Source of the DNA: Erythrobacter sanguineus
GTDB taxonomy: Bacteria; Pseudomonadota; Alphaproteobacteria; Sphingomonadales; Sphingomonadaceae
NCBI RefSeq assembly: GCF_900143235.1
Contig: NZ_FRDF01000010.1
Span: forward strand, 62,001-126,000
Length of the DNA stretch: 64,000 nucleotides
Direction: 5' to 3'
Shown here: positions 1 through 64,000 of the stretch, one piece after another
Layout of the letters: the number at the start of each line of letters is the position of its first letter
Numbering within the stretch: position 1 is the first letter of the stretch
Program-made: the position numbers and the translations under genes
Notes under the pieces: generated by a model
What the model was told of the DNA's origin: nothing
Seen by the model: the letters and a program-made list of their open reading frames with translations, nothing else
Databases searched by the model: none

Positions 1-1305
1 GGTAAAGGCGGCTGCGGTCGCTTCGTCATTCTTCCAGTAGCCGCGGAAATTGGCGACAGAGCGGATGCAGACCTCGCCCACCTGACCTTGCGGCAATTCG
101 TTGCCGTCATCGTCCAGAATACGCAGATCCACCATCGGCTTGCTGGCACGCCCGGTTGATCCGGGCTTGGCGATGTAGTTCTCGTTGAAATTGCCGCAGC
201 CCACTGCGTTGGTTTCCGTAAGGCCATAGCCCAGCAGCGGGAACCCGCCGGGGAAGGCTTCCTTGATCCGGGTGACGTGCTCCACCGGACGCGGCGCGCC
301 GCCTGCGGCAAAGCTTTTGCAGGCCGACAGGTCATACTGGTCACGATCGGGATGGTTGGCGATTTCATAGCTCATCAGCGGCACGCCGACGAAGTAGCTG
401 ACCTTTTCTTCGGCCATCAGCCGGATTGCAAGGCCCGCGTCCCACTTGGGCATCAGCACCAGTTTGCGCGCGATGGCGAAGCTTTGCAGGAACAGCGGCA
501 CTTCGCCGGTGACATGGAACAGCGGCACCGCGACCAGCGCACAGGGCTGATCGGTCATCGGCCCTTCCTGGCTTTCGATATGCACCTTGGCCATCGCGCT
601 CTGCGCGACATAGCTCATCACGCCGTGCACGACGCCGCGATGATCGGACCATGCGCCCTTGGACTTGCCGGTCGAACCCGAGGTGTAGAGGATGGTGGCA
701 ATATCATCCGGCCCGATTTGGCCCAGCATCGCCATGGCTGCGCTGGTGCCTTCAGGCACGGCCCAGACATTGGCCAGACCTCCGGGCGGCGGATTGCCGT
801 GGCTGAACAAGACCAGTTTCGCGCTGTGCGGGTGGCCTTCAAGCCGTGCGGCGCGGCCTTCATCGGCCAGCACCAGCTTGCATTCGGCCAGATCGATTCC
901 GTAGGCGAGCTCCTCTCCGGACGAAAATCCGTTGAGCAAGGTCGCGCAGCCGCCGGCCATGATGATGCCCATATAGGCGATCATCCAGTTGGCCGAATTG
1001 CGTGCGGCGATGGCGATGCGATCGCCCTTGGCGATGCCGTGATCCCGCACCAGGCTTTCGGCCACGCAGGTCGCGGCGCTGTAGGTTTCGCCAAAGGTCA
1101 GCCGCACATTCCCGTCGACCAGGAAGGGCAGGTCGCGATGCTCGTTGCAGAAATGCGCGAAATAATGCGCAAGGCTTGGCGGCGCGCCGGCGAAGGCGGG
1201 CATCTCCACCCCGTCGCGCGTGAACGGCACGGTGTTGAACGGCTGACCGGTTGCAGTCAGGGCGGTGATGATCGCTTCAAGCGCATCGTCCAGCTGGGTG
1301 GGCAT
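1..1305 (-). CDS. Acyl-CoA synthetase (AMP-binding), C-terminus outside window
   Basis: The frame is open on the minus strand from an ATG at 1305 to the window edge, giving 435 codons without a stop, so the C-terminal lid domain is cut off. The adenylation motif TILYTSGSTGKSKGA and the later GYGLTETNAVG motif identify an acyl-adenylate-forming enzyme that activates a carboxylic acid with ATP and transfers it to CoA. The start MPTQLDDALEAI is preceded by GAGAGGAAAG. The substrate cannot be read from the sequence; a medium- or long-chain fatty acid is the family default. It is divergent from lgt, with about 190 bases of intergenic sequence between them. Confidence 0.88.
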   Translation of the reverse strand, partial: MPTQLDDALEAIITALTATGQPFNTVPFTRDGVEMPAFAGAPPSLAHYFAHFCNEHRDLPFLVDGNVRLTFGETYSAATCVAESLVRDHGIAKGDRIAIAARNSANWMIAYMGIIMAGGCATLLNGFSSGEELAYGIDLAECKLVLADEGRAARLEGHPHSAKLVLFSHGNPPPGGLANVWAVPEGTSAAMAMLGQIGPDDIATILYTSGSTGKSKGAWSDHRGVVHGVMSYVAQSAMAKVHIESQEGPMTDQPCALVAVPLFHVTGEVPLFLQSFAIARKLVLMPKWDAGLAIRLMAEEKVSYFVGVPLMSYEIANHPDRDQYDLSACKSFAAGGAPRPVEHVTRIKEAFPGGFPLLGYGLTETNAVGCGNFNENYIAKPGSTGRASKPMVDLRILDDDGNELPQGQVGEVCIRSVANFRGYWKNDEATAAAFT

Positions 1306-1498
1306 GCGGTGTCCTTTCCTCTCTCAATTGCTGGAAGCCCGGTGCGGCATGCGCTTGTCCGATCTTCCGATCCCATTATCTGCCCACGGGTCTGCGCCCC
1401 TTCCCCTGCCCCGCGCGCTGTGCCAGAAGCGCCAGCGTGAACGGGGCCATGTCAGGCCCGCCGATACGGCATATCATTGTCAATAAGGGGTTCGCTGC

Positions 1499-2395
1499 GT
1501 GCTGTCACTACTTGCCGCGAGCGGCGCTGCCGATCCGGTCTACTGGTCCGACCTCGGCCTGCGGCCGGGCATTGATCTGGGGTTCTTTACCCTGCGATTC
1601 TATTCGCTGGCTTACCTGATCGGGGTGATCTTTGCCTATTGGCATGTCTCCGTGATGATCAAGCAGCCCGGCGCGCCGATGGCGCAGCGCCATGCCGATG
1701 ACCTGTTCTTCTATTGCACGCTGGGGGTAATTCTCGGCGGGCGGCTGGGTTATGCGCTGTTTTATACCGGGGGCGAGACCGGGATTCCCAGCGCCTTCAC
1801 CGATTTTTCCGGCGATGGCTGGGTCAAGTGGAAGCTGCTGCGGCTGTGGGATGGCGGCATGGCGTTTCACGGCGGGCTGCTGGGCGTGGCGGCAGCAATG
1901 GCGTGGGTATCCTGGCGCGAAAAGCTCAATTTCATCCGGGTCACCGATTATGTCGCGGTCAGCGTGCCGATGGGCATGCTGCTCGGGCGGATGGCGAATT
2001 TCGTCAATGGCGAGCTGTGGGGGCGGCCAACCGATGTGCCGTGGGCGATGGTGTTTCCGGGCGCGGATGATCTGGCGCGCCATCCCAGCCAGCTTTATCA
2101 GGCAGGTCTGGAAGGGCTGGCGCTGCTGGTCATCATGATGCTGCTGTTCTGGAAAACCCGCGCGCGCTATCGCCCCGGACTGCTGGTGGGCGTGTTCACG
2201 CTCGGCATGGGAATTGCGCGTTTTGTTAACGAATTTTTCCGTCAGCCTGACGCACAATTGGCTGACTTTGCAGCCCGAACCGGGCTATCGATGGGGCAAT
2301 GGCTGAGCATACCGCTGATTTTGACCGGATTGATTGTCGTGACCTTCGCCGCGCTGAGGAAGCCGCTCGGGACGGGGACGGCGAGCCCGGTCTGA
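1499..2395 (+). CDS. lgt: Prolipoprotein diacylglyceryl transferase
   Basis: This inner-membrane enzyme transfers diacylglycerol from phosphatidylglycerol to the lipobox cysteine of prolipoproteins, the first step of lipoprotein maturation. The 298-residue product has several membrane segments, the GGRLGYALFY motif, a FHGG motif near residue 122 and the Lgt signature GRMANFVNGELWGR near residue 163. The start is GTG at 1499, with AAGGGG about nine bases upstream. Several lipoproteins in this window (csgG, the YceI protein, the acidic-tail protein) would be substrates. It is followed closely by the MidA-type gene. Confidence 0.95.
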   Translation: MLSLLAASGAADPVYWSDLGLRPGIDLGFFTLRFYSLAYLIGVIFAYWHVSVMIKQPGAPMAQRHADDLFFYCTLGVILGGRLGYALFYTGGETGIPSAFTDFSGDGWVKWKLLRLWDGGMAFHGGLLGVAAAMAWVSWREKLNFIRVTDYVAVSVPMGMLLGRMANFVNGELWGRPTDVPWAMVFPGADDLARHPSQLYQAGLEGLALLVIMMLLFWKTRARYRPGLLVGVFTLGMGIARFVNEFFRQPDAQLADFAARTGLSMGQWLSIPLILTGLIVVTFAALRKPLGTGTASPV

Positions 2396-2421
2396 ACGGG
2401 GCCGCCGATCATCCGGCGCGC

Positions 2422-4254
2422 GTGTGGCGCGGCGGGCTGAAGCTGATCGACCCCGAGGACGAGGCGACGCCCGATTCCGGGGCCAAGGAACAGGCCCGCG
2501 CCGAACGCGCTGCGCAAGACAAGGCCCACGACAAGGCAACCGCCGAGGCGAAAGCAGCGGCGGAAGCACAGGCCCGCGCCGCGGCCGAAGCGCGCGCGGC
2601 CAAGGCTGAAGCGCAAGCCAGGGCACAGGCCGAAGCCGCAGCCGCAGCCGCAGCCGAAGCCCGTGCGGCCAGGGAAGTCCGCGCCAGAGCCAGAGCCGAG
2701 GCAGAGGCCAAAGCCAAGGCCGAACGCGAAGCCCGCGAACAGGCCGCCGCCGAAGCCCGCGCTATAAAGAAAGCCGAAGCCGAAGCGCGCGCCAAGGCTG
2801 CCGAGGAAGCCCGCGTCAAGGCCGAGGCCGAAGCGCAGGCGCGCAAGGAAGCCAAGGCGCGGGCGCAGGCCGAAGAACGCGCGCGGCGCGAGGCCGAAGC
2901 CGCGGCGAGGTCTGCCGCGCAGGAACAGGCCCGCCGCGAAGCCGAGGCCAAGGCCAAGGCAAAGGCTGAGGAAGAAGCGCGCAGGAAAGCCGCCGCCGAA
3001 GCCAAGGCCCGGGCCGAACAAGAGGCACGCGCCAAGGCCGAGGAAAAAGCCCGGGCCGAAGCAAAGGCCAAGGCGAAGGCAGAGGCCGCAGCCGCCGCAG
3101 CCAAAGCCAAAGCCGCCGCCGAAGCCAAAGCCGAAGAGCAGGCGCGCATCGCTGCCGAGGCGCAGGCTCAGGCTAAGGTGCAGGCCGAAGCTGAAGCCGC
3201 GGCCCGCGCCAAGATCGATCTTGGCAAGAGCTTCCGCCGCCTGATCCGCGAGACCGGCCCACTCAGCCTCGCGCATTATATGGGCGAGAGCAATGCGCGC
3301 TATTATGCCAGCCGCGATCCGTTGGGCGATTCGGGCGATTTCATCACCGCGCCCGAAATCAGCCAGATGTTCGGCGAGCTGATCGGGCTGTGGTTTGCCG
3401 ACCTGTGGGTGCGGATGGGCAGCCGCAAACGCATCCACTATGTCGAACTTGGCCCCGGTCGCGGCACGCTGGCAAGTGATGCGCTGACCACGGCGGCGCG
3501 CTATGACTTCGCGCCGCAGGTGCATTTTGTCGAAACCTCCCCCGCCTTGCGGCAGATCCAGCGTGAGGCGTTTCCCGATTGCCACCACCACCATGATCTT
3601 TCGACCCTGCCCGATGATGCCCCGCTGCTGATCGTCGCCAATGAATTCTTCGATGCGCTGCCGATCCACCAGCTGGTGCGGTCAGCCGATGGCTGGTTCG
3701 AACGGATGGTGGGGCTGGAAGGTGACAAGTTCGCCTTTGTTGCGGGCAAGGAACGGATGGACCCTATCGTCCCGCCAAGCTGGCTCAGCGCGGCACAGGG
3801 CGCGACGATCGAGACCAGTCCGGCGGCGGTCGCGGTGATGGGGGAGATTGCGCAGCGGCTGAAGGATCAGGGCGGGGCCGCGCTGATCATCGATTATGGC
3901 CACATGGAGCTTAGCGCCGGCACGACGCTCCAGGCGCTGAAGGCGCACAAGAAGGTCGACGCCTTCGATCATCCGGGCGAGGCCGACATCACCGCCCATG
4001 TCGATTTCGAACTGCTTGCCCACGTCGCGCGCGAACAGGGGGTGGATGTGATGGGCCTGCAATATCAGGGCGAATGGTTGCGCCAGATGGGGATCGACAC
4101 GCGCACCGAGGCGCTCCAGCGCCGCAATCCGGGCGAGGTCGCCAAGCTCCAGCGCCAGCGTGATCGGCTGGTGGAGGACAACCAGATGGGCACCCTGTTC
4201 AAGGTGATGGGGATTTGCGGGCGACGCTGGCCGTTTGGCGTGGGGTTCGATTGA
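2422..4254 (+). CDS. MidA-type SAM methyltransferase with long Ala/Glu/Lys/Arg-rich N-terminal extension
   Basis: The last about 345 residues match the MidA/NDUFAF7 family: RRLIRETGPLSLAHYM, DFITAPEISQMFGELIGLW and the SAM-binding VELGPGRGTL. The human relative methylates an arginine of a complex I subunit. The family normally starts about ten residues before RRLI. Here the frame runs uninterrupted through about 260 additional residues made almost only of Ala, Glu, Lys, Arg and Gln, resembling the TolA helical domain. ATG at 2299 would overlap lgt by 97 bases, so GTG 2422 is preferred, but neither has a convincing ribosome-binding site and an internal start nearer 3200 cannot be excluded. lgt is immediately upstream. 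Domain call firm, start weak. Confidence 0.8.
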   Translation: MWRGGLKLIDPEDEATPDSGAKEQARAERAAQDKAHDKATAEAKAAAEAQARAAAEARAAKAEAQARAQAEAAAAAAAEARAAREVRARARAEAEAKAKAEREAREQAAAEARAIKKAEAEARAKAAEEARVKAEAEAQARKEAKARAQAEERARREAEAAARSAAQEQARREAEAKAKAKAEEEARRKAAAEAKARAEQEARAKAEEKARAEAKAKAKAEAAAAAAKAKAAAEAKAEEQARIAAEAQAQAKVQAEAEAAARAKIDLGKSFRRLIRETGPLSLAHYMGESNARYYASRDPLGDSGDFITAPEISQMFGELIGLWFADLWVRMGSRKRIHYVELGPGRGTLASDALTTAARYDFAPQVHFVETSPALRQIQREAFPDCHHHHDLSTLPDDAPLLIVANEFFDALPIHQLVRSADGWFERMVGLEGDKFAFVAGKERMDPIVPPSWLSAAQGATIETSPAAVAVMGEIAQRLKDQGGAALIIDYGHMELSAGTTLQALKAHKKVDAFDHPGEADITAHVDFELLAHVAREQGVDVMGLQYQGEWLRQMGIDTRTEALQRRNPGEVAKLQRQRDRLVEDNQMGTLFKVMGICGRRWPFGVGFD

Positions 4255-4314
4255 GGGGTAACCGTGCGCTCGCTTTGCGCGTATGATCATGCAATCACGC
4301 CGGAGAGATACCCG

Positions 4315-4761
4315 ATGATGTCGCGCATCACCCTGTTTGCCCAGCCCCTGTTTGCCCTGACGCTGCTGGCCGCGTTTGCGATCGGCCCCGCCCCTGCGCG
4401 CGCTGCCGAACCGGTTGCGGGCCGCTGGATAACCGCGGAAAAGGACGGGGTGATCCTCATCGCCCCCTGCGGCAAGGCCATTTGCGGCACGATCGACCGT
4501 TTTCTGGTCCCCCCGCCCGAGGGGCTTGATCAGCGCGATGTGAACAATCCCGATACCCGGCTGCGCAATCGCAAGCTGCTGGGCATGCCGATCCTGTCAG
4601 GCTTCACAGCCGATGGCGATATCTGGCGCGGACGGATCTATGATCCCAAAAGCGGGAAGAGCTACCGTTCGGTGATCCGCCGCAAGGGGGCGAATGTGCT
4701 GGAGGTGAAAGGCTGCCTCGGCCCGTTCTGCCAGACGCAGGTGTGGAAGAAGGCGTCATAG
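4315..4761 (+). CDS. DUF2147 exported protein
   Basis: This is a small secreted protein with a signal peptide (MSRITLFAQ, a hydrophobic stretch, then ARAAEP) followed by a DUF2147 domain: GRWITAEKDGVILIAPCGKAICGTI, then WRGRIYDPKSGKSYRS and GCLGPFCQTQVWKK. Four cysteines in the mature part may pair in the periplasm. The upstream frame extends to 4264, but GGAGAG lies seven bases before 4315, deciding the start. The function of DUF2147 is not established. It is transcribed away from lgt-midA and meets the GIY-YIG gene tail to tail. Confidence 0.85.
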   Translation: MMSRITLFAQPLFALTLLAAFAIGPAPARAAEPVAGRWITAEKDGVILIAPCGKAICGTIDRFLVPPPEGLDQRDVNNPDTRLRNRKLLGMPILSGFTADGDIWRGRIYDPKSGKSYRSVIRRKGANVLEVKGCLGPFCQTQVWKKAS

Positions 4762-4771
4762 CCGCAAACCG

Positions 4772-5074
4772 TCATCCCGGACTTGATCCGGGATCGGGTT
4801 CGACATGCTTCCAAGCTGGATTATCGTTTTCGATCAGTTCGATCTTCCATTGCCGGTGCCAGTTCTTGAGCTGCTTTTCCCGCGCGATCGCTTCCTCAAT
4901 GGTCGGGTAGGCCTCCACGCGAACCAGCCTGTCCAACCCATACTTGCGGACGAATGCCGAACCGAGGCTATTGCGGTGCTGCCAGATCCGCCGGACGATG
5001 TCGGCGGTGACTCCGATGTAAAGCACCCCGCGCGGCTTGTTGGTCAGGATGTACACCCAGCCGCCGCGTGCCAT
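4772..5074 (-). CDS. GIY-YIG nuclease family protein
   Basis: A 100-residue single-domain GIY-YIG protein: WVYILTNKPRG followed by VLYIGVT supplies the two core motifs, then RRIWQHR, and EEAIAREKQLKNW carries the expected catalytic glutamate. Members of this UPF0213-like group are predicted metal-dependent DNA nucleases of unknown role. The ATG overlaps the stop codon of the upstream ABC permease gene by one base, so the two are probably co-transcribed. The last seven codons and the stop are encoded by a palindromic repeat, which suggests that gene and repeat have moved together or that the tail was replaced by repeat insertion. Confidence 0.88.
   Translation of the reverse strand: MARGGWVYILTNKPRGVLYIGVTADIVRRIWQHRNSLGSAFVRKYGLDRLVRVEAYPTIEEAIAREKQLKNWHRQWKIELIENDNPAWKHVEPDPGSSPG
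4774..4794. repeat. REP-like palindrome inside the GIY-YIG gene 3' end
   Basis: ATCCCGGA-CTTGA-TCCGGGAT is a perfect 8-bp inverted repeat with a five-base loop. It encodes the last residues (DPGSSPG) and the stop codon of the GIY-YIG gene. Related palindromes occur at 39734-39752 and 47644-47663. This sequence type is commonly dispersed in alphaproteobacterial genomes. On the plus strand it may also serve as a 3' structure for the DUF2147 transcript. Confidence 0.75.
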
Positions 5075-6639
5075 CAGTTCTCCGGCGCGAGCTCAAGTCC
5101 GGGACGACGAAGTGATTTTGAAAGCGCCGCCGCCGCCGCCTTGGGCGTGCGCTTCTGCTCATCCTCGCGGTCCACCGCAAGGTTTGCCTCGCGCATCGCC
5201 TCGACGCTGATTGCGCCGATCAGCGGTTCAAGCGCGGCAATCACGCCTGCGTCGTCCGCGATCCGGGGGGAGAGTATCAGCATCGCGTCATAGCTCGGCA
5301 ATGCGCCTTCGGGGTCTTCGAGCACCACCAGCTTGTCCGCCGCGATCCGCCCGTCCGAGGTATAGGCGCTGATCACGTCAGCCTCGCCCGATTGCAGCGC
5401 ATTATACATGAAGGTCGGCGCAAAATTGCGCGTTCCCGCGAAACGCAAGCCATAGGCATCGCGCACCGCGATCCATTCGGGCCGCTCGAAAAACTCCGGG
5501 TCGCCGCCGACGGTAAGGCGCGGCGCGGCGGCGGCGAGATCGGTAAGCGAGGTCACATCCAACTCCGCCGCACGGTCCTGCCGCATGGCGAAGGCATAGG
5601 CATTTTCGAACCCCAACCGGCCTAGCACCATGACGCCGTTCTCGCGCTGCTCCCACTCCCGGATCGTTTCATACATCGCCTCGCGGCCCGGATTGTCATC
5701 GCGCTTTAGGTAATTGGTCCAGATAGTGCCGGTGTAATCAACCGAGATATCGATCGCGGACGAGGCGACTGCCGAATGCACCACGGCGCTGCCCAGCCCG
5801 TCGCGATATTCGACCGCGTAGCCCGCCGCCTCCAGCCGCGCGCCGATCAATTGCGCAAGGATATATTGCTCGGAGAATTGCTTGGAGGCGATCACGATGC
5901 GGCGTTCGTCATTCCCGGCCCCTTGCGCCCACAGCGCGGCGAGAATGCCCAGCGCCACCACCGCCATCCCGCCGAAGGTCGCCGCCCGAGACCGCTTGGC
6001 CAGCCCGACCTCGATCACCCACAAGAGGTTATCCGCCGCCAGCGCCAGCCCCGCGCTCGCCACGCATCCGGCCAGCACCAGCGCCCAGTTCTGGGTTTGC
6101 AGCCCGGCAAAGATCGGATCGCCGAGGCTCGGCTGGCCGATGGTGGTGGCCAGTGTCGCTGCGCCGATGGTCCACACGCTCGCCGTGCGGATACCGGCCA
6201 TGATGAAGGGCGCAGACAAGGGCGCTTCGACCAGAGTGAGCTTCTGCCACTTGGTCATGCCGACGCCGTCTGCCGCTTCGAGGATTTCGGGGTCGAGATT
6301 GGCCTGTGCGGTCACCGCGTTGCGCAGGATCGGCAGCAGCGCATAAAGCGTCAGCGCCATCAGGGCGGGGAGAAAGCCGAGCGTCGGCAACCCCTCGCCG
6401 AAGATGCTGCGCAGGGACAGCAGCAGCGGGAAGAACAGCGCCAGCAAGGCGAGCGCAGGAATGGTCTGGACGAGGCTTGCCATACTCAGCGCCAGCCGCG
6501 CCACCAGCGCCGAACGGCTGGCCCATACCGCCATCGGCAAGGCGATCAGCATCGCCAGCCCGATCGCGCTGGCCGACAGCACCACATGCGCCGCCAGCTT
6601 GTCGCCGAGGCCGGGGAGGATATCCCAGATATCGCCCAT
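5074..6639 (-). CDS. Osmoprotectant-type ABC transporter permease/substrate-binding fusion
   Basis: A 521-residue fusion. Residues 1 to about 215 are a BPD-type permease with several membrane helices and the EAA loop (EAADGVGMTKWQKLTLVEAPLSAPF). After a further membrane segment, about residues 240-505 form an OpuAC/OpuBC-type substrate-binding domain (IVIASKQFSEQYILAQLIG, DYTGTIWTNYL, EADVISAYTSDGRI). The family imports glycine betaine, choline or related compounds; the substrate cannot be fixed here. Its ATG overlaps the stop of the ATPase gene and its stop overlaps the GIY-YIG start, indicating an operon. The binding domain is tethered on the periplasmic side. Confidence 0.92.
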   Translation of the reverse strand: MGDIWDILPGLGDKLAAHVVLSASAIGLAMLIALPMAVWASRSALVARLALSMASLVQTIPALALLALFFPLLLSLRSIFGEGLPTLGFLPALMALTLYALLPILRNAVTAQANLDPEILEAADGVGMTKWQKLTLVEAPLSAPFIMAGIRTASVWTIGAATLATTIGQPSLGDPIFAGLQTQNWALVLAGCVASAGLALAADNLLWVIEVGLAKRSRAATFGGMAVVALGILAALWAQGAGNDERRIVIASKQFSEQYILAQLIGARLEAAGYAVEYRDGLGSAVVHSAVASSAIDISVDYTGTIWTNYLKRDDNPGREAMYETIREWEQRENGVMVLGRLGFENAYAFAMRQDRAAELDVTSLTDLAAAAPRLTVGGDPEFFERPEWIAVRDAYGLRFAGTRNFAPTFMYNALQSGEADVISAYTSDGRIAADKLVVLEDPEGALPSYDAMLILSPRIADDAGVIAALEPLIGAISVEAMREANLAVDREDEQKRTPKAAAAALSKSLRRPGLELAPEN

Positions 6640-7421
6640 CAGTGCGGAATTTCCCCAGGGCTCTCCATCGCAGCCAGCCGCTCGGCCTGCTGGCGCGGCA
6701 CGGCGACGAGGCTCTGCGCGACTTCGCCGCCCGCTCCGGCCAGCAGCGCGCGCGGGGTTTCGTCAGCGACCAGTTGCCCGGCGTCCATCACCAGCACCCG
6801 GTCAGCCAGCAGCAGCGCCTCGGCCATGTCGTGGGTCACCATCACCGTGGTGAGTCCCAGCCGTTCGTGCAGTTCGCGCACCTTGGTGCCCAGCGCATCG
6901 CGGGTGATCGGATCGAGCGCGCCGAAGGGTTCGTCCATGATCAGCAGTTCGGGTTCCCCTGCCAGCGCGCGCGCCACGCCCACACGCTGCCGCTGCCCGC
7001 CGGACAGCTCATCGGGCATGCGGCTGGCCATGCCCGGCTCCAGTTCCACCAGTTCGAGCAATTCGGCAATCCGTTCGGGCGGCAGCGTCTCGCCCGTCAG
7101 GCGCGGGCCGATGGCGATATTTTCGGCGACGCTCATGTGCGGAAACAACCCGATGCCCTGAAACACATAGCCGACCCGGCGGCGAAGGCGGGCAGGGGGC
7201 AGCGTGGTGACATCCTCCCCGCCGAACAGCACCTTTCCGCCGGTCGGTTCGACCAGCGTGTTGACCATCTTGAGCAGCGTTGACTTGCCCGAGCCCGAGG
7301 CCCCGACCAGCGCGACGAAGCTGCCTGCGGCGATGGTGCAGCTTACCCCTGCCACCGCTGTGACCTCGCCATAGGCGCGGGCCGCGTGATCGAACACGAG
7401 CAGGGGGTGCGGGGATGCCAT
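6639..7421 (-). CDS. Osmoprotectant-type ABC transporter ATP-binding protein
   Basis: The ATPase of the transporter encoded just downstream. It has a Walker A motif GASGSGKST at residues 40-48, the signature LSGGQRQRVGVARAL, Walker B LLIMDEPFGALD and the switch histidine in VMVTHDMAEA. At about 260 residues it lacks the C-terminal CBS domains found in OpuCA/ProV. The open frame reaches 7451, but MASPHPLL at 7421 is the more likely start. It is divergently transcribed from the isovaleryl-CoA dehydrogenase gene, with about 110 bases between them. Confidence 0.92.
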   Translation of the reverse strand: MASPHPLLVFDHAARAYGEVTAVAGVSCTIAAGSFVALVGASGSGKSTLLKMVNTLVEPTGGKVLFGGEDVTTLPPARLRRRVGYVFQGIGLFPHMSVAENIAIGPRLTGETLPPERIAELLELVELEPGMASRMPDELSGGQRQRVGVARALAGEPELLIMDEPFGALDPITRDALGTKVRELHERLGLTTVMVTHDMAEALLLADRVLVMDAGQLVADETPRALLAGAGGEVAQSLVAVPRQQAERLAAMESPGEIPH

Positions 7422-7534
7422 GCCCCTGACCCCTAACGGCGAAAGGCACATTGTGCCAGCGCGGGCGATTGGCCTTTGGTCAAGCGCTTGCTATGCGCTT
7501 CGGCAGAACAATCATTTCACCCGCAGGACATAAA

Positions 7535-8701
7535 ATGCGCGCCACCCCCGATTTTGACTTTGACCTTGGCGAGGCTGCGGAGATGATCCGCGCTACAACC
7601 GCGCGCTTTGCCGACGAACAGATCGCGCCCTTGGCGGAGCGCACCGACCGCGAAGACCGCTTCCCGCGCGAATTGTGGGAGCCGATGGGGGCGCTGGGCC
7701 TGCACGGCATCACGGTCGAGGAAGAATGGGGCGGATTGGGCCTCGGCTACCTCGAACACGTGATCGCGGTTGAGGAAGTCAGCCGCGCGAGCGCCTCGGT
7801 GGGCCTGTCCTATGGCGCGCATTCCAACCTCTGCCTCAACCAGATCCGCCGCTGGGGGAATGATGAGCAGAAGGCCCAATATCTCCCCAAGCTGATCTCG
7901 GGCGAGCATGTCGGCAGTCTCGCCATGTCGGAAGCGGGCGCAGGGTCGGACGTGGTCTCGATGAAGCTGAAGGCCGACGCGGTTCAGGGCGGCTATGTCC
8001 TCAACGGCACCAAGTTCTGGATCACCAACGCGCCTGAGGCCGATACGCTGGTGGTCTATGCCAAGACCGATGGCCACGCGGGCAGCCGCGGCATCACCGC
8101 CTTCCTGATCGAGAAGGGCGACGAGGGCTTCGCCATCGGCCAGAAGATTTCCAAGGTCGGCATGAAGGGCTCCCCCACCGCCGAGCTGGTGTTCACCGAT
8201 TGCTTCGTCCCCGAAGATCGCATCATGGGGCCATTGAACGGCGGGGTCGGCGTGCTGATGAGCGGGCTCGATTACGAACGCGTGGTGCTCGCCGGATTGC
8301 AGCTCGGCATCATGCAGGCGTGCCTCGACACCGTGATCCCCTATCTGCGCGAGCGCAAGCAGTTCGGGAAGCCCATCGGGAGCTTCCAGCTGATGCAGGC
8401 CAAGGTCGCCGACATGTATGTCGCCCTGCAATCGGCCCGCGCCTACACCTATGCGGTCGCCAAGGCGTGCGACGCGGGCCAGACGACGCGCTTCGATGCG
8501 GCAGGCGTGATTTTGCTGGCTTCAGAGAACGCCTTCAAGGTCGCTGCCGAAAGCGTGCAGGCGCTGGGCGGCGCGGGCTACACCACCGACTGGCCGGTGG
8601 AGCGCTATATGCGCGATGCCAAGCTGCTGGACATCGGCGCAGGGACGAACGAGATCCGCCGGATGCTGATTGGGCGCGAATTGATCGGGGCTGCGGGTTG
8701 A
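7535..8701 (+). CDS. Isovaleryl-CoA dehydrogenase
   Basis: A 388-residue FAD-dependent acyl-CoA dehydrogenase oxidising isovaleryl-CoA to 3-methylcrotonyl-CoA in leucine breakdown. MSEAGAGSDVVSM and KFWITNAP are the flavin/substrate signatures. LDYERVVLAG places the base glutamate near residue 248, the position diagnostic of isovaleryl-CoA dehydrogenases rather than the C-terminal position of short-chain enzymes. GTNEIRRMLIGREL closes the protein. The frame is open from 7451, but MRATPDFDFDLG at 7535 fits the family. Its stop overlaps the next ATG by one base. Neighbouring carboxylase beta subunit supports the assignment. Confidence 0.94.
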   Translation: MRATPDFDFDLGEAAEMIRATTARFADEQIAPLAERTDREDRFPRELWEPMGALGLHGITVEEEWGGLGLGYLEHVIAVEEVSRASASVGLSYGAHSNLCLNQIRRWGNDEQKAQYLPKLISGEHVGSLAMSEAGAGSDVVSMKLKADAVQGGYVLNGTKFWITNAPEADTLVVYAKTDGHAGSRGITAFLIEKGDEGFAIGQKISKVGMKGSPTAELVFTDCFVPEDRIMGPLNGGVGVLMSGLDYERVVLAGLQLGIMQACLDTVIPYLRERKQFGKPIGSFQLMQAKVADMYVALQSARAYTYAVAKACDAGQTTRFDAAGVILLASENAFKVAAESVQALGGAGYTTDWPVERYMRDAKLLDIGAGTNEIRRMLIGRELIGAAG

Positions 8702-9018
8702 TGTCGATTTACATCATCGCGCGGTTCACAATCCATGACCGCGAATCCTATGACAAATATGACGAAGCCTTCTTCGGCGTGTTCGAGAAGTTTGACGGCA
8801 AATTGCTGAGCGTCGACGAGGAGCCTCTGGTTCTGAGCGGCGCGTTCGACTTCACCCGCTCGGTGTTGATCGAATTCCCGAGTCAGGCGGCAGCCATGGC
8901 CTGGGCATCATCGCCCGAATATCTGGCAATCGCCAAGTACCGCGAAAATGGCAGCACGGGCGAGGCTATCATGGTCAAGAGCTTTGACGGTGCGCTGCCC
9001 GGGAAGAGCGAAGAATGA
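8701..9018 (+). CDS. DUF1330 domain protein
   Basis: A 105-residue protein beginning [13 protein letters not shown], with the ferredoxin-like DUF1330 pattern ([34 protein letters not shown]). It overlaps the stop of the dehydrogenase gene by one base and the start of the carboxylase gene by four, so it is embedded in the leucine catabolic operon and probably translationally coupled. Its biochemical role is unknown; a small dimeric dehydratase or binding role has been suggested for the fold, but nothing in the sequence fixes it. Confidence 0.85.
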
Positions 9019-10622
9019 CCGCCCCCACCCTCACCACCAAACTCGACCGCGAAAGCCCCGAGGCCAAGGCCCGCTTTGCGCACAACGCGGCGCTCGCCGC
9101 CGATCTGCGCAAGCGTGTGGCCGAGGCGGCGCTGGGCGGCACGGAGAAATCGCGCGAACGCCATGTGTCGCGCGGGAAGCTGCTGCCACGGGAACGCGTC
9201 GAACGTCTGCTCGATCCGGGGTCGCCCTTCCTCGAAATCGGGCAATTGGCGGCGAACGGCATGTATGAAGGCGACGTCAACGGCGCCTCGCTCATCTGCG
9301 GCGTAGGGCGCGTCTCGGGGCGGCAGTGCATGATCGTGTGCAACGATGCGACCGTGAAGGGCGGCACCTATTACCCGATGACGGTGAAGAAGCACCTCCG
9401 CGCACAGGAGATTGCGCAGGAAAACCGCCTGCCGTGCATCTACCTCGTCGACAGCGGCGGCGCGAACCTGCCGCATCAGGCGGAGGTGTTTCCGGACCGC
9501 GACCACTTCGGGCGGATATTCTTCAATCAGGCGAATATGAGCGCGCTCGGCATCCCGCAGATCGCCTGTGTCATGGGAAGCTGCACCGCGGGCGGCGCTT
9601 ATGTGCCCGCCATGTCGGACGAGAGCGTGATCGTTCGCAACCAAGGCACGATCTTCCTCGCCGGCCCGCCGCTGGTGAAGGCCGCGACGGGCGAGGAGAT
9701 CAGCGCGGAAGACTTGGGCGGCGGCGATCTGCACGCGAAAAAGTCGGGGGTGGTCGATCACCTCGCCGAGAATGACGAGCACGCGCTCACCATCGTGCGC
9801 GATATCGTATCGCACCTCGGCGCGAATACCGGGGCGGCGGCGGACATCGCGCTGAAAGACCCGCGCCCGCCCAAATACGACGCGGACGATCTTTACGCTC
9901 TCATCCCCGATGACGTGCGTGCTCCTTACGACGTCAAGGAAGTGATCGCGCGGCTGGTCGACGGCAGCGAGTTCCACGAGTTCAAGGCGCAGTATGGCTC
10001 CACGCTAGTGTGCGGTTTCGCTCACATCTGGGGGATGCCGGTCGCGATCCTGGCCAATAACGGCGTGTTGTTCTCCGAGAGCGCGCAGAAGGGGGCCCAT
10101 TTCATCGAACTCGCCTGCCAGCGCCGCATCCCGCTGCTGTTCCTCCAGAATATCAGCGGCTTCATGGTCGGCGGGAAATACGAGGCGGAGGGCATCGCCA
10201 AGCACGGGGCGAAGCTCGTCACCGCCGTCGCTACTGCGACCGTGCCCAAGGTCACCGTGGTGATCGGCGGCAGCTTTGGCGCGGGCAATTACGGCATGTG
10301 CGGGCGGGCCTATTCCCCGCGCTTCATGTTCACCTGGCCCAATGCGCGCATTTCTGTGATGGGCGGGGAGCAGGCCGCGAGCGTCCTCGCCACCGTCCAC
10401 CGCGACGCCGACAAGTGGGACGAGCGCGAGGCGGAATCCTTCAAGGCTCCGATCCGCCAGAAATACGAGGACGAAGGCAACCCCTACTACGCAACCGCCC
10501 GCCTGTGGGACGACGGGGTGGTCGACCCGGTGCAGACCCGCGACGTGCTGGGGCTCGCGCTGGCGGCGTGTCTGGAAGCGCCGATTGCCGAGCGGCCCGC
10601 GTTTGGCGTGTTCCGGATGTGA
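9015..10622 (+). CDS. Methylcrotonoyl-CoA carboxylase beta (carboxyltransferase) subunit
   Basis: A 535-residue carboxyltransferase. [32 protein letters not shown] and [33 protein letters not shown] are the paired acyl-CoA and biotin-side motifs characteristic of MCC beta. It carboxylates 3-methylcrotonyl-CoA, the product of the upstream dehydrogenase. The biotin carboxylase alpha subunit, usually next in such operons, is not in this window; the following gene is an acyltransferase. The start ATG overlaps the end of the DUF1330 gene. Confidence 0.95.
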
Positions 10623-10708
10623 CGCAAGCCTGTCTGAAACCCACACACTTTCCCTTGCGTAACTTACCCGATTGCGGGCAGTAATGCAGGCGAGAGAGGG
10701 ATCACACA

Positions 10709-11338
10709 TTGCCGCACGGACCTAACCGCACACCCACGCTGGCCTCGCGCATCGTGCGCCGGATCATTCTGGCAATCTGGTATCTCAGGGGCTGGAAGAT
10801 TGACTCCCCTCTGCCCCGCCATCTCAAGAAATATGTGATCGCGGGCGCGCCGCACACCACCAACTGGGATTTCGTGTTCTTCACCGGCGCGACCCACGAA
10901 GAAGGCGTGAAGCCCAATTTCATGGGCAAGCACACTTTGTTCACCGGGTTCATGCGCAACTTCATGCTCGACATGGGCGGCATCCCGGTGGATCGCACCG
11001 CCAAGGCCAACGCCACCGAACAGGTCGCCGCCGAATTCGCGGCGCGCGATGAACTGGCGCTGGTGATCGCCTGCGAAGGCACCCGCAAGACCGACGGCAA
11101 GTGGCGTTCCGGCTTTTATCACATCGCCCGCGCTGCCGACGTGCCGATTGTCCCGGCCTTTGCCGATAATGTCCGCAAGATCATCAGCTTCGGCCCGCCG
11201 ATGCTGCCCACCGGCAATTACGGCGAGGATCTGCTGAAAATCGCCGAATGGTTCCGTTCCAAGCTTCCCGATTACGAACGGTTCAAGGTGCTGGAACAAC
11301 AGGCGCGCGATATCATTGCTGGAAAGAACGATGTTTGA
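10709..11338 (+). CDS. Lysophospholipid acyltransferase-like protein
   Basis: A 209-residue protein of the PlsC-like superfamily. AGAPHTTNWDF gives the H(X4)D catalytic motif in variant form, GGIPVDRT and IACEGTRKTDGKWRSGFYHIA match the downstream substrate blocks, and VPIVPAFAD the fourth. The start is TTG at 10709, eight bases after GAGAGAGGG; no in-frame ATG is available. The stop overlaps the ATG of the DUF1295 gene. Substrate probably a lysophospholipid or related lipid, inferred from the family. Confidence 0.85.
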   Translation: MPHGPNRTPTLASRIVRRIILAIWYLRGWKIDSPLPRHLKKYVIAGAPHTTNWDFVFFTGATHEEGVKPNFMGKHTLFTGFMRNFMLDMGGIPVDRTAKANATEQVAAEFAARDELALVIACEGTRKTDGKWRSGFYHIARAADVPIVPAFADNVRKIISFGPPMLPTGNYGEDLLKIAEWFRSKLPDYERFKVLEQQARDIIAGKNDV

Positions 11339-12140
11339 ACTGCTTGCCCTGAATGCCGCGATCCTGCTGGTGCTGGTGCTGATCCAATGGGCGATCAGCG
11401 TCAAGATCGATGATGTGAGCTTCATCGACGCGTTCTGGGGCGCGGGCATGGGCATCCTTGCCGTGGCAAGCTGGCTACACGTGCCGGGCGGCCCCGGCGC
11501 GCTCGCCACCCTGATCATGGTGATGACCGCGGCCTGGGGCTTCCGGCTCGGCATTTATCTGTTCCTGCGCTGGCGCAAGGAGGGTGAGGACAAACGCTAC
11601 AAGATGATCCTCAGGAAGGATCGCGAGAAAGGCCAGTTCGCCCGCGCCGCGCTCACCCGCGTATGGCTGATGCAGGCGGTGTTGCTGTTTGCCGTGTCGT
11701 CCCCGGCGCAGGTCGGCATCCTCGCCAGCCCCGAACCGGCCCCGATCCCGCCGCTGGCATGGGCCGGGTTTGCACTGTGGTGCATCGGCGTGTTCTTCGA
11801 ATGGGTCGGCGACTGGCAGCTTTCGCGGTTCAAGGCCGATCCGGCGAACAAGGGCCCAGAAAGCCAAAACGTGCTCGACACCGGATTGTGGCGCTACACC
11901 CGCCACCCCAATTATTTCGGCGATTTCGCCGCGTGGTGGGGGATCTGGCTCGCCTGCGCTGCGGCTGGCTGGGGATATGCCGCGGCGACCGTGATCGGGC
12001 CATTGTTCCTCAGCTTCACGCTCACCAAGTGGTCGGGCGTGACCTTGCTGGAAAAGGGCCTCGACAAGTCCAAGGGCGACAAATACGCCGAATACAAGCG
12101 CCGCACCTCGGCGTTCTTCCCCATGCCCCCCAAGGGTTGA
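11331..12140 (+). CDS. DUF1295 (steroid 5-alpha-reductase-like) membrane protein
   Basis: A 269-residue integral membrane protein with a DUF1295 domain. Several hydrophobic helices are followed by the C-terminal signature NVLDTGLWRYTRHPNYFGDF and YAEYKRRTSAFFPMPP, shared with steroid reductases and isoprenylcysteine methyltransferase-type proteins. The start ATGTTTGAA overlaps the preceding stop, so it is coupled to the acyltransferase gene, suggesting a role in lipid metabolism. The reaction is unknown. Confidence 0.87.
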   Translation: MFELLALNAAILLVLVLIQWAISVKIDDVSFIDAFWGAGMGILAVASWLHVPGGPGALATLIMVMTAAWGFRLGIYLFLRWRKEGEDKRYKMILRKDREKGQFARAALTRVWLMQAVLLFAVSSPAQVGILASPEPAPIPPLAWAGFALWCIGVFFEWVGDWQLSRFKADPANKGPESQNVLDTGLWRYTRHPNYFGDFAAWWGIWLACAAAGWGYAAATVIGPLFLSFTLTKWSGVTLLEKGLDKSKGDKYAEYKRRTSAFFPMPPKG

Positions 12141-12255
12141 GGCGGGGCGGATCATGGCATTTCCCTTGTTGCGTCGCACAACAATCGACCAGCGGCCCTT
12201 TAAGCCCGCGCCCGCTTGGCCTATGTTGCCCGCCAAGCGAGGAGGCGCGCACGCT

Positions 12256-12897
12256 ATGCCATTGACCGAAACGGTACGGGAAGCCGAGCGCGCGCGGGTT
12301 GCGCGCCATGTGCTCGACCTCGTCAAGGAACGCGGCTCGGAGATCCCCTGGACCATCGCGATGGCCGAAAGCGGTCTGACGCGGGCCCGGTTCGAGGCGC
12401 TGTTCGACGATTATGACGATCTGTTCGATGCGGTCGCGCAGACCTGGCTCGCCCCGCATATGGCGGTGATGGAGGAGGTGCTGGCGACCACCCTGCCGCC
12501 GCCGCGCAAGATGTTCGAATTCTTCCGGCGCCGCTTCATCATCTCGCAGGGCCGCTTCCGCGAAGACCCGGAACATTTCACCATCCTGTGCGAAATGGGG
12601 GCCGCCAATTTTGAACGCGTGCGATCCTATGTCGATCTGGCCGATCACTACCTGTGCGAGTTGATCGCCGAGGCGCAGGCCGAAGGGTTCTTTGCGGGCC
12701 TTGAGATTGATGAGGCGCTGTCGCTGATCAACCAGATGATCTCGAACTACACCTTGCCCGATGCGCTGATCTATCTTGGCGAAAAGCTGTCCGAGGACAA
12801 GCTGGCGCGGATCGTGGACACGATGTTCATCGGCCTTTCTGGCGAGGCCGGGGCCGATGCCTCGGGGGTGAACACGCTCAAGGTCGCGTCGTCCTGA
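12256..12897 (+). CDS. TetR-family transcriptional regulator
   Basis: A 213-residue regulator. The N-terminal helix-turn-helix region (VARHVLDLVKERG, then WTIAMAESGLTRARFEALFDDYDDLF) fits TetR, followed by an all-helical ligand-binding domain. The frame extends upstream to 12154, but AGCGAGGAGG lies just before the ATG at 12256. The ligand and targets are unknown; it may control the upstream lipid genes or act elsewhere. Confidence 0.85.
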   Translation: MPLTETVREAERARVARHVLDLVKERGSEIPWTIAMAESGLTRARFEALFDDYDDLFDAVAQTWLAPHMAVMEEVLATTLPPPRKMFEFFRRRFIISQGRFREDPEHFTILCEMGAANFERVRSYVDLADHYLCELIAEAQAEGFFAGLEIDEALSLINQMISNYTLPDALIYLGEKLSEDKLARIVDTMFIGLSGEAGADASGVNTLKVASS

Positions 12898-12904
12898 AGA
12901 AGGG

Positions 12905-13417
12905 TTAGCTCGCTTCCCACCACGCTGCCGAAGGATCATCCGGCCCACGGCCCCCATGCCGCCGCAGCCCGTCAAACAGGCCGCCTTCCTGCTGCATTGT
13001 CGCAGGCCCGCTGCGGTTCCAGTCCATCACATAGAGCCGTTCGGCGATGCGCCAGCGGTCTTCGCGCTTTACCAGCCGGTCGAGATAGCGTCCGCCGACG
13101 ACAAGTTCGATCTCGCCCTCGGGCGCTGGGATGATGTGCAGCGCGACGCAGTTGGTTTCCGCCTTGGCGCTGGCATCGCCGATAAAGCGGATCACGGTGT
13201 TGGTAATGTTGTGCTGGGTCAGGCGCATTGCGCCAAGGCCCGCCATCAGGCTGGGAATGGTCTCTGCCGGAGACGTCGCGCCGTCGCCGTAATCGATCCG
13301 CGCATCGGGGGTAAACACCGCGGCCAGCAGCGCTGCATCACAGCGGTCAATGCCGCGGCAATAGAGCGCGAGGGTTTCCGCAATCGCGAGCCGGTCGGCG
13401 ACTTCGGTCATGTCCAT
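12905..13417 (-). CDS. NTF2-like (SnoaL-type) protein
   Basis: A 170-residue protein with the cone-shaped NTF2-like fold pattern: ADRLAIAETLALYCRGIDRCDAALL, then FTPDARIDYGDG, HNITNTVIRF and GGRYLDRLVKREDRWRIAERLYVMDW. This resembles SnoaL_4 and ring-hydroxylating-dioxygenase beta-like proteins of sphingomonads. Enzymatic members are isomerases, hydratases or cyclases; no substrate can be assigned. It ends a few bases from the TetR stop in convergent orientation. Confidence 0.82.
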   Translation of the reverse strand: MDMTEVADRLAIAETLALYCRGIDRCDAALLAAVFTPDARIDYGDGATSPAETIPSLMAGLGAMRLTQHNITNTVIRFIGDASAKAETNCVALHIIPAPEGEIELVVGGRYLDRLVKREDRWRIAERLYVMDWNRSGPATMQQEGGLFDGLRRHGGRGPDDPSAAWWEAS

Positions 13418-13531
13418 GCGCGCAGATTAGCGCATGGACACGCGCATTGGCACTGACACTTGCTCTAACACCAGCGCGCCAAGATGCTGACGCATCACGT
13501 GCTGGAAATGCTCAGGCGCCGCACGGGCTTG

Positions 13532-13568
13532 ACCAATGCTCGATGAGTCAACCTCATCGAGCATTGGT
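13532..13568. repeat. Perfect 16-bp inverted repeat with 5-base loop
   Basis: ACCAATGCTCGATGAG (13532-13547), a five-base loop, then its exact reverse complement (13553-13568). It lies in the 200-base gap between the NTF2-like gene and the 3' end of the M50 peptidase gene. It could terminate the M50 transcript, but no T-run follows on either strand. It could also be an operator or the trace of a small mobile element. Confidence 0.8.
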
Positions 13569-13618
13569 ATACAGCATTTTCGATCCGGGTCGGGTCATCC
13601 GGAGCCTCGGAAAGCGTT

Positions 13619-14392
13619 CTAGTCGCGCCGGAACTGCAGCACGTTGGCGGGGGGCTTTGCCGGCGGGCGCAGACGGTGTTCAGCGAGCGCATATTTCAGC
13701 GCACCGCCCACGATCAGCGCCGAAACCAGCAGGATCGCCGTGGCCCAGAACCAGTGCGGCAGGCCGAGCACTGCGGCGATCTGGCCGGTATCGGACAGCA
13801 CCGTCTGCCCCTCGATCATCGCTTCCTCGGTGAACAGATAGTGGAAATCGCGCAGCATGCTCATCGCGGCGAGCACGCCGAGGAATTGCAGGGTGAACCG
13901 CACAAGCCCCGGCTGCGCGCGCCATGCGACCAACGCCAGCAAGGCCGCAACCAGCGGCAGCACCGCATAGCCGACTGGCGAACGCACCCAGATGACCACG
14001 CTGGCGATAATCGTCCCTGCCACCAGCCACAGCGCCGGACGCCACAGCCGCGGATGTGCGCTGGCAAGAATCAGCAGCGCCCCGGCGATGCACGGCGCCA
14101 GCGGACCGCCTGCCGCGATCGCAGCAAAGGTGGTCGCGGTGGCATCGGCAGCCAAGCGGCTTTCGGCCACGCCTGATCCGCTGGCGAAAATCATCAGCCG
14201 ATCAAAGCTCTGCCCCATTGCCAGCGCGGTCAGGCCGTGGCCCATTTCGTGGAACCAGGTGGTGAGGATCACGAAGGGATAGATCAGGTAATTGCCGAAA
14301 GGCAGCGCGGGCAGCATCACCACCACAAGGCTCGCCAGCACCAGCCGCCCAGCTTGTTCAGCCTGACTGCCGGGCCGGGTGAGCGAGCGCAT
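13619..14392 (-). CDS. M50-family membrane metallopeptidase
   Basis: A 257-residue polytopic membrane protein with the zinc motif HEMGH at residues 48-52 in the second hydrophobic segment, as in the M50B-like group. About six further hydrophobic segments follow. The usual downstream third zinc ligand is not obvious in a quick reading, so catalysis is inferred from the HEXXH motif. It starts seven bases after the AI-2E-type transporter stop, pointing to a two-gene operon. The substrate is unknown. Confidence 0.82.
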   Translation of the reverse strand: MRSLTRPGSQAEQAGRLVLASLVVVMLPALPFGNYLIYPFVILTTWFHEMGHGLTALAMGQSFDRLMIFASGSGVAESRLAADATATTFAAIAAGGPLAPCIAGALLILASAHPRLWRPALWLVAGTIIASVVIWVRSPVGYAVLPLVAALLALVAWRAQPGLVRFTLQFLGVLAAMSMLRDFHYLFTEEAMIEGQTVLSDTGQIAAVLGLPHWFWATAILLVSALIVGGALKYALAEHRLRPPAKPPANVLQFRRD

Positions 14393-14398
14393 CGGCGG

Positions 14399-15538
14399 CT
14401 AGTCCGCGCCGCCGGCATCGCTCGCGCGGCCCGAAGCATCGACCGAAATCCAGTCTGTTTCCTGCACGCGCGCATCCTCGTCGCGATATTCCTGCAGAAT
14501 CGACCAGCTGGCAAGGAACAGCCCCGCCACCAGCGGCCCCAGCACGATTCCGGAAAAGCCGAGGAAGCTGATCCCGCCCAGCGTGGTGACCAGAATGATC
14601 CAGTCGGGGATGCCGGTATCCCGCCCGACAAGAATCGGGCGCAGCACATTGTCCGCCGAGGACACGATGATAACGCCGAATGCCAGCACGAAAATGCCCT
14701 GCCATACCGCGCCTGTCACCAGCAGCCATAGCCCGATTGGTGCATAGACCGCGCCCGCGCCGATCACCGGCACCAGCGCGAAGATCGTGGTCACGACGCC
14801 GAACAGCAGCGCGGATTCAAGGCCGACGATGACAAAACTGATGCCCGCCAGCGCGCCCTGCACCAGCCCGACCACGCCCGATCCCTTGATCGTCGCGCGC
14901 ACGATCCCGAGGAACCGCTGGGCAAGGCGTTCGGAAACCGACCGTTCGACCGGCACGGTGTTGAGCAGGGTGCGCCCGATCCGCTCGCCATCGCGCAGCA
15001 GGAAGAACATCACGTAAAGCCCGACGCCGAATGACAGCATGAAGCCCAGTGCACCGCTGCCGATCGACACGGCCTGAGATGCGATCATCCCGGCGCTTTC
15101 GGACAGCAGTTCCTGCAGTTTGGCCTGAGCGCTGGACAGATCGGCCCAGCCAGAACGGTCGATCGCTTCCTGCGCGGCCTGCGGCAGCATGGCATAGAGG
15201 CTGTCGAAGCTGGCGGCGAGATTGATCGGCTGTTGCTGCAGCGCCGAGACGAGCGCCAGCGCCTCCTGCACCACCAGCGTTCCCAGCCACGCGGCAGGAA
15301 CCAGCACGGCAAAGAAGATCACCAGCAGTGAAGCAATCGCTGCTGGATTGCGCCGCCCGCCCAGCTTGCGCAGCATCCAGCGATAAAGCGGCTGGAACAT
15401 GATCGCCGCCAGCGCCGCCCACAGCAGTGCGCTGGCAAACGGCCAGACGATCACCGCCATCATCAGGCTGACCAGCGCAAGGATCAGCAGGAAGCTCGCA
15501 TGCTGCAATTCATCGGTGCGGTGCGGCTGCTGGGCCAT
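14399..15538 (-). CDS. AI-2E family (PerM/UPF0118) transporter
   Basis: A 379-residue membrane protein of the AI-2E exporter/PerM family. A double N-terminal helix is followed by a large soluble segment (EALALVSALQQQP to SAGMIASQAV) and a C-terminal cluster of helices containing PVIGAGAVYAPIGLWLL and NVLRPILVGRDTGIPDWIILVTTLGG, the family's most conserved block. Members export autoinducer-2 or other small solutes or act in sodium/proton exchange; the substrate here is unknown. Upstream lies gyrB on the same strand. Confidence 0.9.
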   Translation of the reverse strand: MAQQPHRTDELQHASFLLILALVSLMMAVIVWPFASALLWAALAAIMFQPLYRWMLRKLGGRRNPAAIASLLVIFFAVLVPAAWLGTLVVQEALALVSALQQQPINLAASFDSLYAMLPQAAQEAIDRSGWADLSSAQAKLQELLSESAGMIASQAVSIGSGALGFMLSFGVGLYVMFFLLRDGERIGRTLLNTVPVERSVSERLAQRFLGIVRATIKGSGVVGLVQGALAGISFVIVGLESALLFGVVTTIFALVPVIGAGAVYAPIGLWLLVTGAVWQGIFVLAFGVIIVSSADNVLRPILVGRDTGIPDWIILVTTLGGISFLGFSGIVLGPLVAGLFLASWSILQEYRDEDARVQETDWISVDASGRASDAGGAD

Positions 15539-15619
15539 GTCGGGGGTCTCGCCTATGTTGGCCTGGACATCAAGGTTCGCCGGGTTGATGGCCGCTGCGG
15601 TTCTTGATGGCTGATGGTA

Positions 15620-18259
<2,640 letters not shown>

Positions 18260-18316
18260 TCACGCGCTTTTCCACGAGTGTTCAGGGTGCTTCGCCAAGC
18301 CGGTCAGAACGCGCCA

Positions 18317-19081
18317 TCAGAAGGCTGGGCGGAAATGCACCTTTCCGCGCCACATGGCGGCGTCAAACAGGCCCATCATGCCGGAGCGGGCGGTATCATC
18401 GAACTGCGTCACGTGGCACTGCGCGGCTGTGGTGGCAGCGGCGAGATCGGCGGGGGTGTAGGCGATAGCCTCGGTCAGCAAAGCGGGGTCGGTTACCGCC
18501 CAGTCCGCCATGGCGGGCACGGGCGGGAGGCTCCCGGTCGGGATGCCGACATAGAGCAGCCGTGCGCCGTTCTGTCGGTCGATCATTTGCTCTGCTTCGG
18601 TCACCAACGCGCTCACCATGCGGTGATCGGCGTGTCCATAGCCGCCATCCGGTCCCCACGTGAGCACAAGGTCGGGCGTGGCCGCAAGATAGGCAGAGAC
18701 GAACTGGTCGAGGAAGTTCCTGGCCGGAGAACCTGCAGCCTGCGGTGTGGCGGCAAGAGTGCCGTCGCCCAGCCCTTCGAGGAACCGCGCCTCTGCCCCC
18801 AGCGCCTTGGCTGAGCATGTCGCTTCCCCCCGCCGGATCTCGCCCAGCGCCGCGCCGCGCGGGAGAGACGTTACGCCCGGCCCCTGATCGCCGATCGTGG
18901 CAAAGACAATCGTCACGTCATGGCCTTCCCGTGCCAGCGCGGCGATGGCCGGGGCCATGAACAGCTCATCATCGGGGTGGGCGACGACGACCAGCACGGT
19001 TTGCGGCTCGGCCTGCCCTTGCGCCTGCATGGGGGTGAGCGCCAGTCCGGCGAGCGCGAGTGCGGTGGCGGTGCGGATCAT
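18317..19081 (-). CDS. PIG-L family deacetylase, exported
   Basis: A 254-residue LmbE-like zinc deacetylase. After a signal peptide (MIRTATALALAGLAL..AQG) comes the zinc motif AHPDDE at residues 34-39 and the later HADHR. Family members remove an N-acetyl group from sugars such as GlcNAc conjugates. GGAGAGAGGAAC precedes the ATG at 19081, deciding the start over the longer frame from 19135. The signal peptide implies a periplasmic substrate, unlike cytoplasmic MshB or BshB. It is divergent from the acyl-CoA synthetase gene. Confidence 0.87.
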   Translation of the reverse strand: MIRTATALALAGLALTPMQAQGQAEPQTVLVVVAHPDDELFMAPAIAALAREGHDVTIVFATIGDQGPGVTSLPRGAALGEIRRGEATCSAKALGAEARFLEGLGDGTLAATPQAAGSPARNFLDQFVSAYLAATPDLVLTWGPDGGYGHADHRMVSALVTEAEQMIDRQNGARLLYVGIPTGSLPPVPAMADWAVTDPALLTEAIAYTPADLAAATTAAQCHVTQFDDTARSGMMGLFDAAMWRGKVHFRPAF

Positions 19082-19176
19082 GTCGTTCCTCTCTCCTCGG
19101 GCCGCTTCCTGCCACTTGTGCGAGCCGTCTTGCAAATCCTTTGCGCCGCGCGCTGCGCCGATTATGCATGGCGCCC

Positions 19177-20730
19177 ATGAGCACCGACATGATGATGAGC
19201 CGCCTCGCCGAACCCTTCGGCAGCCTCCCCGATATCCTGATGGAATGGTCGCGCATCAAGGGCGATGACCTCGCCCTGATCGACGAGCGGCGCGAGGTCT
19301 ATTGGGCGGAACTGGTCGGGCTGGTCGAGCGGCTGGCGGCGCGGCTGGTCGAGACCGGCCTACAGCGCGGGCAATCGGTGGCGATCCTCGGCACGTCCAC
19401 GGTCGAATATGCGCTGGTGTTCCTCGCCGCCGTGCGTGCAGGCGGCGTGGCCGCGCCGCTGACCACCAGTGCGAGCCGTGAGCAGCTTGAAGGCATGGCC
19501 AAGGATTCAGGCGCAATCCATCTGTTCATCGATGCGGGCAAGGCGGCTGAACTCGGCCCCGATTTCATGGCCGACCTTATCCGCGTGCCCTTGGAGTCGA
19601 TCGACCAGTGGATGGCGCCTCCCGCTGCCCGCGCTCCGGCCTTCGCGCCCGAACCCGGCGATCCGTTCAATATCATCTATTCCAGCGGGACGACCGGTAT
19701 CCCCAAGGGCATCGTCCATTCGCACCAGATGCGCTGGCGGCAGTTTGCGGCGACGGCGTTGAGTTACCTCGGCGCGGGGCTGGATGTGCGCTCGCTCGCC
19801 TCGACCCCGCTCTATTCCAACACCACCATGGTCGCTTTTCTGCCGGTGCTGTTGGCGGGTGGCTGCGTGCGGGTGATGGGCAAGTTCGATTGCGCCAAGT
19901 GGCTTGGCTTTGCGCAAGGCGACCGCACCACCATCACCATGCTGGTGCCGGTGCAATATCAGCGGCTGATGGATTTTGCCGGGTTCGACGACTTCGACCT
20001 GTCGGCGCTGAAACTCAAATACTGCACCTCCGCCCCCTTTTCCGCTGACCTCAAGCGCGAGGTGCTGGCGCGGATGCCAGGCGGGCTGATCGAGATCTAT
20101 TCGATGACCGAGGGCGGCGTGGTGTGCCTGCTGCCAGCCCATGAATTCCCCGACAAGCTCCACACCGTCGGCCGCCCCGCGCCGGGGAGCGAGCTGAAGG
20201 TGCTCGATGAGGAGGACCGCGAAGTGCCGCCCGGCACCTCCGGCAACATGGTGGGCCGCAGCCTCACCATGATGAGCGGTTACAAGAACCGCCCCGACAA
20301 GACCGCCGAAGCCCAGTGGATCGACCCCGCGACGGGCGAGGCCTGGATGCGGATGGGCGATATCGGCCGGGTGGACGCGGAAGGGTTCGTCGAACTGGTG
20401 GGCCGGGCCAAGGACATGATCATCTCGGGCGGGTTCAACATCTATCCATCCGATCTGGAAGCCGAACTGATGCGCGAGGATGACGTGATCGAAGCCGCAG
20501 TGGTGGGGATCGCGTCGCGGCAGTGGGGCGAAACCCCGGTCGGCTTTGTGGTGCTGAAAGGCAGCGCCGCCGATCCCGCAACGATCATGGCGGCGGTCAA
20601 TGCGCGGCTGGGCAAGACCCAGCGCCTGTCCGCGCTCCATGCCATCGCCGAAATGCCGCGCAGCCATATCGGCAAGCTGCTGAAAAGCGATCTGCGCGAT
20701 GAAGCCGTCCGCCTCGGCGAAGCGGACTGA
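19177..20730 (+). CDS. Acyl-CoA synthetase (class I adenylate-forming)
   Basis: A 517-residue AMP-binding enzyme, complete. FNIIYSSGTTGIPKGIVHSH is the nucleotide-binding loop, EIYSMTEGG the A5 motif, MRMGDIGRVDAEGFVELVGRAKDMIISGGFNIYPSDLE the hinge and lid, and SHIGKLLK carries the catalytic lysine. It activates an unidentified organic acid as the CoA thioester. The frame is open from 19060; MSTDMMMSRLAEP at 19177 is preferred. The 3' side carries a GC-rich hairpin (about 20738-20776) that may end the transcript. Confidence 0.92.
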   Translation: MSTDMMMSRLAEPFGSLPDILMEWSRIKGDDLALIDERREVYWAELVGLVERLAARLVETGLQRGQSVAILGTSTVEYALVFLAAVRAGGVAAPLTTSASREQLEGMAKDSGAIHLFIDAGKAAELGPDFMADLIRVPLESIDQWMAPPAARAPAFAPEPGDPFNIIYSSGTTGIPKGIVHSHQMRWRQFAATALSYLGAGLDVRSLASTPLYSNTTMVAFLPVLLAGGCVRVMGKFDCAKWLGFAQGDRTTITMLVPVQYQRLMDFAGFDDFDLSALKLKYCTSAPFSADLKREVLARMPGGLIEIYSMTEGGVVCLLPAHEFPDKLHTVGRPAPGSELKVLDEEDREVPPGTSGNMVGRSLTMMSGYKNRPDKTAEAQWIDPATGEAWMRMGDIGRVDAEGFVELVGRAKDMIISGGFNIYPSDLEAELMREDDVIEAAVVGIASRQWGETPVGFVVLKGSAADPATIMAAVNARLGKTQRLSALHAIAEMPRSHIGKLLKSDLRDEAVRLGEAD

Positions 20731-20737
20731 CGCAAAC

Positions 20738-20776
20738 GGCCCGGCTGCCGCCCCGTTCGGGGTGGGCAACCGGGCC
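20738..20776 (+). terminator. GC-rich hairpin after acyl-CoA synthetase gene
   Basis: CGGCCCGG and CCGGGCCG form the outer stem, with a second CCCCG/CGGGG stem inside. It begins eight bases after the stop codon. There is no clear T-run, so termination is inferred from position. Confidence 0.4.
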
Positions 20777-20834
20777 GATGATGCAAAGCGCAAGGGAGAG
20801 GGTTCTCGCGCTTCGCCGGGCTGCTGACGCGTGC

Positions 20835-20918
20835 TTACACGATAAACGTGTTGAACGCGGTGCCGCTCATGGCGACGGCGAGCAGCAAGGCAATCGCCTT
20901 TTCACTGATCATGCGCAT
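20835..20918 (-). CDS. 27-residue hydrophobic peptide
   Basis: A very short frame beginning MRMISEKAIALLLAVAM and ending FNTFIV before TAA. It has a positively charged start and a single hydrophobic segment, as expected of a small membrane peptide. AGGGAA lies about eight bases before the ATG, and a good minus-strand promoter (20997-21026) lies about 75 bases further upstream. It is not recognised as a known family. Alone at the 3' side of the acyl-CoA synthetase gene, convergent with it. Protein-coding status rests on the ribosome-binding site and promoter. Confidence 0.5.
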   Translation of the reverse strand: MRMISEKAIALLLAVAMSGTAFNTFIV

Positions 20919-21492
20919 GGATTATTTCCCTGTTCTGTTGTGGTTGAGTCGGCCCGGCGCGGCGAAGCGGAGAGGAATCGCAGTGCGGGCTTGCGCACTA
21001 TATGGCATGGCGCTTGTCATTATCAAACTCGTCAGCGCACGAAAATATTTCATCACGGAAAGCGGAAATTGCAATCACTTGCGCCAGCGCCAGCGCGGCA
21101 GCACTGGCGCGGCTGGAGACGCGGCCACCAGTTTTAAGGGGGAGGAAAGGTGGCCGCGTCTCGCGCGCTGCGTGCCCGGCCAATAGTGGCAGAGCGCCCG
21201 GCGGGGGCGGGAGGGCCGGGGGGAGGCCGTCCGTACCGGGTCTGGCAGGCTGGCAGAAGCGCCGTCTTCGGCCTCGTTCTGCCTGGCGATGGCCCCAAAA
21301 GGGGGCAGCCAGGGTGGAGAGGAGCCCGGCGTGCATCGCTTGGATGGCTAATTGATGTTCGATGGCATCGAATTCAAATGCGAAAATACCAAATTTTATT
21401 GCACAAAATGCAACATTTGTCAGGCTCCATGAATGCAAGTGGCCGCCGGATTTCTCCGGCGGCCGCCTGTTGGCTTAACGGCCTGATTCGGA
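20919..21492. other. Intergenic region with hairpin and promoter, no clear gene
   Basis: This region contains the promoter at 20997-21026 and a perfect 14-bp inverted repeat (21116-21129 with 21149-21162, GAGACGCGGCCACC and its complement, 19-base loop). A 146-codon minus-strand frame (20998-21438) crosses it, but its composition (Pro/Arg/Leu runs) and overlap with the hairpin and promoter make coding unlikely. The right part, 21355-21430, is AT-rich. Confidence 0.5.
20997..21026 (-). promoter_or_regulatory. Sigma70-type promoter for the 27-residue peptide gene
   Basis: On the minus strand TTGATA (21026-21021), an 18-base spacer and TATAGT (21002-20997) match the -35 and -10 consensus in five of six positions each. 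Transcription would run into the small peptide gene at 20918. Confidence 0.5.
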
Positions 21493-21828
21493 TCAGTTGG
21501 CCGCGATGGCCCGCCCGCGGCGCGCTTCGTAGGCCGCCACGCGCTCGACCTCGGCGAGGGCGGCGGTGCGGGCTTCGGTGATGCAGCTTTCGTCACGCAC
21601 TGCGCGGCCATTGGAAAAGCGCCCGATGCCCTGGACAGTGCACACTTGGCGAAGCTTGGCATCGATGCGCGCTTCAAGAGCGGCGCGCCCCTCGGCGCTC
21701 GTCAGATCAATATCACCATAGGCGATGCGCACCAGAACGGTTTGCTCTGCAGCCTGCGGCGCCGCGATGGCGGGGGCGGTGATAGCGGCGACAGCAGAAA
21801 GGGCGATCAGGGGAAGAGTGAAACGCAT
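21493..21828 (-). CDS. UrcA family protein, exported
   Basis: A 111-residue protein with a signal peptide (MRFTLPLIALSAVAAITAPAIA) and the UrcA core: VLVRIAYGDIDLTSAEGRAALEARI followed by LRQVCTVQG and ESCITEARTAAL, with the two conserved cysteines. UrcA proteins are common in sphingomonads and caulobacters and their function is unknown. GGAG precedes the ATG at 21828; the frame from 22029 is too long and lacks signals. It is divergent from guaA across a 268-base AT-richer intergenic region. Confidence 0.85.
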   Translation of the reverse strand: MRFTLPLIALSAVAAITAPAIAAPQAAEQTVLVRIAYGDIDLTSAEGRAALEARIDAKLRQVCTVQGIGRFSNGRAVRDESCITEARTAALAEVERVAAYEARRGRAIAAN

Positions 21829-22096
21829 GGTTGATACTCCGGGAATTGAGAGGATGTCACACAGAATGATGTCGCTGGCCGACATTCGGTTGCTGTTTGA
21901 AACTATTGTGCGGCGCACAAGAGATTTGTGCAAATGCGAAATGTGCGATGATGGTTTCAAAGAATGCAACACTTGGGGTGCAGAACTTTGGGAACCAATT
22001 GGAATAAAGCCTAAAAATATCTGCTGCACCGCAAAATAAGACTGTCAGGGCGCTGCGGTGCTGGACAGCGCAGGGCGCGCTTCGTAATCCGCGCTC

Positions 22097-23698
22097 ATGA
22101 GCGCGCACCCAACCAGCCCCGAGACCGGCGATTCCGCTGTCCCCGAAACTGTCCTGATTGTCGATTTCGGATCGCAAGTGACCCAATTGATCGCGCGCCG
22201 CGTGCGCGAAGCCGGGGTCTATTCCGAAATCGCCCCCTTCACCCAGGCCGAGGCGGCATTCGCCCGCCTGAAGCCGAAGGGCATCATCCTGTCGGGATCA
22301 CCCGCCAGTGTTCCTGAAGATGGCAGCCCGCGCGCGCCGCAAATGCTGTTCGAGGCGGGCGTGCCGATCCTTGGAATCTGTTACGGACAGCAGGTGATGA
22401 CCCACCAGCTCGGCGGCGAGGTGCGGCCCGGCCACGAGACCGGAGAAGGCGGCGAATTTGGCCGCGCGTTCCTGACCGTGACCGCCGATTGCGCGCTGTT
22501 CGACGGGCTGTGGGACGTCGGCGAACGGCATCAGGTGTGGATGAGCCATGGCGACAAGGTGACGCAGTTTGCCGAAGGATTTGATATCGTTGCCACCAGC
22601 GATGGCGCGCCCTTCGCGGTGATCGCGGACGAGGCGCGCAGGTTCTACGGCACCCAGTTCCACCCCGAAGTTGTGCATACGCCCGATGGCGGCAAGCTGC
22701 TCGCTAATTTCGTGCGCCATGTCTGCGGGATGGCGGGCGACTGGACCATGGCCGAATTCCGCAAGACCAAGATCGAGGAAATCCGCGCACAGGTGGGCGG
22801 TGGCAGGGTGATCTGCGGCCTATCCGGCGGGGTCGATTCGGCGGTTGCGGCGGTGCTGATCCATGAAGCGATCGGCGACCAGCTGACCTGCGTCTTTGTC
22901 GATCACGGCCTGATGCGGATGGGCGAGGCCGAGCAGGTCGTCAGCCTGTTCAAGAACCACTACAACATCCCGCTGGTCCACGTGGAGGCCGAAGAGCTGT
23001 TCCTCGGCGGACTCGCAGGCCTCACCGATCCCGAGGCCAAGCGCAAGTTCATCGGCAAGACCTTCATCGACGTGTTCGAGGCCGAGGCGAAGAAGATCGG
23101 CGGGGCCGCGTTCCTCGCCCAAGGCACGCTCTATCCCGACGTGATCGAAAGCGTCAGCTTCACCGGCGGGCCTTCGGTGACGATCAAGAGCCACCACAAT
23201 GTCGGCGGATTGCCCGAACGCATGAACATGGCCCTGGTCGAGCCCCTGCGCGAATTGTTCAAGGACGAGGTGCGCGATCTGGGCCGCGAATTGGGCCTGC
23301 CCGATGCCTTTGTCGGGCGGCATCCGTTCCCCGGCCCGGGCCTTGCGATCCGCATCCCCGGCGAAGTGACCAAGGAGCGCTGCGATATCCTGCGCAAGGC
23401 CGATAGCATCTATCTGGAGGAAATCCGCAATGCGGGCCTTTATGATGCGATCTGGCAGGCCTTTGCGGTGCTGCTGCCGGTGAAAACCGTGGGCGTGATG
23501 GGCGACAGCCGCACTTACGATTCGGTCTGCGCCCTGCGCGCCGTCACCTCGACCGACGGGATGACCGCCGATGTCTTCCCCTATGACGCCGGGTTCCTGA
23601 CCCGCGTCGCCACCCGCATCGTCAACGAGGTGAAGGGCATCAACCGCGTGGTCTATGATTACACCAGCAAGCCACCAGGAACGATCGAGTGGGAATAG
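22097..23698 (+). CDS. guaA: GMP synthase (glutamine-hydrolysing)
   Basis: This enzyme converts XMP to GMP using glutamine and ATP. The N-terminal class I amidotransferase domain has the nucleophile in GICYGQQ (Cys near residue 95) and HPEVVHT. The ATP pyrophosphatase domain starts with [13 protein letters not shown] near residue 240. The dimerisation domain contains [16 protein letters not shown], and the protein ends KPPGTIEWE. The length, 533 residues, is normal. The last codons (GAG TGG GAA TAG) are the attachment core for the island that follows, and remain intact after insertion. Confidence 0.97.
23687..23698 (+). repeat. attL core (guaA 3' end)
   Basis: GAGTGGGAATAG, the last four codons of guaA including the stop, matching 10 of 12 bases at 28553-28564. 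Confidence 0.6.
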
Positions 23699-23869
23699 AG
23701 AAATATAACTAAGTAACTGATATTAATGCAATATAAAGTTTCGCATAACTTTCATGTGCAATGAAAAATCGTTGCCCTTCAGTGCCTCGCCACACAAACT
23801 TTCATAAAACGGATACTACCGCGAATCGTAGGGTATGTTGGTTGAAAGGTGCAGCTTGGTGAGGTGCTG

Positions 23870-24220
23870 ATGGTCTCAAAGAAGAAACGCTTTAGTGACG
23901 ATGAGATCCCTGTCTTCAACGACGGATGCATCTACAAGCGTGGGGACTACTGGCACTTTCGTCTCTGGCTGAGAGATGAAAACAAATATGCTCGCAAAAG
24001 CTTGGGAACGACGAATCGCGCAAAGGCGATTGAGCGCGGGGAAGCGTTCTATCTTGAGCTTCGCGCTAATCAGCAGATTGGCAAAAAGTACTTCTCACTG
24101 ACAGCGAAGGAAGGGGTTCTCAAAAAATCATTCCTCCAGCCAGCTTTCACTGCAACACTGTTTTTCCAAGAAAGAAAAAATTCGGCTTTAAAAGTAAATT
24201 GCTTTTTAGTCGTCATCTGA
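23870..24220 (+). pseudogene. N-terminal fragment of a guaA-type tyrosine integrase
   Basis: The first about 83 codons read MVSKKKRFSDDEIPVF, YKRGDYWHFRLWLRDENKYARKSL, then KKYFSLTAKEGV, which is the start of the integrase group that inserts at guaA 3' ends. Full members have over 400 residues with the R-H-R-Y catalytic domain; here similarity stops after KEGV and an unrelated tail reaches a stop at 24220. GAGGTG precedes the ATG. The position, about 170 bases inside attL and reading away from it, is the expected one. The catalytic domain is missing, so the protein cannot be active. Confidence 0.75.
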
Positions 24221-24823
24221 CGATTCATCATCGTCCGAATTATCTGAGGATTCATTGTCGCTATCTGAATTATCTGAAGATTCATCGTCTTGGAATTGAT
24301 CGCTAGCGCTCGCCTCTTTCAGAGAATTGTTAGAGCTATTGTCATCTTTCACTTCCTCGTTCAAATTGATAGATGTGTTCTGAGTTTCAGCCTTCATGAC
24401 GTCGGCCGCCACCTCTAAGGTAGACTTAAACATCGCCTGCCAAGCGTCAGGCGACGCGTTGGTGGACATAGCTGTCTCGCAGGTGCGGAAGAATATTTCA
24501 CGCACAAACAGAAGCGCAGGGGTTCTGCCAATCATTTCGGTATCAGCGGAGCCTTCACTATCGGACTCACCTTCGCTCCCAGCACTCACGAGGCTAAGAT
24601 CTAAAGATAGCGCTGCATTTTGAGAATATGCCGCATCAGGCGCACTCTGGAAACAAAATCGCGCCCCCTCTGGCCCATGCTGTACCAACCCGATACCGAC
24701 CGAAGCATCTCGCGCTATGATTTGCGTACGAGACTTCACATCGCGAGCTTTGTAATAGGGGCTTGCGCAAGAGCTTACCAAAATTCCAGCAAATATTGGT
24801 GAAATAATTAATAATCTTCTCAT
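24206..24823 (-). CDS. Lipoprotein with Ser/Asp/Glu-rich C-terminal repeat tail
   Basis: A 205-residue protein of unrecognised family. The N-terminus MRRLLIISPIFAGILVSSC is a lipoprotein signal with the lipobox VSSC. The middle contains VGIGLVQHGPEGARFCFQSAPDAA and a helical section (TPALLFVREIFFRTCETAM, AWQAMFKSTLEVAADVM). The last about 35 residues are a repetitive acidic tail of the type DDESSDNSD, encoded by tandem near-repeats at 24222-24290. Its 3' end overlaps the tail of the integrase fragment. Codon use is AT-rich like the island. A surface-exposed or calcium-binding tail is possible but unproven. Confidence 0.75.
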   Translation of the reverse strand: MRRLLIISPIFAGILVSSCASPYYKARDVKSRTQIIARDASVGIGLVQHGPEGARFCFQSAPDAAYSQNAALSLDLSLVSAGSEGESDSEGSADTEMIGRTPALLFVREIFFRTCETAMSTNASPDAWQAMFKSTLEVAADVMKAETQNTSINLNEEVKDDNSSNNSLKEASASDQFQDDESSDNSDSDNESSDNSDDDESSDDD

Positions 24824-25033
24824 AGCTAATCCACTTATAAATTTAAAAGAAATTATGGTAATTTATTCAACCATATTTTTCTTTTGGCAATGCAGTGTAA
24901 TATTCAAGGTCTGGCTTGCAAAATAGTTTGATATTGAAATTGCACTGTGCAGGCGCTTGAATTTTTTTATTACCATACAAAATAAAAAGCACCTGCATTT
25001 TCATGCGAGAACTGCTTTGGCTATTCAAATTCT
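24824..25033. other. AT-rich intergenic region in island
   Basis: About 210 bases, very AT-rich, lying between two minus-strand genes. It presumably carries the promoter of the lipoprotein gene and the end of the secreted-protein transcript. No specific motif is convincing. Confidence 0.4.
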
Positions 25034-25582
25034 TTAGTCATCCTGCAGGCACAGTGCAGTCATAGTTTTCTTTCCATCTCCCAAATCGTAGAAAAGCACC
25101 AATCCATCATAGACTTTTTTATTTGCGTTGCCTCTAAACAATGTGACCCACGTGCCATCATTTTTTTCTGATATCTTAAATCCGTCGACATTTATCTCCG
25201 TAGTGTCATCGATATCATTTTCATTGAAACCGCCACCCGACCACAAAATTTTTCCGTCAGTTTTATCATATGCTTCGTGGAATTTCTGTTTGTTCCGAGA
25301 GCGAAACTTGATGCTCATATCTTCATCGTCTTGGACTGCATTACTGTCATTGACATAAACTTTAAGATAGGATTTTTGAACGCTTACACTCTTGCCAGTC
25401 GTCGTAAAACGATCGTTGCTTTCACAATTGAGATTGAAGCCGCTTGTAGGGTTGCCTGCTGCGATTTGAGACTCGACGGGAGCGTAGCAGCCGCACTTCA
25501 GCTCCGTAGCTGATGCTGACGTTGATATCGAGGAAATACTAATTACTGTGAATATTGCAGGTATCATAAGAAATTTTGACAT
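25034..25582 (-). CDS. Secreted protein of unknown family, copy A of a tandem pair
   Basis: A 182-residue protein with a signal peptide (MSKFLMIPAIFTVISISSIS..ASA) and a mature part beginning ELKCGCYAPVESQIAAGNP. It shares with the next gene the blocks NLNCESNDRFTTTG, SVSVQKS, KVYV, FRSRNK and LGDGKKTMTALCLQD. Four conserved cysteines (two in CGC, one in NCES, one in ALCL) suggest disulfides. The pattern of short beta-type segments and lack of enzyme motifs suggests a small beta-rich periplasmic or extracellular protein. No family is recognised. Sequence composition matches the island, not the chromosome. Confidence 0.8.
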   Translation of the reverse strand: MSKFLMIPAIFTVISISSISTSASATELKCGCYAPVESQIAAGNPTSGFNLNCESNDRFTTTGKSVSVQKSYLKVYVNDSNAVQDDEDMSIKFRSRNKQKFHEAYDKTDGKILWSGGGFNENDIDDTTEINVDGFKISEKNDGTWVTLFRGNANKKVYDGLVLFYDLGDGKKTMTALCLQDD

Positions 25583-25690
25583 TTAATTATCCTGAAAATT
25601 CAAATGATATTTTTCTCGTCATATTCAGTATTTGAATAGATTGTGGCCCCTGTGCTTTAACACAGGAGCCACTTGAATTATTTGAAGTCT

Positions 25691-26251
25691 TTAATGATCC
25701 TGCAGGCACAGTGCAGTCATGGTTTTCTTTCCATCGCCAAGATCATTAAACAGGACTACGCCAACGTAGTCTGTACCAGTTGTCTCGCCCTTGAAAGCGG
25801 CGGTCCATGTACCGTCCTTACCTTCAATTTTAAATCCGCTCACTTTTTGATCATTATTGTCATTTTTAGCGCCAGCCCATAGCAGGTCTTTGGTATTGCC
25901 ATCATATGCTGCGATGAAATCTTTTTTGTTCCGAGAGCGGAAGGTAATGTCCATATCGTTATCGCCCTGGACCGCTCCGCTTGCGTCAACATACACTTTC
26001 ATATCGGACTTTTGTACGCTTACAGCCGTGCCAGTTGTAGTGAACCGATCGTTGCTTTCGCAATTGAGATTGTAGCCGTTTGAAGGGTTGCCTGCTGCGA
26101 TTTTGGATTCGACGGGAGCATAGCATCCGCACTTCAGATCTGTTGCCGAAGAGGCTGCAGAAGATGCTGGAGCAGGAGTCGCGAGCGAAGCAATCGCTGC
26201 AAACACGGCGACCGCAGCGCAGGCCGTGGATGAAATTACAATCTTATTCAT
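25691..26251 (-). CDS. Secreted protein of unknown family, copy B of a tandem pair
   Basis: A 186-residue paralogue of the neighbouring gene at 25034-25582, with signal peptide (MNKIVISSTACAAVAVFAAI..APASS), then DLKCGCYAPVESKIAAGNP, NLNCESNDRFTTTG, SVQKSDMKVYV, FRSRNKKDF and DLGDGKKTMTALCLQDH. The cysteine pattern is identical; the central region differs most. The frame is open upstream to 26374, but TTGGGGA precedes the ATG at 26251. The 3' ends of both copies are also nearly identical at DNA level, pointing to a fairly recent duplication. Function unknown. Confidence 0.8.
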   Translation of the reverse strand: MNKIVISSTACAAVAVFAAIASLATPAPASSAASSATDLKCGCYAPVESKIAAGNPSNGYNLNCESNDRFTTTGTAVSVQKSDMKVYVDASGAVQGDNDMDITFRSRNKKDFIAAYDGNTKDLLWAGAKNDNNDQKVSGFKIEGKDGTWTAAFKGETTGTDYVGVVLFNDLGDGKKTMTALCLQDH

Positions 26252-26525
26252 AATTAGAAATCCCCAAAACTCTGAAATTAAAGAGAACTTGTAAATTTTA
26301 CGTGATAGTACGCATAAAGCATGGGGGTGTTTGACAAGTAGAAATACTAAATTAATTAAAATTTCCCCATCCACGCTTCAGTAGATAGGTTGTGCCTGTG
26401 TAACAATAGTTGAGGAATTTAAATTCCCACTGCCAACTGAGTAGCCCCTTTTCAATAGGAGGCCTCATTATCAAAACTGGCTGGCTTCATGTGTTAAAAC
26501 TCTGGTTTTCATCTATATTTGCCCA

Positions 26526-26766
26526 TCAGATCGTGTTCACCGCATTCGCCAGCTGATCATCCGTCACATCGCAGTAGAGTGCTGTTGTCTGAATGTTCGC
26601 ATGACCCAGCGCATTCTGAATCGCCCCCATTCCGATGCCCGCTGCATTCAATCGTGATGCGAACGTCCTGCGACCTGAATGGCTGCTCGTTTTGATGCCA
26701 GCTTGTGCGTAGATCGCTTTGAAGCGTAACCCGACATGACAGGTCCGACACCGAATGAGCCTACTT
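26526..26766 (-). pseudogene. C-terminal fragment of a tyrosine recombinase, interrupted by IS630
   Basis: The minus strand reads FKAIYAQAGIKTSSHSGRR, then TFASRLNAAGIGMGAIQNAL, GHANIQTTALYCDVTDDQLA and ends NAVNTI-stop at 26526. HSGRR gives the His-X-X-Arg motif, LGH the next conserved His, and the Tyr of ALYCDV is the nucleophile. The frame stays open to the left end of the IS630 element, which has evidently separated it from its N-terminal part. The fragment belongs to a different integrase group from the one at 23870. Confidence 0.75.
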
Positions 26767-26860
26767 TAGAGCGTTTTCCCCACGTTCTGGCTCGGCGGGG
26801 ATTCCCTTGCGGGCGCGGTTCTGATTCAAGCTCCTTGCTGGAGGCAGGAGGCCAGCATGG

Positions 26861-27247
26861 ATGGCACGGACGCTTTCACAGGACCTGCGGGGCAGGGTTG
26901 TCGCTGCGATCGACGGCGGCATGAGTTGCCGAGCAGCTGCCGCCCATTTCGATGTCAGCATTTCGAGCGCTATTCGCTGGAGGCGCCTTGCGCTTCAGCA
27001 TGGCAGGGCGGTTGCCAAGCCTCGCGGTGGTGACCGGCACTCGGGCAGGATCGAGGCGCACGGGAGCTTCATCAAGGAGCTGCTCGCCGAGCGGGGAGAC
27101 ATCACCTTGGCCGAGATCCAGGCGCGACTGACCGAGCGCGGTGTGCCGGTGGGCATTGGCACCGTGCATCGCTTCTTCGCGCGTCACGGTATCACGCGTA
27201 AAAAAAGATCGGGCACGCAATCGAGCAAGACCGGCCCGACGTCCTGA
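26861..27247 (+). CDS. IS630 transposase, frame A (DNA-binding part)
   Basis: A 128-residue product with helix-turn-helix regions: MARTLSQDLRGRVVAAIDGG, SCRAAAAHFDVSISSAIRW, then ITLAEIQARLTERGVPVGIGTVHRFFARHGITRKK. GGAGGCAGGAGG precedes the ATG. Full transposase is expected from a -1 ribosomal frameshift at the run of seven A at 27200-27206 (followed by G), which joins this frame to the catalytic frame starting KKIGHAIEQDRPDV. Unshifted translation ends at 27247. Confidence 0.88.
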   Translation: MARTLSQDLRGRVVAAIDGGMSCRAAAAHFDVSISSAIRWRRLALQHGRAVAKPRGGDRHSGRIEAHGSFIKELLAERGDITLAEIQARLTERGVPVGIGTVHRFFARHGITRKKRSGTQSSKTGPTS

Positions 27248-27807
27248 GGCAACGGCAGCGTTGGTTCGACGGCCAGCTCGATCTCGACCCCGAGCGCCTG
27301 GTCTTCATCGACGAGACATGGACCGCCACGAACATGACCCGCAGCCACGGGCGCTGCCCGAGGGGCGAGCGGCTGCGCATGGGCTTCCCGCACGGACGCC
27401 GCAAAACCACGACGCTGGTCGCCGGCCTGCGCATGACCGGCATGGTCGCGCCAATGGTCCTCGACGGCCCGATCAACGGCGACTGGTTCGAAGCCTACGT
27501 GACAGAGGTGCTGGTGCCCGAACTTCAACCCGGTGACATCGTCATCATGGACAACCTCTCGAGCCACAAACGGGCGGCCGTGCAGGAGAAGATCGAAGCG
27601 GCCGGCGCGACCCTGCGCTTCCTTCCGCCATACAGCCCCGACTTCAACCCGATCGAGAAGGCGTTCTCCCGCCTCAAGGCGATGCTACGCAAAGCGGGCG
27701 AGCGCACCGTGCGAGGGCTCTGGGACTTGATCGGCAGGCTCGTCGACATCTTCGAACCCGCCGAGTGCGCCAATTACTTCAGATCATGCGGATATGAACC
27801 GGAATGA
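27202..27807 (+). CDS. IS630 transposase, frame B (DDE catalytic part)
   Basis: This frame opens at 27202 after a TAA and has no good start of its own before ATG 27334, so it is read by frameshift from frame A. It carries the three catalytic acids: LVFIDETW, IVIMDNLSSHK and SPDFNPIEKAFSRLK, the typical IS630 D-D-E arrangement. All blocks look intact, so the element may be functional. Confidence 0.88.
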   Translation, partial: KKIGHAIEQDRPDVLRQRQRWFDGQLDLDPERLVFIDETWTATNMTRSHGRCPRGERLRMGFPHGRRKTTTLVAGLRMTGMVAPMVLDGPINGDWFEAYVTEVLVPELQPGDIVIMDNLSSHKRAAVQEKIEAAGATLRFLPPYSPDFNPIEKAFSRLKAMLRKAGERTVRGLWDLIGRLVDIFEPAECANYFRSCGYEPE

Positions 27808-27884
27808 ACGGAAAACGCTCTAAACTTTAAAGTTTGAGTTTTTGCGCAGCCGGAAGAACGTAGGAATATCAGTCGTAAGGATGC

Positions 27885-27920
27885 AGAATCATATTCTCGG
27901 AAACATGGGAGAATGTGATT
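27885..27920. promoter_or_regulatory. Imperfect inverted repeat before the DUF6641-like gene
   Basis: AATCATATTCTCG and GGAGAATGTGATT are inverted copies matching at 11 of 13 positions, ending at the ATG of the next gene and overlapping its ribosome-binding site (GGGAGA). An operator or leader hairpin is possible. Confidence 0.35.
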
Positions 27921-28346
27921 ATGTCGGTCATTGCTTCGCTGAAGCTCATTGAGTTTAAGCCCCAGAATGCCAGCAGTGCCATCTTTGTGCATCGTCGCAA
28001 GCTCGCAGACAAAATCGCCCAGCAAATCAATCTTGCATCTGATCTTGTGTATACTCCCACCAAGATCGTCACTGTCACTGCCGAGAACGGAACTGCGCAG
28101 CGTCGTGAGGTCGCTAAGCGCATCAAACGTTGGTGGGTCACTAACGCTGACGGTTCAGTACAGCTTACCGTTCGTTACGGCAGCAAACCTATTGAATTTG
28201 CGAAGGGCAAGAATACGATTGAGCTTGCTTCAGGCTCGGAGATTTCATCTACGCTGACCGCGATCTCTGATGCCGTGATGAACGGAGAGCTTGATGCAGC
28301 GATTGCGGCATGCGCTTCGTTCGGTCGTAGGATAATGAAGGGATAG
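27921..28346 (+). CDS. DUF6641-like protein
   Basis: A 141-residue protein: MSVIASLKLIEFKPQ, RRKLADKIAQQINLA, then RREVAKRIKRWWVTNADGSVQL, VRYGSKPIEFAKGKNTIELAS and a C-terminal helix ELDAAIAACASFGRR. The KRWW motif and overall pattern resemble the DUF6641 family found in plasmids, phages and islands; I am moderately sure from memory. ATG 27921 follows GGGAGA. The function is unknown; basic and tryptophan-rich character could suit nucleic-acid binding. It begins about 100 bases after the IS630 element. Confidence 0.65.
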   Translation: MSVIASLKLIEFKPQNASSAIFVHRRKLADKIAQQINLASDLVYTPTKIVTVTAENGTAQRREVAKRIKRWWVTNADGSVQLTVRYGSKPIEFAKGKNTIELASGSEISSTLTAISDAVMNGELDAAIAACASFGRRIMKG

Positions 28347-28811
28347 ACTTGCTGTTGGGGCATGGCAAAATTGCGGTTATTTTACTGTGAATAGCATTTT
28401 GCTCCCTGTGTAAGATCTGAGAAGCAAGTTATTGAAAAATATGGATCACGACCGACATAGAGGCGCTCTTAATCTTTCACAAAACCTTCACATGCTCCAT
28501 CAGAAACTCATAAAACATTAATTTAGATTATGAAATTTGCTACGTTTACGTTGAGTGGGAGTAATCCGCCCACCGCAGGTAAGTTATAGGTAAGAAAACC
28601 TGCTCTGGCCCAATCATGGATGCACAACTTCGCAAATTCCTTGATGCCAAATCTTCGTATATTAGGAAAATGGCAGGCCTTTTGATTTCATAATTATTTT
28701 GCAAATTGTCGAGGATCAGCTGGAACTGGTACGTTCGCTGACCGTCTAGAGGCGTGGCGTCTTGCGCGCTTTGCCTGACGGGTCGTGGGCCAACTTCCGG
28801 AATTTCTCGCC
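28347..28811. other. Right end of island and transition to chromosome
   Basis: AT-rich sequence without a credible gene, containing the attR-like GAGTGGGAGTAA at 28553-28564. A sequence resembling CTCATAAAAC (28507) also occurs as TTCATAAAAC near the left end (23801) and could be an integrase arm site. Composition returns to chromosomal near 28710. Confidence 0.45.
28553..28564 (+). repeat. attR-like copy of guaA 3' end
   Basis: GAGTGGGAGTAA repeats the guaA terminal codons with a synonymous change (GAA to GAG) and TAA for TAG, still encoding Glu-Trp-Glu-stop. Confidence 0.55.
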
Positions 28812-29780
28812 ATGATTGCTGATTTCCTGCTGCAACCGGTTATCCTGTTCTTCCTGCTAGGGGCGATCGCCGCACTCGTGCGATCCGATCTGGCCGTTCC
28901 CGAAGCCGCAGCAAAGACCATTGCGCTTTATCTGATGATGTCGATCGGTCTGAGAGGCGGGATCGAGGTCGCCGAAACCGGGATGACGCCGGCCATGGCG
29001 CTGGCCGGTGGCTGCGGCGTCGCGCTGTCGCTGCTGCTGCCTTTGCCCGCCTTTGGGCTGCTCCGGCAGTTCGGGAAGCTTGATCAGGCCAATGCCGCGG
29101 CTGTCGCGGCGCATTACGGATCGGTCAGCGTGGTGACCTTTGCTGCCGGCAGCGAGGTGCTGAGGGCCGCGGGCATGGCGCCGGCTGGGTTCATGGTGGC
29201 GGTGCTGGCGCTGATGGAAACGCCCGCTATCCTCATCGGCCTGCTGCTGGCCCGCCGCACCGGCCCCGATAGCCTTGCCCCGCGCGGGGGGCTGTTGCAC
29301 GAAACCCTGTTCAACGGATCGGTGGTGTTGCTAGTGGGCAGCTTCATGATCGGGGTGATTTCGGGCAAGTCCGGCTTTGCCCCGATTGCCCCGCTGTTCG
29401 ATGCGCTGTTCAAGGGCATCCTGTGCCTGTTCCTGCTGGACATGGGACTGGTTGCCGCGCGGCGGCTGATGGATCGCCGCGCCTTGACCTGGCGCACGGT
29501 GTCGCTCGGCATTGTCCTGCCGGTGATCAATGGTTCGGTGGGTGTGATCCTCGGCCTTGCAGTCGGGCTGGACGCCGGATCGGCTGCGGCGCTGGGCATT
29601 CTTGCCGGCAGCGCCAGCTACATCGCCGTGCCCGCGGTGATGCGCCTTGCCCTGCCGCAGGCCGACCCGGGCCTCTATCTCGGCATGAGCCTTGCCGTGA
29701 CCTTCCCGTTCAATATAATCGTCGGCATCGCCTATTACCGCTGGGTGTCCATGCAGCTTTATCCGGTGTTCGCATCATGA
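28812..29780 (+). CDS. SbtA-type sodium-dependent bicarbonate transporter
   Basis: A polytopic membrane protein of about 322 residues matching the SbtA family: LQPVILFFLLGAIAALVRSDL at the start, ALYLMMSIGLRGGIE, AAHYGSVSVVTF and a second repeat half with LLDMGLVAARRL, LGILAGSASYIAVPAVMRLALPQADPGLYLGMSLAVTFPFN. Two inverted five-helix repeats are expected. In cyanobacteria SbtA imports bicarbonate with sodium. The frame extends to a GTG at 28785; ATG 28812 fits the short family N-terminus. Its stop overlaps the ATG of a PII-like gene. It lies just right of the island. Confidence 0.88.
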   Translation: MIADFLLQPVILFFLLGAIAALVRSDLAVPEAAAKTIALYLMMSIGLRGGIEVAETGMTPAMALAGGCGVALSLLLPLPAFGLLRQFGKLDQANAAAVAAHYGSVSVVTFAAGSEVLRAAGMAPAGFMVAVLALMETPAILIGLLLARRTGPDSLAPRGGLLHETLFNGSVVLLVGSFMIGVISGKSGFAPIAPLFDALFKGILCLFLLDMGLVAARRLMDRRALTWRTVSLGIVLPVINGSVGVILGLAVGLDAGSAAALGILAGSASYIAVPAVMRLALPQADPGLYLGMSLAVTFPFNIIVGIAYYRWVSMQLYPVFAS

Positions 29781-30091
29781 CCGCAATGACCACGCTGCGC
29801 CGGATCGAAATCCTTGCCGACGAACCGCTGATCCCGGCGATCGAGCAACTGGCCGCGACTGCGGGCATCCGCAATTACACCTTGCTCCCGACCCTTGGCG
29901 GGGTGGGCCAGCACGGGCGCTGGCGCGATGATCAGGTGTCGGGGGCGACGGCCAAGATCATGCTGCTGGCAATCACCGGCGACGCAAAGGCGCAGCACCT
30001 GATCGACCTGCTCAGCCCCCTGCTTGAACCGCACGGCCTGCTGCTGCTGCTGAGCGATGTTGAGGTCGTTCGCGGGGCGCATTTCGAATAG
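29777..30091 (+). CDS. PII-like (SbtB-type) regulatory protein
   Basis: A 104-residue protein beginning MTAMTTLRRIEILADEPLIP, with YTLLPTLGGVGQHGRW in the region of the PII T-loop and LLLLLSDVEVVRGAHFE at the end, a pattern seen in SbtB-like carbon-sensing PII relatives. In cyanobacteria SbtB binds adenine nucleotides and inhibits SbtA. The gene starts inside the SbtA stop codon (ATGA), so translation is coupled, supporting a transporter-regulator pair. Canonical PII signature motifs are weak, so the effector is unknown. Confidence 0.8.
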   Translation: MTAMTTLRRIEILADEPLIPAIEQLAATAGIRNYTLLPTLGGVGQHGRWRDDQVSGATAKIMLLAITGDAKAQHLIDLLSPLLEPHGLLLLLSDVEVVRGAHFE

Positions 30092-30219
30092 CGGGCAGGC
30101 CGTCCGCGCGGTGAAGCGCGCGCAACCAAGCCTTGCGCTGCATCGGCCCCTTCCAGCGGCGCGACAAATGGCATAATGCTGGCGCTCGCCGTTACCGCAT
30201 GAAAGGCCCTGTGATCGTG

Positions 30220-30861
30220 ATGCCGAAGCTTCGTATACTAGCCTTTGCCGCCGTACTTGCCGCCGGCCTTGCCGCCTGCGCCGAACCTGCGGGTGATGCG
30301 CCAGCCGGTAACGGCGCGCAGGAATCCCCCGTGACCGAGGGCAACTGGACGCTCGACCCGGCAACCTCGCGGCTGGTCTATGTCAGCGTCAAGGCAGGCG
30401 AGATCGCCGAGAACAACGCCTTTGAAACCCTGTCCGGCACGATCACCGCCGATGGCACCGCCGAATTCAGCATTGATCTCGCCTCGGTCAGCACCGGGGT
30501 GGATATCCGCAACGAGAGGATGCGCGACATCTTCTTTCAGGTTGCCGATTTCCCCACGGCGGTGGTGACCACGAAGCTTGATCCGGCGGCGTTTGCGGGG
30601 CTGGCGGTGGGCCAGTCGCTCGCCCGCCCGCTGAAGGCGATCCTCTCGATCAAGGGCATGGACGCACCGATCGAGACCGAAGTGCTTGTCACCCGCGTTG
30701 CGGCTGACCGGGTCACCGTGGTGCCGACCGCGCCGGTGATCATCACCACCGACATGTTCGAACTGACCGACGAACTGGGCGAATTGCGCGCGCTGGCGCA
30801 GCTGCCGTCGATCACGCCGGCCGTGCCTGTGACCTTCACGCTCAGCTTCATCCGGTCATAA
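30220..30861 (+). CDS. YceI-family lipoprotein
   Basis: A 213-residue protein with a lipoprotein signal (MPKLRILAFAAVLAAGLAAC, lipobox LAAC) followed by a YceI-like lipocalin fold: EGNWTLDPATSRLVYVSVKAGE, FETLSGTITADGTAEFSIDLASVSTGVDIRNERMRDIFF and FPTAVVTT. YceI proteins bind isoprenoid or other amphipathic molecules in the periplasm. AAAGG lies about eleven bases before ATG 30220; ATG 30199 is an alternative. A hairpin (CCGCCCGG at 30909-30916 with 30931-30938) and then a poly(C) tract follow the gene. Confidence 0.86.
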   Translation: MPKLRILAFAAVLAAGLAACAEPAGDAPAGNGAQESPVTEGNWTLDPATSRLVYVSVKAGEIAENNAFETLSGTITADGTAEFSIDLASVSTGVDIRNERMRDIFFQVADFPTAVVTTKLDPAAFAGLAVGQSLARPLKAILSIKGMDAPIETEVLVTRVAADRVTVVPTAPVIITTDMFELTDELGELRALAQLPSITPAVPVTFTLSFIRS

Positions 30862-30967
30862 GCGCCCAAATTTCGCGCAATTTGCGCTGGATCAAGGTGG
30901 CGCGACCGCCGCCCGGGCATCAAGCCGAAGCCGGGCGGGCGGGAAGCGAATCGATCCCGTCGCCTTC

Positions 30968-31014
<47 letters not shown>

Positions 31015-31155
31015 CCACCTTGCAAATCATGTTGCCGGGCTGACGCTACGGCGCGCTTGGCCTTGATGGGCCCTCTTCAAAAGCGGGCTTGAAAGGCCCG
31101 CGCAAACAGGCTTGTGTCCCGCGCAAATACAGCTTTGCACGGGAGACAACACGCC

Positions 31156-32130
31156 ATGAAAACCGCCATCACCGAAATGTTCGGCATCCAGCACCCCATT
31201 ATCCAGGGCGGGATGCATTATGTCGGGTTCGCCGAAATGGCCGCAGCGGTCTCCAATGCGGGCGGGCTGGGGATCATCACCGGGCTGACGCTGGGCACGC
31301 CTGAAAAGCTCGCCAATGAAATCGCGCGCTGCAAGGACATGACCGACAAGCCGTTTGGCGTGAACCTCACCATCCTGCCGACCCTGACCCCGCCCGATTA
31401 TCCGGGGCTGGTCAAGGCCGTGATCGACGGCGGGGTAAAGGTGGTGGAGACCGCCGGGCGCAACCCGGTCGACCTGCTGCCGCCGCTGAAGGATGCGGGC
31501 ATCAAGGTGATCCACAAATGCACCTCTGTGCGCCATTCCCTGAAGGCGCAGGATATCGGCTGCGACGCGGTGAGCGTCGACGGGTTCGAATGCGGCGGCC
31601 ACCCGGGCGAAGACGACGTGCCCAACTTCATCCTGCTGCCGCGCGCGGCGGATGAACTGGACATCCCCTTCGTTTCCAGCGGCGGCATGGCCGATGGACG
31701 CAGTCTTGTCGCCAGCCTCGCGATGGGCGCGCAGGGGATGAACATGGGCACCCGTTTCATCGCGACCAAAGAAGCCCCGGTGCATGACAATGTGAAGCAG
31801 GCGATCATCGCCGCATCCGAACTCGACACGCGGCTGGTCATGCGTCCGCTGCGCAACACCGAACGCGTGCTCAACAACGCCGCGGTCGAACGCCTGCTGG
31901 TCAAGGAGCGGGAGCTGGGCGATGCCATCACCATCCAGGACATCCTGCCCGAAGTCGCCGGGGTCTATCCCAAGATCATGACCGAGGGCGCGATGGACGA
32001 AGGCGCGTGGAGCTGCGGCATGGTGGCGGGCCTCATCCACGACATCCCGACCTGCCAGGAACTGATCGACCGGATCATGCTGCAGGCCGAGGAGGTTATC
32101 GCCCGGATGCAGGTGATGGCGCGCGGCTGA
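31156..32130 (+). CDS. Nitronate monooxygenase family protein
   Basis: A 324-residue FMN-dependent TIM-barrel protein. HPIIQGGMHYVGFAEMAAAVSNAGGLGIITG is the N-terminal signature, and DAVSVDGFECGGHPGED contains the catalytic-site glycine/histidine block, followed by IPFVSSGGMADGRSL and GAQGMNMGTRFIATKEAP for FMN phosphate binding. Members oxidise propionate 3-nitronate; some relatives are enoyl-reductase-like, so the substrate is tentative. ATG 31156 follows GGGAGACAAC. It is monocistronic. Confidence 0.9.
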   Translation: MKTAITEMFGIQHPIIQGGMHYVGFAEMAAAVSNAGGLGIITGLTLGTPEKLANEIARCKDMTDKPFGVNLTILPTLTPPDYPGLVKAVIDGGVKVVETAGRNPVDLLPPLKDAGIKVIHKCTSVRHSLKAQDIGCDAVSVDGFECGGHPGEDDVPNFILLPRAADELDIPFVSSGGMADGRSLVASLAMGAQGMNMGTRFIATKEAPVHDNVKQAIIAASELDTRLVMRPLRNTERVLNNAAVERLLVKERELGDAITIQDILPEVAGVYPKIMTEGAMDEGAWSCGMVAGLIHDIPTCQELIDRIMLQAEEVIARMQVMARG

Positions 32131-32312
32131 TCCAGCACGCCTCATATCCGCGTGGTGTCCTGAATCCGGGCATAGGTAACCGCCCCCATTCTCTCGCTGC
32201 GATGCTTGCGGCACGATGACTATATCGAGCCGTGCCTTTGCTGGAAAGGCACGGCGATTCGGTTCGCTGTCGACCCGCTGCGGAACGCCTTCCGGCAGTC
32301 GGGGAGGAGGAG

Positions 32313-32717
32313 ATGATGGTGGTAATGCTTGATCCGGCGGCCCTTGGCGGGCTGGCCGGGCTGATTGCCCTGGCTGGCTGGTCGATCGGGCGGGTGCAGG
32401 GCCGCTGGCTGGCAGAGCCCGCGCCCGATGCCGCCACCGTTTGCGCAATCCCCGCAGAGCCGCAGCCGGGCCTGCCCGCGTGGGCCGAGATGCCTCTGCC
32501 CGCGGCAACTGCTGCTGCGCCTGCCCCGTGCCAGCACCCCGCGCGCGAAGAACGCCCCGCGCAGCTTGCCAGGGTGGTCTCGCTGACAGACCTGAATGAC
32601 GAGGTGCGGGCGATCCGCAAGGATGCGTGCATTCTCCGGGACATTGCCCCCGGCGAGGCGCCGGACCTGCCTTGGCAAGGGCGCGGCGCGGACCCCTTGC
32701 CGCTATCACGGTGGTAA
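32313..32717 (+). CDS. Hypothetical protein with N-terminal membrane segment
   Basis: A 134-residue protein beginning MMVVMLDPAALGGLAGLIALAG, one membrane segment, then a Pro/Ala-rich linker and a conserved-looking segment LARVVSLTDLNDEVRAIRKDACILRDI. GGGGAGGAGG immediately precedes the ATG, a strong ribosome-binding site that decides the start. No family recognised. It is on its own between convergent and tandem neighbours. Confidence 0.6.
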   Translation: MMVVMLDPAALGGLAGLIALAGWSIGRVQGRWLAEPAPDAATVCAIPAEPQPGLPAWAEMPLPAATAAAPAPCQHPAREERPAQLARVVSLTDLNDEVRAIRKDACILRDIAPGEAPDLPWQGRGADPLPLSRW

Positions 32718-32784
32718 CGGCCTGCCCGGTCGTTCCGCTGCAATCGCCGCGCCATGCAAGGAACGCGCGGCCTTAAACCCTGTA

Positions 32785-33270
32785 TCAGCTCTTGGCGGAT
32801 GGTTCTTCTTTGACCCGGGTGTAAGGCACGAAATCCTCGAAGAACACGGCGCCGGTAAAGAAGCCGAGGAACCGGTCGATCGTGGTGATCACGTCGAGCC
32901 GGCACAGTTGCCCCGCCTGAAACCGCTGGGTGACAAGCGTGTCTGAACTGTCGATATTTTCGGGGCTGCGAGTGCGCTGGACGTAGATCGTATGGCCCGA
33001 GCCAAAGACATAGGCGGTGTTGTCGATCGTCTGCACGTGCTGGTTGCGCTGGTTTCGGATGCAGCGGACCGGCTCTCCGGCCACGCGCCCTTCCAGCAGC
33101 TTGGCGAGCTGCTTTTCACCCTTCGTCCTGTCCCCGGCTTCTGGGCCAGATTCGGTGCCAGTTTCGATGTCCGGCTGATCCTCGTTCTGGGCCATGGCAG
33201 GCGTCATCACGACAGCGATAGCAGCCAGACTGGCCATCACGGGGCGGGGGAAGGGTGGCAGGCGCAACAT
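32785..33270 (-). CDS. Conserved exported protein of unknown function
   Basis: A 161-residue protein with a signal peptide (MLRLPPFPRPVMASLAAIAVV..AMAQ) and a mature domain beginning KGEKQLAKLLEGRVAGEPVRC, followed by IDNTAYVFGSGHTIYV and RFQAGQLCRLDVIT. This pattern recurs in small exported proteins of sphingomonads, from memory. Two mature-part cysteines may pair. Function unknown. It is convergent with the preceding gene. Confidence 0.72.
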   Translation of the reverse strand: MLRLPPFPRPVMASLAAIAVVMTPAMAQNEDQPDIETGTESGPEAGDRTKGEKQLAKLLEGRVAGEPVRCIRNQRNQHVQTIDNTAYVFGSGHTIYVQRTRSPENIDSSDTLVTQRFQAGQLCRLDVITTIDRFLGFFTGAVFFEDFVPYTRVKEEPSAKS

Positions 33271-33361
33271 TGGTACTCTCCGGCAAGAAATCCCGTCCTG
33301 ATGCCACGCCGCGTCTTAACCGGCCCTGAGCAGCCGGGGTTGCGGCCGCGGGGGGAGGGGA

Positions 33362-33622
33362 TCAGCTGCGCGCGGGGCTGGCGCCAGAGGATATATCGGG
33401 CAGGCTCGCTTGATCGGCGCCATCGGCCGGGCCGCCGCGCAGGACGAAGCGGCGGTCGCAATAACCGCAATCGACATAGCCATGCTCGTCGATTTCGAGA
33501 TAGACGCGCGGGTGGCCCAGCGCGGCCGGGCGATAGCCCGCGCCGCCGCGGATGGCGCTGGCCCCGTCGCAGGCAACGCGCCGCGTATCGACCAGCAGGA
33601 CTTCAGGGGGGGCAATGCTCAT
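33362..33622 (-). CDS. Zinc-finger (CHCC-type) protein
   Basis: An 86-residue protein with the CHCC zinc-finger arrangement of the NDUFS6 type: RRVACDG, then LGHPRVYLEIDEHGYVDCGYCDRRFVL, providing Cys, His and a Cys-X2-Cys pair. In mitochondria the NDUFS6 finger belongs to complex I; alphaproteobacterial homologues are free-standing. The frame is open from 33658; MSIAPPEVLLV at 33622 is preferred. It is divergent from the ABC ATPase gene. Confidence 0.85.
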   Translation of the reverse strand: MSIAPPEVLLVDTRRVACDGASAIRGGAGYRPAALGHPRVYLEIDEHGYVDCGYCDRRFVLRGGPADGADQASLPDISSGASPARS

Positions 33623-33693
33623 GACCTTGCCGATACAGCCACCGCTGGCGGAGCGCAATTGCCTTTGCCCCGCGCCTTGCCTAGGGCAGCGCC

Positions 33694-34662
33694 ATGTCCG
33701 CCCAAAGCCCTTCTGAGCCCGCCATCCGCATCGACAATCTTGTCAAACGCTATGCCCCGGCCAAAGGCGCCAAGGGCACCATGACGCAAGGCAAGCTGGC
33801 GCTTGGCGGGGTCAGTTTCGATGTGCCGCAAGGATCGATCTTCGGCCTGCTCGGCCCCAATGGCGCGGGCAAATCGACGCTGATCAATATCCTTGCCGGA
33901 TTGGTCAACAAGACCAGCGGCTCGGCGGAAATCTGGGGTTTCGACATTGATCGCCAGCGCCGCAATGCCAGCCGGTCGATCGGGATCGTGCCGCAGGAAA
34001 TCGTGTTCGACCCGTTCTTCACCCCTTACGAGGTGCTGGAGAATCAGGCCGGGTTCTATGGCATCGCGGCCAGGCTGCGCCGCAGCGAGGAATTGCTGGA
34101 GGCGGTGCGCCTCAGCGACAAGCGCGATGCCTATGCCCGCACCCTGTCGGGCGGGATGAAGCGGCGGCTGCTGGTGGCGAAAGCGATGGTGCATTCGCCG
34201 CCGATCCTGGTGCTGGATGAACCGACGGCGGGCGTCGATGTCGATCTGCGCCGCCAGCTGTGGGAACTGGTGAGCGAATTGAACCGCGACGGCGTGACCG
34301 TGGTGCTGACCACCCATTACCTTGAAGAGGCCGAGGAATTGTGTGACCGGATCGCGATCATCAATCACGGCCAGCTGATCGCCAACAAGCCGACCCGCGA
34401 ACTGGTCGACATGGCGCGCGAGAAAGTGGTCGAGGTGACGGTCGCCGATGCGCCAGCCGCCGCGCCCGCCCACGAGGCGTTCGTGCGGGTCGAATGGGAC
34501 GGTGCGCGCGGGGTCGAGGTGACGTATGACAAGGACCGGATGAGCGCCGGGCAGGTGCTGGCAATCCTGCAGGAACAGGGCCTCACCATCGATGATGTGA
34601 CCACCCGCGAGGCCGATCTGGAAGACGTGTTCGTGCAACTGACCGGCACCGGCACCGATTAG
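33694..34662 (+). CDS. ABC-2-type transporter ATP-binding protein, no adjacent permease
   Basis: A 322-residue ATPase with Walker A LLGPNGAGKST, Q-loop VPQEIVFDPFFT, signature LSGGMKRRLLVAKAM, Walker B LVLDEPTAGVD and H-loop TTHYLEEAEELC, followed by a C-terminal extension typical of the YadG/DrrA type. Such ATPases pair with ABC-2 permeases, but none is encoded within this window; the next gene is nrdA after more than 500 bases. An inserted segment AKGAKGTMTQGKLAL near the start is unusual. Substrate unknown. Confidence 0.9.
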   Translation: MSAQSPSEPAIRIDNLVKRYAPAKGAKGTMTQGKLALGGVSFDVPQGSIFGLLGPNGAGKSTLINILAGLVNKTSGSAEIWGFDIDRQRRNASRSIGIVPQEIVFDPFFTPYEVLENQAGFYGIAARLRRSEELLEAVRLSDKRDAYARTLSGGMKRRLLVAKAMVHSPPILVLDEPTAGVDVDLRRQLWELVSELNRDGVTVVLTTHYLEEAEELCDRIAIINHGQLIANKPTRELVDMAREKVVEVTVADAPAAAPAHEAFVRVEWDGARGVEVTYDKDRMSAGQVLAILQEQGLTIDDVTTREADLEDVFVQLTGTGTD

Positions 34663-35174
34663 AGTGGTTTCCACCAGCCTGCGCTTCATGTCGGCGCTGC
34701 GCCGTCAAGCAACAATCATGCAGAGCGGTGTGCAAAAGATTCAGGGATTGATTCAGATGATTCAATCACCAAATTTTTCTTCACAGATTCAATTTGGGTC
34801 TTGCGCAGCGCGCGACTCAAGCTTGGTCCACGCGTCGCGGGCCTGTCACATGCCCCGCACCGGCCTGTCATGGTGATTTAAGGGTTAATCTCCCGTTGAC
34901 GTGGAATCGTACCTGATTCAGTATCTAGTGGTTCGGTTCAAAGCGGACCCCCAAGCATTGGTGACTCCCCATCACAGCCCGCCAGGGCGACAGGGGGTGG
35001 AGTCGCTGTCGGAACGGGGGCCTTGCCGCGAGCCGGGAGGCGAAAGGTAGGCCCGCCTGTGGAGCCCCTTGGGGACATCCTGTTGGCGGATCTGTGGATC
35101 GTCCTGTATAGAACAGAATCGGAACATGGCGCTTGTGCCGGGTTGCGATTCGGGGGACACAAGTGGGGCAAGCG
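34663..35174. other. Long intergenic leader before nrdA
   Basis: About 510 bases without a credible gene. It contains a TTGACG (34896) that could be a -35 element, a GC-rich segment with several complementary GC blocks (34970-35095) and the LexA-type box at 35111-35125. No NrdR box or cobalamin-riboswitch core was recognised. Confidence 0.45.
35111..35125 (+). promoter_or_regulatory. LexA (SOS) box of alphaproteobacterial type upstream of nrdA
   Basis: GAAC-AGAATCG-GAAC is an exact match to the GAAC-N7-GAAC direct repeat bound by alphaproteobacterial LexA. It ends 49 bases before the nrdA start codon. This suggests induction of ribonucleotide reductase on DNA damage. Confidence 0.65.
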
Positions 35175-37187
35175 ATGGAATTCAAGGCGAGCGATGGCGT
35201 GGCAGGCGAAGTGCTGAGCGATGGTGAAATGGGCGCGGTGGCGCCGACGAAGGATGAAAAGGCCGTGACCATGAAGACAACCGATGCCGGTTCGCAGGAA
35301 CTCATCGCGGCCAAGGCGGGCGAAGCCTTGGCTGGGGCGATGGCTGGCGCAATGGCCGAAGCTGCGCGCCCGGACAGCAAGAAGGTCAATGATCGCCGTT
35401 TCACGATTCAGACCGATCCGGTGCGCGATGCCAACCTCACCGCCTTCGGCAAGGAAACCCTGACCGATCGCTATCTGCTGCCCGGCGAATCCTATCAGGA
35501 TCTGTTTGCCCGCGTGGCCGATGCCTATGCCGATGATCAGGCCCACGCCCAGCGGTTGTATGACTACATCTCGAACCTTTGGTTCATGCCCGCCACCCCG
35601 GTGCTGTCGAACGGCGGCACCAATCGCGGCCTGCCGATTTCGTGCTACCTCAATTCGGTGTCCGACAGCCTCGAAGGCATCGTCGGCACGTGGAATGAAA
35701 ACGTGTGGCTGGCCAGCAAGGGCGGCGGGATCGGCACCTATTGGGGCAATGTCCGCGGGATTGGCGAGCCGGTTGGCCTGAATGGCAAGACCAGCGGGAT
35801 CATTCCCTTCGTGCGGGTGATGGACAGCCTGACGCTGGCGATTTCGCAAGGGTCGCTGCGGCGCGGTTCGGCGGCGTGCTATCTCGATGTCAGCCACCCG
35901 GAAATCGAGGAGTTCCTCGAAATCCGCAAGCCTTCGGGCGACTTCAACCGCAAGGCGTTGAACCTGCACCACGGCGTGCTGCTGACCGATGAATTCATGG
36001 AAGCGGTGCGTGACGGGGCCGAGTTTGATCTCAAATCGCCCAAGACCGGCGAAACCCGCGCCACGGTCGATGCGCGCTCGCTGTTCCAGAAGCTGGTCGA
36101 AACGCGGCTGGCCACGGGCGAACCCTACATCGTGTTCTCCGACACGGTGAACCGCATGATGCCCAAGCATCACCGCGATCTGGGGCTGAAGGTTTCGACC
36201 TCGAACTTGTGCAGCGAAATCACCCTGCCGACCGGGATCGACCACCTGGGCAATGATCGCACGGCGGTGTGCTGTCTTTCGTCGCTCAACCTCGAAACGT
36301 GGGAGGAATGGAACGGCGACAAGCGGTTCATCGAAGACGTGATGCGCTTCCTCGACAACGTGCTGCAGGACTATATCGACCGCGCGCCGGACGAGATGGA
36401 GCGGGCCAAGTATTCGGCCAGCCGTGAACGTTCGGTCGGGCTCGGCGTGATGGGCTTCCATTCGTACCTGCAGATGAAGAACATCGCGATGGAAAGCGCG
36501 ATGGCCAAGGCCGTCAACATGAAGATGTTCAAGCACATCCACGCCAAGGCCTCCGAAGCCTCGATGCTGCTGGCGCAGGAACGCGGGCCCTGCCCCGATG
36601 CTGCCGACATGGGCGCGATGGAGCGCTTCAGCTGCAAGATGGCGATCGCGCCGACCGCGTCGATCAGCATCATCTGCGGCGGGACATCGGCCTGCATTGA
36701 ACCGATCCCGGCCAATATCTACACCCACAAGACCCTGTCGGGCAGCTTCATCGTCAAGAACCCCTATCTGGAAAGGCTGCTGGATAAAAAGTCCAAGAAT
36801 TCCAACAATATCTGGAATTCGATCCTCGAACGCGGCGGGTCGGTGCAGCACCTCGATTTCCTGACGCCGGAGGAAAAGGCGACCTTCAAGACCAGCTTCG
36901 AGATCGACCAGCGCTGGCTGCTTGAATTCGCCGCTGACCGCACACCCTACATCGATCAGGCCCAGTCGCTGAACCTGTTCATCCCGGCCGATGTCGACAA
37001 GTGGGATCTGATGATGCTGCACTTCCAGGCGTGGGAGAAGGGCATCAAGTCGCTCTATTACCTCCGTTCGAAATCGGTGCAGCGGGCCGGGTTCGTCGGT
37101 GGGGTGGAGGCGGACAACACCTCCGCACTCGCCAAGATCGAACTCAGCGCCGAGACCGATTACGAGGAATGCCTGAGCTGCCAGTAA
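35175..37187 (+). CDS. nrdA: Ribonucleoside-diphosphate reductase alpha subunit
   Basis: The catalytic subunit of aerobic class I ribonucleotide reductase, about 670 residues. LPISCYLNSV holds the first redox cysteine, SNLCSEITLP the thiyl-radical cysteine, AVCCLSSLNL the second redox cysteine, YYLRSKSVQRA the radical-transfer tyrosines and CLSCQ the C-terminal reducible pair. No N-terminal ATP-cone is evident, so the usual dATP activity control seems absent. The frame opens at 35133; MEFKASDG at 35175 is used, though MKTTDAGS at 35271 is possible. nrdB follows after a small membrane-protein gene. Confidence 0.95.
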   Translation: MEFKASDGVAGEVLSDGEMGAVAPTKDEKAVTMKTTDAGSQELIAAKAGEALAGAMAGAMAEAARPDSKKVNDRRFTIQTDPVRDANLTAFGKETLTDRYLLPGESYQDLFARVADAYADDQAHAQRLYDYISNLWFMPATPVLSNGGTNRGLPISCYLNSVSDSLEGIVGTWNENVWLASKGGGIGTYWGNVRGIGEPVGLNGKTSGIIPFVRVMDSLTLAISQGSLRRGSAACYLDVSHPEIEEFLEIRKPSGDFNRKALNLHHGVLLTDEFMEAVRDGAEFDLKSPKTGETRATVDARSLFQKLVETRLATGEPYIVFSDTVNRMMPKHHRDLGLKVSTSNLCSEITLPTGIDHLGNDRTAVCCLSSLNLETWEEWNGDKRFIEDVMRFLDNVLQDYIDRAPDEMERAKYSASRERSVGLGVMGFHSYLQMKNIAMESAMAKAVNMKMFKHIHAKASEASMLLAQERGPCPDAADMGAMERFSCKMAIAPTASISIICGGTSACIEPIPANIYTHKTLSGSFIVKNPYLERLLDKKSKNSNNIWNSILERGGSVQHLDFLTPEEKATFKTSFEIDQRWLLEFAADRTPYIDQAQSLNLFIPADVDKWDLMMLHFQAWEKGIKSLYYLRSKSVQRAGFVGGVEADNTSALAKIELSAETDYEECLSCQ

Positions 37188-37274
37188 GCCGAGGCTTGCA
37201 GGCGGCTGGGCAGGCGCTCAGCATGCTCCGGCCGCCGCCCGCGCCGTGATACGACACACAAGGGAAGAATGGTC

Positions 37275-37460
37275 ATGACTTTGCCCATCGGAATGGCGAT
37301 TATCGGCCTCGTCATCTGCGCCGTGTTCGCCTTCACCGCGATCCGTGAACTGCGGCGCGACCAGCCCGGCCATGCCCGCAATGCGGCGATGATCCACATC
37401 GCGATGGTATCGATGTTCGTGCCTTTCTGCATCTACGTGCTGATCGCCTGGGCACCCTAG
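37275..37460 (+). CDS. Small two-helix membrane protein
   Basis: A 61-residue protein with two hydrophobic segments (LPIGMAIIGLVICAVFAFTA and MIHIAMVSMFVPFCIYVLIA) joined by a charged loop RELRRDQPGHARNAA. AGGGAAG lies seven bases before ATG 37275, whereas it is too close to the ATG at 37269. It is placed between nrdA and nrdB; whether it matters for reductase function is unknown. Confidence 0.65.
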   Translation: MTLPIGMAIIGLVICAVFAFTAIRELRRDQPGHARNAAMIHIAMVSMFVPFCIYVLIAWAP

Positions 37461-37502
37461 CAATCTCGCGGCCGCGGCATGATCCGTTCGCGGCCCTGCA
37501 CC

Positions 37503-37550
37503 GTAACTGTAACCGTAACCGTAACCGTAACCGTAACCGTAACCGTAACC
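37503..37550 (+). repeat. Hexanucleotide tandem repeat GTAACC x8
   Basis: Eight consecutive hexamers, the first GTAACT and seven exact GTAACC, end 40 bases before the nrdB start codon. They lie in the probable nrdB leader or promoter. Confidence 0.9.
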
Positions 37551-37590
37551 GCCTATATTTCATCTCTAAACGTCCACAGGGAGTAACCCG

Positions 37591-38637
37591 ATGTCGCTGC
37601 TCGAAGCCCGCTCCACCTACAAGCCGTTCCAGTACCCCTGGGCCTATGATTTCTGGAAGCGCCAGCAGCAGATCCACTGGATGCCCGAAGAGGTGCCCTT
37701 GGGCGAAGATTGCCGCGACTGGGCGCAGAAGATCACCGAGAACGAGCGCAACCTGCTCACCCAGATCTTCCGTTTCTTCACCCAGGCCGATGTCGAGGTG
37801 CAGAACTGCTATCACGAAAACTACGGCCGGGTGTTCAAGCCGACCGAGGTGAAGATGATGCTCGCCGCCTTTTCCAACATGGAAACGGTGCACATCGCGG
37901 CGTACTCGCACCTGCTCGACACCATCGGCATGCCCGAAAGCGAATATTCCGCCTTCCTCGAATATGAGGAAATGAAGGACAAGCACGATTTCCTCCAGAC
38001 CTTCGGCGTCGACAGCGACGAGGATATCGCCCGCACGCTCGCCGTGTTCGGCGGGTTCACCGAAGGGCTGCAGCTGTTCGCATCCTTCGCCATGCTGATG
38101 AACTTCCCGCGCTTCAACAAGATGAAGGGCATGGGCCAGATCGTCAGCTGGTCGGTGCGCGATGAAAGCCTGCATTGCGAAGGCATCATCAAACTGTTCC
38201 ACACCTTCTGCGAAGAACGCCAGTGCCTGACCAAGGCGGTGAAGGAAGACCTGATCGACATCTGCCAGAAGACCGTGCGGCTGGAAGACAACTTCATCGA
38301 CCTCGCGTTTGAAATGGGCCCGATCAACGGCATGAGCGCCAAGGAGATCAAGCGCTACATCCGCTACATCGCCGATTGGCGGCTGAAGCAGCTGGGTCTG
38401 CAGGAAATCTACATGATCGAAGACCACCCCCTGCCGTGGCTCGCGCCGCTGCTGAACGGGGTCGAGCATGCGAACTTCTTCGAAACCCGCGCGACCGAAT
38501 ATTCGAAGGGCGCAACGCGGGGTGATTGGAACACCGTGTGGTCGTCGTTCGATAACCGCCAGAAGGCGAAGGCTGTGAACGAGGATGGCGTTGAGGAGGC
38601 TGAGGCTGGGCTGTTTGGGGTTGAGGCTGCGGAGTGA
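37591..38637 (+). CDS. nrdB: Ribonucleoside-diphosphate reductase beta subunit
   Basis: The radical-generating subunit, 348 residues. ENERNLLTQIFRFFTQADVEV and NCYHENYG provide metal ligands, FSNMETVHIAAYSHLLDTIG contains the radical tyrosine next to further ligands, and SVRDESLHCEG the last ligands. CCACAGGGAG precedes the ATG. The C-terminus, AEAGLFGVEAAE, is the expected docking tail for NrdA. It is preceded by the GTAACC hexamer repeat. Confidence 0.96.
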   Translation: MSLLEARSTYKPFQYPWAYDFWKRQQQIHWMPEEVPLGEDCRDWAQKITENERNLLTQIFRFFTQADVEVQNCYHENYGRVFKPTEVKMMLAAFSNMETVHIAAYSHLLDTIGMPESEYSAFLEYEEMKDKHDFLQTFGVDSDEDIARTLAVFGGFTEGLQLFASFAMLMNFPRFNKMKGMGQIVSWSVRDESLHCEGIIKLFHTFCEERQCLTKAVKEDLIDICQKTVRLEDNFIDLAFEMGPINGMSAKEIKRYIRYIADWRLKQLGLQEIYMIEDHPLPWLAPLLNGVEHANFFETRATEYSKGATRGDWNTVWSSFDNRQKAKAVNEDGVEEAEAGLFGVEAAE

Positions 38638-38640
38638 TGT

Positions 38641-39540
38641 ATGACGGGGAGCGGCGTCAGCCTACTCGGTGATCTAGGTAAACCCGCTGAGGCGCTGATA
38701 AACCGGATATCAGATGCCATCGGCGGGATTGCAAAGCCGTGGCAGATTAAGCGTATTGCGAAAGCCGAAGCGGAAGCCGAGGTTCAATCGACGATCATAA
38801 GAGCTGAGGGTCAGCAGAAGCTATCAGAGCTACAAGAGAGGGCGCTTATCCGCCTCGTCCATGAAGAGGCGAGGAAACAAGAAAACATTGAATCGATATC
38901 ATACAAAGCGATCCCTCACCTGGCCGAAGACTCCTCTCCTTAGCGTTTAGATCAAGATTGGATCGCAAGCTTCTTTGACCAAGCCCGCAATGTTTCGAAT
39001 GAAGAAGTCCAAGAAATCTGGGCTAGGCTACTCGCTGCCGAAGCCAGCGAAAAGAATACTGTTCCTATCTCGACTCTATCAATATTGAAAAATTTAGGGG
39101 TGTCCGAAGCTAAGAGCTTTGAAGCGCTACTGCGTCTTGCAATAGATATAGGTAACCTGCCATTTCCCATCGTAAAAGATGCGCGGGATGAACTCGTTGA
39201 GCGGAAAGGTTTAAATTTTGACCAGATCGCCTACCTTGAAGACTTGGGGCTTCTGAGTTTTAATTCAATATCCGGTTTCAGTGTGGAGTTTCAAACTGAA
39301 TTCCTAGACCTTACGCTCTTAGGTAAGCCAATGCGAATAAAGGCTCCGGGAGGTCGATTGTCGATAGGTAAAGTGCGATTGACCTTCGCTGGAAGGCAAA
39401 TCGCGAAATGTCTGCCTAGAGAGCCGGACGAGATGCTCGATGCATACATTAGAGATTATTGGGAGCAGAGCGGCATCACAATTTCAGCTTTGCCCGATCC
39501 AGCCTTTAACATAACCGTAAAGGTCGAGCAGAAAGAGTAA
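38641..39540 (+). pseudogene. DUF2806-like gene interrupted by one in-frame TAG
   Basis: The reading frame from ATG 38641 gives LINRISDAIGGIAKPWQIKRIAKAE and RLVHEEARKQENIESI, then meets TAG at 38941. The same frame then continues without another stop to 39540: DQDWIASFFDQARNVSNEEVQEIWARLLAAE, LKNLGVSEAKSFEALL and so on, the typical continuation of DUF2806 proteins. Total length would be 299 residues. A single nonsense change, or readthrough, explains this. The gene is visibly AT-richer than its neighbours and begins three bases after nrdB, suggesting recent transfer. Confidence 0.8.
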
Positions 39541-39764
39541 GCCCGTTCAATTTGGGTGTGAAACAGCGCGGTGCTTTCGGCTCGTGGGACATTCCTCGAA
39601 CCTCGGCGCAGGCCCAACCCGCTGCGACTAGGCGGCACAGCCGCCAAGTCTCGCGCCCTTCCCGCACGCGGTAAGGGTCGTCAGAGAGAGCCGATTCCTC
39701 GCGCCTGCCGCCGGTAATCCCCCTCCCGCTTGCCCCCGGATCAAGTCCGGGGCAGGTATCGGGG
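39541..39764. other. Non-coding, repeat-rich
   Basis: No gene. It contains CCCTCCCGCTTGC (39721-39733), half of the palindrome seen at 40241-40262, directly joined to the REP-like palindrome at 39734-39752. Confidence 0.5.
39734..39752. repeat. REP-like palindrome (CCCCGGA-TCAAG-TCCGGGG)
   Basis: A perfect 7-bp inverted repeat with loop TCAAG, the reverse complement of the core at 4774-4794, located just outside the 3' end of the DUF559 gene. Confidence 0.7.
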
Positions 39765-39775
39765 TTAGGGGTGGG
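39761..39775. repeat. Left copy of 15-bp inverted repeat around the DUF559 gene
   Basis: GGGGTTAGGGGTGGG is the exact reverse complement of 40187-40201. It includes the stop codon and last codons of the DUF559 gene. A near-direct copy (GGGGTCGGGGGTGGG) lies at 40259-40273. Confidence 0.85.
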
Positions 39776-40145
39776 CACTTCCCCTTGCCTTCAACCCGCG
39801 CAGCCGCTCGACCTCCTGGCCAATCGCCGTCACCACCCCCTCCACATTCCCGTGCACATCACCATTGGCGAACCGCAGCACGGTGAAGCCATGCGCGGCC
39901 ATCCACGCGTCGCGCCGCGCATCACGCTCGGGCGCGACATCGTGGCTGTGGCCGTCCAGCTCCACCACCAGCGCCAATTCGCGGCACAGGAAGTCGGCAA
40001 ACCACGGCCCGACCGGCATCTGGCGGCTGAACTTCACGCCTGTCCGGCTGCGGGCGAGATGCACCCAAAGCGCCCGCTCCGCCGGGGTAGCCTCCCGCCG
40101 CAGTGCTTGCGCGCGGGCGGTATCGCGGGGTTTCCAGTCAGGCAT
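39765..40145 (-). CDS. DUF559 endonuclease-like protein
   Basis: A 126-residue protein of the DUF559 group (Vsr/PD-(D/E)XK-like fold). REATPAERALWVHLARSRTGVKFSRQMPVGPWFADFLCRELALVVELDGHSHD contains the aspartate of FADF and the ELDG block that form the nuclease core, followed by RRDAWMAAHGFTVLRFANGDV. The last codons (Ala-His-Pro-stop) come from the repeat at 39761-39775. The gene stands alone between inverted repeats. Role unknown; very-short-patch-like repair or an element-borne nuclease are possibilities. Confidence 0.87.
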   Translation of the reverse strand: MPDWKPRDTARAQALRREATPAERALWVHLARSRTGVKFSRQMPVGPWFADFLCRELALVVELDGHSHDVAPERDARRDAWMAAHGFTVLRFANGDVHGNVEGVVTAIGQEVERLRGLKARGSAHP

Positions 40146-40186
40146 TTCAGTGAGGTAGTTGTGGCAATCTGAACGCGCAAGAGCTT

Positions 40187-40201
40187 CCCACCCCTAACCC
40201 C
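40187..40201. repeat. Right copy of 15-bp inverted repeat around the DUF559 gene
   Basis: CCCACCCCTAACCCC, exact complement of 39761-39775, lying 41 bases upstream of the DUF559 start codon. Confidence 0.85.
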
Positions 40202-40262
40202 TCCCGCAAGCGGGAGGGGGACTGTGTCTCGCGATCTTCCCCCCTCCCGCTTGCGGGAGGGG
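40198..40262. repeat. Pair of CCCCTCCCG palindromes
   Basis: CCCCTCCCG-CAAG-CGGGAGGGG (40198-40219) and CCCCTCCCG-CTTG-CGGGAGGGG (40241-40262) are two hairpins with complementary loops in opposite orientation, resembling a REP doublet. Confidence 0.8.
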
Positions 40263-40429
40263 TCGGGGGTGGGCCTGTCTCAGAACCCTAACGCCACGCT
40301 CGTTTCGCCCCGCCCTATTCCTCCGCCAGCTCCTCTCGCCGGTTTGCAGCTGGGTGCCCCCGCCTTTGCCCCCGCGCGCCGACATGTTATCCTTCCGCAG
40401 ACCACCCTTGCGACCATGGAGGACAAGCC

Positions 40430-40672
40430 GTGAACACCCCCGCCCGCATCCCCGCCCGCATCTCCGCTCTCCCCGCCGCCGCTGCCGCCGCGCTGCTCGC
40501 GCTCGCCGCCTGCGCTCCTGAAGCCGAGGAGAAAACCTACGAGGTCGGGGTCGAGGATGTCGGCGGGGGCGAATTGCAGGTCGCCGATCCCGAGGCTGAA
40601 GGCGTGCCGGTCGACCTGCCCGAGACCCCGATGGTCAACGTCCCCGCCGAACAGGCCGAGCCTGCCGACTGA
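40430..40672 (+). CDS. Small acidic lipoprotein
   Basis: An 80-residue product starting at GTG 40430. A signal region (RIPARISALPAAAAAALLALAAC, too long to be certain of its exact start) ends in the lipobox LAAC, followed by an acidic tail (EAEEKTYEVGVEDVGGGELQ). GGAGGACAAG precedes the start. No family recognised; similar short acidic lipoproteins are common in sphingomonads. Confidence 0.65.
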   Translation: MNTPARIPARISALPAAAAAALLALAACAPEAEEKTYEVGVEDVGGGELQVADPEAEGVPVDLPETPMVNVPAEQAEPAD

Positions 40673-40907
40673 CCGGCCGCGCGCCCGCAACACGGCGCTT
40701 TCCTACAGTCCCCACGCCGGGTTAGCCTGCGCGCCGCCATGCCGCCGCTCTGCCCCCTCGCCTGCCGAACCGTCCTGTGCGCCCTGCCTCGGCGCGGGCA
40801 GGGCCGTGCGTGCGCCGGGCGGCAGGTTTTTGGTCTCTGGACAGTGTCTCATGTGTCTCCAACAGGGCGAAAGCTGAACGAAACCGCCCCGCTGCCCCGC
40901 AGAGGGT
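40673..40907. other. Intergenic, nothing recognised
   Basis: 235 bases between the small lipoprotein gene and the 3' end of the thermonuclease gene. No gene or convincing motif seen. Confidence 0.4.
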
Positions 40908-41483
40908 CTAGCACCAGCGCCGTTTCGGCCCGCCCCAGCGTGCGGCCAGCCCTTCGCGCACCAGCACGCTGCCAAGGCTTCGCCCGTCGCGGGTGATCAC
41001 CTTGAGCTCGCGGCCAAAACGGTCCTGGGTGCGGCCATTGGCGAGCGGTTCGAGCGAAAAGGGGCCCGCGTTGAGCAATTCGCGCATCCGTGCCGTCGCG
41101 CGCCGGCCCAGCGCCGCCTCTCGCGGGCAACGGGGCCGGCCCACTTCGGGGGTGTCGATATCGGCAATGCGGATCTTGGTCCCGCGGTACCAGATCGTGT
41201 CGCCATCGACCACGCAGGTGACGCGCTTGCCGCGGTCGCAGATCGGGAACAGCACGCGCTCACGGTCGCGGGTGGTTTGGGCGGCGGCAGGCTCACCCCC
41301 CGCACCCGGTACCAGCGCGCACAGGGCGGCGACCAGCAGCAGGCCAGGCGGCCCCTTGTGCCAAAGCGCGCGGACAGCGGCACGGGGGCCGCGATGATCT
41401 GATGCCGTCTTGCCCACGATGCAGTTTCGACAATCGCAATCGCCACGCCAATCCGAAGGTTCCCCCAATTTGACCCAGCGCAA
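40908..41483 (-). CDS. Thermonuclease (SNase-like) family protein
   Basis: A 191-residue frame with a staphylococcal-nuclease-like domain: CVVDGDTIWYRGTKIRIADIDTPE supplies the calcium-site aspartates and the first catalytic arginine, and QDRFGRELKVI plus LGSVLVREGLA complete the fold. A hydrophobic segment (GLLLVAALCALVPGAGG) before the domain suggests export or anchoring, and the true start may lie within the first 45 codons. It hydrolyses nucleic acids if active. Stand-alone gene. Confidence 0.82.
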   Translation of the reverse strand: MRWVKLGEPSDWRGDCDCRNCIVGKTASDHRGPRAAVRALWHKGPPGLLLVAALCALVPGAGGEPAAAQTTRDRERVLFPICDRGKRVTCVVDGDTIWYRGTKIRIADIDTPEVGRPRCPREAALGRRATARMRELLNAGPFSLEPLANGRTQDRFGRELKVITRDGRSLGSVLVREGLAARWGGPKRRWC

Positions 41484-41537
41484 ATACCTACCCGACCCCC
41501 GCGCCTAGATCAGGTTCACACTGCAAGGGAGACCATC

Positions 41538-41795
41538 ATGTCCGCACACACCCCGCACGAACTCCACGACGCCTTCCCCGATCACGCCGAGGCGTTGCAC
41601 CGGCTCAAGCTTGGCAATGCGCATTTTGTGAGACTCGCCGGGCGGCATCACGAGGTGAATCGCGAAATCCACCGGATCGAGAGCGAGGTCGAAGCGGCGA
41701 GTGATGAGAGGCTGGAGGCGCTGAAACGGGAGCGGCTGAACCTGCTCGACGAGATCGCGGCGATGCTCGATCAGGAGCCTGAGGGTGCGGCCTGA
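41538..41795 (+). CDS. DUF465 (YdcH-like) protein
   Basis: An 85-residue helical protein: HELHDAFPDHAEALHRLKLGNAHFVRLAGRHHEVNREIHRIE then RLEALKRERLNLLDEIAAML, the typical YdcH/DUF465 helical hairpin. CAAGGGAGACC precedes the ATG. Function unknown; expressed in many proteobacteria as a small cytosolic protein. Confidence 0.88.
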   Translation: MSAHTPHELHDAFPDHAEALHRLKLGNAHFVRLAGRHHEVNREIHRIESEVEAASDERLEALKRERLNLLDEIAAMLDQEPEGAA

Positions 41796-41851
41796 TACAG
41801 CTTGTGCGGGCGGCGCATGAGGTGATGCGCCGTCCGCTACCCTTCGCGCCG

Positions 41852-42010
41852 TCAGTTGCGCGGCGTCGTGCGCCTGTCCCCGCCCGAGCGGCGATCGCCC
41901 TTGCGGCGATCTGGCCCGTCATAGAGTTGCTGCGATTGCCTGCGGTCGCCCTTGCGGCGTCCATCGGCGGGGTCCTTGCCGTCTGGCTCACCCTTGATCT
42001 GGTCTGCCAT
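41852..42010 (-). CDS. Small basic protein with repeated GDRR motifs
   Basis: A 52-residue protein starting [17 protein letters not shown]. It has KGDRR twice and GGDRR once, so basic clusters recur about every 8-15 residues. GAGGTG lies before the ATG at 42010. It overlaps no other gene and is divergent from argB. No family recognised; the basic repeats suggest nucleic-acid or membrane-surface contact. Confidence 0.55.
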
Positions 42011-42164
42011 AGTCACCTCACTATCGGCAAAGCCTAACACCAAGCCGCTGAAAAATCTAGGCGCGCGGGGCAATCCGCACCAAGCCGCCTTGCACTGTGC
42101 GCACAAGCCGCTAGGGGCGCGCAGAGTGCATGTGCCCGCATCAGGGCGAGGGAAAGCGACGCCT

Positions 42165-43082
42165 GTGACCAACACCAAGTCAAGCGCCCCGACGGGGCCG
42201 ATGCCCGATCTGGCAAAAGCAGAAGTGCTGATCGAGGCGCTGCCCTACTTCCAGCGTTATGCCGGGCGCACCTTCGTGGTGAAATATGGTGGCCACGCAA
42301 TGGGCGATGCCGGGGCCGCGCGCGATTTTGCCGAGGATATCGTACTGCTCAAGGCTGTCGGCATCAACCCGGTGGTGGTGCATGGCGGCGGGCCGCAGAT
42401 CGGCCAGATGCTGGCGCGGCTGGGGGTGGAAAGCACCTTTGTCGATGGCCTGCGCGTCACCGATGAAGCGACCGCAAAGATCGCCGAGATGGTCCTTTCG
42501 GGCGCGATCAACAAGGAGTTGGTTGGCTGGATCGCAGCCGCAGGCGGCAAGGCGATCGGCATCTCGGGCAAGGATGGCGGGCTGGTCATGGCGCGCAAGG
42601 TCAGCCGCACCACCCGCGATCCGGACAGCAATATCGAACAGGTGGTCGATCTGGGTTTCGTCGGTGAACCGGCGATGGTTGATACCAGCGTGATCGATAC
42701 CGCGGTCGCAGCGGGCATGATCCCGGTGATCGCGCCGATCGCGCCGGGTGAGGACGGGGCGACCTACAACATCAACGCCGATACCATGGCGGGCGCCATC
42801 GCGGCGGCGCTGGGCGCGGCGCGGCTGTTCCTGCTGACCGATGTCGCCGGTGTGCTGGATGGCGAGGGCAGGCTGCTGACCGACCTGGTTCCCGCCGACA
42901 TCGCCAAATTGCGCGAGGATGGCGTGATCCGCGGCGGCATGGTGCCCAAGCTGGAAACCTGCGTCAGTGCGGTCGAGGCCGGGTGCGAAGCTGCGGTGGT
43001 GCTCGATGGGCGGGTGGGCCATGCGATGCTGCTCGAATTCTTCACCGCTCGCGGGGCGGGCACACTGGTGCGCGCATCCTGA
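42165..43082 (+). CDS. argB: Acetylglutamate kinase
   Basis: The second enzyme of arginine synthesis, phosphorylating N-acetylglutamate. A 305-residue amino-acid kinase with [24 protein letters not shown] and [31 protein letters not shown]. The start is GTG 42165, eight bases after AGGGAAAG; earlier in-frame codons lie in a region without coding features. The C-terminus matches the arginine-sensitive type in length, so feedback inhibition is plausible. yggT and folD follow. Confidence 0.94.
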
Positions 43083-43118
43083 AACACGGCAATACAGGCT
43101 GAAACACGGGAACACAGG
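43079..43118 (+). repeat. Two-copy 20-bp direct repeat at argB 3' end
   Basis: CTGAAACACGGCAATACAGG (43079-43098) is followed directly by CTGAAACACGGGAACACAGG, 18 of 20 identical; the first contains the argB stop. Confidence 0.7.
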
Positions 43119-43129
43119 TGTGGCGCAAG

Positions 43130-43151
43130 GCGTATTAAGAAGCTAATACGC
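43130..43151. repeat. 8-bp inverted repeat before yggT
   Basis: GCGTATTA-AGAAGC-TAATACGC, a perfect small palindrome 60 bases before the YggT start; operator or terminator for argB. Confidence 0.5.
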
Positions 43152-43209
43152 TTCACAAGGGACTTCAGAGGGCGCGCGGGGCTGCGCGCCGCAAGGGAAA
43201 CGGACCGCA

Positions 43210-43503
43210 ATGCAAGGACTGGCTGTACTCGTCGATATCGTGGTGATGCTCACCAATGTGCTGGTGATGCTGATCATTATCCAGTTCGTGATCGGGCTGT
43301 TATTCGCCTTCAACGTGGTGAGCCCGAGCAATGATTTCCTGCGTCAGGTGTATGATTCGATCAACCGGCTGCTTGAACCCGTGCTGCGCCCGATCCGCAA
43401 CCTCATGCCCAATACCGGCGCGATCGATTTCTCGCCGCTGGTGCTGATCCTGGGCTTGCAGATCCTGATCATGGTGCTGGGCCGCATCGCGAGCGCCTAT
43501 TGA
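43210..43503 (+). CDS. YggT family membrane protein
   Basis: A 97-residue protein with two membrane segments and the YggT block: [50 protein letters not shown]. The family has been linked to osmotic tolerance and cell-envelope functions, not firmly. CAAGGGAAACGG precedes the ATG. Its stop overlaps the folD start. Confidence 0.9.
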
Positions 43504-44417
43504 TGGCGACACAGGTGAAGGACGGCGCCGCACTGATCGACGGCAAGGCGTTCGCCGAGGGCCTGCGCGCGCGCGTGGGCGCGGCGGCGGCTGCGTTTGC
43601 GCAGGCCACCGGGCGGCGTCCGGGGCTTGCGGTGGTGCTGGTGGGCGAGGACGCCGCCAGCCAGGTCTATGTCGGAGCGAAAGCCAAGGCTTGCGCAGCC
43701 GCCGGGATGGCGAGCTTCGAGCACCGTTTGCCGGCCGACACCAGCGAGGCCGCGCTGCTATCGCTGGTCGAACGGCTCAATCAGGACGATGCGGTTGATG
43801 GCATTCTGGTGCAACTGCCCTTGCCCGCGCACCTCGATGAACAGGCCATCATCGCCGCGATCAATCCGGACAAGGATGTTGACGGCTTTCATGTGATCAA
43901 CGCCGGAAGGCTGGCGGTGGGGCAGGCGGGCTTCGTCCCCTGCACGCCGCTGGGCTGCATCATGCTGCTGAAGGATCGGCTGGGCGATGACCTGTCGGGC
44001 CTTGATGCCGTGGTGATCGGGCGGTCGAACATCGTTGGCAAGCCGATGGCGCAGCTGCTGGTCGATGCCAACGCGACCGTCACCATCGCGCACAGCCGGA
44101 CGAAAAACCTCCCCGAGGTGGTGCGCCGTGCGGATATCGTGGTTGCTGCCGTGGGACGGGCCGAAATGGTGCGCGGTGACTGGATCAAGCCGGGGGCGAC
44201 CGTAATCGATGTCGGCATTAACCGCCTACCACCGGAACCTGGCAAGGAGCGCGGGCGACTGGTGGGGGATGTCGCCTTCGCCGAAGGTCGCGAGATTGCA
44301 GGTGCGATCACCCCGGTACCGGGCGGGGTGGGGCCGATGACCATCGCGGTGCTGCTCAGGAACACGCTGGTCGCCGCTCATTTGCATGCAGGCATGCCTG
44401 CGTCCGAGGAGTTGTGA
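43503..44417 (+). CDS. folD: Bifunctional methylenetetrahydrofolate dehydrogenase/cyclohydrolase
   Basis: Interconverts methylene-, methenyl- and formyl-tetrahydrofolate. A 304-residue protein with [15 protein letters not shown], the [15 protein letters not shown] block, the NADP-binding [17 protein letters not shown] and [17 protein letters not shown]. The conserved catalytic lysine region is [13 protein letters not shown] 43503 overlaps the YggT stop, and the stop overlaps the next GTG, so the four-gene stretch to marC appears to be one transcription unit. Confidence 0.96.
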
Positions 44418-45199
44418 GATACGGTGCCGCGCTGCTGATGGCAGGGGCGCTCGCTGCGACGCTGGCCGCCTGTGCGGCGCCGCGCCGGGGGCCGCCGACC
44501 GCAGTCATCAACCGCGTGCTGGCGCGCGCACCGGGCGCCGCGCAGCCAAGCACCATAGTCGCTGCCGAAATCGCCTTTGCCCGCGCCGCGCGCGAGCAGG
44601 GGCAATGGACAGCGTTCCGCGCCTTTGCCGCGCCCGGCGCGGTAATCCACACGGCTTCAGGCCCGGTGCCGATCGGCACATTCGTGTCGGGCCAGTCCGA
44701 TCCTGCCGAAGCCTTGCAACGGGAGCCGCGCGCAGTGGCGATCAGCTGTGACGGGGCGCTCGCCGTCAGCCAGGGGCGTTATCGCGATCCTGATGGCACG
44801 GTCGGCAATTTCGTTACCGTGTGGGAACGCCAGAGCGATGGTCAATATCGCTATGGCTTTGATGTCGCCGGCCCCGATGTGCCGCAGCCCCCGCCGCGCA
44901 AGCCGATCGAGGATGGCGACATCGTCGTGACTTCGATCGATTCGGTGCTGGGCCTTGTGGCATCGTGCCCGCGCGGCGGTGAAATCCCGCCGCCACCCGC
45001 TATCCCGATCGGCGAGGACGGCAAGGCCGATGCCCGCCTTTCGCGCGACGGCACGCTGCGCTGGCGCTGGGAACAGCGCGAGGACGGCATGCGCTATGCC
45101 TCGGCTGAATATTTCTACGAGGGGCGCTGGCTTATCGCCTTTGAACAAAGCCTGATCCCGACGGGCGGGCAGTTACGCGCCGCCGATGATCGTCACTGA
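44414..45199 (+). CDS. Lipoprotein of unknown function
   Basis: A 261-residue protein with a lipoprotein signal ([20 protein letters not shown]). The mature part contains [32 protein letters not shown], an arrangement reminiscent of NTF2-like DUF4440 proteins, then [14 protein letters not shown] and [18 protein letters not shown]. The start is GTG 44414, overlapping the folD stop. Its stop lies inside marC. Similar lipoproteins are found next to folD in sphingomonads, from memory. Function unknown. Confidence 0.78.
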
Positions 45200-45815
45200 A
45201 CTTTTCATCTCCGCCTTCATCACCCTGTTCGTGGTGATCGATCCGCCCGGGTGCGCGCCGATCTATGCCGGGCTGACCAAAGGCGCGAGCCGTGAGCAGG
45301 CCCGCAGCATGGCTTTGCGGGCGACATTTATCGCCACGATTATCCTGCTGATCTTCGCATTGTTCGGCCAGCAATTGCTGGGCGCGCTGCATATCGAACT
45401 GGACAGCTTCCGCATTGCGGGCGGGTTGATGCTGTTCTTCATCGCCTTCGACATGGTGTTCGAAAAGCGCACCCAGCGCCGCGAGGAGCGTGCCGAAAAG
45501 ATCGCCGCCACTCCGGAAATCGAAGATGTCTCGGTGTTCCCGATGGCGATGCCGATGCTGGCCGGGCCGGGAGCGATCGCGGCGGTCATGCTGTTGATGA
45601 ACGAGGCCGAGGGCTGGCCGGAAATGGTCGAGGTGCTGGCAGCTTTGGCTGCGGTGCTGGTGATCACCGCAGCGGCGCTGGTGGCGGCAGGCCCGCTGAT
45701 CCGCCTTCTGGGTGACAAGGTCGAAGCGGTGATCACGCGCTTGCTCGGCGTGCTGCTGGCCGCGCTCGCCGCGCAATATGTGATTGACGGTCTGAAGGGC
45801 AGTTTCGGGTTCTGA
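45186..45815 (+). CDS. MarC family membrane protein
   Basis: A 209-residue protein with six membrane segments and the MarC signature: FITLFVVIDPPGCAPIYAGLT, FRIAGGLMLFFIAFDMVF and FPMAMPMLAGPGAIAAVMLLM. MarC was once linked to antibiotic resistance but its role is unknown. ATG 45186 lies 14 bases inside the preceding gene. Confidence 0.9.
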   Translation: MIVTELFISAFITLFVVIDPPGCAPIYAGLTKGASREQARSMALRATFIATIILLIFALFGQQLLGALHIELDSFRIAGGLMLFFIAFDMVFEKRTQRREERAEKIAATPEIEDVSVFPMAMPMLAGPGAIAAVMLLMNEAEGWPEMVEVLAALAAVLVITAAALVAAGPLIRLLGDKVEAVITRLLGVLLAALAAQYVIDGLKGSFGF

Positions 45816-45895
45816 CGCCGGGGTTCGCCGCCCCGGTTCGCCGGGTCAGGGCGGCTGAGCGGCACAGCACGGGTCCAGGGTGAAGCCCCAAAAAG

Positions 45896-45931
45896 AAAAC
45901 CCCCGGCGGATCCATCCACCGGGGGTTTTTT
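45896..45931. terminator. Bidirectional intrinsic terminator between marC and groEL
   Basis: AAAA-CCCCCGG, a 12-base loop and CCGGGGG-TTTTTT form a strong stem flanked by A and T runs, so it can terminate marC (plus) and groEL (minus). Confidence 0.88.
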
Positions 45932-45981
45932 ATTTCGTTGGTCTGGGTGGGCGGACCATGAGGCCCGCCCCAAGGGCCTGA

Positions 45982-47697
<1,716 letters not shown>

Positions 47698-47751
47698 TTA
47701 AGCGGTACGAGACCCTGATTTGCATCAGGGTGTCCGTGATCGGCTGATGGA

Positions 47752-48039
47752 TCAGCCAAGCACGCCCATAATGTCGCTTTCCTTCATGATCAGCAGGTCT
47801 TCGCCGTCGATCTTGACTTCGGTGCCCGACCACTTGCCGAACAAAACGCGGTCGCCGACCTTGACGTCGAGCGCGATGCGATCGCCATCATCGTCGCGGG
47901 CACCTTCGCCAACGGCGACGATTTCGCCTTCGCTCGGCTTTTCCTGCGCGCTGTCAGGGATGATGATACCGCCAGCGGTCTTCTGGTCGGCTTCGATACG
48001 ACGGACCACGACACGGTCGTGGAGCGGACGAAATGCCAT
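47752..48039 (-). CDS. groES: Co-chaperonin GroES
   Basis: The 95-residue lid of the chaperonin. [16 protein letters not shown], the mobile loop [22 protein letters not shown], and [32 protein letters not shown] are standard. It is first in the groESL operon, with a 129-base spacer to groEL holding a REP-like palindrome and a second small hairpin (ACCCTGA/TCAGGGT at 47712-47731). Confidence 0.97.
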
Positions 48040-48072
48040 CTGTATGACCTTTCCTAAAGTGGATGAGTTGTC

Positions 48073-48099
48073 TTGGCACTCTCACCTCGAGAGTGCCAA
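48073..48099 (-). promoter_or_regulatory. CIRCE element (HrcA operator) of groESL
   Basis: TTGGCACTC, a nine-base spacer and GAGTGCCAA match the 9-9-9 CIRCE inverted repeat, 34 bases before groES. HrcA is expected to repress groESL here. Confidence 0.93.
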
Positions 48100-48274
48100 C
48101 GGGCCGCATTTGGTCGTGCCGGCAGCGTGAATCAAGATGGCTGATGCAAAATATTTGCGTCGTGGGGCGATTTTCTGCGCAGGGTGGCCAGCGCCAGCGA
48201 GGTCCTCTAGTCTGTTGTGCCCGATCCGTCCCATGCGGATGGCGCGCACGACAAGAAACGGAACCTTCTCCCCG

Positions 48275-49135
48275 ATGACCAGCAAGCCGCTTTCCACCCT
48301 TCCGACTGAACTTGCCACCGAGCTTACCTTTGCCGCTACCGCGCTCGGCTGGCTGCGCGAGAACCTCGTGCATCTGGCAGGGGCGCTGGTGGTTTTGATC
48401 ATCGGGGTGATTGCCGCGCGGTTGCTTTCGCGGGCGGCGGACAAGGCGCTCACCCGGTCAGAGCGGCTCGAACCCACGGTTGCCAAGTTTCTTGGCAACA
48501 TCATCAAATACGCCTTATGGGCGGTGGTGCTGGTGACTGTGCTGACCCAGTTTGGGGTCGAGACCACCAGCATAATTGCCGCGCTGGGCGGCCTTGCCCT
48601 TGCGGTTGGCCTCGCGCTGCAGGGCACGCTCAGCAATGTCGCAGCCGGGGTGATGATCCTCGTGCAGCGTCCGTTCCGCGTCGGTGAGACGATCAGCGCC
48701 GGCCCGGTGCTGGGCACGGTCAGCGGTATTGGCCTGTTCACCACCGAGATGGTGCAGCCTGACGGACTTTACGTGATGGTTCCCAATAACGAGCTGTGGA
48801 ACAAGCCGATCATCAATTTTACCCGCCTGCCGACCCGCCGCTTCGAATTGCAGGTCGGGATTTCCTATGCCGACAGCATCCAGCAGGCGCGCGAGGAATT
48901 GCTGGCGCTGGCAAAGGCGGATGCCCGCGTGCTGGAAGATCCCGCCCCCGAGGTGTTTGTGTCCGCGCTGGCCGATAGTGCGGTGACGGTCGGAATGCGG
49001 GTGTGGTGTGCCACCGGCGATTATCTTGCAGTCTCGTGGGACCTGACCGAGGTGGCCAAGCTGCGGTTCGACGAGGTCGGCCTGACCATTCCCTTCCCGC
49101 AGCGCGAAGTCAGGACGGTTGCGGCAGCGGCGTGA
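48275..49135 (+). CDS. Mechanosensitive ion channel (MscS family)
   Basis: A 286-residue MscS-type channel. Three membrane segments include the pore helix in GLALAVGLALQGTLSNVAAGVMILVQRPFRVGE, followed by the beta domain (GLYVMVPNNELWNKPIINFTRLPTRR) and a C-terminal alpha/beta part. It opens on hypo-osmotic shock to release solutes. The frame reaches 48137, but MTSKPLSTLP at 48275 fits. Its 3' end overlaps the convergent MATE gene by 26 bases. Confidence 0.92.
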   Translation: MTSKPLSTLPTELATELTFAATALGWLRENLVHLAGALVVLIIGVIAARLLSRAADKALTRSERLEPTVAKFLGNIIKYALWAVVLVTVLTQFGVETTSIIAALGGLALAVGLALQGTLSNVAAGVMILVQRPFRVGETISAGPVLGTVSGIGLFTTEMVQPDGLYVMVPNNELWNKPIINFTRLPTRRFELQVGISYADSIQQAREELLALAKADARVLEDPAPEVFVSALADSAVTVGMRVWCATGDYLAVSWDLTEVAKLRFDEVGLTIPFPQREVRTVAAAA

Positions 49136-50534
49136 CAATGACATGGCTTGCGCGGGTGGTCAGGCCCAGCGCCTCGCGCCGGTACCACCGCCCGATCAGC
49201 AGCGCCGCAGCAAAGAACAGGCCGGTCGCCAGCCCGATCCACACCCCGGTGCCTTCGAGCGGGGTAAAGAAACCAAGCCCGATCGACATGCCGATCCCTG
49301 GCACCCAGTAGCTGAAGATCGCGATCCACATCGGCACGCGGGTGTCCTGCAATCCTCGTAGCGCGCCCGCCGCCACCGCCTGCACGCCGTCGGCCAGCTG
49401 GAAAATCGCCGCCAGCACGAGGTATTGCAGCGCGAACACCAACAGCGCGGCGTTGGCCGGATCGGACGGGTCGACATAGATCGACAACAGCAATTCGGGG
49501 AACAGCAGCATGGCCAGCGCGGTCAGCGCCATAAAGCCGGTGCCAATGCCAAGCGCGACCCACCCTGCCCGCTTCACCCCCAACGGATCGCGCGCGCCAT
49601 AAAAATAGCCGACCCGGATCGCGGCGGCCTGTCCGACGCCGAAGGGAACCTGGAAGGCCAGCGCGGCCAGTTGCAGGGCGACGGTGTGCCCGGCCAGTTC
49701 CGCCGCGCCGAAGCGGCCCATCAGGAAAGCCGCCGCCGCGAAGATCCCGGCCTCGGCGGTGATGGTCAAGGCAATCGGCGTCCCGATGCGCAGGATAAGC
49801 TTCAGGCGTTGCCAATCGGGCGCCCACCACCGGCCGAATATCCGGTAGCGGTGCAGCCGCCGGTCGAACCGGATAGCCGCTACATAAGCGCCAAGAATGA
49901 ACAGCGAGGTGATGATCGTCGCCGCCGCTGCGCCCGCGAGGCCCAGCTCGGGTGCGCCGAGATTGCCGAAGATGAAGGCATAGTTGGCCAGCGCGTTGAC
50001 GAAGATGCCGACCCCGGTAATCGCGGTGGCAAAGATCGGCCGCCCGAGCGCCGAGACGAAATTGCGCAGCACCGCGGCCATCAGCATCGGCACCATCGAG
50101 AAGATGATGACGTTGTTGTATTCGTTTGCCAGCTTCCGGATTTCCGGCTGCTGTCCGGAAATCTGCATGACCGGATCGAGCAACAGGCACAGCCCCATGC
50201 CGAAGACCCCGACGATCACGGCCAGCCACAGCGCCATGCGCACCGATCGCCGCACGGGCCGTAACGATGGCGCGCGCGAACCGATCGCCTCGGCAATCAG
50301 CGGGGCGACCGCGCCGGTGAGCCCGGTCAATGCCCACAGCACCAGCCCGAACAGCGATACCGCCAGGGCCGAGGCCGCCAGCTGCGCTTCGCCCAGCCGG
50401 GCGATGAAGATCACGTCGACCGCATAGGTCAGCATTTGCAGCAGGTTGGCAGCCGCCAGCGGCCCCGCGAGCGCCAGTGTCGCGCGGATTTCCTGCCCCC
50501 AACCGGGCGCCGAAAGAGGTGTTGCATGCCGCAT
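49110..50534 (-). CDS. MATE family efflux transporter
   Basis: A 474-residue transporter with twelve predicted helices, including LAGPLAAANLLQMLTYAVDVIFIARLGEAQLAA at the start and the second-half repeat RIGTPIALTITAEAGIFAAAAFLMGRFG with VALQLAALAFQVPFGVGQAAAIRVGYFYGA. MATE proteins export drugs or metabolites using sodium or proton gradients. MRHATPLSAPG at 50534 is preferred over the frame from 50666. Convergent overlap with the MscS gene. Confidence 0.92.
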   Translation of the reverse strand: MRHATPLSAPGWGQEIRATLALAGPLAAANLLQMLTYAVDVIFIARLGEAQLAASALAVSLFGLVLWALTGLTGAVAPLIAEAIGSRAPSLRPVRRSVRMALWLAVIVGVFGMGLCLLLDPVMQISGQQPEIRKLANEYNNVIIFSMVPMLMAAVLRNFVSALGRPIFATAITGVGIFVNALANYAFIFGNLGAPELGLAGAAAATIITSLFILGAYVAAIRFDRRLHRYRIFGRWWAPDWQRLKLILRIGTPIALTITAEAGIFAAAAFLMGRFGAAELAGHTVALQLAALAFQVPFGVGQAAAIRVGYFYGARDPLGVKRAGWVALGIGTGFMALTALAMLLFPELLLSIYVDPSDPANAALLVFALQYLVLAAIFQLADGVQAVAAGALRGLQDTRVPMWIAIFSYWVPGIGMSIGLGFFTPLEGTGVWIGLATGLFFAAALLIGRWYRREALGLTTRASHVIVTPLPQPS

Positions 50535-50772
50535 GGTCGGTTCCCGCCCGCCAGCAGGCGAGCTCGCCGCATTAGGGGCACGGGCGATTCGTGGGAAGCC
50601 GAATTGAACCCACCACGCTATCGAAAGAATGCCGCGCTGGCTTTGATCGCCAGCCGGAAAGCGCACAGATTAGCCTGTGGGCTGGCTCAACTGCCAGGAC
50701 AGAAGCTGAAACCCGCGCTTTTCCGTCGTTTTCGCTTTCCCGAATCACCTGGCTGATACATAAAAACCCCTA

Positions 50773-52500
50773 TTGGGGGCTAACGCAGTGCAGCAGGCTG
50801 GAGCAATCGGGCAGGAAGACCGCGATCCGCGTGTGCCGACCGCGGGTGCTGCTTCGTTGATCGGCACGACCAGTTCGATCACGATCGGGCGGATGTTGTG
50901 GACCCGGGCATTGCCTGGAACCGTGGCGGTCATTGCGGCTTTGACCTTGCCTGAATTCTCGCTTGGCGCAGGAGATCTGGCTGACCGTGGCCCGACGGTG
51001 CAGCCCACCCCGGCGCCTGCGCTGGTGCCTTCGCGGCCAGCAGTGCCGCCGCCCGCTTTCGCACCCATTGCCGAGGGCCGACCGCCCGAAGGTTTGCGCA
51101 ACCTGCTGGGCCCGGTCATTACCCAGCCTGCGCCCCCGGCCAGCGAACCCGTCGCAGAAATCAGGACGCGCGTCGCAATTGTGCCGGACGTGTCCGAGCA
51201 AGTTGATCCTGGCCTTGCAGCCGAGATCGAAGTGGTCACGCCGCCGCCCGCTTCCCGGCCGATCATTGCCGAACCGACGGCCTTTGTCGCACAGGCGCCC
51301 GCTGGGCCAGCGATCCCGGTCGAGACGGTTGCGCTGGCCCGGCGCGAAACTTCGGCTTTAGTCGAACCCGTCCCTGCGGCTTTGGCACCGGAACCTGCGC
51401 AAACGCCTGGGCCGGTCGCTGGCGCGACGGCACAGCGGAGTTTCGGCGGGGCCAAGGGTTCGTTTGTGGCGCTGGCCCCCAGTCTGGCAACCGTGCCTGA
51501 CATGGCGCTGGCGTCCGAGACCGCGATCGTCGCCGCTCCGACTGTTCCTGCAGGCGTTGATGATGCCGCGCCCGGCCGCCGTCCGGCCCTGACTGCGCTT
51601 GCGCCCACATCCGCCGCGCCCGATCAGGCTGGGCAGCAGGCGCGCCCGCAGGAAACGCTCCCCATTGCGGAGCCGCGGATGCTTGCGTCGGCTGGCAACA
51701 CGGTTCCGGCGGGGCTTGGCGCCGCCGTGGCCGTGCCGGCGCCAGCCCGCGCAGCCGGTCCGGCAGCGACGCCGACTGCCGTCTCTGCGCTGGTTGTGGT
51801 GACGCAGGCAGCCGTCCTGCCCGCGCCTGCCCGCAGCTCGGTTGCCGCCGCCCGCAACGCTGACCCTGTTGTATCGAACGGATCGGCTCCGGCCCGCACG
51901 AGATCTGCCGCTCTGACCGCTCCTGCACCCAAGGCGCCGGTCGCGGCCCTTGCTGCGCGCCTGCCAGCGGCCACCCGGGCTGCTGCCGGCACACCCGCTC
52001 CGGCGCGGCCTGCTGCGCCTGCCTCTGCGCCGACCCAGGCAGGGCCCGCGCAGGCCAATTCCGCTGCCACTGTTGCGCCGCTTCCGCGTACAAAGCCGCA
52101 GCAATCCGCGGCCGGATTGGGCAAGTCCGATGCGTTCCAGCTCGACATCAGGGCGCAGCTTGTCACCCGGGTTGATGGCATGTCCGCCGGCAAAGTCGAT
52201 TTCCAGCAGACTGATGCCGGTCTGATGGTGCGGCTCGGGTCGATCGTTGAACTGCTGGGCGACCGGTATGACAATGCGCAGATTGCGCGCATCCGGGCTT
52301 CGGCGGCAAGCGACCTCTACCTCTCGCTGGCGCAATTGCAGGCGCGGGGCATCCCGATCAGCTATGATCCGGTCTATGATGAATTCAATGTCGGGATGGT
52401 CGACACGCGCCCCAAGGCGGCGCGCAAAGTGCATATGGACCAGATCAGCACGCCTGAACGCGGGCTGGGCAGCACCGGGGTCAATCAGGTCCGCCGTTGA
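50773..52500 (+). CDS. Large Pro/Ala-rich protein with conserved C-terminal domain, beside curli genes
   Basis: A frame of 575 codons. A hydrophobic signal or anchor (MLWTRALPGTVAVIAALTL, from ATG 50893) is followed by about 370 residues of Pro/Ala-rich, probably unstructured linker, then a folded-looking C-terminus: DAFQLDIRAQLVTRVDGMSAGKVDFQQ, LMVRLGSIVELLGDRYD, YLSLAQLQARGIPISYDPVYDEFNVGM. The start is uncertain: TTG 50773, GTG 50788 or ATG 50893. It converges on the CsgH-like gene four bases apart. I do not recognise the domain. A periplasm-spanning or cell-surface role linked to the amyloid locus is inference. Confidence 0.75.
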   Translation: MGANAVQQAGAIGQEDRDPRVPTAGAASLIGTTSSITIGRMLWTRALPGTVAVIAALTLPEFSLGAGDLADRGPTVQPTPAPALVPSRPAVPPPAFAPIAEGRPPEGLRNLLGPVITQPAPPASEPVAEIRTRVAIVPDVSEQVDPGLAAEIEVVTPPPASRPIIAEPTAFVAQAPAGPAIPVETVALARRETSALVEPVPAALAPEPAQTPGPVAGATAQRSFGGAKGSFVALAPSLATVPDMALASETAIVAAPTVPAGVDDAAPGRRPALTALAPTSAAPDQAGQQARPQETLPIAEPRMLASAGNTVPAGLGAAVAVPAPARAAGPAATPTAVSALVVVTQAAVLPAPARSSVAAARNADPVVSNGSAPARTRSAALTAPAPKAPVAALAARLPAATRAAAGTPAPARPAAPASAPTQAGPAQANSAATVAPLPRTKPQQSAAGLGKSDAFQLDIRAQLVTRVDGMSAGKVDFQQTDAGLMVRLGSIVELLGDRYDNAQIARIRASAASDLYLSLAQLQARGIPISYDPVYDEFNVGMVDTRPKAARKVHMDQISTPERGLGSTGVNQVRR

Positions 52501-52503
52501 TCC

Positions 52504-52860
52504 CTAACCCTCGGCGTCGCAACTGCCTTCAAGGATTTCATAAGGCTCGCGGCCTTCCTCTTCGGCCAGCAGCCGCACGCACCAGCTTTTGCCGGGAGTG
52601 GTCCTTACCGTCGACAGCACGGTTCGCGCATGGGCCGCGAGCGTGGTCTTGCCGCGATGACGCGAGCTTGACTGGCCGGTGACCTCAAGCAGGTAGCTGA
52701 CCTGTTGCGTCCGCGGAGAATCGCCGATCAGCTGTATCTCCAGGGTGTCGCCCTGCTGGCGAACCTCGAGCGTAAGGGCATCGGGAAGGTCACTCATGGC
52801 AGGCACCGTGCTGGAGGCGAACGGGAGGAGCAGCGCAGCGAGGCAGGAGGGCAGGATCAT
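52504..52860 (-). CDS. CsgH-like curli assembly protein
   Basis: A 118-residue protein with signal peptide (MILPSCLAALLLPFASSTVPAM) and a beta-sandwich-like domain: LTLEVRQQGDTLEIQLIGDS, VSYLLEVTGQSSSRHRGKTTLAA. This layout fits the CsgC/CsgH-type periplasmic chaperones that block premature amyloid formation; alphaproteobacteria use the CsgH form. Two cysteines near the C-terminus (WCVRLL, GSCDAEG) may pair. It is last in the curli-type operon; its ATG overlaps the stop of the preceding gene. Confidence 0.7.
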   Translation of the reverse strand: MILPSCLAALLLPFASSTVPAMSDLPDALTLEVRQQGDTLEIQLIGDSPRTQQVSYLLEVTGQSSSRHRGKTTLAAHARTVLSTVRTTPGKSWCVRLLAEEEGREPYEILEGSCDAEG

Positions 52861-53630
52861 GGTCCGCTGCCCCCCGCTCCGCCGAGTTGCTGGACGATGG
52901 CATTGATCAAGGCGTCGGTTTCCGAACCAAGCCCAAGCCCGGTCTGGTCTTCCTCGTTCTCCGGCCTGTCCTGCTGCGGCGGAGGCGCGAGCGCAATCGA
53001 GGCGATCGCCTGATTGCTGAAATTATCCGAAGATGCGACCGTCACCCGTGACAGGCGCTCGATCACCCGCTCGACCGTGGGCAGGCCATTGTCATCAAGC
53101 CCGCCGCGCAGCAGCCGTTCCTCTGCCGAAAGCGCCTGCTCGGGTTTCGACGAGAATTCCGCCGAACGGGTTTCGATCCGGGTCCGGCACAGCGCGATAA
53201 TCGCCGCCACTGCTGGTGGATTGTCGCAGATGTCAGTGCCTTTGATCGCTTGCAGCAGCACGCGGCGTTCGCCTGGTGTCAGTTGGGCCAGCGTGGCATC
53301 AAGATCGGCTTTCGACAACTGCGCCATGCGCGATCCGCTCTCGCCCATGGCGGTAATCTGCGATGGCGGTGTATCGTTGCTGTCCAGCGGGCCGATCTGG
53401 TCGCCATCGGCCTGCATCATGCTCGGGCGGGGCCGCGATGACGGACGATCTTCGAGATAGGCCTTGCCCGCCGCATCGGCCCGGCTAGACCTTTCCTCAG
53501 GCGCGCCGATCTGCATGGCTTCGGTCTTGCTGGCCGTATCAGAGGCATCCTGTGCCGCGCCTGTGGCTGGCAGCATCAGCCCGGCTGTAACCAGAATGAT
53601 GATTTTGGAAAAAGGCGGGGCAATCCGCAT
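52857..53630 (-). CDS. Exported protein of unknown function in curli-type operon
   Basis: A 257-residue protein with signal peptide (MRIAPPFSKIIILVTAGLML..GAAQD). A low-complexity N-terminal third is followed by a helical domain: LSKADLDATLAQLTPGERRVLLQAIKGTDIC, NPPAVAAIIALCRTRIETRSAEF, LSAEERLLRGGLD. The two cysteines, in TDIC and ALCR, may form a disulfide. It lies between the CsgB-like and CsgH-like genes and overlaps the latter by four bases. It does not resemble CsgE, which this locus lacks. Function unknown. Confidence 0.78.
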   Translation of the reverse strand: MRIAPPFSKIIILVTAGLMLPATGAAQDASDTASKTEAMQIGAPEERSSRADAAGKAYLEDRPSSRPRPSMMQADGDQIGPLDSNDTPPSQITAMGESGSRMAQLSKADLDATLAQLTPGERRVLLQAIKGTDICDNPPAVAAIIALCRTRIETRSAEFSSKPEQALSAEERLLRGGLDDNGLPTVERVIERLSRVTVASSDNFSNQAIASIALAPPPQQDRPENEEDQTGLGLGSETDALINAIVQQLGGAGGSGP

Positions 53631-53641
53631 CCCTGTGGTCA

Positions 53642-54292
53642 CTAGCCTCCGGGTCCGGACGGCGGCGGCGCGAAGGTGGCGCCCGAATTGCTCTGCGTGA
53701 CCTGAATGGTGCTGCCCCCGGTCTGGACGATCTGCAGATCGGCAAGGCCATCGCCGATCTGGTTCCATTCGAGCCGGTTGCCGCTGTCGATCTGGCCTGC
53801 GGTCATCAGGTTATTGTCACCCTCCTGCGTCAACAGCGCCTGATTGTCGTTGCCATCCTGCGCGAGAATGATGCTGTTGCCATTGCCGCGCTGCAGGATC
53901 GTGGCACTGGTTTCGCCAATCGCGGATTGCTCACGCTGGAGCAGGATAGCGTTATTGCCATTGCCTTCCTGCGCAAGCGCGAGGTCGGTGCTGCCTTCGC
54001 CATCCTGAACGGCGTTGGCGGTGTTGTCATCCCCATCCTGCACGATCTGTGCGCGATGCGGGGCGCCGCCTTCCTGCGTGAGATCAACCTGGTTGTTTGC
54101 GCCGTCCTGCACCACGCGGGCGAGGCTGTCGGCATTGCGCTGGGTAATCTCGGCCCGCGGAGCATCGCCGATCTGGGTGACGAACACGCCGCGTTCGGGC
54201 GAGCTTTGTGCCTGTGCCACCGTGGCTGTCGCCAGCAACGCGCAGGCGGCAAGACCGGTGGCGATGCGGCTGGGAAGAGCGGCGTTCGTCAT
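53642..54292 (-). CDS. CsgB-like minor curlin
   Basis: A 216-residue secreted protein. After the signal peptide (MTNAALPSRIATGLAAC..VAQA), curlin repeats follow: VVQDGANNQVDLTQEGG, IVQDGDDNTANAVQDGEG, ILQRGNGNSIILAQDGNDN, LTQEGDNN. The regularly spaced Gln, Gly and Asn form the beta-solenoid ladder. The C-terminus differs from the major curlins: it breaks the repeat, adds a LEWNQIGDG segment and ends in Gly/Pro. Its smaller size and final position in the curlin series suggest a CsgB-type nucleator. The gene is preceded by a strong GC hairpin (54319-54352). Confidence 0.85.
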   Translation of the reverse strand: MTNAALPSRIATGLAACALLATATVAQAQSSPERGVFVTQIGDAPRAEITQRNADSLARVVQDGANNQVDLTQEGGAPHRAQIVQDGDDNTANAVQDGEGSTDLALAQEGNGNNAILLQREQSAIGETSATILQRGNGNSIILAQDGNDNQALLTQEGDNNLMTAGQIDSGNRLEWNQIGDGLADLQIVQTGGSTIQVTQSNSGATFAPPPSGPGG

Positions 54293-54318
54293 GGTCTGTT
54301 CCTTGTATACGAAAATCG

Positions 54319-54352
54319 CACCCCGGGCGAGCGCAATGTCCCGCCCGGGGTG
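54319..54352 (-). other. Intercistronic hairpin after curlin gene 4
   Basis: CACCCCGGGCG (54319-54329) pairs with CGCCCGGGGTG (54342-54352), a perfect 11-bp stem downstream of the 428-residue curlin gene on its transcript. No U-run follows, so partial termination or mRNA stabilisation is likelier than full stop. Confidence 0.65.
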
Positions 54353-54364
54353 CTGGGTGTAGGC

Positions 54365-55651
54365 TTACATGCCCTGCGTGACGGAGGCGATGTTGCCGTT
54401 GCCGATCTGGTCGACATTGGACAGGTCGCCGTGGCCCGACTGGTTCACCGTTGCCGAGTTGTTGTTGCCGGTCTGCACGATGAAGCTGTCCGCCAGCGAA
54501 CCGCTCTGGGTCACGTCGGCTTCGTTCTCATGACCGTCCTGATCGATCTCGGAGAAATTCCCCGAACCCGACTGGTTGACTTCGGCGAGGTTCCCGGAAG
54601 TCGGCGGCGCGCCCAGCGTGTTGGTCTGGCTGATGTCGCTCTCGTTGTCCGAACCCGACTGGGTGACATTGGCCGTCATTCCGTTGGCAGGGCCTCCGTT
54701 TGCGGGCGTCGGCCCGTCCTGCAGGATCGTGCTGGTGTTGAACGAGCCCGACTGGTCGACATCGGCCACCGCATTGTTAGCGCGGCCGGTCTGCGTCACG
54801 AAGCTGGTCAGATTGTTGCCGATCTGATCGACGCTCACCAGGCCGAAATTGGCGCTCTGCGTGACGGTCGAGGCGTTATCGTCGCCGATCTGGTTGATGC
54901 CCACACTGGCGAGGCCGAGTGGATCGCCAATGTCATTGTCAAAGCCCGGCTGGCTGATGATCGAGCTGTTGCGTTCACCATCCTGAACGACAGCAGCGAA
55001 GTTCGACGAACCGCGCTGTTCGGCGGTCGAGAAGTTTTCCGTGCCGGTCTGGGTGACATTCAGCGTCTGGTCGATGGTCGGGCCACCCGACGGACGACCC
55101 TGGAACGAGTTCGAGGTGTTGCTCTCTCCCGACTGGCTGATGTTGGCGGTCGCCGCATCATTGCGCTGGAGCACGCTGATCGTGTTGTTCTCGCCGGTCT
55201 GGCCGGTGGTCGCCGAATTGCTGTTGCCCGTGTTGAGCGCGGCAATACCCTGCGTGATGGTGGTGGTGTTGCCGCTACCGCTCTGCGATGCGTCGGCGAC
55301 GTTGGCTTCAAGCAGCGAAGCGCCATCGCCGGTCTGGTTGATCGTCACCGAGTTGGCGGTGGTGCCGGGCGTGTCGTTGTCCTGATCGACGCTGGCGGTG
55401 TTGAAGGTGCCGTCCTGATCGACGGTGGCGGTGTTGCCGTTCGCGGCGAAGGCACCGATCGTCTCCTGCGTCACCGTGGCGGCATTGTTGTCGCCGTCCT
55501 GGTCAATATCGGAGTCGTTGAAGCCCGTCTGACCGACCGTCGCCGCATTGGCGTTGCCGGTCTGATCGACGTCGGAGGTGCTCTGGGCATAGGCCGGAGC
55601 GGCGATGGACAGCGCCAGGATCGAGGCGCCGGTAAGGATCATCTTCTTCAT
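54365..55651 (-). CDS. Giant curlin-repeat protein (428 aa)
   Basis: A secreted amyloid-type protein with signal peptide (MKKMILTGASILALSIAAPA..YAQ). The rest is curlin repeats: DVDQTGNANAATVGQTG, DIDQDGDNNAATVTQE, ISVLQRNDAATANISQSG and many more, ending NGNIASVTQGM. The period is about 11 residues per half repeat; E. coli CsgA has five repeats in 131 mature residues, so this is about three times longer. The ATG used is the sixth codon of the open frame: AAGGAACTTGAA before it serves as ribosome-binding site. The upstream leader matches that of the next curlin gene nearly exactly. Confidence 0.9.
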   Translation of the reverse strand: MKKMILTGASILALSIAAPAYAQSTSDVDQTGNANAATVGQTGFNDSDIDQDGDNNAATVTQETIGAFAANGNTATVDQDGTFNTASVDQDNDTPGTTANSVTINQTGDGASLLEANVADASQSGSGNTTTITQGIAALNTGNSNSATTGQTGENNTISVLQRNDAATANISQSGESNTSNSFQGRPSGGPTIDQTLNVTQTGTENFSTAEQRGSSNFAAVVQDGERNSSIISQPGFDNDIGDPLGLASVGINQIGDDNASTVTQSANFGLVSVDQIGNNLTSFVTQTGRANNAVADVDQSGSFNTSTILQDGPTPANGGPANGMTANVTQSGSDNESDISQTNTLGAPPTSGNLAEVNQSGSGNFSEIDQDGHENEADVTQSGSLADSFIVQTGNNNSATVNQSGHGDLSNVDQIGNGNIASVTQGM

Positions 55652-55734
55652 CTCAAGTTCCTTCATGTTTCAGGTTGCTTGCGAATGAACCGTTTGTTCT
55701 GCGGTCCGGGATCTTGAGGTCCCGGTTGAAAGCA

Positions 55735-55764
55735 TCCGGGCGGGCCCTTGCGAGCCCGCCCGGA
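55735..55764 (-). other. Intercistronic hairpin after curlin gene 3
   Basis: TCCGGGCGGGC (55735-55745) pairs with GCCCGCCCGGA (55754-55764), a perfect 11-bp stem with an eight-base loop, ten bases after the stop of the 551-residue curlin gene on the transcript. Confidence 0.65.
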
Positions 55765-55773
55765 GATGTCAGG

Positions 55774-57429
55774 TCAGAAGCCCTGCGTCACAGTGGCGGT
55801 GTTGCTGTCGCCCGTCTGAGTGACGGACGAGTTGTTGAAGTGGCTCGACTGCGTCACGGTGGCGGAGTTGCCCGCGCCGGTCTGAAGGATGGTCGACAGG
55901 TTGTCGTCACCCGACTGGGTCACCGAGGCCGTGTTGTAGAGGCCGCCATCGCCGTTCTGGGTGATGGTGCTGGTGTTGTCGCTACCGGACTGATCGCTCG
56001 AGGCGGTGTTCAGGGTGCCGTTCTGGGTGATGGTCGATTCGCTGTCGAAGCCGCTCTGCGTGATTGTGGCCGAGCTGAACGACTGGGGGCCAGGGCTGCC
56101 GGGACCGCCATTCTGGTCGATTTTGGCGGTGTTGCCTGACGAACCGGCCAGCTGGCTCACCGTCGCGGTGTCATTGCGAGCGTTCGAATCCTGATTGACA
56201 TAGGCGAAGCTGTCATCGCCCAGCTGATCGATATCGACGCTCGAATTGAGGCCGCCCAGCTGGCTGACAAAGGCAAGGTTGCCATTGCCGCCTTGCAGCA
56301 CGTTGGCATTGAGGCCCGCACCGTCCTGCAGCACGTCGGACTCGTTGTTGTCACCGGACTGGGTGACGATGGCCGTTGCACCCTTGTTGTCCTGATCGAT
56401 GTTCGAGTCGTTGTTGAACCCGCTCTGGAGCACGGTGGCGCTCAGGTTGGAGTCGACGGTGGTCAGACCCTTGTCGTCCTGATCGATGACCGAGTTGTTG
56501 TCATCATTCGTCTGCGTCACGCTTGCGAAGAAGGTGTTCGAGTTCGCGTTGTCGAGCTTCTGGGTGATTTCCGAGGTGTTGGCCCCATCCTGATCGACGA
56601 TCGCATCCATGTTGTTCGAACCCGCGCCATTGGCGGTCTGGGTGATGGTGGAGGTCGCGCCGTTCTGCTGGTCAACGATTGCGTCCAGATCGCCCGTCAT
56701 GTCACCGTTGAGAGTCTGGAACACGTCCGAAGTCGAACCGCCGCTCTGGGTCACACGGGCGAAGGCCGAGGGGTTGAAGCCGCTGGTGTCGGTAGCGGTC
56801 TGGACAATGTTCGAGGTCGAATCGCTCTGGATCACCCGGGCATCCATGTTCTTGCCACCGTTCGAGCCGGTCTGCAGGATGTCGGACGTCGCGCCGCCGG
56901 TCTGCTCCACGATCGCACGCAGACCGCCGGTGTAACCCGGACCATTGGAGTTCTGGGTGACCTCCGAATCGTTGTCGTCGCCGGTTTGCGTGACCGAAGC
57001 GGTCTGATTGAAGCCACCGCCGGCCGCGATCGTCTGATTGATGGTCGATTCGTTGCTGATGCCGTCCTGAACGACGGTCGCATCGGGGTCGAAGCCGGGC
57101 GCACCGAAGGTGCCGCCCTGACCCGGCGCAACGTCAGGATCGACCTGCGTAACGGTCGAGGTGTTGTCGGAGCCCGACTGGGTCACGTCGGCGAGGCTGA
57201 GGAACGAGTCCTGATCGATGGTCGAGCTGTTTCCGGTACCCTCCTGATCGACCAAGGCCGAGTTGCCATCGCCGTTCTGGTCGATGTCCGAGGTGTTGCT
57301 GCCGTTCTGCTCGACGGTGGCAGCGTTGCCGTTGCCGATCTGGTCGACGTCCGAGGTGCTCTGGGCATAGGCCGGAGCGGCGATGGAAAGCGCCAGGATC
57401 GAGGCGCCGGTAAGGATTGTCTTTTTCAT
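55774..57429 (-). CDS. Giant curlin-repeat protein (551 aa)
   Basis: A second major curlin with a signal peptide nearly identical to the 428-residue protein (MKKTILTGASILALSIAAPA) and the same first repeat (STSDVDQIGNGNAATVEQNG). Around 25 repeat pairs follow, some interrupted by short loops (DPDVAPGQGGTFGAPGFDP; SSGNTAKIDQNGGPGSPGPQ). It ends SNTATVTQGF. AAGGAACTTGAA precedes ATG 57429. Near-identical signal and leader sequences with divergent repeats show duplication followed by divergence. Confidence 0.9.
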   Translation of the reverse strand: MKKTILTGASILALSIAAPAYAQSTSDVDQIGNGNAATVEQNGSNTSDIDQNGDGNSALVDQEGTGNSSTIDQDSFLSLADVTQSGSDNTSTVTQVDPDVAPGQGGTFGAPGFDPDATVVQDGISNESTINQTIAAGGGFNQTASVTQTGDDNDSEVTQNSNGPGYTGGLRAIVEQTGGATSDILQTGSNGGKNMDARVIQSDSTSNIVQTATDTSGFNPSAFARVTQSGGSTSDVFQTLNGDMTGDLDAIVDQQNGATSTITQTANGAGSNNMDAIVDQDGANTSEITQKLDNANSNTFFASVTQTNDDNNSVIDQDDKGLTTVDSNLSATVLQSGFNNDSNIDQDNKGATAIVTQSGDNNESDVLQDGAGLNANVLQGGNGNLAFVSQLGGLNSSVDIDQLGDDSFAYVNQDSNARNDTATVSQLAGSSGNTAKIDQNGGPGSPGPQSFSSATITQSGFDSESTITQNGTLNTASSDQSGSDNTSTITQNGDGGLYNTASVTQSGDDNLSTILQTGAGNSATVTQSSHFNNSSVTQTGDSNTATVTQGF

Positions 57430-57514
57430 TTCAAGTTCCTTCATGTTTCAGGTTGGCTTGCGACTTGAACGAATTGTTCTGCGATCCGGGATCTTGAGGC
57501 CCCGGCTGAAATCT

Positions 57515-57541
57515 CCGGGCGGACCAGCGTGGCCCGCCCGG
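57515..57541 (-). other. Intercistronic hairpin after curlin gene 2
   Basis: CCGGGCGG (57515-57522) and CCGCCCGG (57534-57541) form an 8-bp stem in the same relative place as the hairpin at 55735-55764. Confidence 0.5.
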
Positions 57542-57551
57542 CAAGCTTGTG

Positions 57552-59321
57552 TCAGAAGCCCTGCGTGACAGTCACCGAACCGCCGGTGCCGAGCTGATTG
57601 ATGGTCGACATGTTGTTGTCGCTCGTCTGGGTCACGCTCGCGGTGTTGAGCGAACCGCTCTGCAGGATGTCCGAGGTGTTGCCGTTACCGGTCTGCGAGA
57701 CATCCGAGGTGTTGTCGTTGCCTGACTGGGTCAGCAGCGCGGTGTTGAGCGAACCGTCCTGGAATACCTCCGAACCATTGTCGGCGCCCGACTGGTTGAC
57801 GGTGGCGGTATTGGTGGCCCCGGCGATCGAACCGATCTGCTCGATCGTGCTGCCGTTGTTCGGGCCGCTCTGGTTGACGTTGGCCAGACCGGCAAAGCCG
57901 CTCTGCGTTACTTCGGATTCGTTGTCAGCACCCGACTGCGTCACGTTGGCGATGTTGAACTGGTGGGCCAGCCCACCGGTCTGCGTGACCACCGAACTCG
58001 AGCCATCTGACCCCGTCAGCTGGTCGATGAAGGCCGAATTGCTGCGGCCCGACTGGGTGATTTCCGAAGTGGTGTCATTGCCTTCCTGAAACACGTCGGC
58101 CGAGTTGGTGAGACCCGTTTGGCCGATGGTCGACGCATTGTCGTCACCGGTCTGCAGCACATTGATCAGCAGGTTGTTCGAACCGTTTTGCGTCGCCTCG
58201 CTGGCGTTGCCATTGCCGCTTTGGGTGATGGTCGCGGTCGCATATTTGTTCAGCTGGGTCAGGTCCGACGTGTTGTTGTCACCGGTCTGGTTGACAGTCG
58301 CTGTCAGGCCCTCGTCGGCAAAGGCATTGACCCCGCCGAAGTCGCTCTGGCTGACGTTCGAGGTGTTCCCGTCGCCGCGCTGGGTGACAGTCGTCAGGAA
58401 GGTGTTCGAATTGGCCAGCTCGAAGGTCTGGTTGATGGTCGAGGTGTTGTCGCCATCCTGATCGACGATCGCGTCCTGGGTCACCGAAGCGGCGCCATTG
58501 GCCGTCTGGTTGACGGTCGAGGTTGCCCCGTTGCGCTGCAGAACCGAAGCGAACAGGTCGCCGCCGCCCGCGCCGTTGACCGTCTGGTTGACGTTCGAAC
58601 CCGAACCGCCCGCCTGATTGACCACCGCGCGCAGCGACGGGTTGTTCGGCACGGTCGAGGCGTTGCCGGTCTGGATCACGCTTGAGGTTGAATCGTCCTG
58701 CGTCACTTCGGCGCGGAAAGCCTGGGCACGGTTGTTCGCAATCTGGGTCACGAGCGAGTCGGCCCCGTTGCTCTGGTTCACGAAAGCGCGCAGTGTGCCG
58801 GTGAAGCCCGGGCCGTTGGCTTCCTGTGTGATGCTGGAGATGTTGTCGTCACCGTTCTGGTTGTTGTTAGCGACCAGGTTAAAGCTGCCCACCACGTTGG
58901 TCTGGCTGATCGACGAATCGTTCCCGTTGCCCTGCTGATTGATGCGGGCCTCAGGGTCTGCGTCGAGCGGCTGAAGCGTGTCCCTGTCCGATGCGTCGTT
59001 CTGCGTAACGTTGGCGATGTTGTCGTCGCCGTTCTGGACCACGTCGATGAGGCCCTCGATTGAGGTCTGGTCGATGGTCGTAGTGTTGCTGTTGCCGGTC
59101 TGCAGGACGCCTGCAGTCCCGTCAGTGCCGTCCTGCCCGATGGTGACAATGTTGCTGTCACCATCCTGATCAACATCTGACTCATTGCCCGAGCCGTTCT
59201 GGGTGACCGTGGCGCCGTTGCCGTTGCCTGTCTGGTCAATGTCGGAGATATTCTGCGCAAAAGTAGGCGCGGCGATGGCAAGAGCCACCATCGAAACGCC
59301 GGTGATGAGAATGTTCTTCAT
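57552..59321 (-). CDS. Giant curlin-repeat protein (589 aa)
   Basis: The longest of the four. Signal peptide MKNILITGVSMVALAIAAPTF..AQ, then ISDIDQTGNGNGATVTQNGS and repeats throughout, with insertions such as SDRDTLQPLDADPEARINQQ. It ends GTGGSVTVTQGF, sharing the terminal TVTQGF with the 551-residue protein. GAGGAATTGAACC precedes ATG 59321. Expected export: Sec to the periplasm, then through the CsgG pore. Exact repeat count needs alignment. Confidence 0.9.
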   Translation of the reverse strand: MKNILITGVSMVALAIAAPTFAQNISDIDQTGNGNGATVTQNGSGNESDVDQDGDSNIVTIGQDGTDGTAGVLQTGNSNTTTIDQTSIEGLIDVVQNGDDNIANVTQNDASDRDTLQPLDADPEARINQQGNGNDSSISQTNVVGSFNLVANNNQNGDDNISSITQEANGPGFTGTLRAFVNQSNGADSLVTQIANNRAQAFRAEVTQDDSTSSVIQTGNASTVPNNPSLRAVVNQAGGSGSNVNQTVNGAGGGDLFASVLQRNGATSTVNQTANGAASVTQDAIVDQDGDNTSTINQTFELANSNTFLTTVTQRGDGNTSNVSQSDFGGVNAFADEGLTATVNQTGDNNTSDLTQLNKYATATITQSGNGNASEATQNGSNNLLINVLQTGDDNASTIGQTGLTNSADVFQEGNDTTSEITQSGRSNSAFIDQLTGSDGSSSVVTQTGGLAHQFNIANVTQSGADNESEVTQSGFAGLANVNQSGPNNGSTIEQIGSIAGATNTATVNQSGADNGSEVFQDGSLNTALLTQSGNDNTSDVSQTGNGNTSDILQSGSLNTASVTQTSDNNMSTINQLGTGGSVTVTQGF

Positions 59322-59437
59322 GGTTCAATTCCTCAAAGCTGTGCTTTTTTCTGCCGGTCCGGGGTGAGCCCAGCGCCCGCTCACTCACCCGCCCGGCGCG
59401 GAAGAGGGCCCCCAAGGCCCTCTCCGCTATGCGCGCG
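59322..59437 (-). other. Intercistronic spacer with hairpins
   Basis: The 116-base spacer between curlin genes 1 and 2 contains AGAGGGCC/GGCCCTCT around 59403-59425 as a hairpin following the stop of the 491-residue gene, and a T-run (CTTTTTTC on the plus strand, near 59343). Confidence 0.45.
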
Positions 59438-60913
59438 TTACGGTATGTTCTGGCTGACGATGGCGGAGTTGCCGTTGCCGATCTGGGTGACGTCGGACAT
59501 GTCGCCGTTGCCGCCCTGGCTGACATTGGCGATGTTGCTGTTGCCCGACTGGCTGATGATGGACTCGTTGCCGATCCCGCCATCGATCTGCAGCAGCGTG
59601 GCGAGGTTGTTGTCGCCATTCTGCTCGACGGTGGATTCGCCATCGTCGCCGTTCTGGGTGACGTTGGCGGTGTTGCCGTCGCTCGCCGCACCGGTCAGAA
59701 CGAAGAAGTTGCCGTCAGTTCCCTGCAGGATCGACGAACTATTGCCGTTGCCGTTCTGGGTGAGGCTGGCGGTCTGGTTCTCGCCGACCTGGATGATACC
59801 GGCCGGGCCAGCCCGGTTGCCGGAGCTGTTGCCGTCACCGATCTGGGTGATGCTGGCGACCTGGTTGCGGCCATACTGGGCGATCGCGGCTTCGTTGCCG
59901 TTACCCGTCTGGCTGACCGAGGCGCTCTGGTTCTCGTTGAGGACCGGCAGGGTAAAGGGGCCGAAGAGCCCATTGAACTGCTGGCTCGCGGCGTTCTGGG
60001 TTACGGTCGATTCATTGTCGTCGCCCTGCTGGTTGACGGTCACGTCCGAACCGTTGGCGATGCCGGTGACTTCGGAATCGTTCTCGATGCCGTTCTGGGT
60101 GACATCGATCGTCGACGCGCCGGCGATCTGATCAACCACCGAGAGGTTGTCTGTGCCATCCTGGTCGACATCAACCGACGCGAGGCTGGCGGACTGGGTC
60201 ACGTCGCTATCGTTGCGGGTGCCGTTCTGGCTGACGGTGATGGCCGCGCCCGAGCCGGTCTGGTCGATGAACGAGTCATTGTCCTCGCCGTCCTGCGTGA
60301 CCGTCACGCCCGCCAGAGAACCGCTCTGGGTCACGGTTGAGATGTTGGTCTGGCCGTCCTGAATCACCGTCACGGTCGCACCGCTGCCGCTCTGGTCGAC
60401 GAAGGAATCGTTACCTTCCGCAGAACCGTCTGAATTGCTTTGGGTTACCGCCACCGAAGCGAGATTGCCCGACTGTGTCACCGCGCTGTCGTTCTGGTTG
60501 CCGGTCTGGATCACGCTGGTGATGGCCAGGTTCGCGTCCTGGCTGACACCCGAGATGTTGCCGGTGCCGTTCTGGGTGACTTCGACAGCGCTGAAATCGC
60601 CTTCCTGCGTCACGTCGCTGTCGTTGCCTTCGCCTTCCTGCTCGACGTCGGCAGTGTTGTTCGACGAACCCACTACCTGCAGGATGGTCGACGTGTTGGC
60701 ATCACCCGCAGTGCTGATCTGGGTCACGTTGGCAGTATTGTCGCTGCCGTCCTGATCGATGTCGCTGGTGTTGGTGCCCGCCCCGCTCTGATCGACAGTG
60801 GCGGTCTCGGCGACGCCGGTCTGTTCGACATCGGAGGTGTTGGATTGCGCCATGGCAGCCCCTGCAAGCGACAGAGCCAGTACGGATACGCCGGTCTTGA
60901 TGATCGTTTTCAT
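59438..60913 (-). CDS. Giant curlin-repeat protein (491 aa)
   Basis: First of the curlin series in transcription order. Signal peptide MKTIIKTGVSVLALSLAGAA..MAQ, then TSDVEQTGVAETATVDQSGAG, DIDQDGSDNTANVTQ and repeats. A non-repeat insertion, ASQQFNGLFGPFTLPVLNEN, breaks the solenoid around the two-thirds point. It ends SAIVSQNIP rather than TVTQG(F/M), so it is the most divergent of the four. GAGGGAAACGAGCA precedes ATG 60913. The 447-base region upstream probably holds the promoter of the curlin series. Confidence 0.9.
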   Translation of the reverse strand: MKTIIKTGVSVLALSLAGAAMAQSNTSDVEQTGVAETATVDQSGAGTNTSDIDQDGSDNTANVTQISTAGDANTSTILQVVGSSNNTADVEQEGEGNDSDVTQEGDFSAVEVTQNGTGNISGVSQDANLAITSVIQTGNQNDSAVTQSGNLASVAVTQSNSDGSAEGNDSFVDQSGSGATVTVIQDGQTNISTVTQSGSLAGVTVTQDGEDNDSFIDQTGSGAAITVSQNGTRNDSDVTQSASLASVDVDQDGTDNLSVVDQIAGASTIDVTQNGIENDSEVTGIANGSDVTVNQQGDDNESTVTQNAASQQFNGLFGPFTLPVLNENQSASVSQTGNGNEAAIAQYGRNQVASITQIGDGNSSGNRAGPAGIIQVGENQTASLTQNGNGNSSSILQGTDGNFFVLTGAASDGNTANVTQNGDDGESTVEQNGDNNLATLLQIDGGIGNESIISQSGNSNIANVSQGGNGDMSDVTQIGNGNSAIVSQNIP

Positions 60914-61360
60914 TGCTCGTTTCCCTCTATAAACCACTGAAAATAAGATTTTTCGTGGCCTCGCATGCGTTTGTGCGCTGCGGGGTCCATGAAATTCTGG
61001 ATGTGATGAGCTTGCCGCGCCCCCTGAAAAGCGGGGCTGGGAAGGGTGACGCTGCCGCGCTTTCCCGTGTCGCTATAACCCCACGCGGGCGCAGGGCATG
61101 CGCCTTGTCCATGGGACTCGAAGGGTGGGGTAGTAAACCAAGCTCGGTATTCATTGTTGCATCCGCCCATCTGATAGGCGATACCGAGCGTTGGCCACGG
61201 CGCGATGAGACGCCGGGCTACTAGGTGATCGCATACCTTTTCCTCGCGCGCATCGGAGTGGCAGCTCCTTTGCGTGCTTATTTTTTGCGGCCCAACGGCG
61301 CTTTAGGCGCTCTCTGGTTTATCCCGTCCGGCTGGCAGGCCGACCGGAAATTCATTCACT
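60914..61360. other. Intergenic region between csgG and the curlin genes
   Basis: No credible gene. It contains a 9-bp inverted repeat (GCTCGGTAT at 61142-61150 and ATACCGAGC at 61181-61189), and probably the promoter for the curlin series. A plus-strand sigma54-like sequence at 61259-61273 points away from the curlins. Confidence 0.45.
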
Positions 61361-62335
61361 TTACGAACCGTCGCGTTTGCTCTCGTCCCGGTCCGCATCG
61401 ATAATTGTCATCGCGGTCAGCGAGCCTGCGCGCTTGACCGCCTTCTGAATATCACTGGCATCGTAGACACCGTCGCGCTCGGCGCGATAGGCTGCGAGCA
61501 ACTGCTGCGCGGTCGACATGTCCTCAAACCGCCAAAGGTCGAGTTCCACCCCTTCGAGCACCAGGCCATAAACGGCCTTCTCGATCGCCTGCTGCAACGC
61601 CACCTGATCAGGTTCGTTGGAAGTGATCCCCGCCTCTGCCTCAAGCAGTTCGCGGAACGCCACGAATTTGAAGGCGCTTGCCCCCAGCGCCTGGCTGGCA
61701 ATCGTCTTGGAGGTGGTGATGTTGGCCAGCACCTCGCCCGTGCGGACAGATACCGCGCGCAGATAGACTGTTACCGTGTCCTGACGATACTCGGTACGCG
61801 CGCCGATGCCGAGAAAGGCTGCGCCTGCACCGCCCGTTACCGTGTTGGTATCATAACCCACGATCCCGCCTTCCAGCAGCACGCCGGCAAACAGCAATGC
61901 GGGGAGGGCGTTGGGATCAATGTCTTGTTCGCCGAGATAGCGCTTGCGCATCTCGCCAATGATCTGGCGTTCGCGCAGCAGGTTATCCAGCCGTTCGCGC
62001 TCGACCACGGTGAACCAGCTGCGATTGCCTGCGTCCTGCAATGCCTTGACCAGCATCGCACTGGCGCCTTGCGTCACGGCGCGGGACAAGGTCTGGCCAA
62101 CATCGCTCGGTTTGAACTGGCCGGTCTGGTCGGTGAAGCCATAGACTGCAATCGCGACCTGCCGCTGCGGGCCCGGAAGCTGATGCAGCAGATTCTGGGT
62201 CTGGGTCTTCTTCGGGAAATAGGCCAGACTGGTGGCGGTCGCCACCGAGTTGCGTCCGTCCTGCGGCATGCTCATGCAGCCCGTAAGGGCGACAGCGGCC
62301 ATGCCTGCGAAAATCGAGGAAAGCGGGAAACGCAT
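61361..62335 (-). CDS. csgG: CsgG-type outer-membrane curli secretion lipoprotein
   Basis: The secretion pore of the curli system. A lipoprotein signal (MRFPLSSIFAGMAAVALTGC, lipobox LTGC) is followed by the CsgG domain: RQVAIAVYGFTDQTGQFKPS, TQGASAMLVKALQDAG, WFTVVERERLDNLLRERQIIGEMR, LLFAGVLLEGGIVGYDTNTVTGGAGAAFLGIGARTEYRQDTVTVYLRAV and TGEVLANITTSKTI. The 324-residue length is slightly above E. coli CsgG. It forms a nonameric beta-barrel. The gene lies ten bases after csgF. Confidence 0.93.
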   Translation of the reverse strand: MRFPLSSIFAGMAAVALTGCMSMPQDGRNSVATATSLAYFPKKTQTQNLLHQLPGPQRQVAIAVYGFTDQTGQFKPSDVGQTLSRAVTQGASAMLVKALQDAGNRSWFTVVERERLDNLLRERQIIGEMRKRYLGEQDIDPNALPALLFAGVLLEGGIVGYDTNTVTGGAGAAFLGIGARTEYRQDTVTVYLRAVSVRTGEVLANITTSKTIASQALGASAFKFVAFRELLEAEAGITSNEPDQVALQQAIEKAVYGLVLEGVELDLWRFEDMSTAQQLLAAYRAERDGVYDASDIQKAVKRAGSLTAMTIIDADRDESKRDGS

Positions 62336-62345
62336 CAATCTGACC

Positions 62346-62765
62346 TCAATCCACCTCGATGAAGAGCGGCACGACGATGCGGGTTTCCTCACCACTTCCA
62401 TCATTTCGGATGATCAGCGTGACTTCATCAAGCGAGCGAAAGAATTCGATCGTCTGGCCGCCAAAGCTGATGGTGCCCTGTTCCTGTGGGTTGTCACCGA
62501 AGATCGCATCGACGATCTGCGAGGACAGTGCCGAAAGCAGGCGGGACTGGAGCTGTCGGGCGAAGATATCGGCCTGGGAATTGGTCGAAGTCGAGCGCGG
62601 GTCGCGGGTGTTGTTGTTGGCGTTCGCGACACCCAGCACATGGTTCGAATTGAACGGGTTGCCGCCGAAGGTCGGGCTGATCGGACGATGCACCAGATCC
62701 TGTGCCGCGACAGGCGCCGCAGCAACGACCATAGCTGCCATAAGGCAAGCTTTCACAAACGACAT
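62346..62765 (-). CDS. csgF: CsgF-type curli accessory protein
   Basis: A 139-residue protein with signal peptide (MSFVKACLMAAMVVAAAPVAA) and the CsgF N-terminal signature after it: QDLVHRPISPTFGGNPFNSN, which in E. coli inserts into the CsgG pore constriction. The C-terminus ITFGG-like GTISFGGQTIEFFRS is followed by a beta domain. GGGAGGGG precedes ATG 62765. CsgF couples secretion to surface nucleation. First gene of the minus-strand csg series. Confidence 0.93.
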   Translation of the reverse strand: MSFVKACLMAAMVVAAAPVAAQDLVHRPISPTFGGNPFNSNHVLGVANANNNTRDPRSTSTNSQADIFARQLQSRLLSALSSQIVDAIFGDNPQEQGTISFGGQTIEFFRSLDEVTLIIRNDGSGEETRIVVPLFIEVD

Positions 62766-62995
62766 GATACCCCTCCCATTACCAAGGAACGTCTGAATCG
62801 AGCTTTTGCCCTTCTTTGGCATTCGAAGCCTGTTCGACTCGGCGACTCGGTAAGGGAATGTTAGGCGTTATTAACAGTGTGTAAAGTAACTTTGGCGAGA
62901 CATATCCGGAATCGTCCTTTTCCTAGACAGTTGCAAACCGTGCATTAAATTTGCTCTGCGAGAGTCATGCGGCGTCGTGCCGGTCGGGGTAACGA

Positions 62996-63028
62996 CAAAA
63001 AAGGCGGCGCCGTTGCGGGCGCCGCCTT
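62996..63028 (-). terminator. Intrinsic terminator after rplL
   Basis: AAGGCGGCGCC (63001-63011) pairs with GGCGCCGCCTT (63018-63028); on the minus transcript the stem is followed by a run of U. Confidence 0.88.
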
Positions 63029-63057
63029 CATTGGTCGACCGGTATGGTCGGAAAGAC

Positions 63058-63429
63058 TTACTTGAGCTCGACGGTACCGCCAGCTTCTTCGATCTTCTTC
63101 TTGACCTCTTCGGCTTCCGCCTTGTTGACGCCTTCCTTGACCGCCTTCGGCGCGCTTTCGACGAGCGCCTTGGCTTCGGTCAGGCCGAGGCCGGTGATGG
63201 CGCGGACTTCCTTGATGACCTGAATCTTCTTCCCGCCGTCGCCGGTCAGGATGACGTCGAATTCGGTCTGTTCTTCGGCAGCTTCGGCCGCAGCAGCCGG
63301 GCCAGCAGCAACCGCAACAGCAGCAGCGGCGCTGACGCCCCATGCTTCTTCGAGGGCCTTGGCAAGTTCAGCCGCCTCAAGGACGGTCAGCTTCGAAAGT
63401 TCTTCAACAAGCTTGGCGATATCGGCCAT
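63058..63429 (-). CDS. rplL: Ribosomal protein L7/L12
   Basis: A 123-residue stalk protein: [28 protein letters not shown], an Ala-rich hinge, then [37 protein letters not shown] and a C-terminal GGTVELK. It forms dimers on L10 and recruits GTPase factors. It follows rplJ by 82 bases and ends before a strong terminator. Confidence 0.97.
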
Positions 63430-63511
63430 GATGGTTCACTCCAAATTGTGGCGGGACAAAAGACACCATTGTCTCTGGCCCCAGATTGTTTCGTCTGACG
63501 AAAAACGTCTC

Positions 63512-64000
63512 TTAAGCTGCGTCCTTGGCGGCATAAGCGCCGAACACACGGGCGACCTTTGCTGCGGGCGCGGTAACGACCTGGGCGATCTTCGTCGCCG
63601 GGGCGTTGACCAGGCCCACGAGCTTGGCACGCAGTTCGTCGAGGCTCGGCATCGAGGCAAGCGCCCGGATCCCGGCTTCGTCGAGCACGACCGCACCCAT
63701 CGAACCGCCAATGATTTCGAGCTTGTCGTTCGTTTTGGCGAAATCGACAGCAGCCTTGGCGGCCGCGACCGGGTCAGTTGACCAGGCCAGCCCGACCGGG
63801 CCGATGAGCATGTCATCAAGCCCGACATAGTCGGTGTCCTTGAGCGCGAGCTTGGCGAGACGGTTCTTCGCAACCTTATAGGATGCACCAGCATCGCGCA
63901 TCTTGGTACGCAGGTCAGTGGACTGGGCCACCGACATGCCGAGATTGCGGGTGACGACCACCACGCTGACCTCGTTGAAGACCGCATTGAGCTGGGCAAC
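63512..64000 (-). CDS. rplJ: Ribosomal protein L10, N-terminus beyond window
   Basis: The frame is open to the window edge; the visible part begins [24 protein letters not shown], which is missing only about ten residues of a normal L10 N-terminus. It continues [26 protein letters not shown] and ends in the Ala-rich helix that binds L7/L12 ([15 protein letters not shown]). An ATG at 63964 is internal, not the real start. Confidence 0.95.

Follow-up and report, generated by a model that had tools for sequence, protein, structure and literature searches.

The csg genes carried by the window (the whole 64,000-nucleotide stretch of DNA analysed) are best read as an ordinary alphaproteobacterial curli locus with two additions, a candidate cis-regulatory RNA that would be new and a new accessory protein. 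Judged by its sequence, the locus is an alphaproteobacterial curli (type VIII secretion) system. It bears on how curli are controlled and assembled in Alphaproteobacteria without CsgC, CsgD and CsgE, and it offers two testable csg-linked candidates, a leader RNA that may gate amyloid translation and a putatively secreted protein, ORF2, encoded before csgH. The genes were located as follows:

62346–62765, minus strand: csgF, 139 aa (PF10614, 100.1 bits; start codon at 62765)
61361–62335, minus strand: csgG, outer-membrane curli export channel, 324 aa (PF03783, 209.3 bits)
59438–60913, minus strand: giant curlin 1, 491 aa (Curlin_rpt, E 2.2e-45)
57552–59321, minus strand: giant curlin 2, 589 aa (Curlin_rpt, E 8e-44)
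55774–57429, minus strand: giant curlin 3, 551 aa (Curlin_rpt, E 4.6e-44)
54365–55651, minus strand: giant curlin 4, 428 aa (Curlin_rpt, E 1.4e-48)
53642–54292, minus strand: small curlin in CsgB-like position, 216 aa (Curlin_rpt, E 1.7e-14, 6 stretches)
52857–53630, minus strand: ORF2, secreted-looking protein with two invariant cysteines, 257 aa
52504–52860, minus strand: csgH, 118 aa (NCBIfam NF041112)
50773–52500, plus strand: convergent neighbour, 575 aa, its C-terminal domain conserved

The gene order given by the first-pass annotation, csgF and csgG followed by four large curlins, a 216-aa curlin and csgH, was recovered throughout on the minus strand and in the same places. ORF2, the leader RNA, the GC-rich hairpins behind the giant curlins and the fifth giant curlin go beyond that annotation. 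In the profile search csgG was the single CsgG match in its own genome. The protein described there as CsgH-like scored 53.5 bits with NF041112 against a cut-off of 35, and was without a match in Pfam; the start codon of csgH and the stop codon of ORF2 overlap. The reported lack of CsgE was borne out, its own genome giving no match at E≤1. Since csgE, like csgC and csgD, is typically missing in Alphaproteobacteria in print too (Dueholm 2012, PMC3521004), CsgE is evidently not required there; CsgD itself belongs to a very large regulator family according to the same source. As in the csgH-type curli of Alphaproteobacteria outlined in the available part of that paper, the locus combines CsgF, CsgG, several long CsgA/B homologues and a csgH adjoining the curlins, without csgC, csgD and csgE, whereas ORF2 and the leader RNA are unmentioned in that part.

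All five curlins of the locus matched PF07012 (Curlin_rpt), the giants with E-values from 8e-44 to 1.4e-48, so that the curlin-repeat check proposed for the four giants and the 216-aa protein was positive in each. Strand-type glutamines at a spacing of 10–13 residues numbered 24–35 per giant curlin, compared with 1.8–3.1 in composition shuffles. A structure was predicted for one giant, curlin 4, from a 4-sequence alignment, and gave a beta-solenoid as anticipated (mean pLDDT 66.8, pTM 0.67). Its best solved match was the long-repeat CsgA 8c50 of Pontibacter korlensis (Sleutel 2023, PMC10192328), with Z 39.3 over 344 residues and 32% identity, the next row standing at Z 17.8. The predicted solenoid is shared with that protein, which, as described in the available part of the source, comes from another phylum; here four paralogues and a small curlin are found together, with a fifth giant (555 aa) on contig C23 of the same genome.

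The two copies noted for nearly identical signal peptides and 5' leaders are curlins 3 and 4 (signal peptides were assessed by eye). The 216-aa protein had been called CsgB-like; it does hold curlin repeats, but the CsgB name could not be assigned with confidence, because CsgA and CsgB are distinguishable only in Gammaproteobacteria according to the accessible text of Dueholm 2012 (PMC3521004). Each of the four giants was a better match to a copy in another species than to the paralogues of its own locus, which indicates that the copies persist and makes the suggestion of distinct fibre subunits plausible. That the extra giants are non-expressed relics is very unlikely indeed: one relative has a truncated frame in the place of the first curlin (L062) and two family genomes (L036 and L039) hold csg remnants only, but all four curlin frames of the window are intact with signal-like leaders, and their better matches lie in other species.

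A four-giant system had also been considered at least unusual, a view that did not survive comparison with 47 complete csg loci of the same family, among which large curlins in several copies are usual and the gene order is conserved. Ahead of the last curlin, 44 of the 47 loci had at least two curlin frames of 300 aa or more, and 14 had at least four, the relatives' lengths being slightly overlong since frames were taken from stop to stop. As the loci were chosen for csgG, csgF or ORF2, the set shows the make-up of csg loci rather than their frequency. Four family loci were left out (L041 and L047, cut by contig ends; L036 and L039, remnants), and the csgF-bearing genome G176 stands outside the set. 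The available portions of earlier surveys give a maximum of six csgA/B homologues in a genus, with CsgA reaching 529 aa and 22 repeats (Dueholm 2012, PMC3521004), and up to 30 copies per genome with 4–62 repeats (Sleutel 2023, PMC10192328).

Between csgG and the first curlin lies a leader RNA of about 155 nt, conserved in sequence and pairing, with covarying structure in aggregate. Its parts, and the frame that follows it, are:

61143–61297, minus strand: conserved structured leader RNA, candidate cis-regulatory (30-sequence alignment A4, covariance model R1)
61246–61277, minus strand: stem-loop P2, the best supported helix
61224–61232, minus strand: 5' strand of long-range helix P4 (proposed open state)
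61195–61217, minus strand: hairpin P3
61173–61185, minus strand: shared segment, partner either of the P4 5' strand or, in P5, of the ribosome-binding site
61161–61168, minus strand: ribosome-binding-site-like segment, 3' strand of P5
60927–61154, minus strand: candidate 75-codon leader frame that begins directly behind the RNA and stops 13 nt short of curlin 1

Standard pairs filled 92% of the pair cells of the alignment, and both partners had changed in 15 pairs, where shuffles gave 4.7 (0/500). Over the 27 proposed pairs, 18 double changes fell on the same branch where 2.9 were expected (0/2000), and 15 of them kept the pair. Controls in which the strands were slid gave 4–10 double changes, 0–2 of them pair-keeping; some exceeded their own null in double changes (+1, 1/2000; +2, 7/2000), with only 1–2 pairs kept. 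P2 contributed 10 same-branch double changes (0.52 expected), event support was moderate for P4 (67/2000) and P3 (29/2000), and P5 showed no excess (1 versus 0.8 expected), its pair counts lying barely above shuffles. When strands were swapped among sequences, a test whose statistics ignore relatedness, native pairing exceeded swapped pairing for P2a, P2b and P3 (0/1000 each), P4 (2/1000) and P5 (0/1000), and two controls were null. The clade-specific extension of P5 reached 33/5000. No pair in the leader RNA reached significance when covariation was tested across all pairs against a tree-based null, and the window's copy was not unusually stable (z −1.9).

Model R1 was built from 30 of the 37 locus matches, leaving 7 independent; each of the 37 is flanked by csgG and a curlin of its own strand. 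Of 100 genus genomes the model hit 26, in one copy each and without exception from the 36 whose CsgG match was strong (0 of the 64 others); of 149 family genomes it hit 8, each of them carrying CsgF, and at class level 1 of 385, the own genome only. Because these genome searches took no more than 30, 20 or 7 first-look candidates from each genome on to scoring, under stricter filters, the absences carry little weight, above all the class-level one. The leader RNA was missing from 10 of the 36 csgG-bearing genus genomes and from 12 of the 47 complete loci; curli therefore do not need it. In Rfam no family was placed on 61143–61297 at E≤5 or E≤10, c-di-GMP riboswitches included. Such a riboswitch had been suspected from a motif spotted by eye, and Rfam gave it no support; a c-di-GMP-I-GGC row fell outside the leader RNA on the opposite strand (19.5 bits versus 59). 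The leader RNA is apparently undescribed so far, no report of one before a curlin gene having been found in literature from which subscription journals are largely excluded.

We consider it likely that an otherwise ordinary curli locus has a structured leader RNA setting the production of the first giant curlin, and hairpins that guard the upstream message. CsgG would export the four giant curlins and the small one with the help of CsgF in assembly, and CsgH, perhaps with the ORF2 protein, would restrain early aggregation in the periplasm. The leader RNA may be a translational switch, the ribosome-binding site at its 3' end lying within one of two overlapping candidate helices, an arrangement known from translational riboswitches. 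P5, in the window's clade in an extended form, would mask the site, and P4, by taking the same bases, would free it; a metabolite, a protein, a small RNA or temperature might shift the balance. The predicted energies of P4 and P5 differed by −1.1 kcal/mol on average (range −7.9 to +5.3, 27 sequences). Once freed, the site would in the window drive the short leader frame, coupled to curlin 1; this frame is barely above shuffles, and a second frame is often open too. In 13 relatives it would drive curlin 1 directly, the first-curlin start being an ATG after the element in 12 of 37 and a TTG in one more. The arrangement resembles the SAM-II riboswitch of Sinorhizobium metA as presented in the available part of PMC9373788, likewise the leader RNA of an alphaproteobacterium, which masks a ribosome-binding site and influences a start codon lying farther downstream, but differs in lacking sequence resemblance in Rfam and in the class of gene, here a structural amyloid.

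Other accounts of the conserved element were weighed against this one. It might be a structured 5' UTR that stabilises the message or fixes the level of translation without switching; P2 as the sole helix with overwhelming event support, the absence of such support for P5 on this alignment and the related loci that manage without the element all speak for this, but the conserved unit includes the ribosome-binding site and start codon, and the same 5–6 bases fit two helices of similar predicted energy, so that we regard it as possible, with the balance tilting against it. Action of a protein or small RNA on the element, or a thermosensor, in place of a metabolite, comes a little closer to an even chance while still falling short of it, P2 being small for an aptamer and the element occurring with one operon only, as expected of a dedicated regulator. 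Curli of E. coli are under small-RNA control, exerted at csgD. That a DNA site such as a promoter or operator, or a coding region, explains the conservation is highly improbable: the region does lie upstream of an operon, and an open frame from an ATG is kept in the window's relatives, but double changes keep the pairs, stops occur in every frame (24, 26 and 29 of 30 sequences), and single-base insertions and deletions separate the relatives. The boldest proposal, a new class of RNA switch for functional amyloid that responds to a signal by exposing or masking the ribosome-binding site before giant curlin 1, with ORF2 as a new secreted assembly factor replacing CsgE, we think unlikely; if true, an RNA switch dedicated to amyloid would be new and would provide a handle on fibre production in harmless bacteria.

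ORF2 is best read, from its position and sequence, as a new accessory protein of the curli system. It occupies the slot before csgH in 44 of the 47 complete loci. In three loci (L034, L065, L066) an unrelated secreted frame stands there instead. The genome of Erythrobacter donghaensis also has ORF2, but the protein went unrecognised in five csgF loci from Alphaproteobacteria beyond the family (L067–L071). A relationship to CsgE was rejected, sequence searches of Pfam, NCBIfam and the PDB giving no match; within the ORF2 family, weak and unrelated single rows appeared for one member of 15 each (Enkurin, E 0.088; NF045560, E 0.014). The structure model was low in confidence (pLDDT 54.8). The glutamine spacing of ORF2 prompted the idea of a degenerate curlin. 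No report of the protein was found in the literature covered, which holds few subscription journals.

Intercistronic GC-rich hairpins follow each of the giant curlins:

59400–59425, minus strand: hairpin after curlin 1
57515–57541, minus strand: hairpin after curlin 2
55735–55764, minus strand: hairpin after curlin 3
54318–54353, minus strand: hairpin after curlin 4

Hairpins with z < −2 were found at 82 of 112 giant-curlin stops, compared with 1/37 after csgF, 12/37 after csgG, 4/35 after the small curlin, 0/33 after ORF2 and 2/35 after csgH. Those behind the giant curlins probably shield the upstream message. A Twister-P5 row at 55735–55785, below threshold and on the opposite strand, coincided with the hairpin after curlin 3 and was taken as chance. 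The convergent 575-aa frame beyond csgH was without a match in Pfam and NCBIfam, and its C-terminal domain recurs in 22 of the 47 complete csg loci.

The csg locus is best explained as a curli system of the ordinary alphaproteobacterial kind that also includes an unnamed accessory protein (ORF2) and a candidate new cis-regulatory RNA (leader RNA), the latter being the part worth pursuing. The observation made in the first-pass annotation is right, but its claim of novelty is wrong. The genome holding the window comprises about 3.0 Mb in 25 contigs, and comparison by ORF2 places it closest, among named relatives, to records of Porphyrobacter and Erythrobacter. The minus-strand order is csgF, csgG, leader RNA, giant curlins 1 to 4, small curlin, ORF2 and csgH, and a gene on the plus strand of the window converges on csgH. 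Three further elements lie in or beside the locus:

61143-61297, minus strand, leader RNA, conserved element between csgG and curlin 1
52857-53630, minus strand, ORF2, unnamed secreted-looking frame before csgH
50773-52500, plus strand, Pro/Ala-rich frame whose C-terminal ~125 aa form a conserved domain

Profile searches identified CsgF, CsgG and CsgH, as well as curlin repeats in all five subunits, and together with the sequence they bore out the genes and order originally claimed; the proposed curlin HMM check was thereby positive. CsgG is single-copy in the genome. No CsgE had been seen, and none was matched by profile at E≤1 across the same genome; Dueholm 2012 (PMC3521004) reports that csgC, csgD and csgE are missing from Alphaproteobacteria. 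The frame at 50773-52500 had no Pfam or NCBIfam match, and its domain occurs in 22/47 complete csg loci, mostly convergent directly after csgH.

Strand-type glutamines in the curlins have a main spacing of 11 residues, far above shuffles. Copy 4 was modelled with AlphaFold from the four window paralogues (33 strands, mean pLDDT 66.8, pTM 0.67). Among 95 aligned PDB chains the best was 8c50, CsgA of Pontibacter korlensis (Z 39.3, rmsd 8.4, 344 residues, 32% identity; next row Z 17.8), so the suggested structure prediction also favoured the curlin assignment. Near-identical leaders of two copies were confirmed for copies 3 and 4. The copies are older than the species compared, because each giant is closer to a copy in another species (56–79% identity) than to its best own-locus paralogue (36–47%). 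A fifth giant curlin (555 aa) lies on another contig of the same genome (L010, C23, 5690-7357, minus strand), away from csg genes and beside ParA-like and phospholipase-D-like frames (names assigned by eye); it is most similar to curlins from the csg loci of relatives (~41% identity).

Strong CsgG (at least 195.9 bits) was found in 36/100 sampled genus genomes and any CsgG match in 40/100, CsgF in 13/149 family genomes, and CsgF at E≤0.001 in 7/385 class genomes, six of them above cut-off. Searches with CsgG, CsgF and ORF2 gave 51 family loci including the window, 47 of them complete, with csgF and csgG in 47/47, ORF2 in 44/47 and csgH in 42/47. When curlin frames of ≥300 aa before the last curlin are counted, 44/47 loci have at least two, 29/47 at least three and 14/47 at least four. 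The supposedly unusual set of giant curlins is therefore the normal state of the family, and long and multi-copy CsgA have been published before (Dueholm 2012 PMC3521004; Sleutel 2023 PMC10192328). Synteny across relatives upheld the order last curlin, ORF2, csgH (38/47) and not the rarity of multi-giant loci; in the nine exceptions ORF2 or csgH is missing or, in L032, the two are reversed. Remnants in two relatives suggest recent curli loss: in L036 (1786-2421) a single frame begins with a csgF match and later matches ORF2, csgG and curlins being absent, and L039 (1370-2449) retains partial csgF, ORF2 and csgH.

ORF2 (257 aa) begins with a signal-like segment, is of low complexity in its N-terminal half and has two invariant cysteines; its stop is overlapped by the csgH start. 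It had no significant Pfam, NCBIfam or PDB sequence relative. Its profile matched 14/246 genomes of the order, all within the window's family and all inside csg loci. The three complete loci lacking ORF2 have an unrelated secreted-looking frame in its slot:

L034, 12491-13033, stand-in frame
L065, 11563-12168, stand-in frame
L066, 2640-3257, stand-in frame

From its position, ORF2 may be an assembly factor of the periplasm or the surface; that it stands in for CsgE is a guess.

Alignment of the csgG-curlin gaps revealed the conserved leader RNA block, which iterated search recovered in most loci. An alignment of 30 sequences built without structure supports three helices, namely stem P2, hairpin P3 and the long-range P4: 92% of cells pair (22–51% in slid versions), with changes on both sides in 15/27 pairs versus 4.7 in shuffles. 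Because relatives inflate double-change counts, changes were placed on a tree: there were 18 same-branch double changes versus 2.9 expected (0/2000), 15 of which kept a pair, with 10 versus 0.52 in P2, 5 versus 1.6 in P3 (29/2000) and 3 versus 0.78 in P4 (67/2000). Slid controls had 4–10 doubles and 0–2 kept pairs, 2/6 lying above their own null. Testing all column pairs against a tree-based null gave no significant covarying pair, at low power because the element is highly conserved. A coding region was considered as the cause of conservation; most sequences have stops in every frame and relatives differ by single-base indels, which therefore disfavours it.

Searching 57 sources with the covariance model (R1) gave 37 matches of ≥37.6 bits, every one in a same-strand gap between csgG and a curlin; further weaker antisense matches fall on the palindromic stem. 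It was found in 26/100 genus genomes (all among the 36 with strong CsgG, one copy each), 8/149 family genomes (all CsgF-bearing) and 1/385 class genomes (the window's own), absences being weak since limited first-look candidates were scored per genome. Rfam had no match on the leader RNA in the window or at the element in six relatives (L040, L056, L030, L063, L057, L037). Glycine riboswitch matches lie near csg loci, away from the element, in L056 (1136-1236), L057 (4615-4828) and L063 (13796-13903).

The 3' part reads AUCGCC...AGGUGAU or GGCGGAU, with AUG about 7 nt on. AUCGCC is proposed to pair with the ribosome-binding site (P5) or with upstream GCGAUnACC (P4), and the leader RNA is possibly a switch in which P4 and P5 share bases. 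Native strands paired better than species-swapped ones (P4 2/1000, P5 0/1000, kinship uncorrected), and two controls were null. P5 had no excess of double changes (1 versus 0.80 expected, 1174/2000); it is extended by bases after AUG in 15 relatives of the window's clade (33/5000). When 27 sequences were forced into either form, the energy difference between the two ranged from -7.9 to +5.3 kcal/mol and averaged -1.1. The AUG is the curlin 1 start in 12/37 loci, and in L057 a UUG is. Members of the window's clade instead have a leader frame beginning at this AUG and mostly ending near the curlin 1 start (+13 nt in the window, -4 in several, +119 in L041). This exceeds chance only weakly (combined p 0.001), and often another frame is open too. 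The alphaproteobacterial metA SAM-II riboswitch (PMC9373788) is a precedent for a leader RNA that masks the ribosome-binding site of a start codon further on. In L062 (about 13560-13880) the leader RNA is followed by a start codon whose frame encodes a curlin-like signal peptide but stops early, after 63 aa, as if the first curlin had decayed.

The 70 nt that follow giant-curlin stops form strong folds relative to single-base shuffles (mean z -3.2, 82/112 below -2). Those after csgF, small curlin, ORF2 and csgH do not, and csgG is intermediate (12/37). Because no clear U-run follows the hairpins in the window, they are read as probable message protectors.
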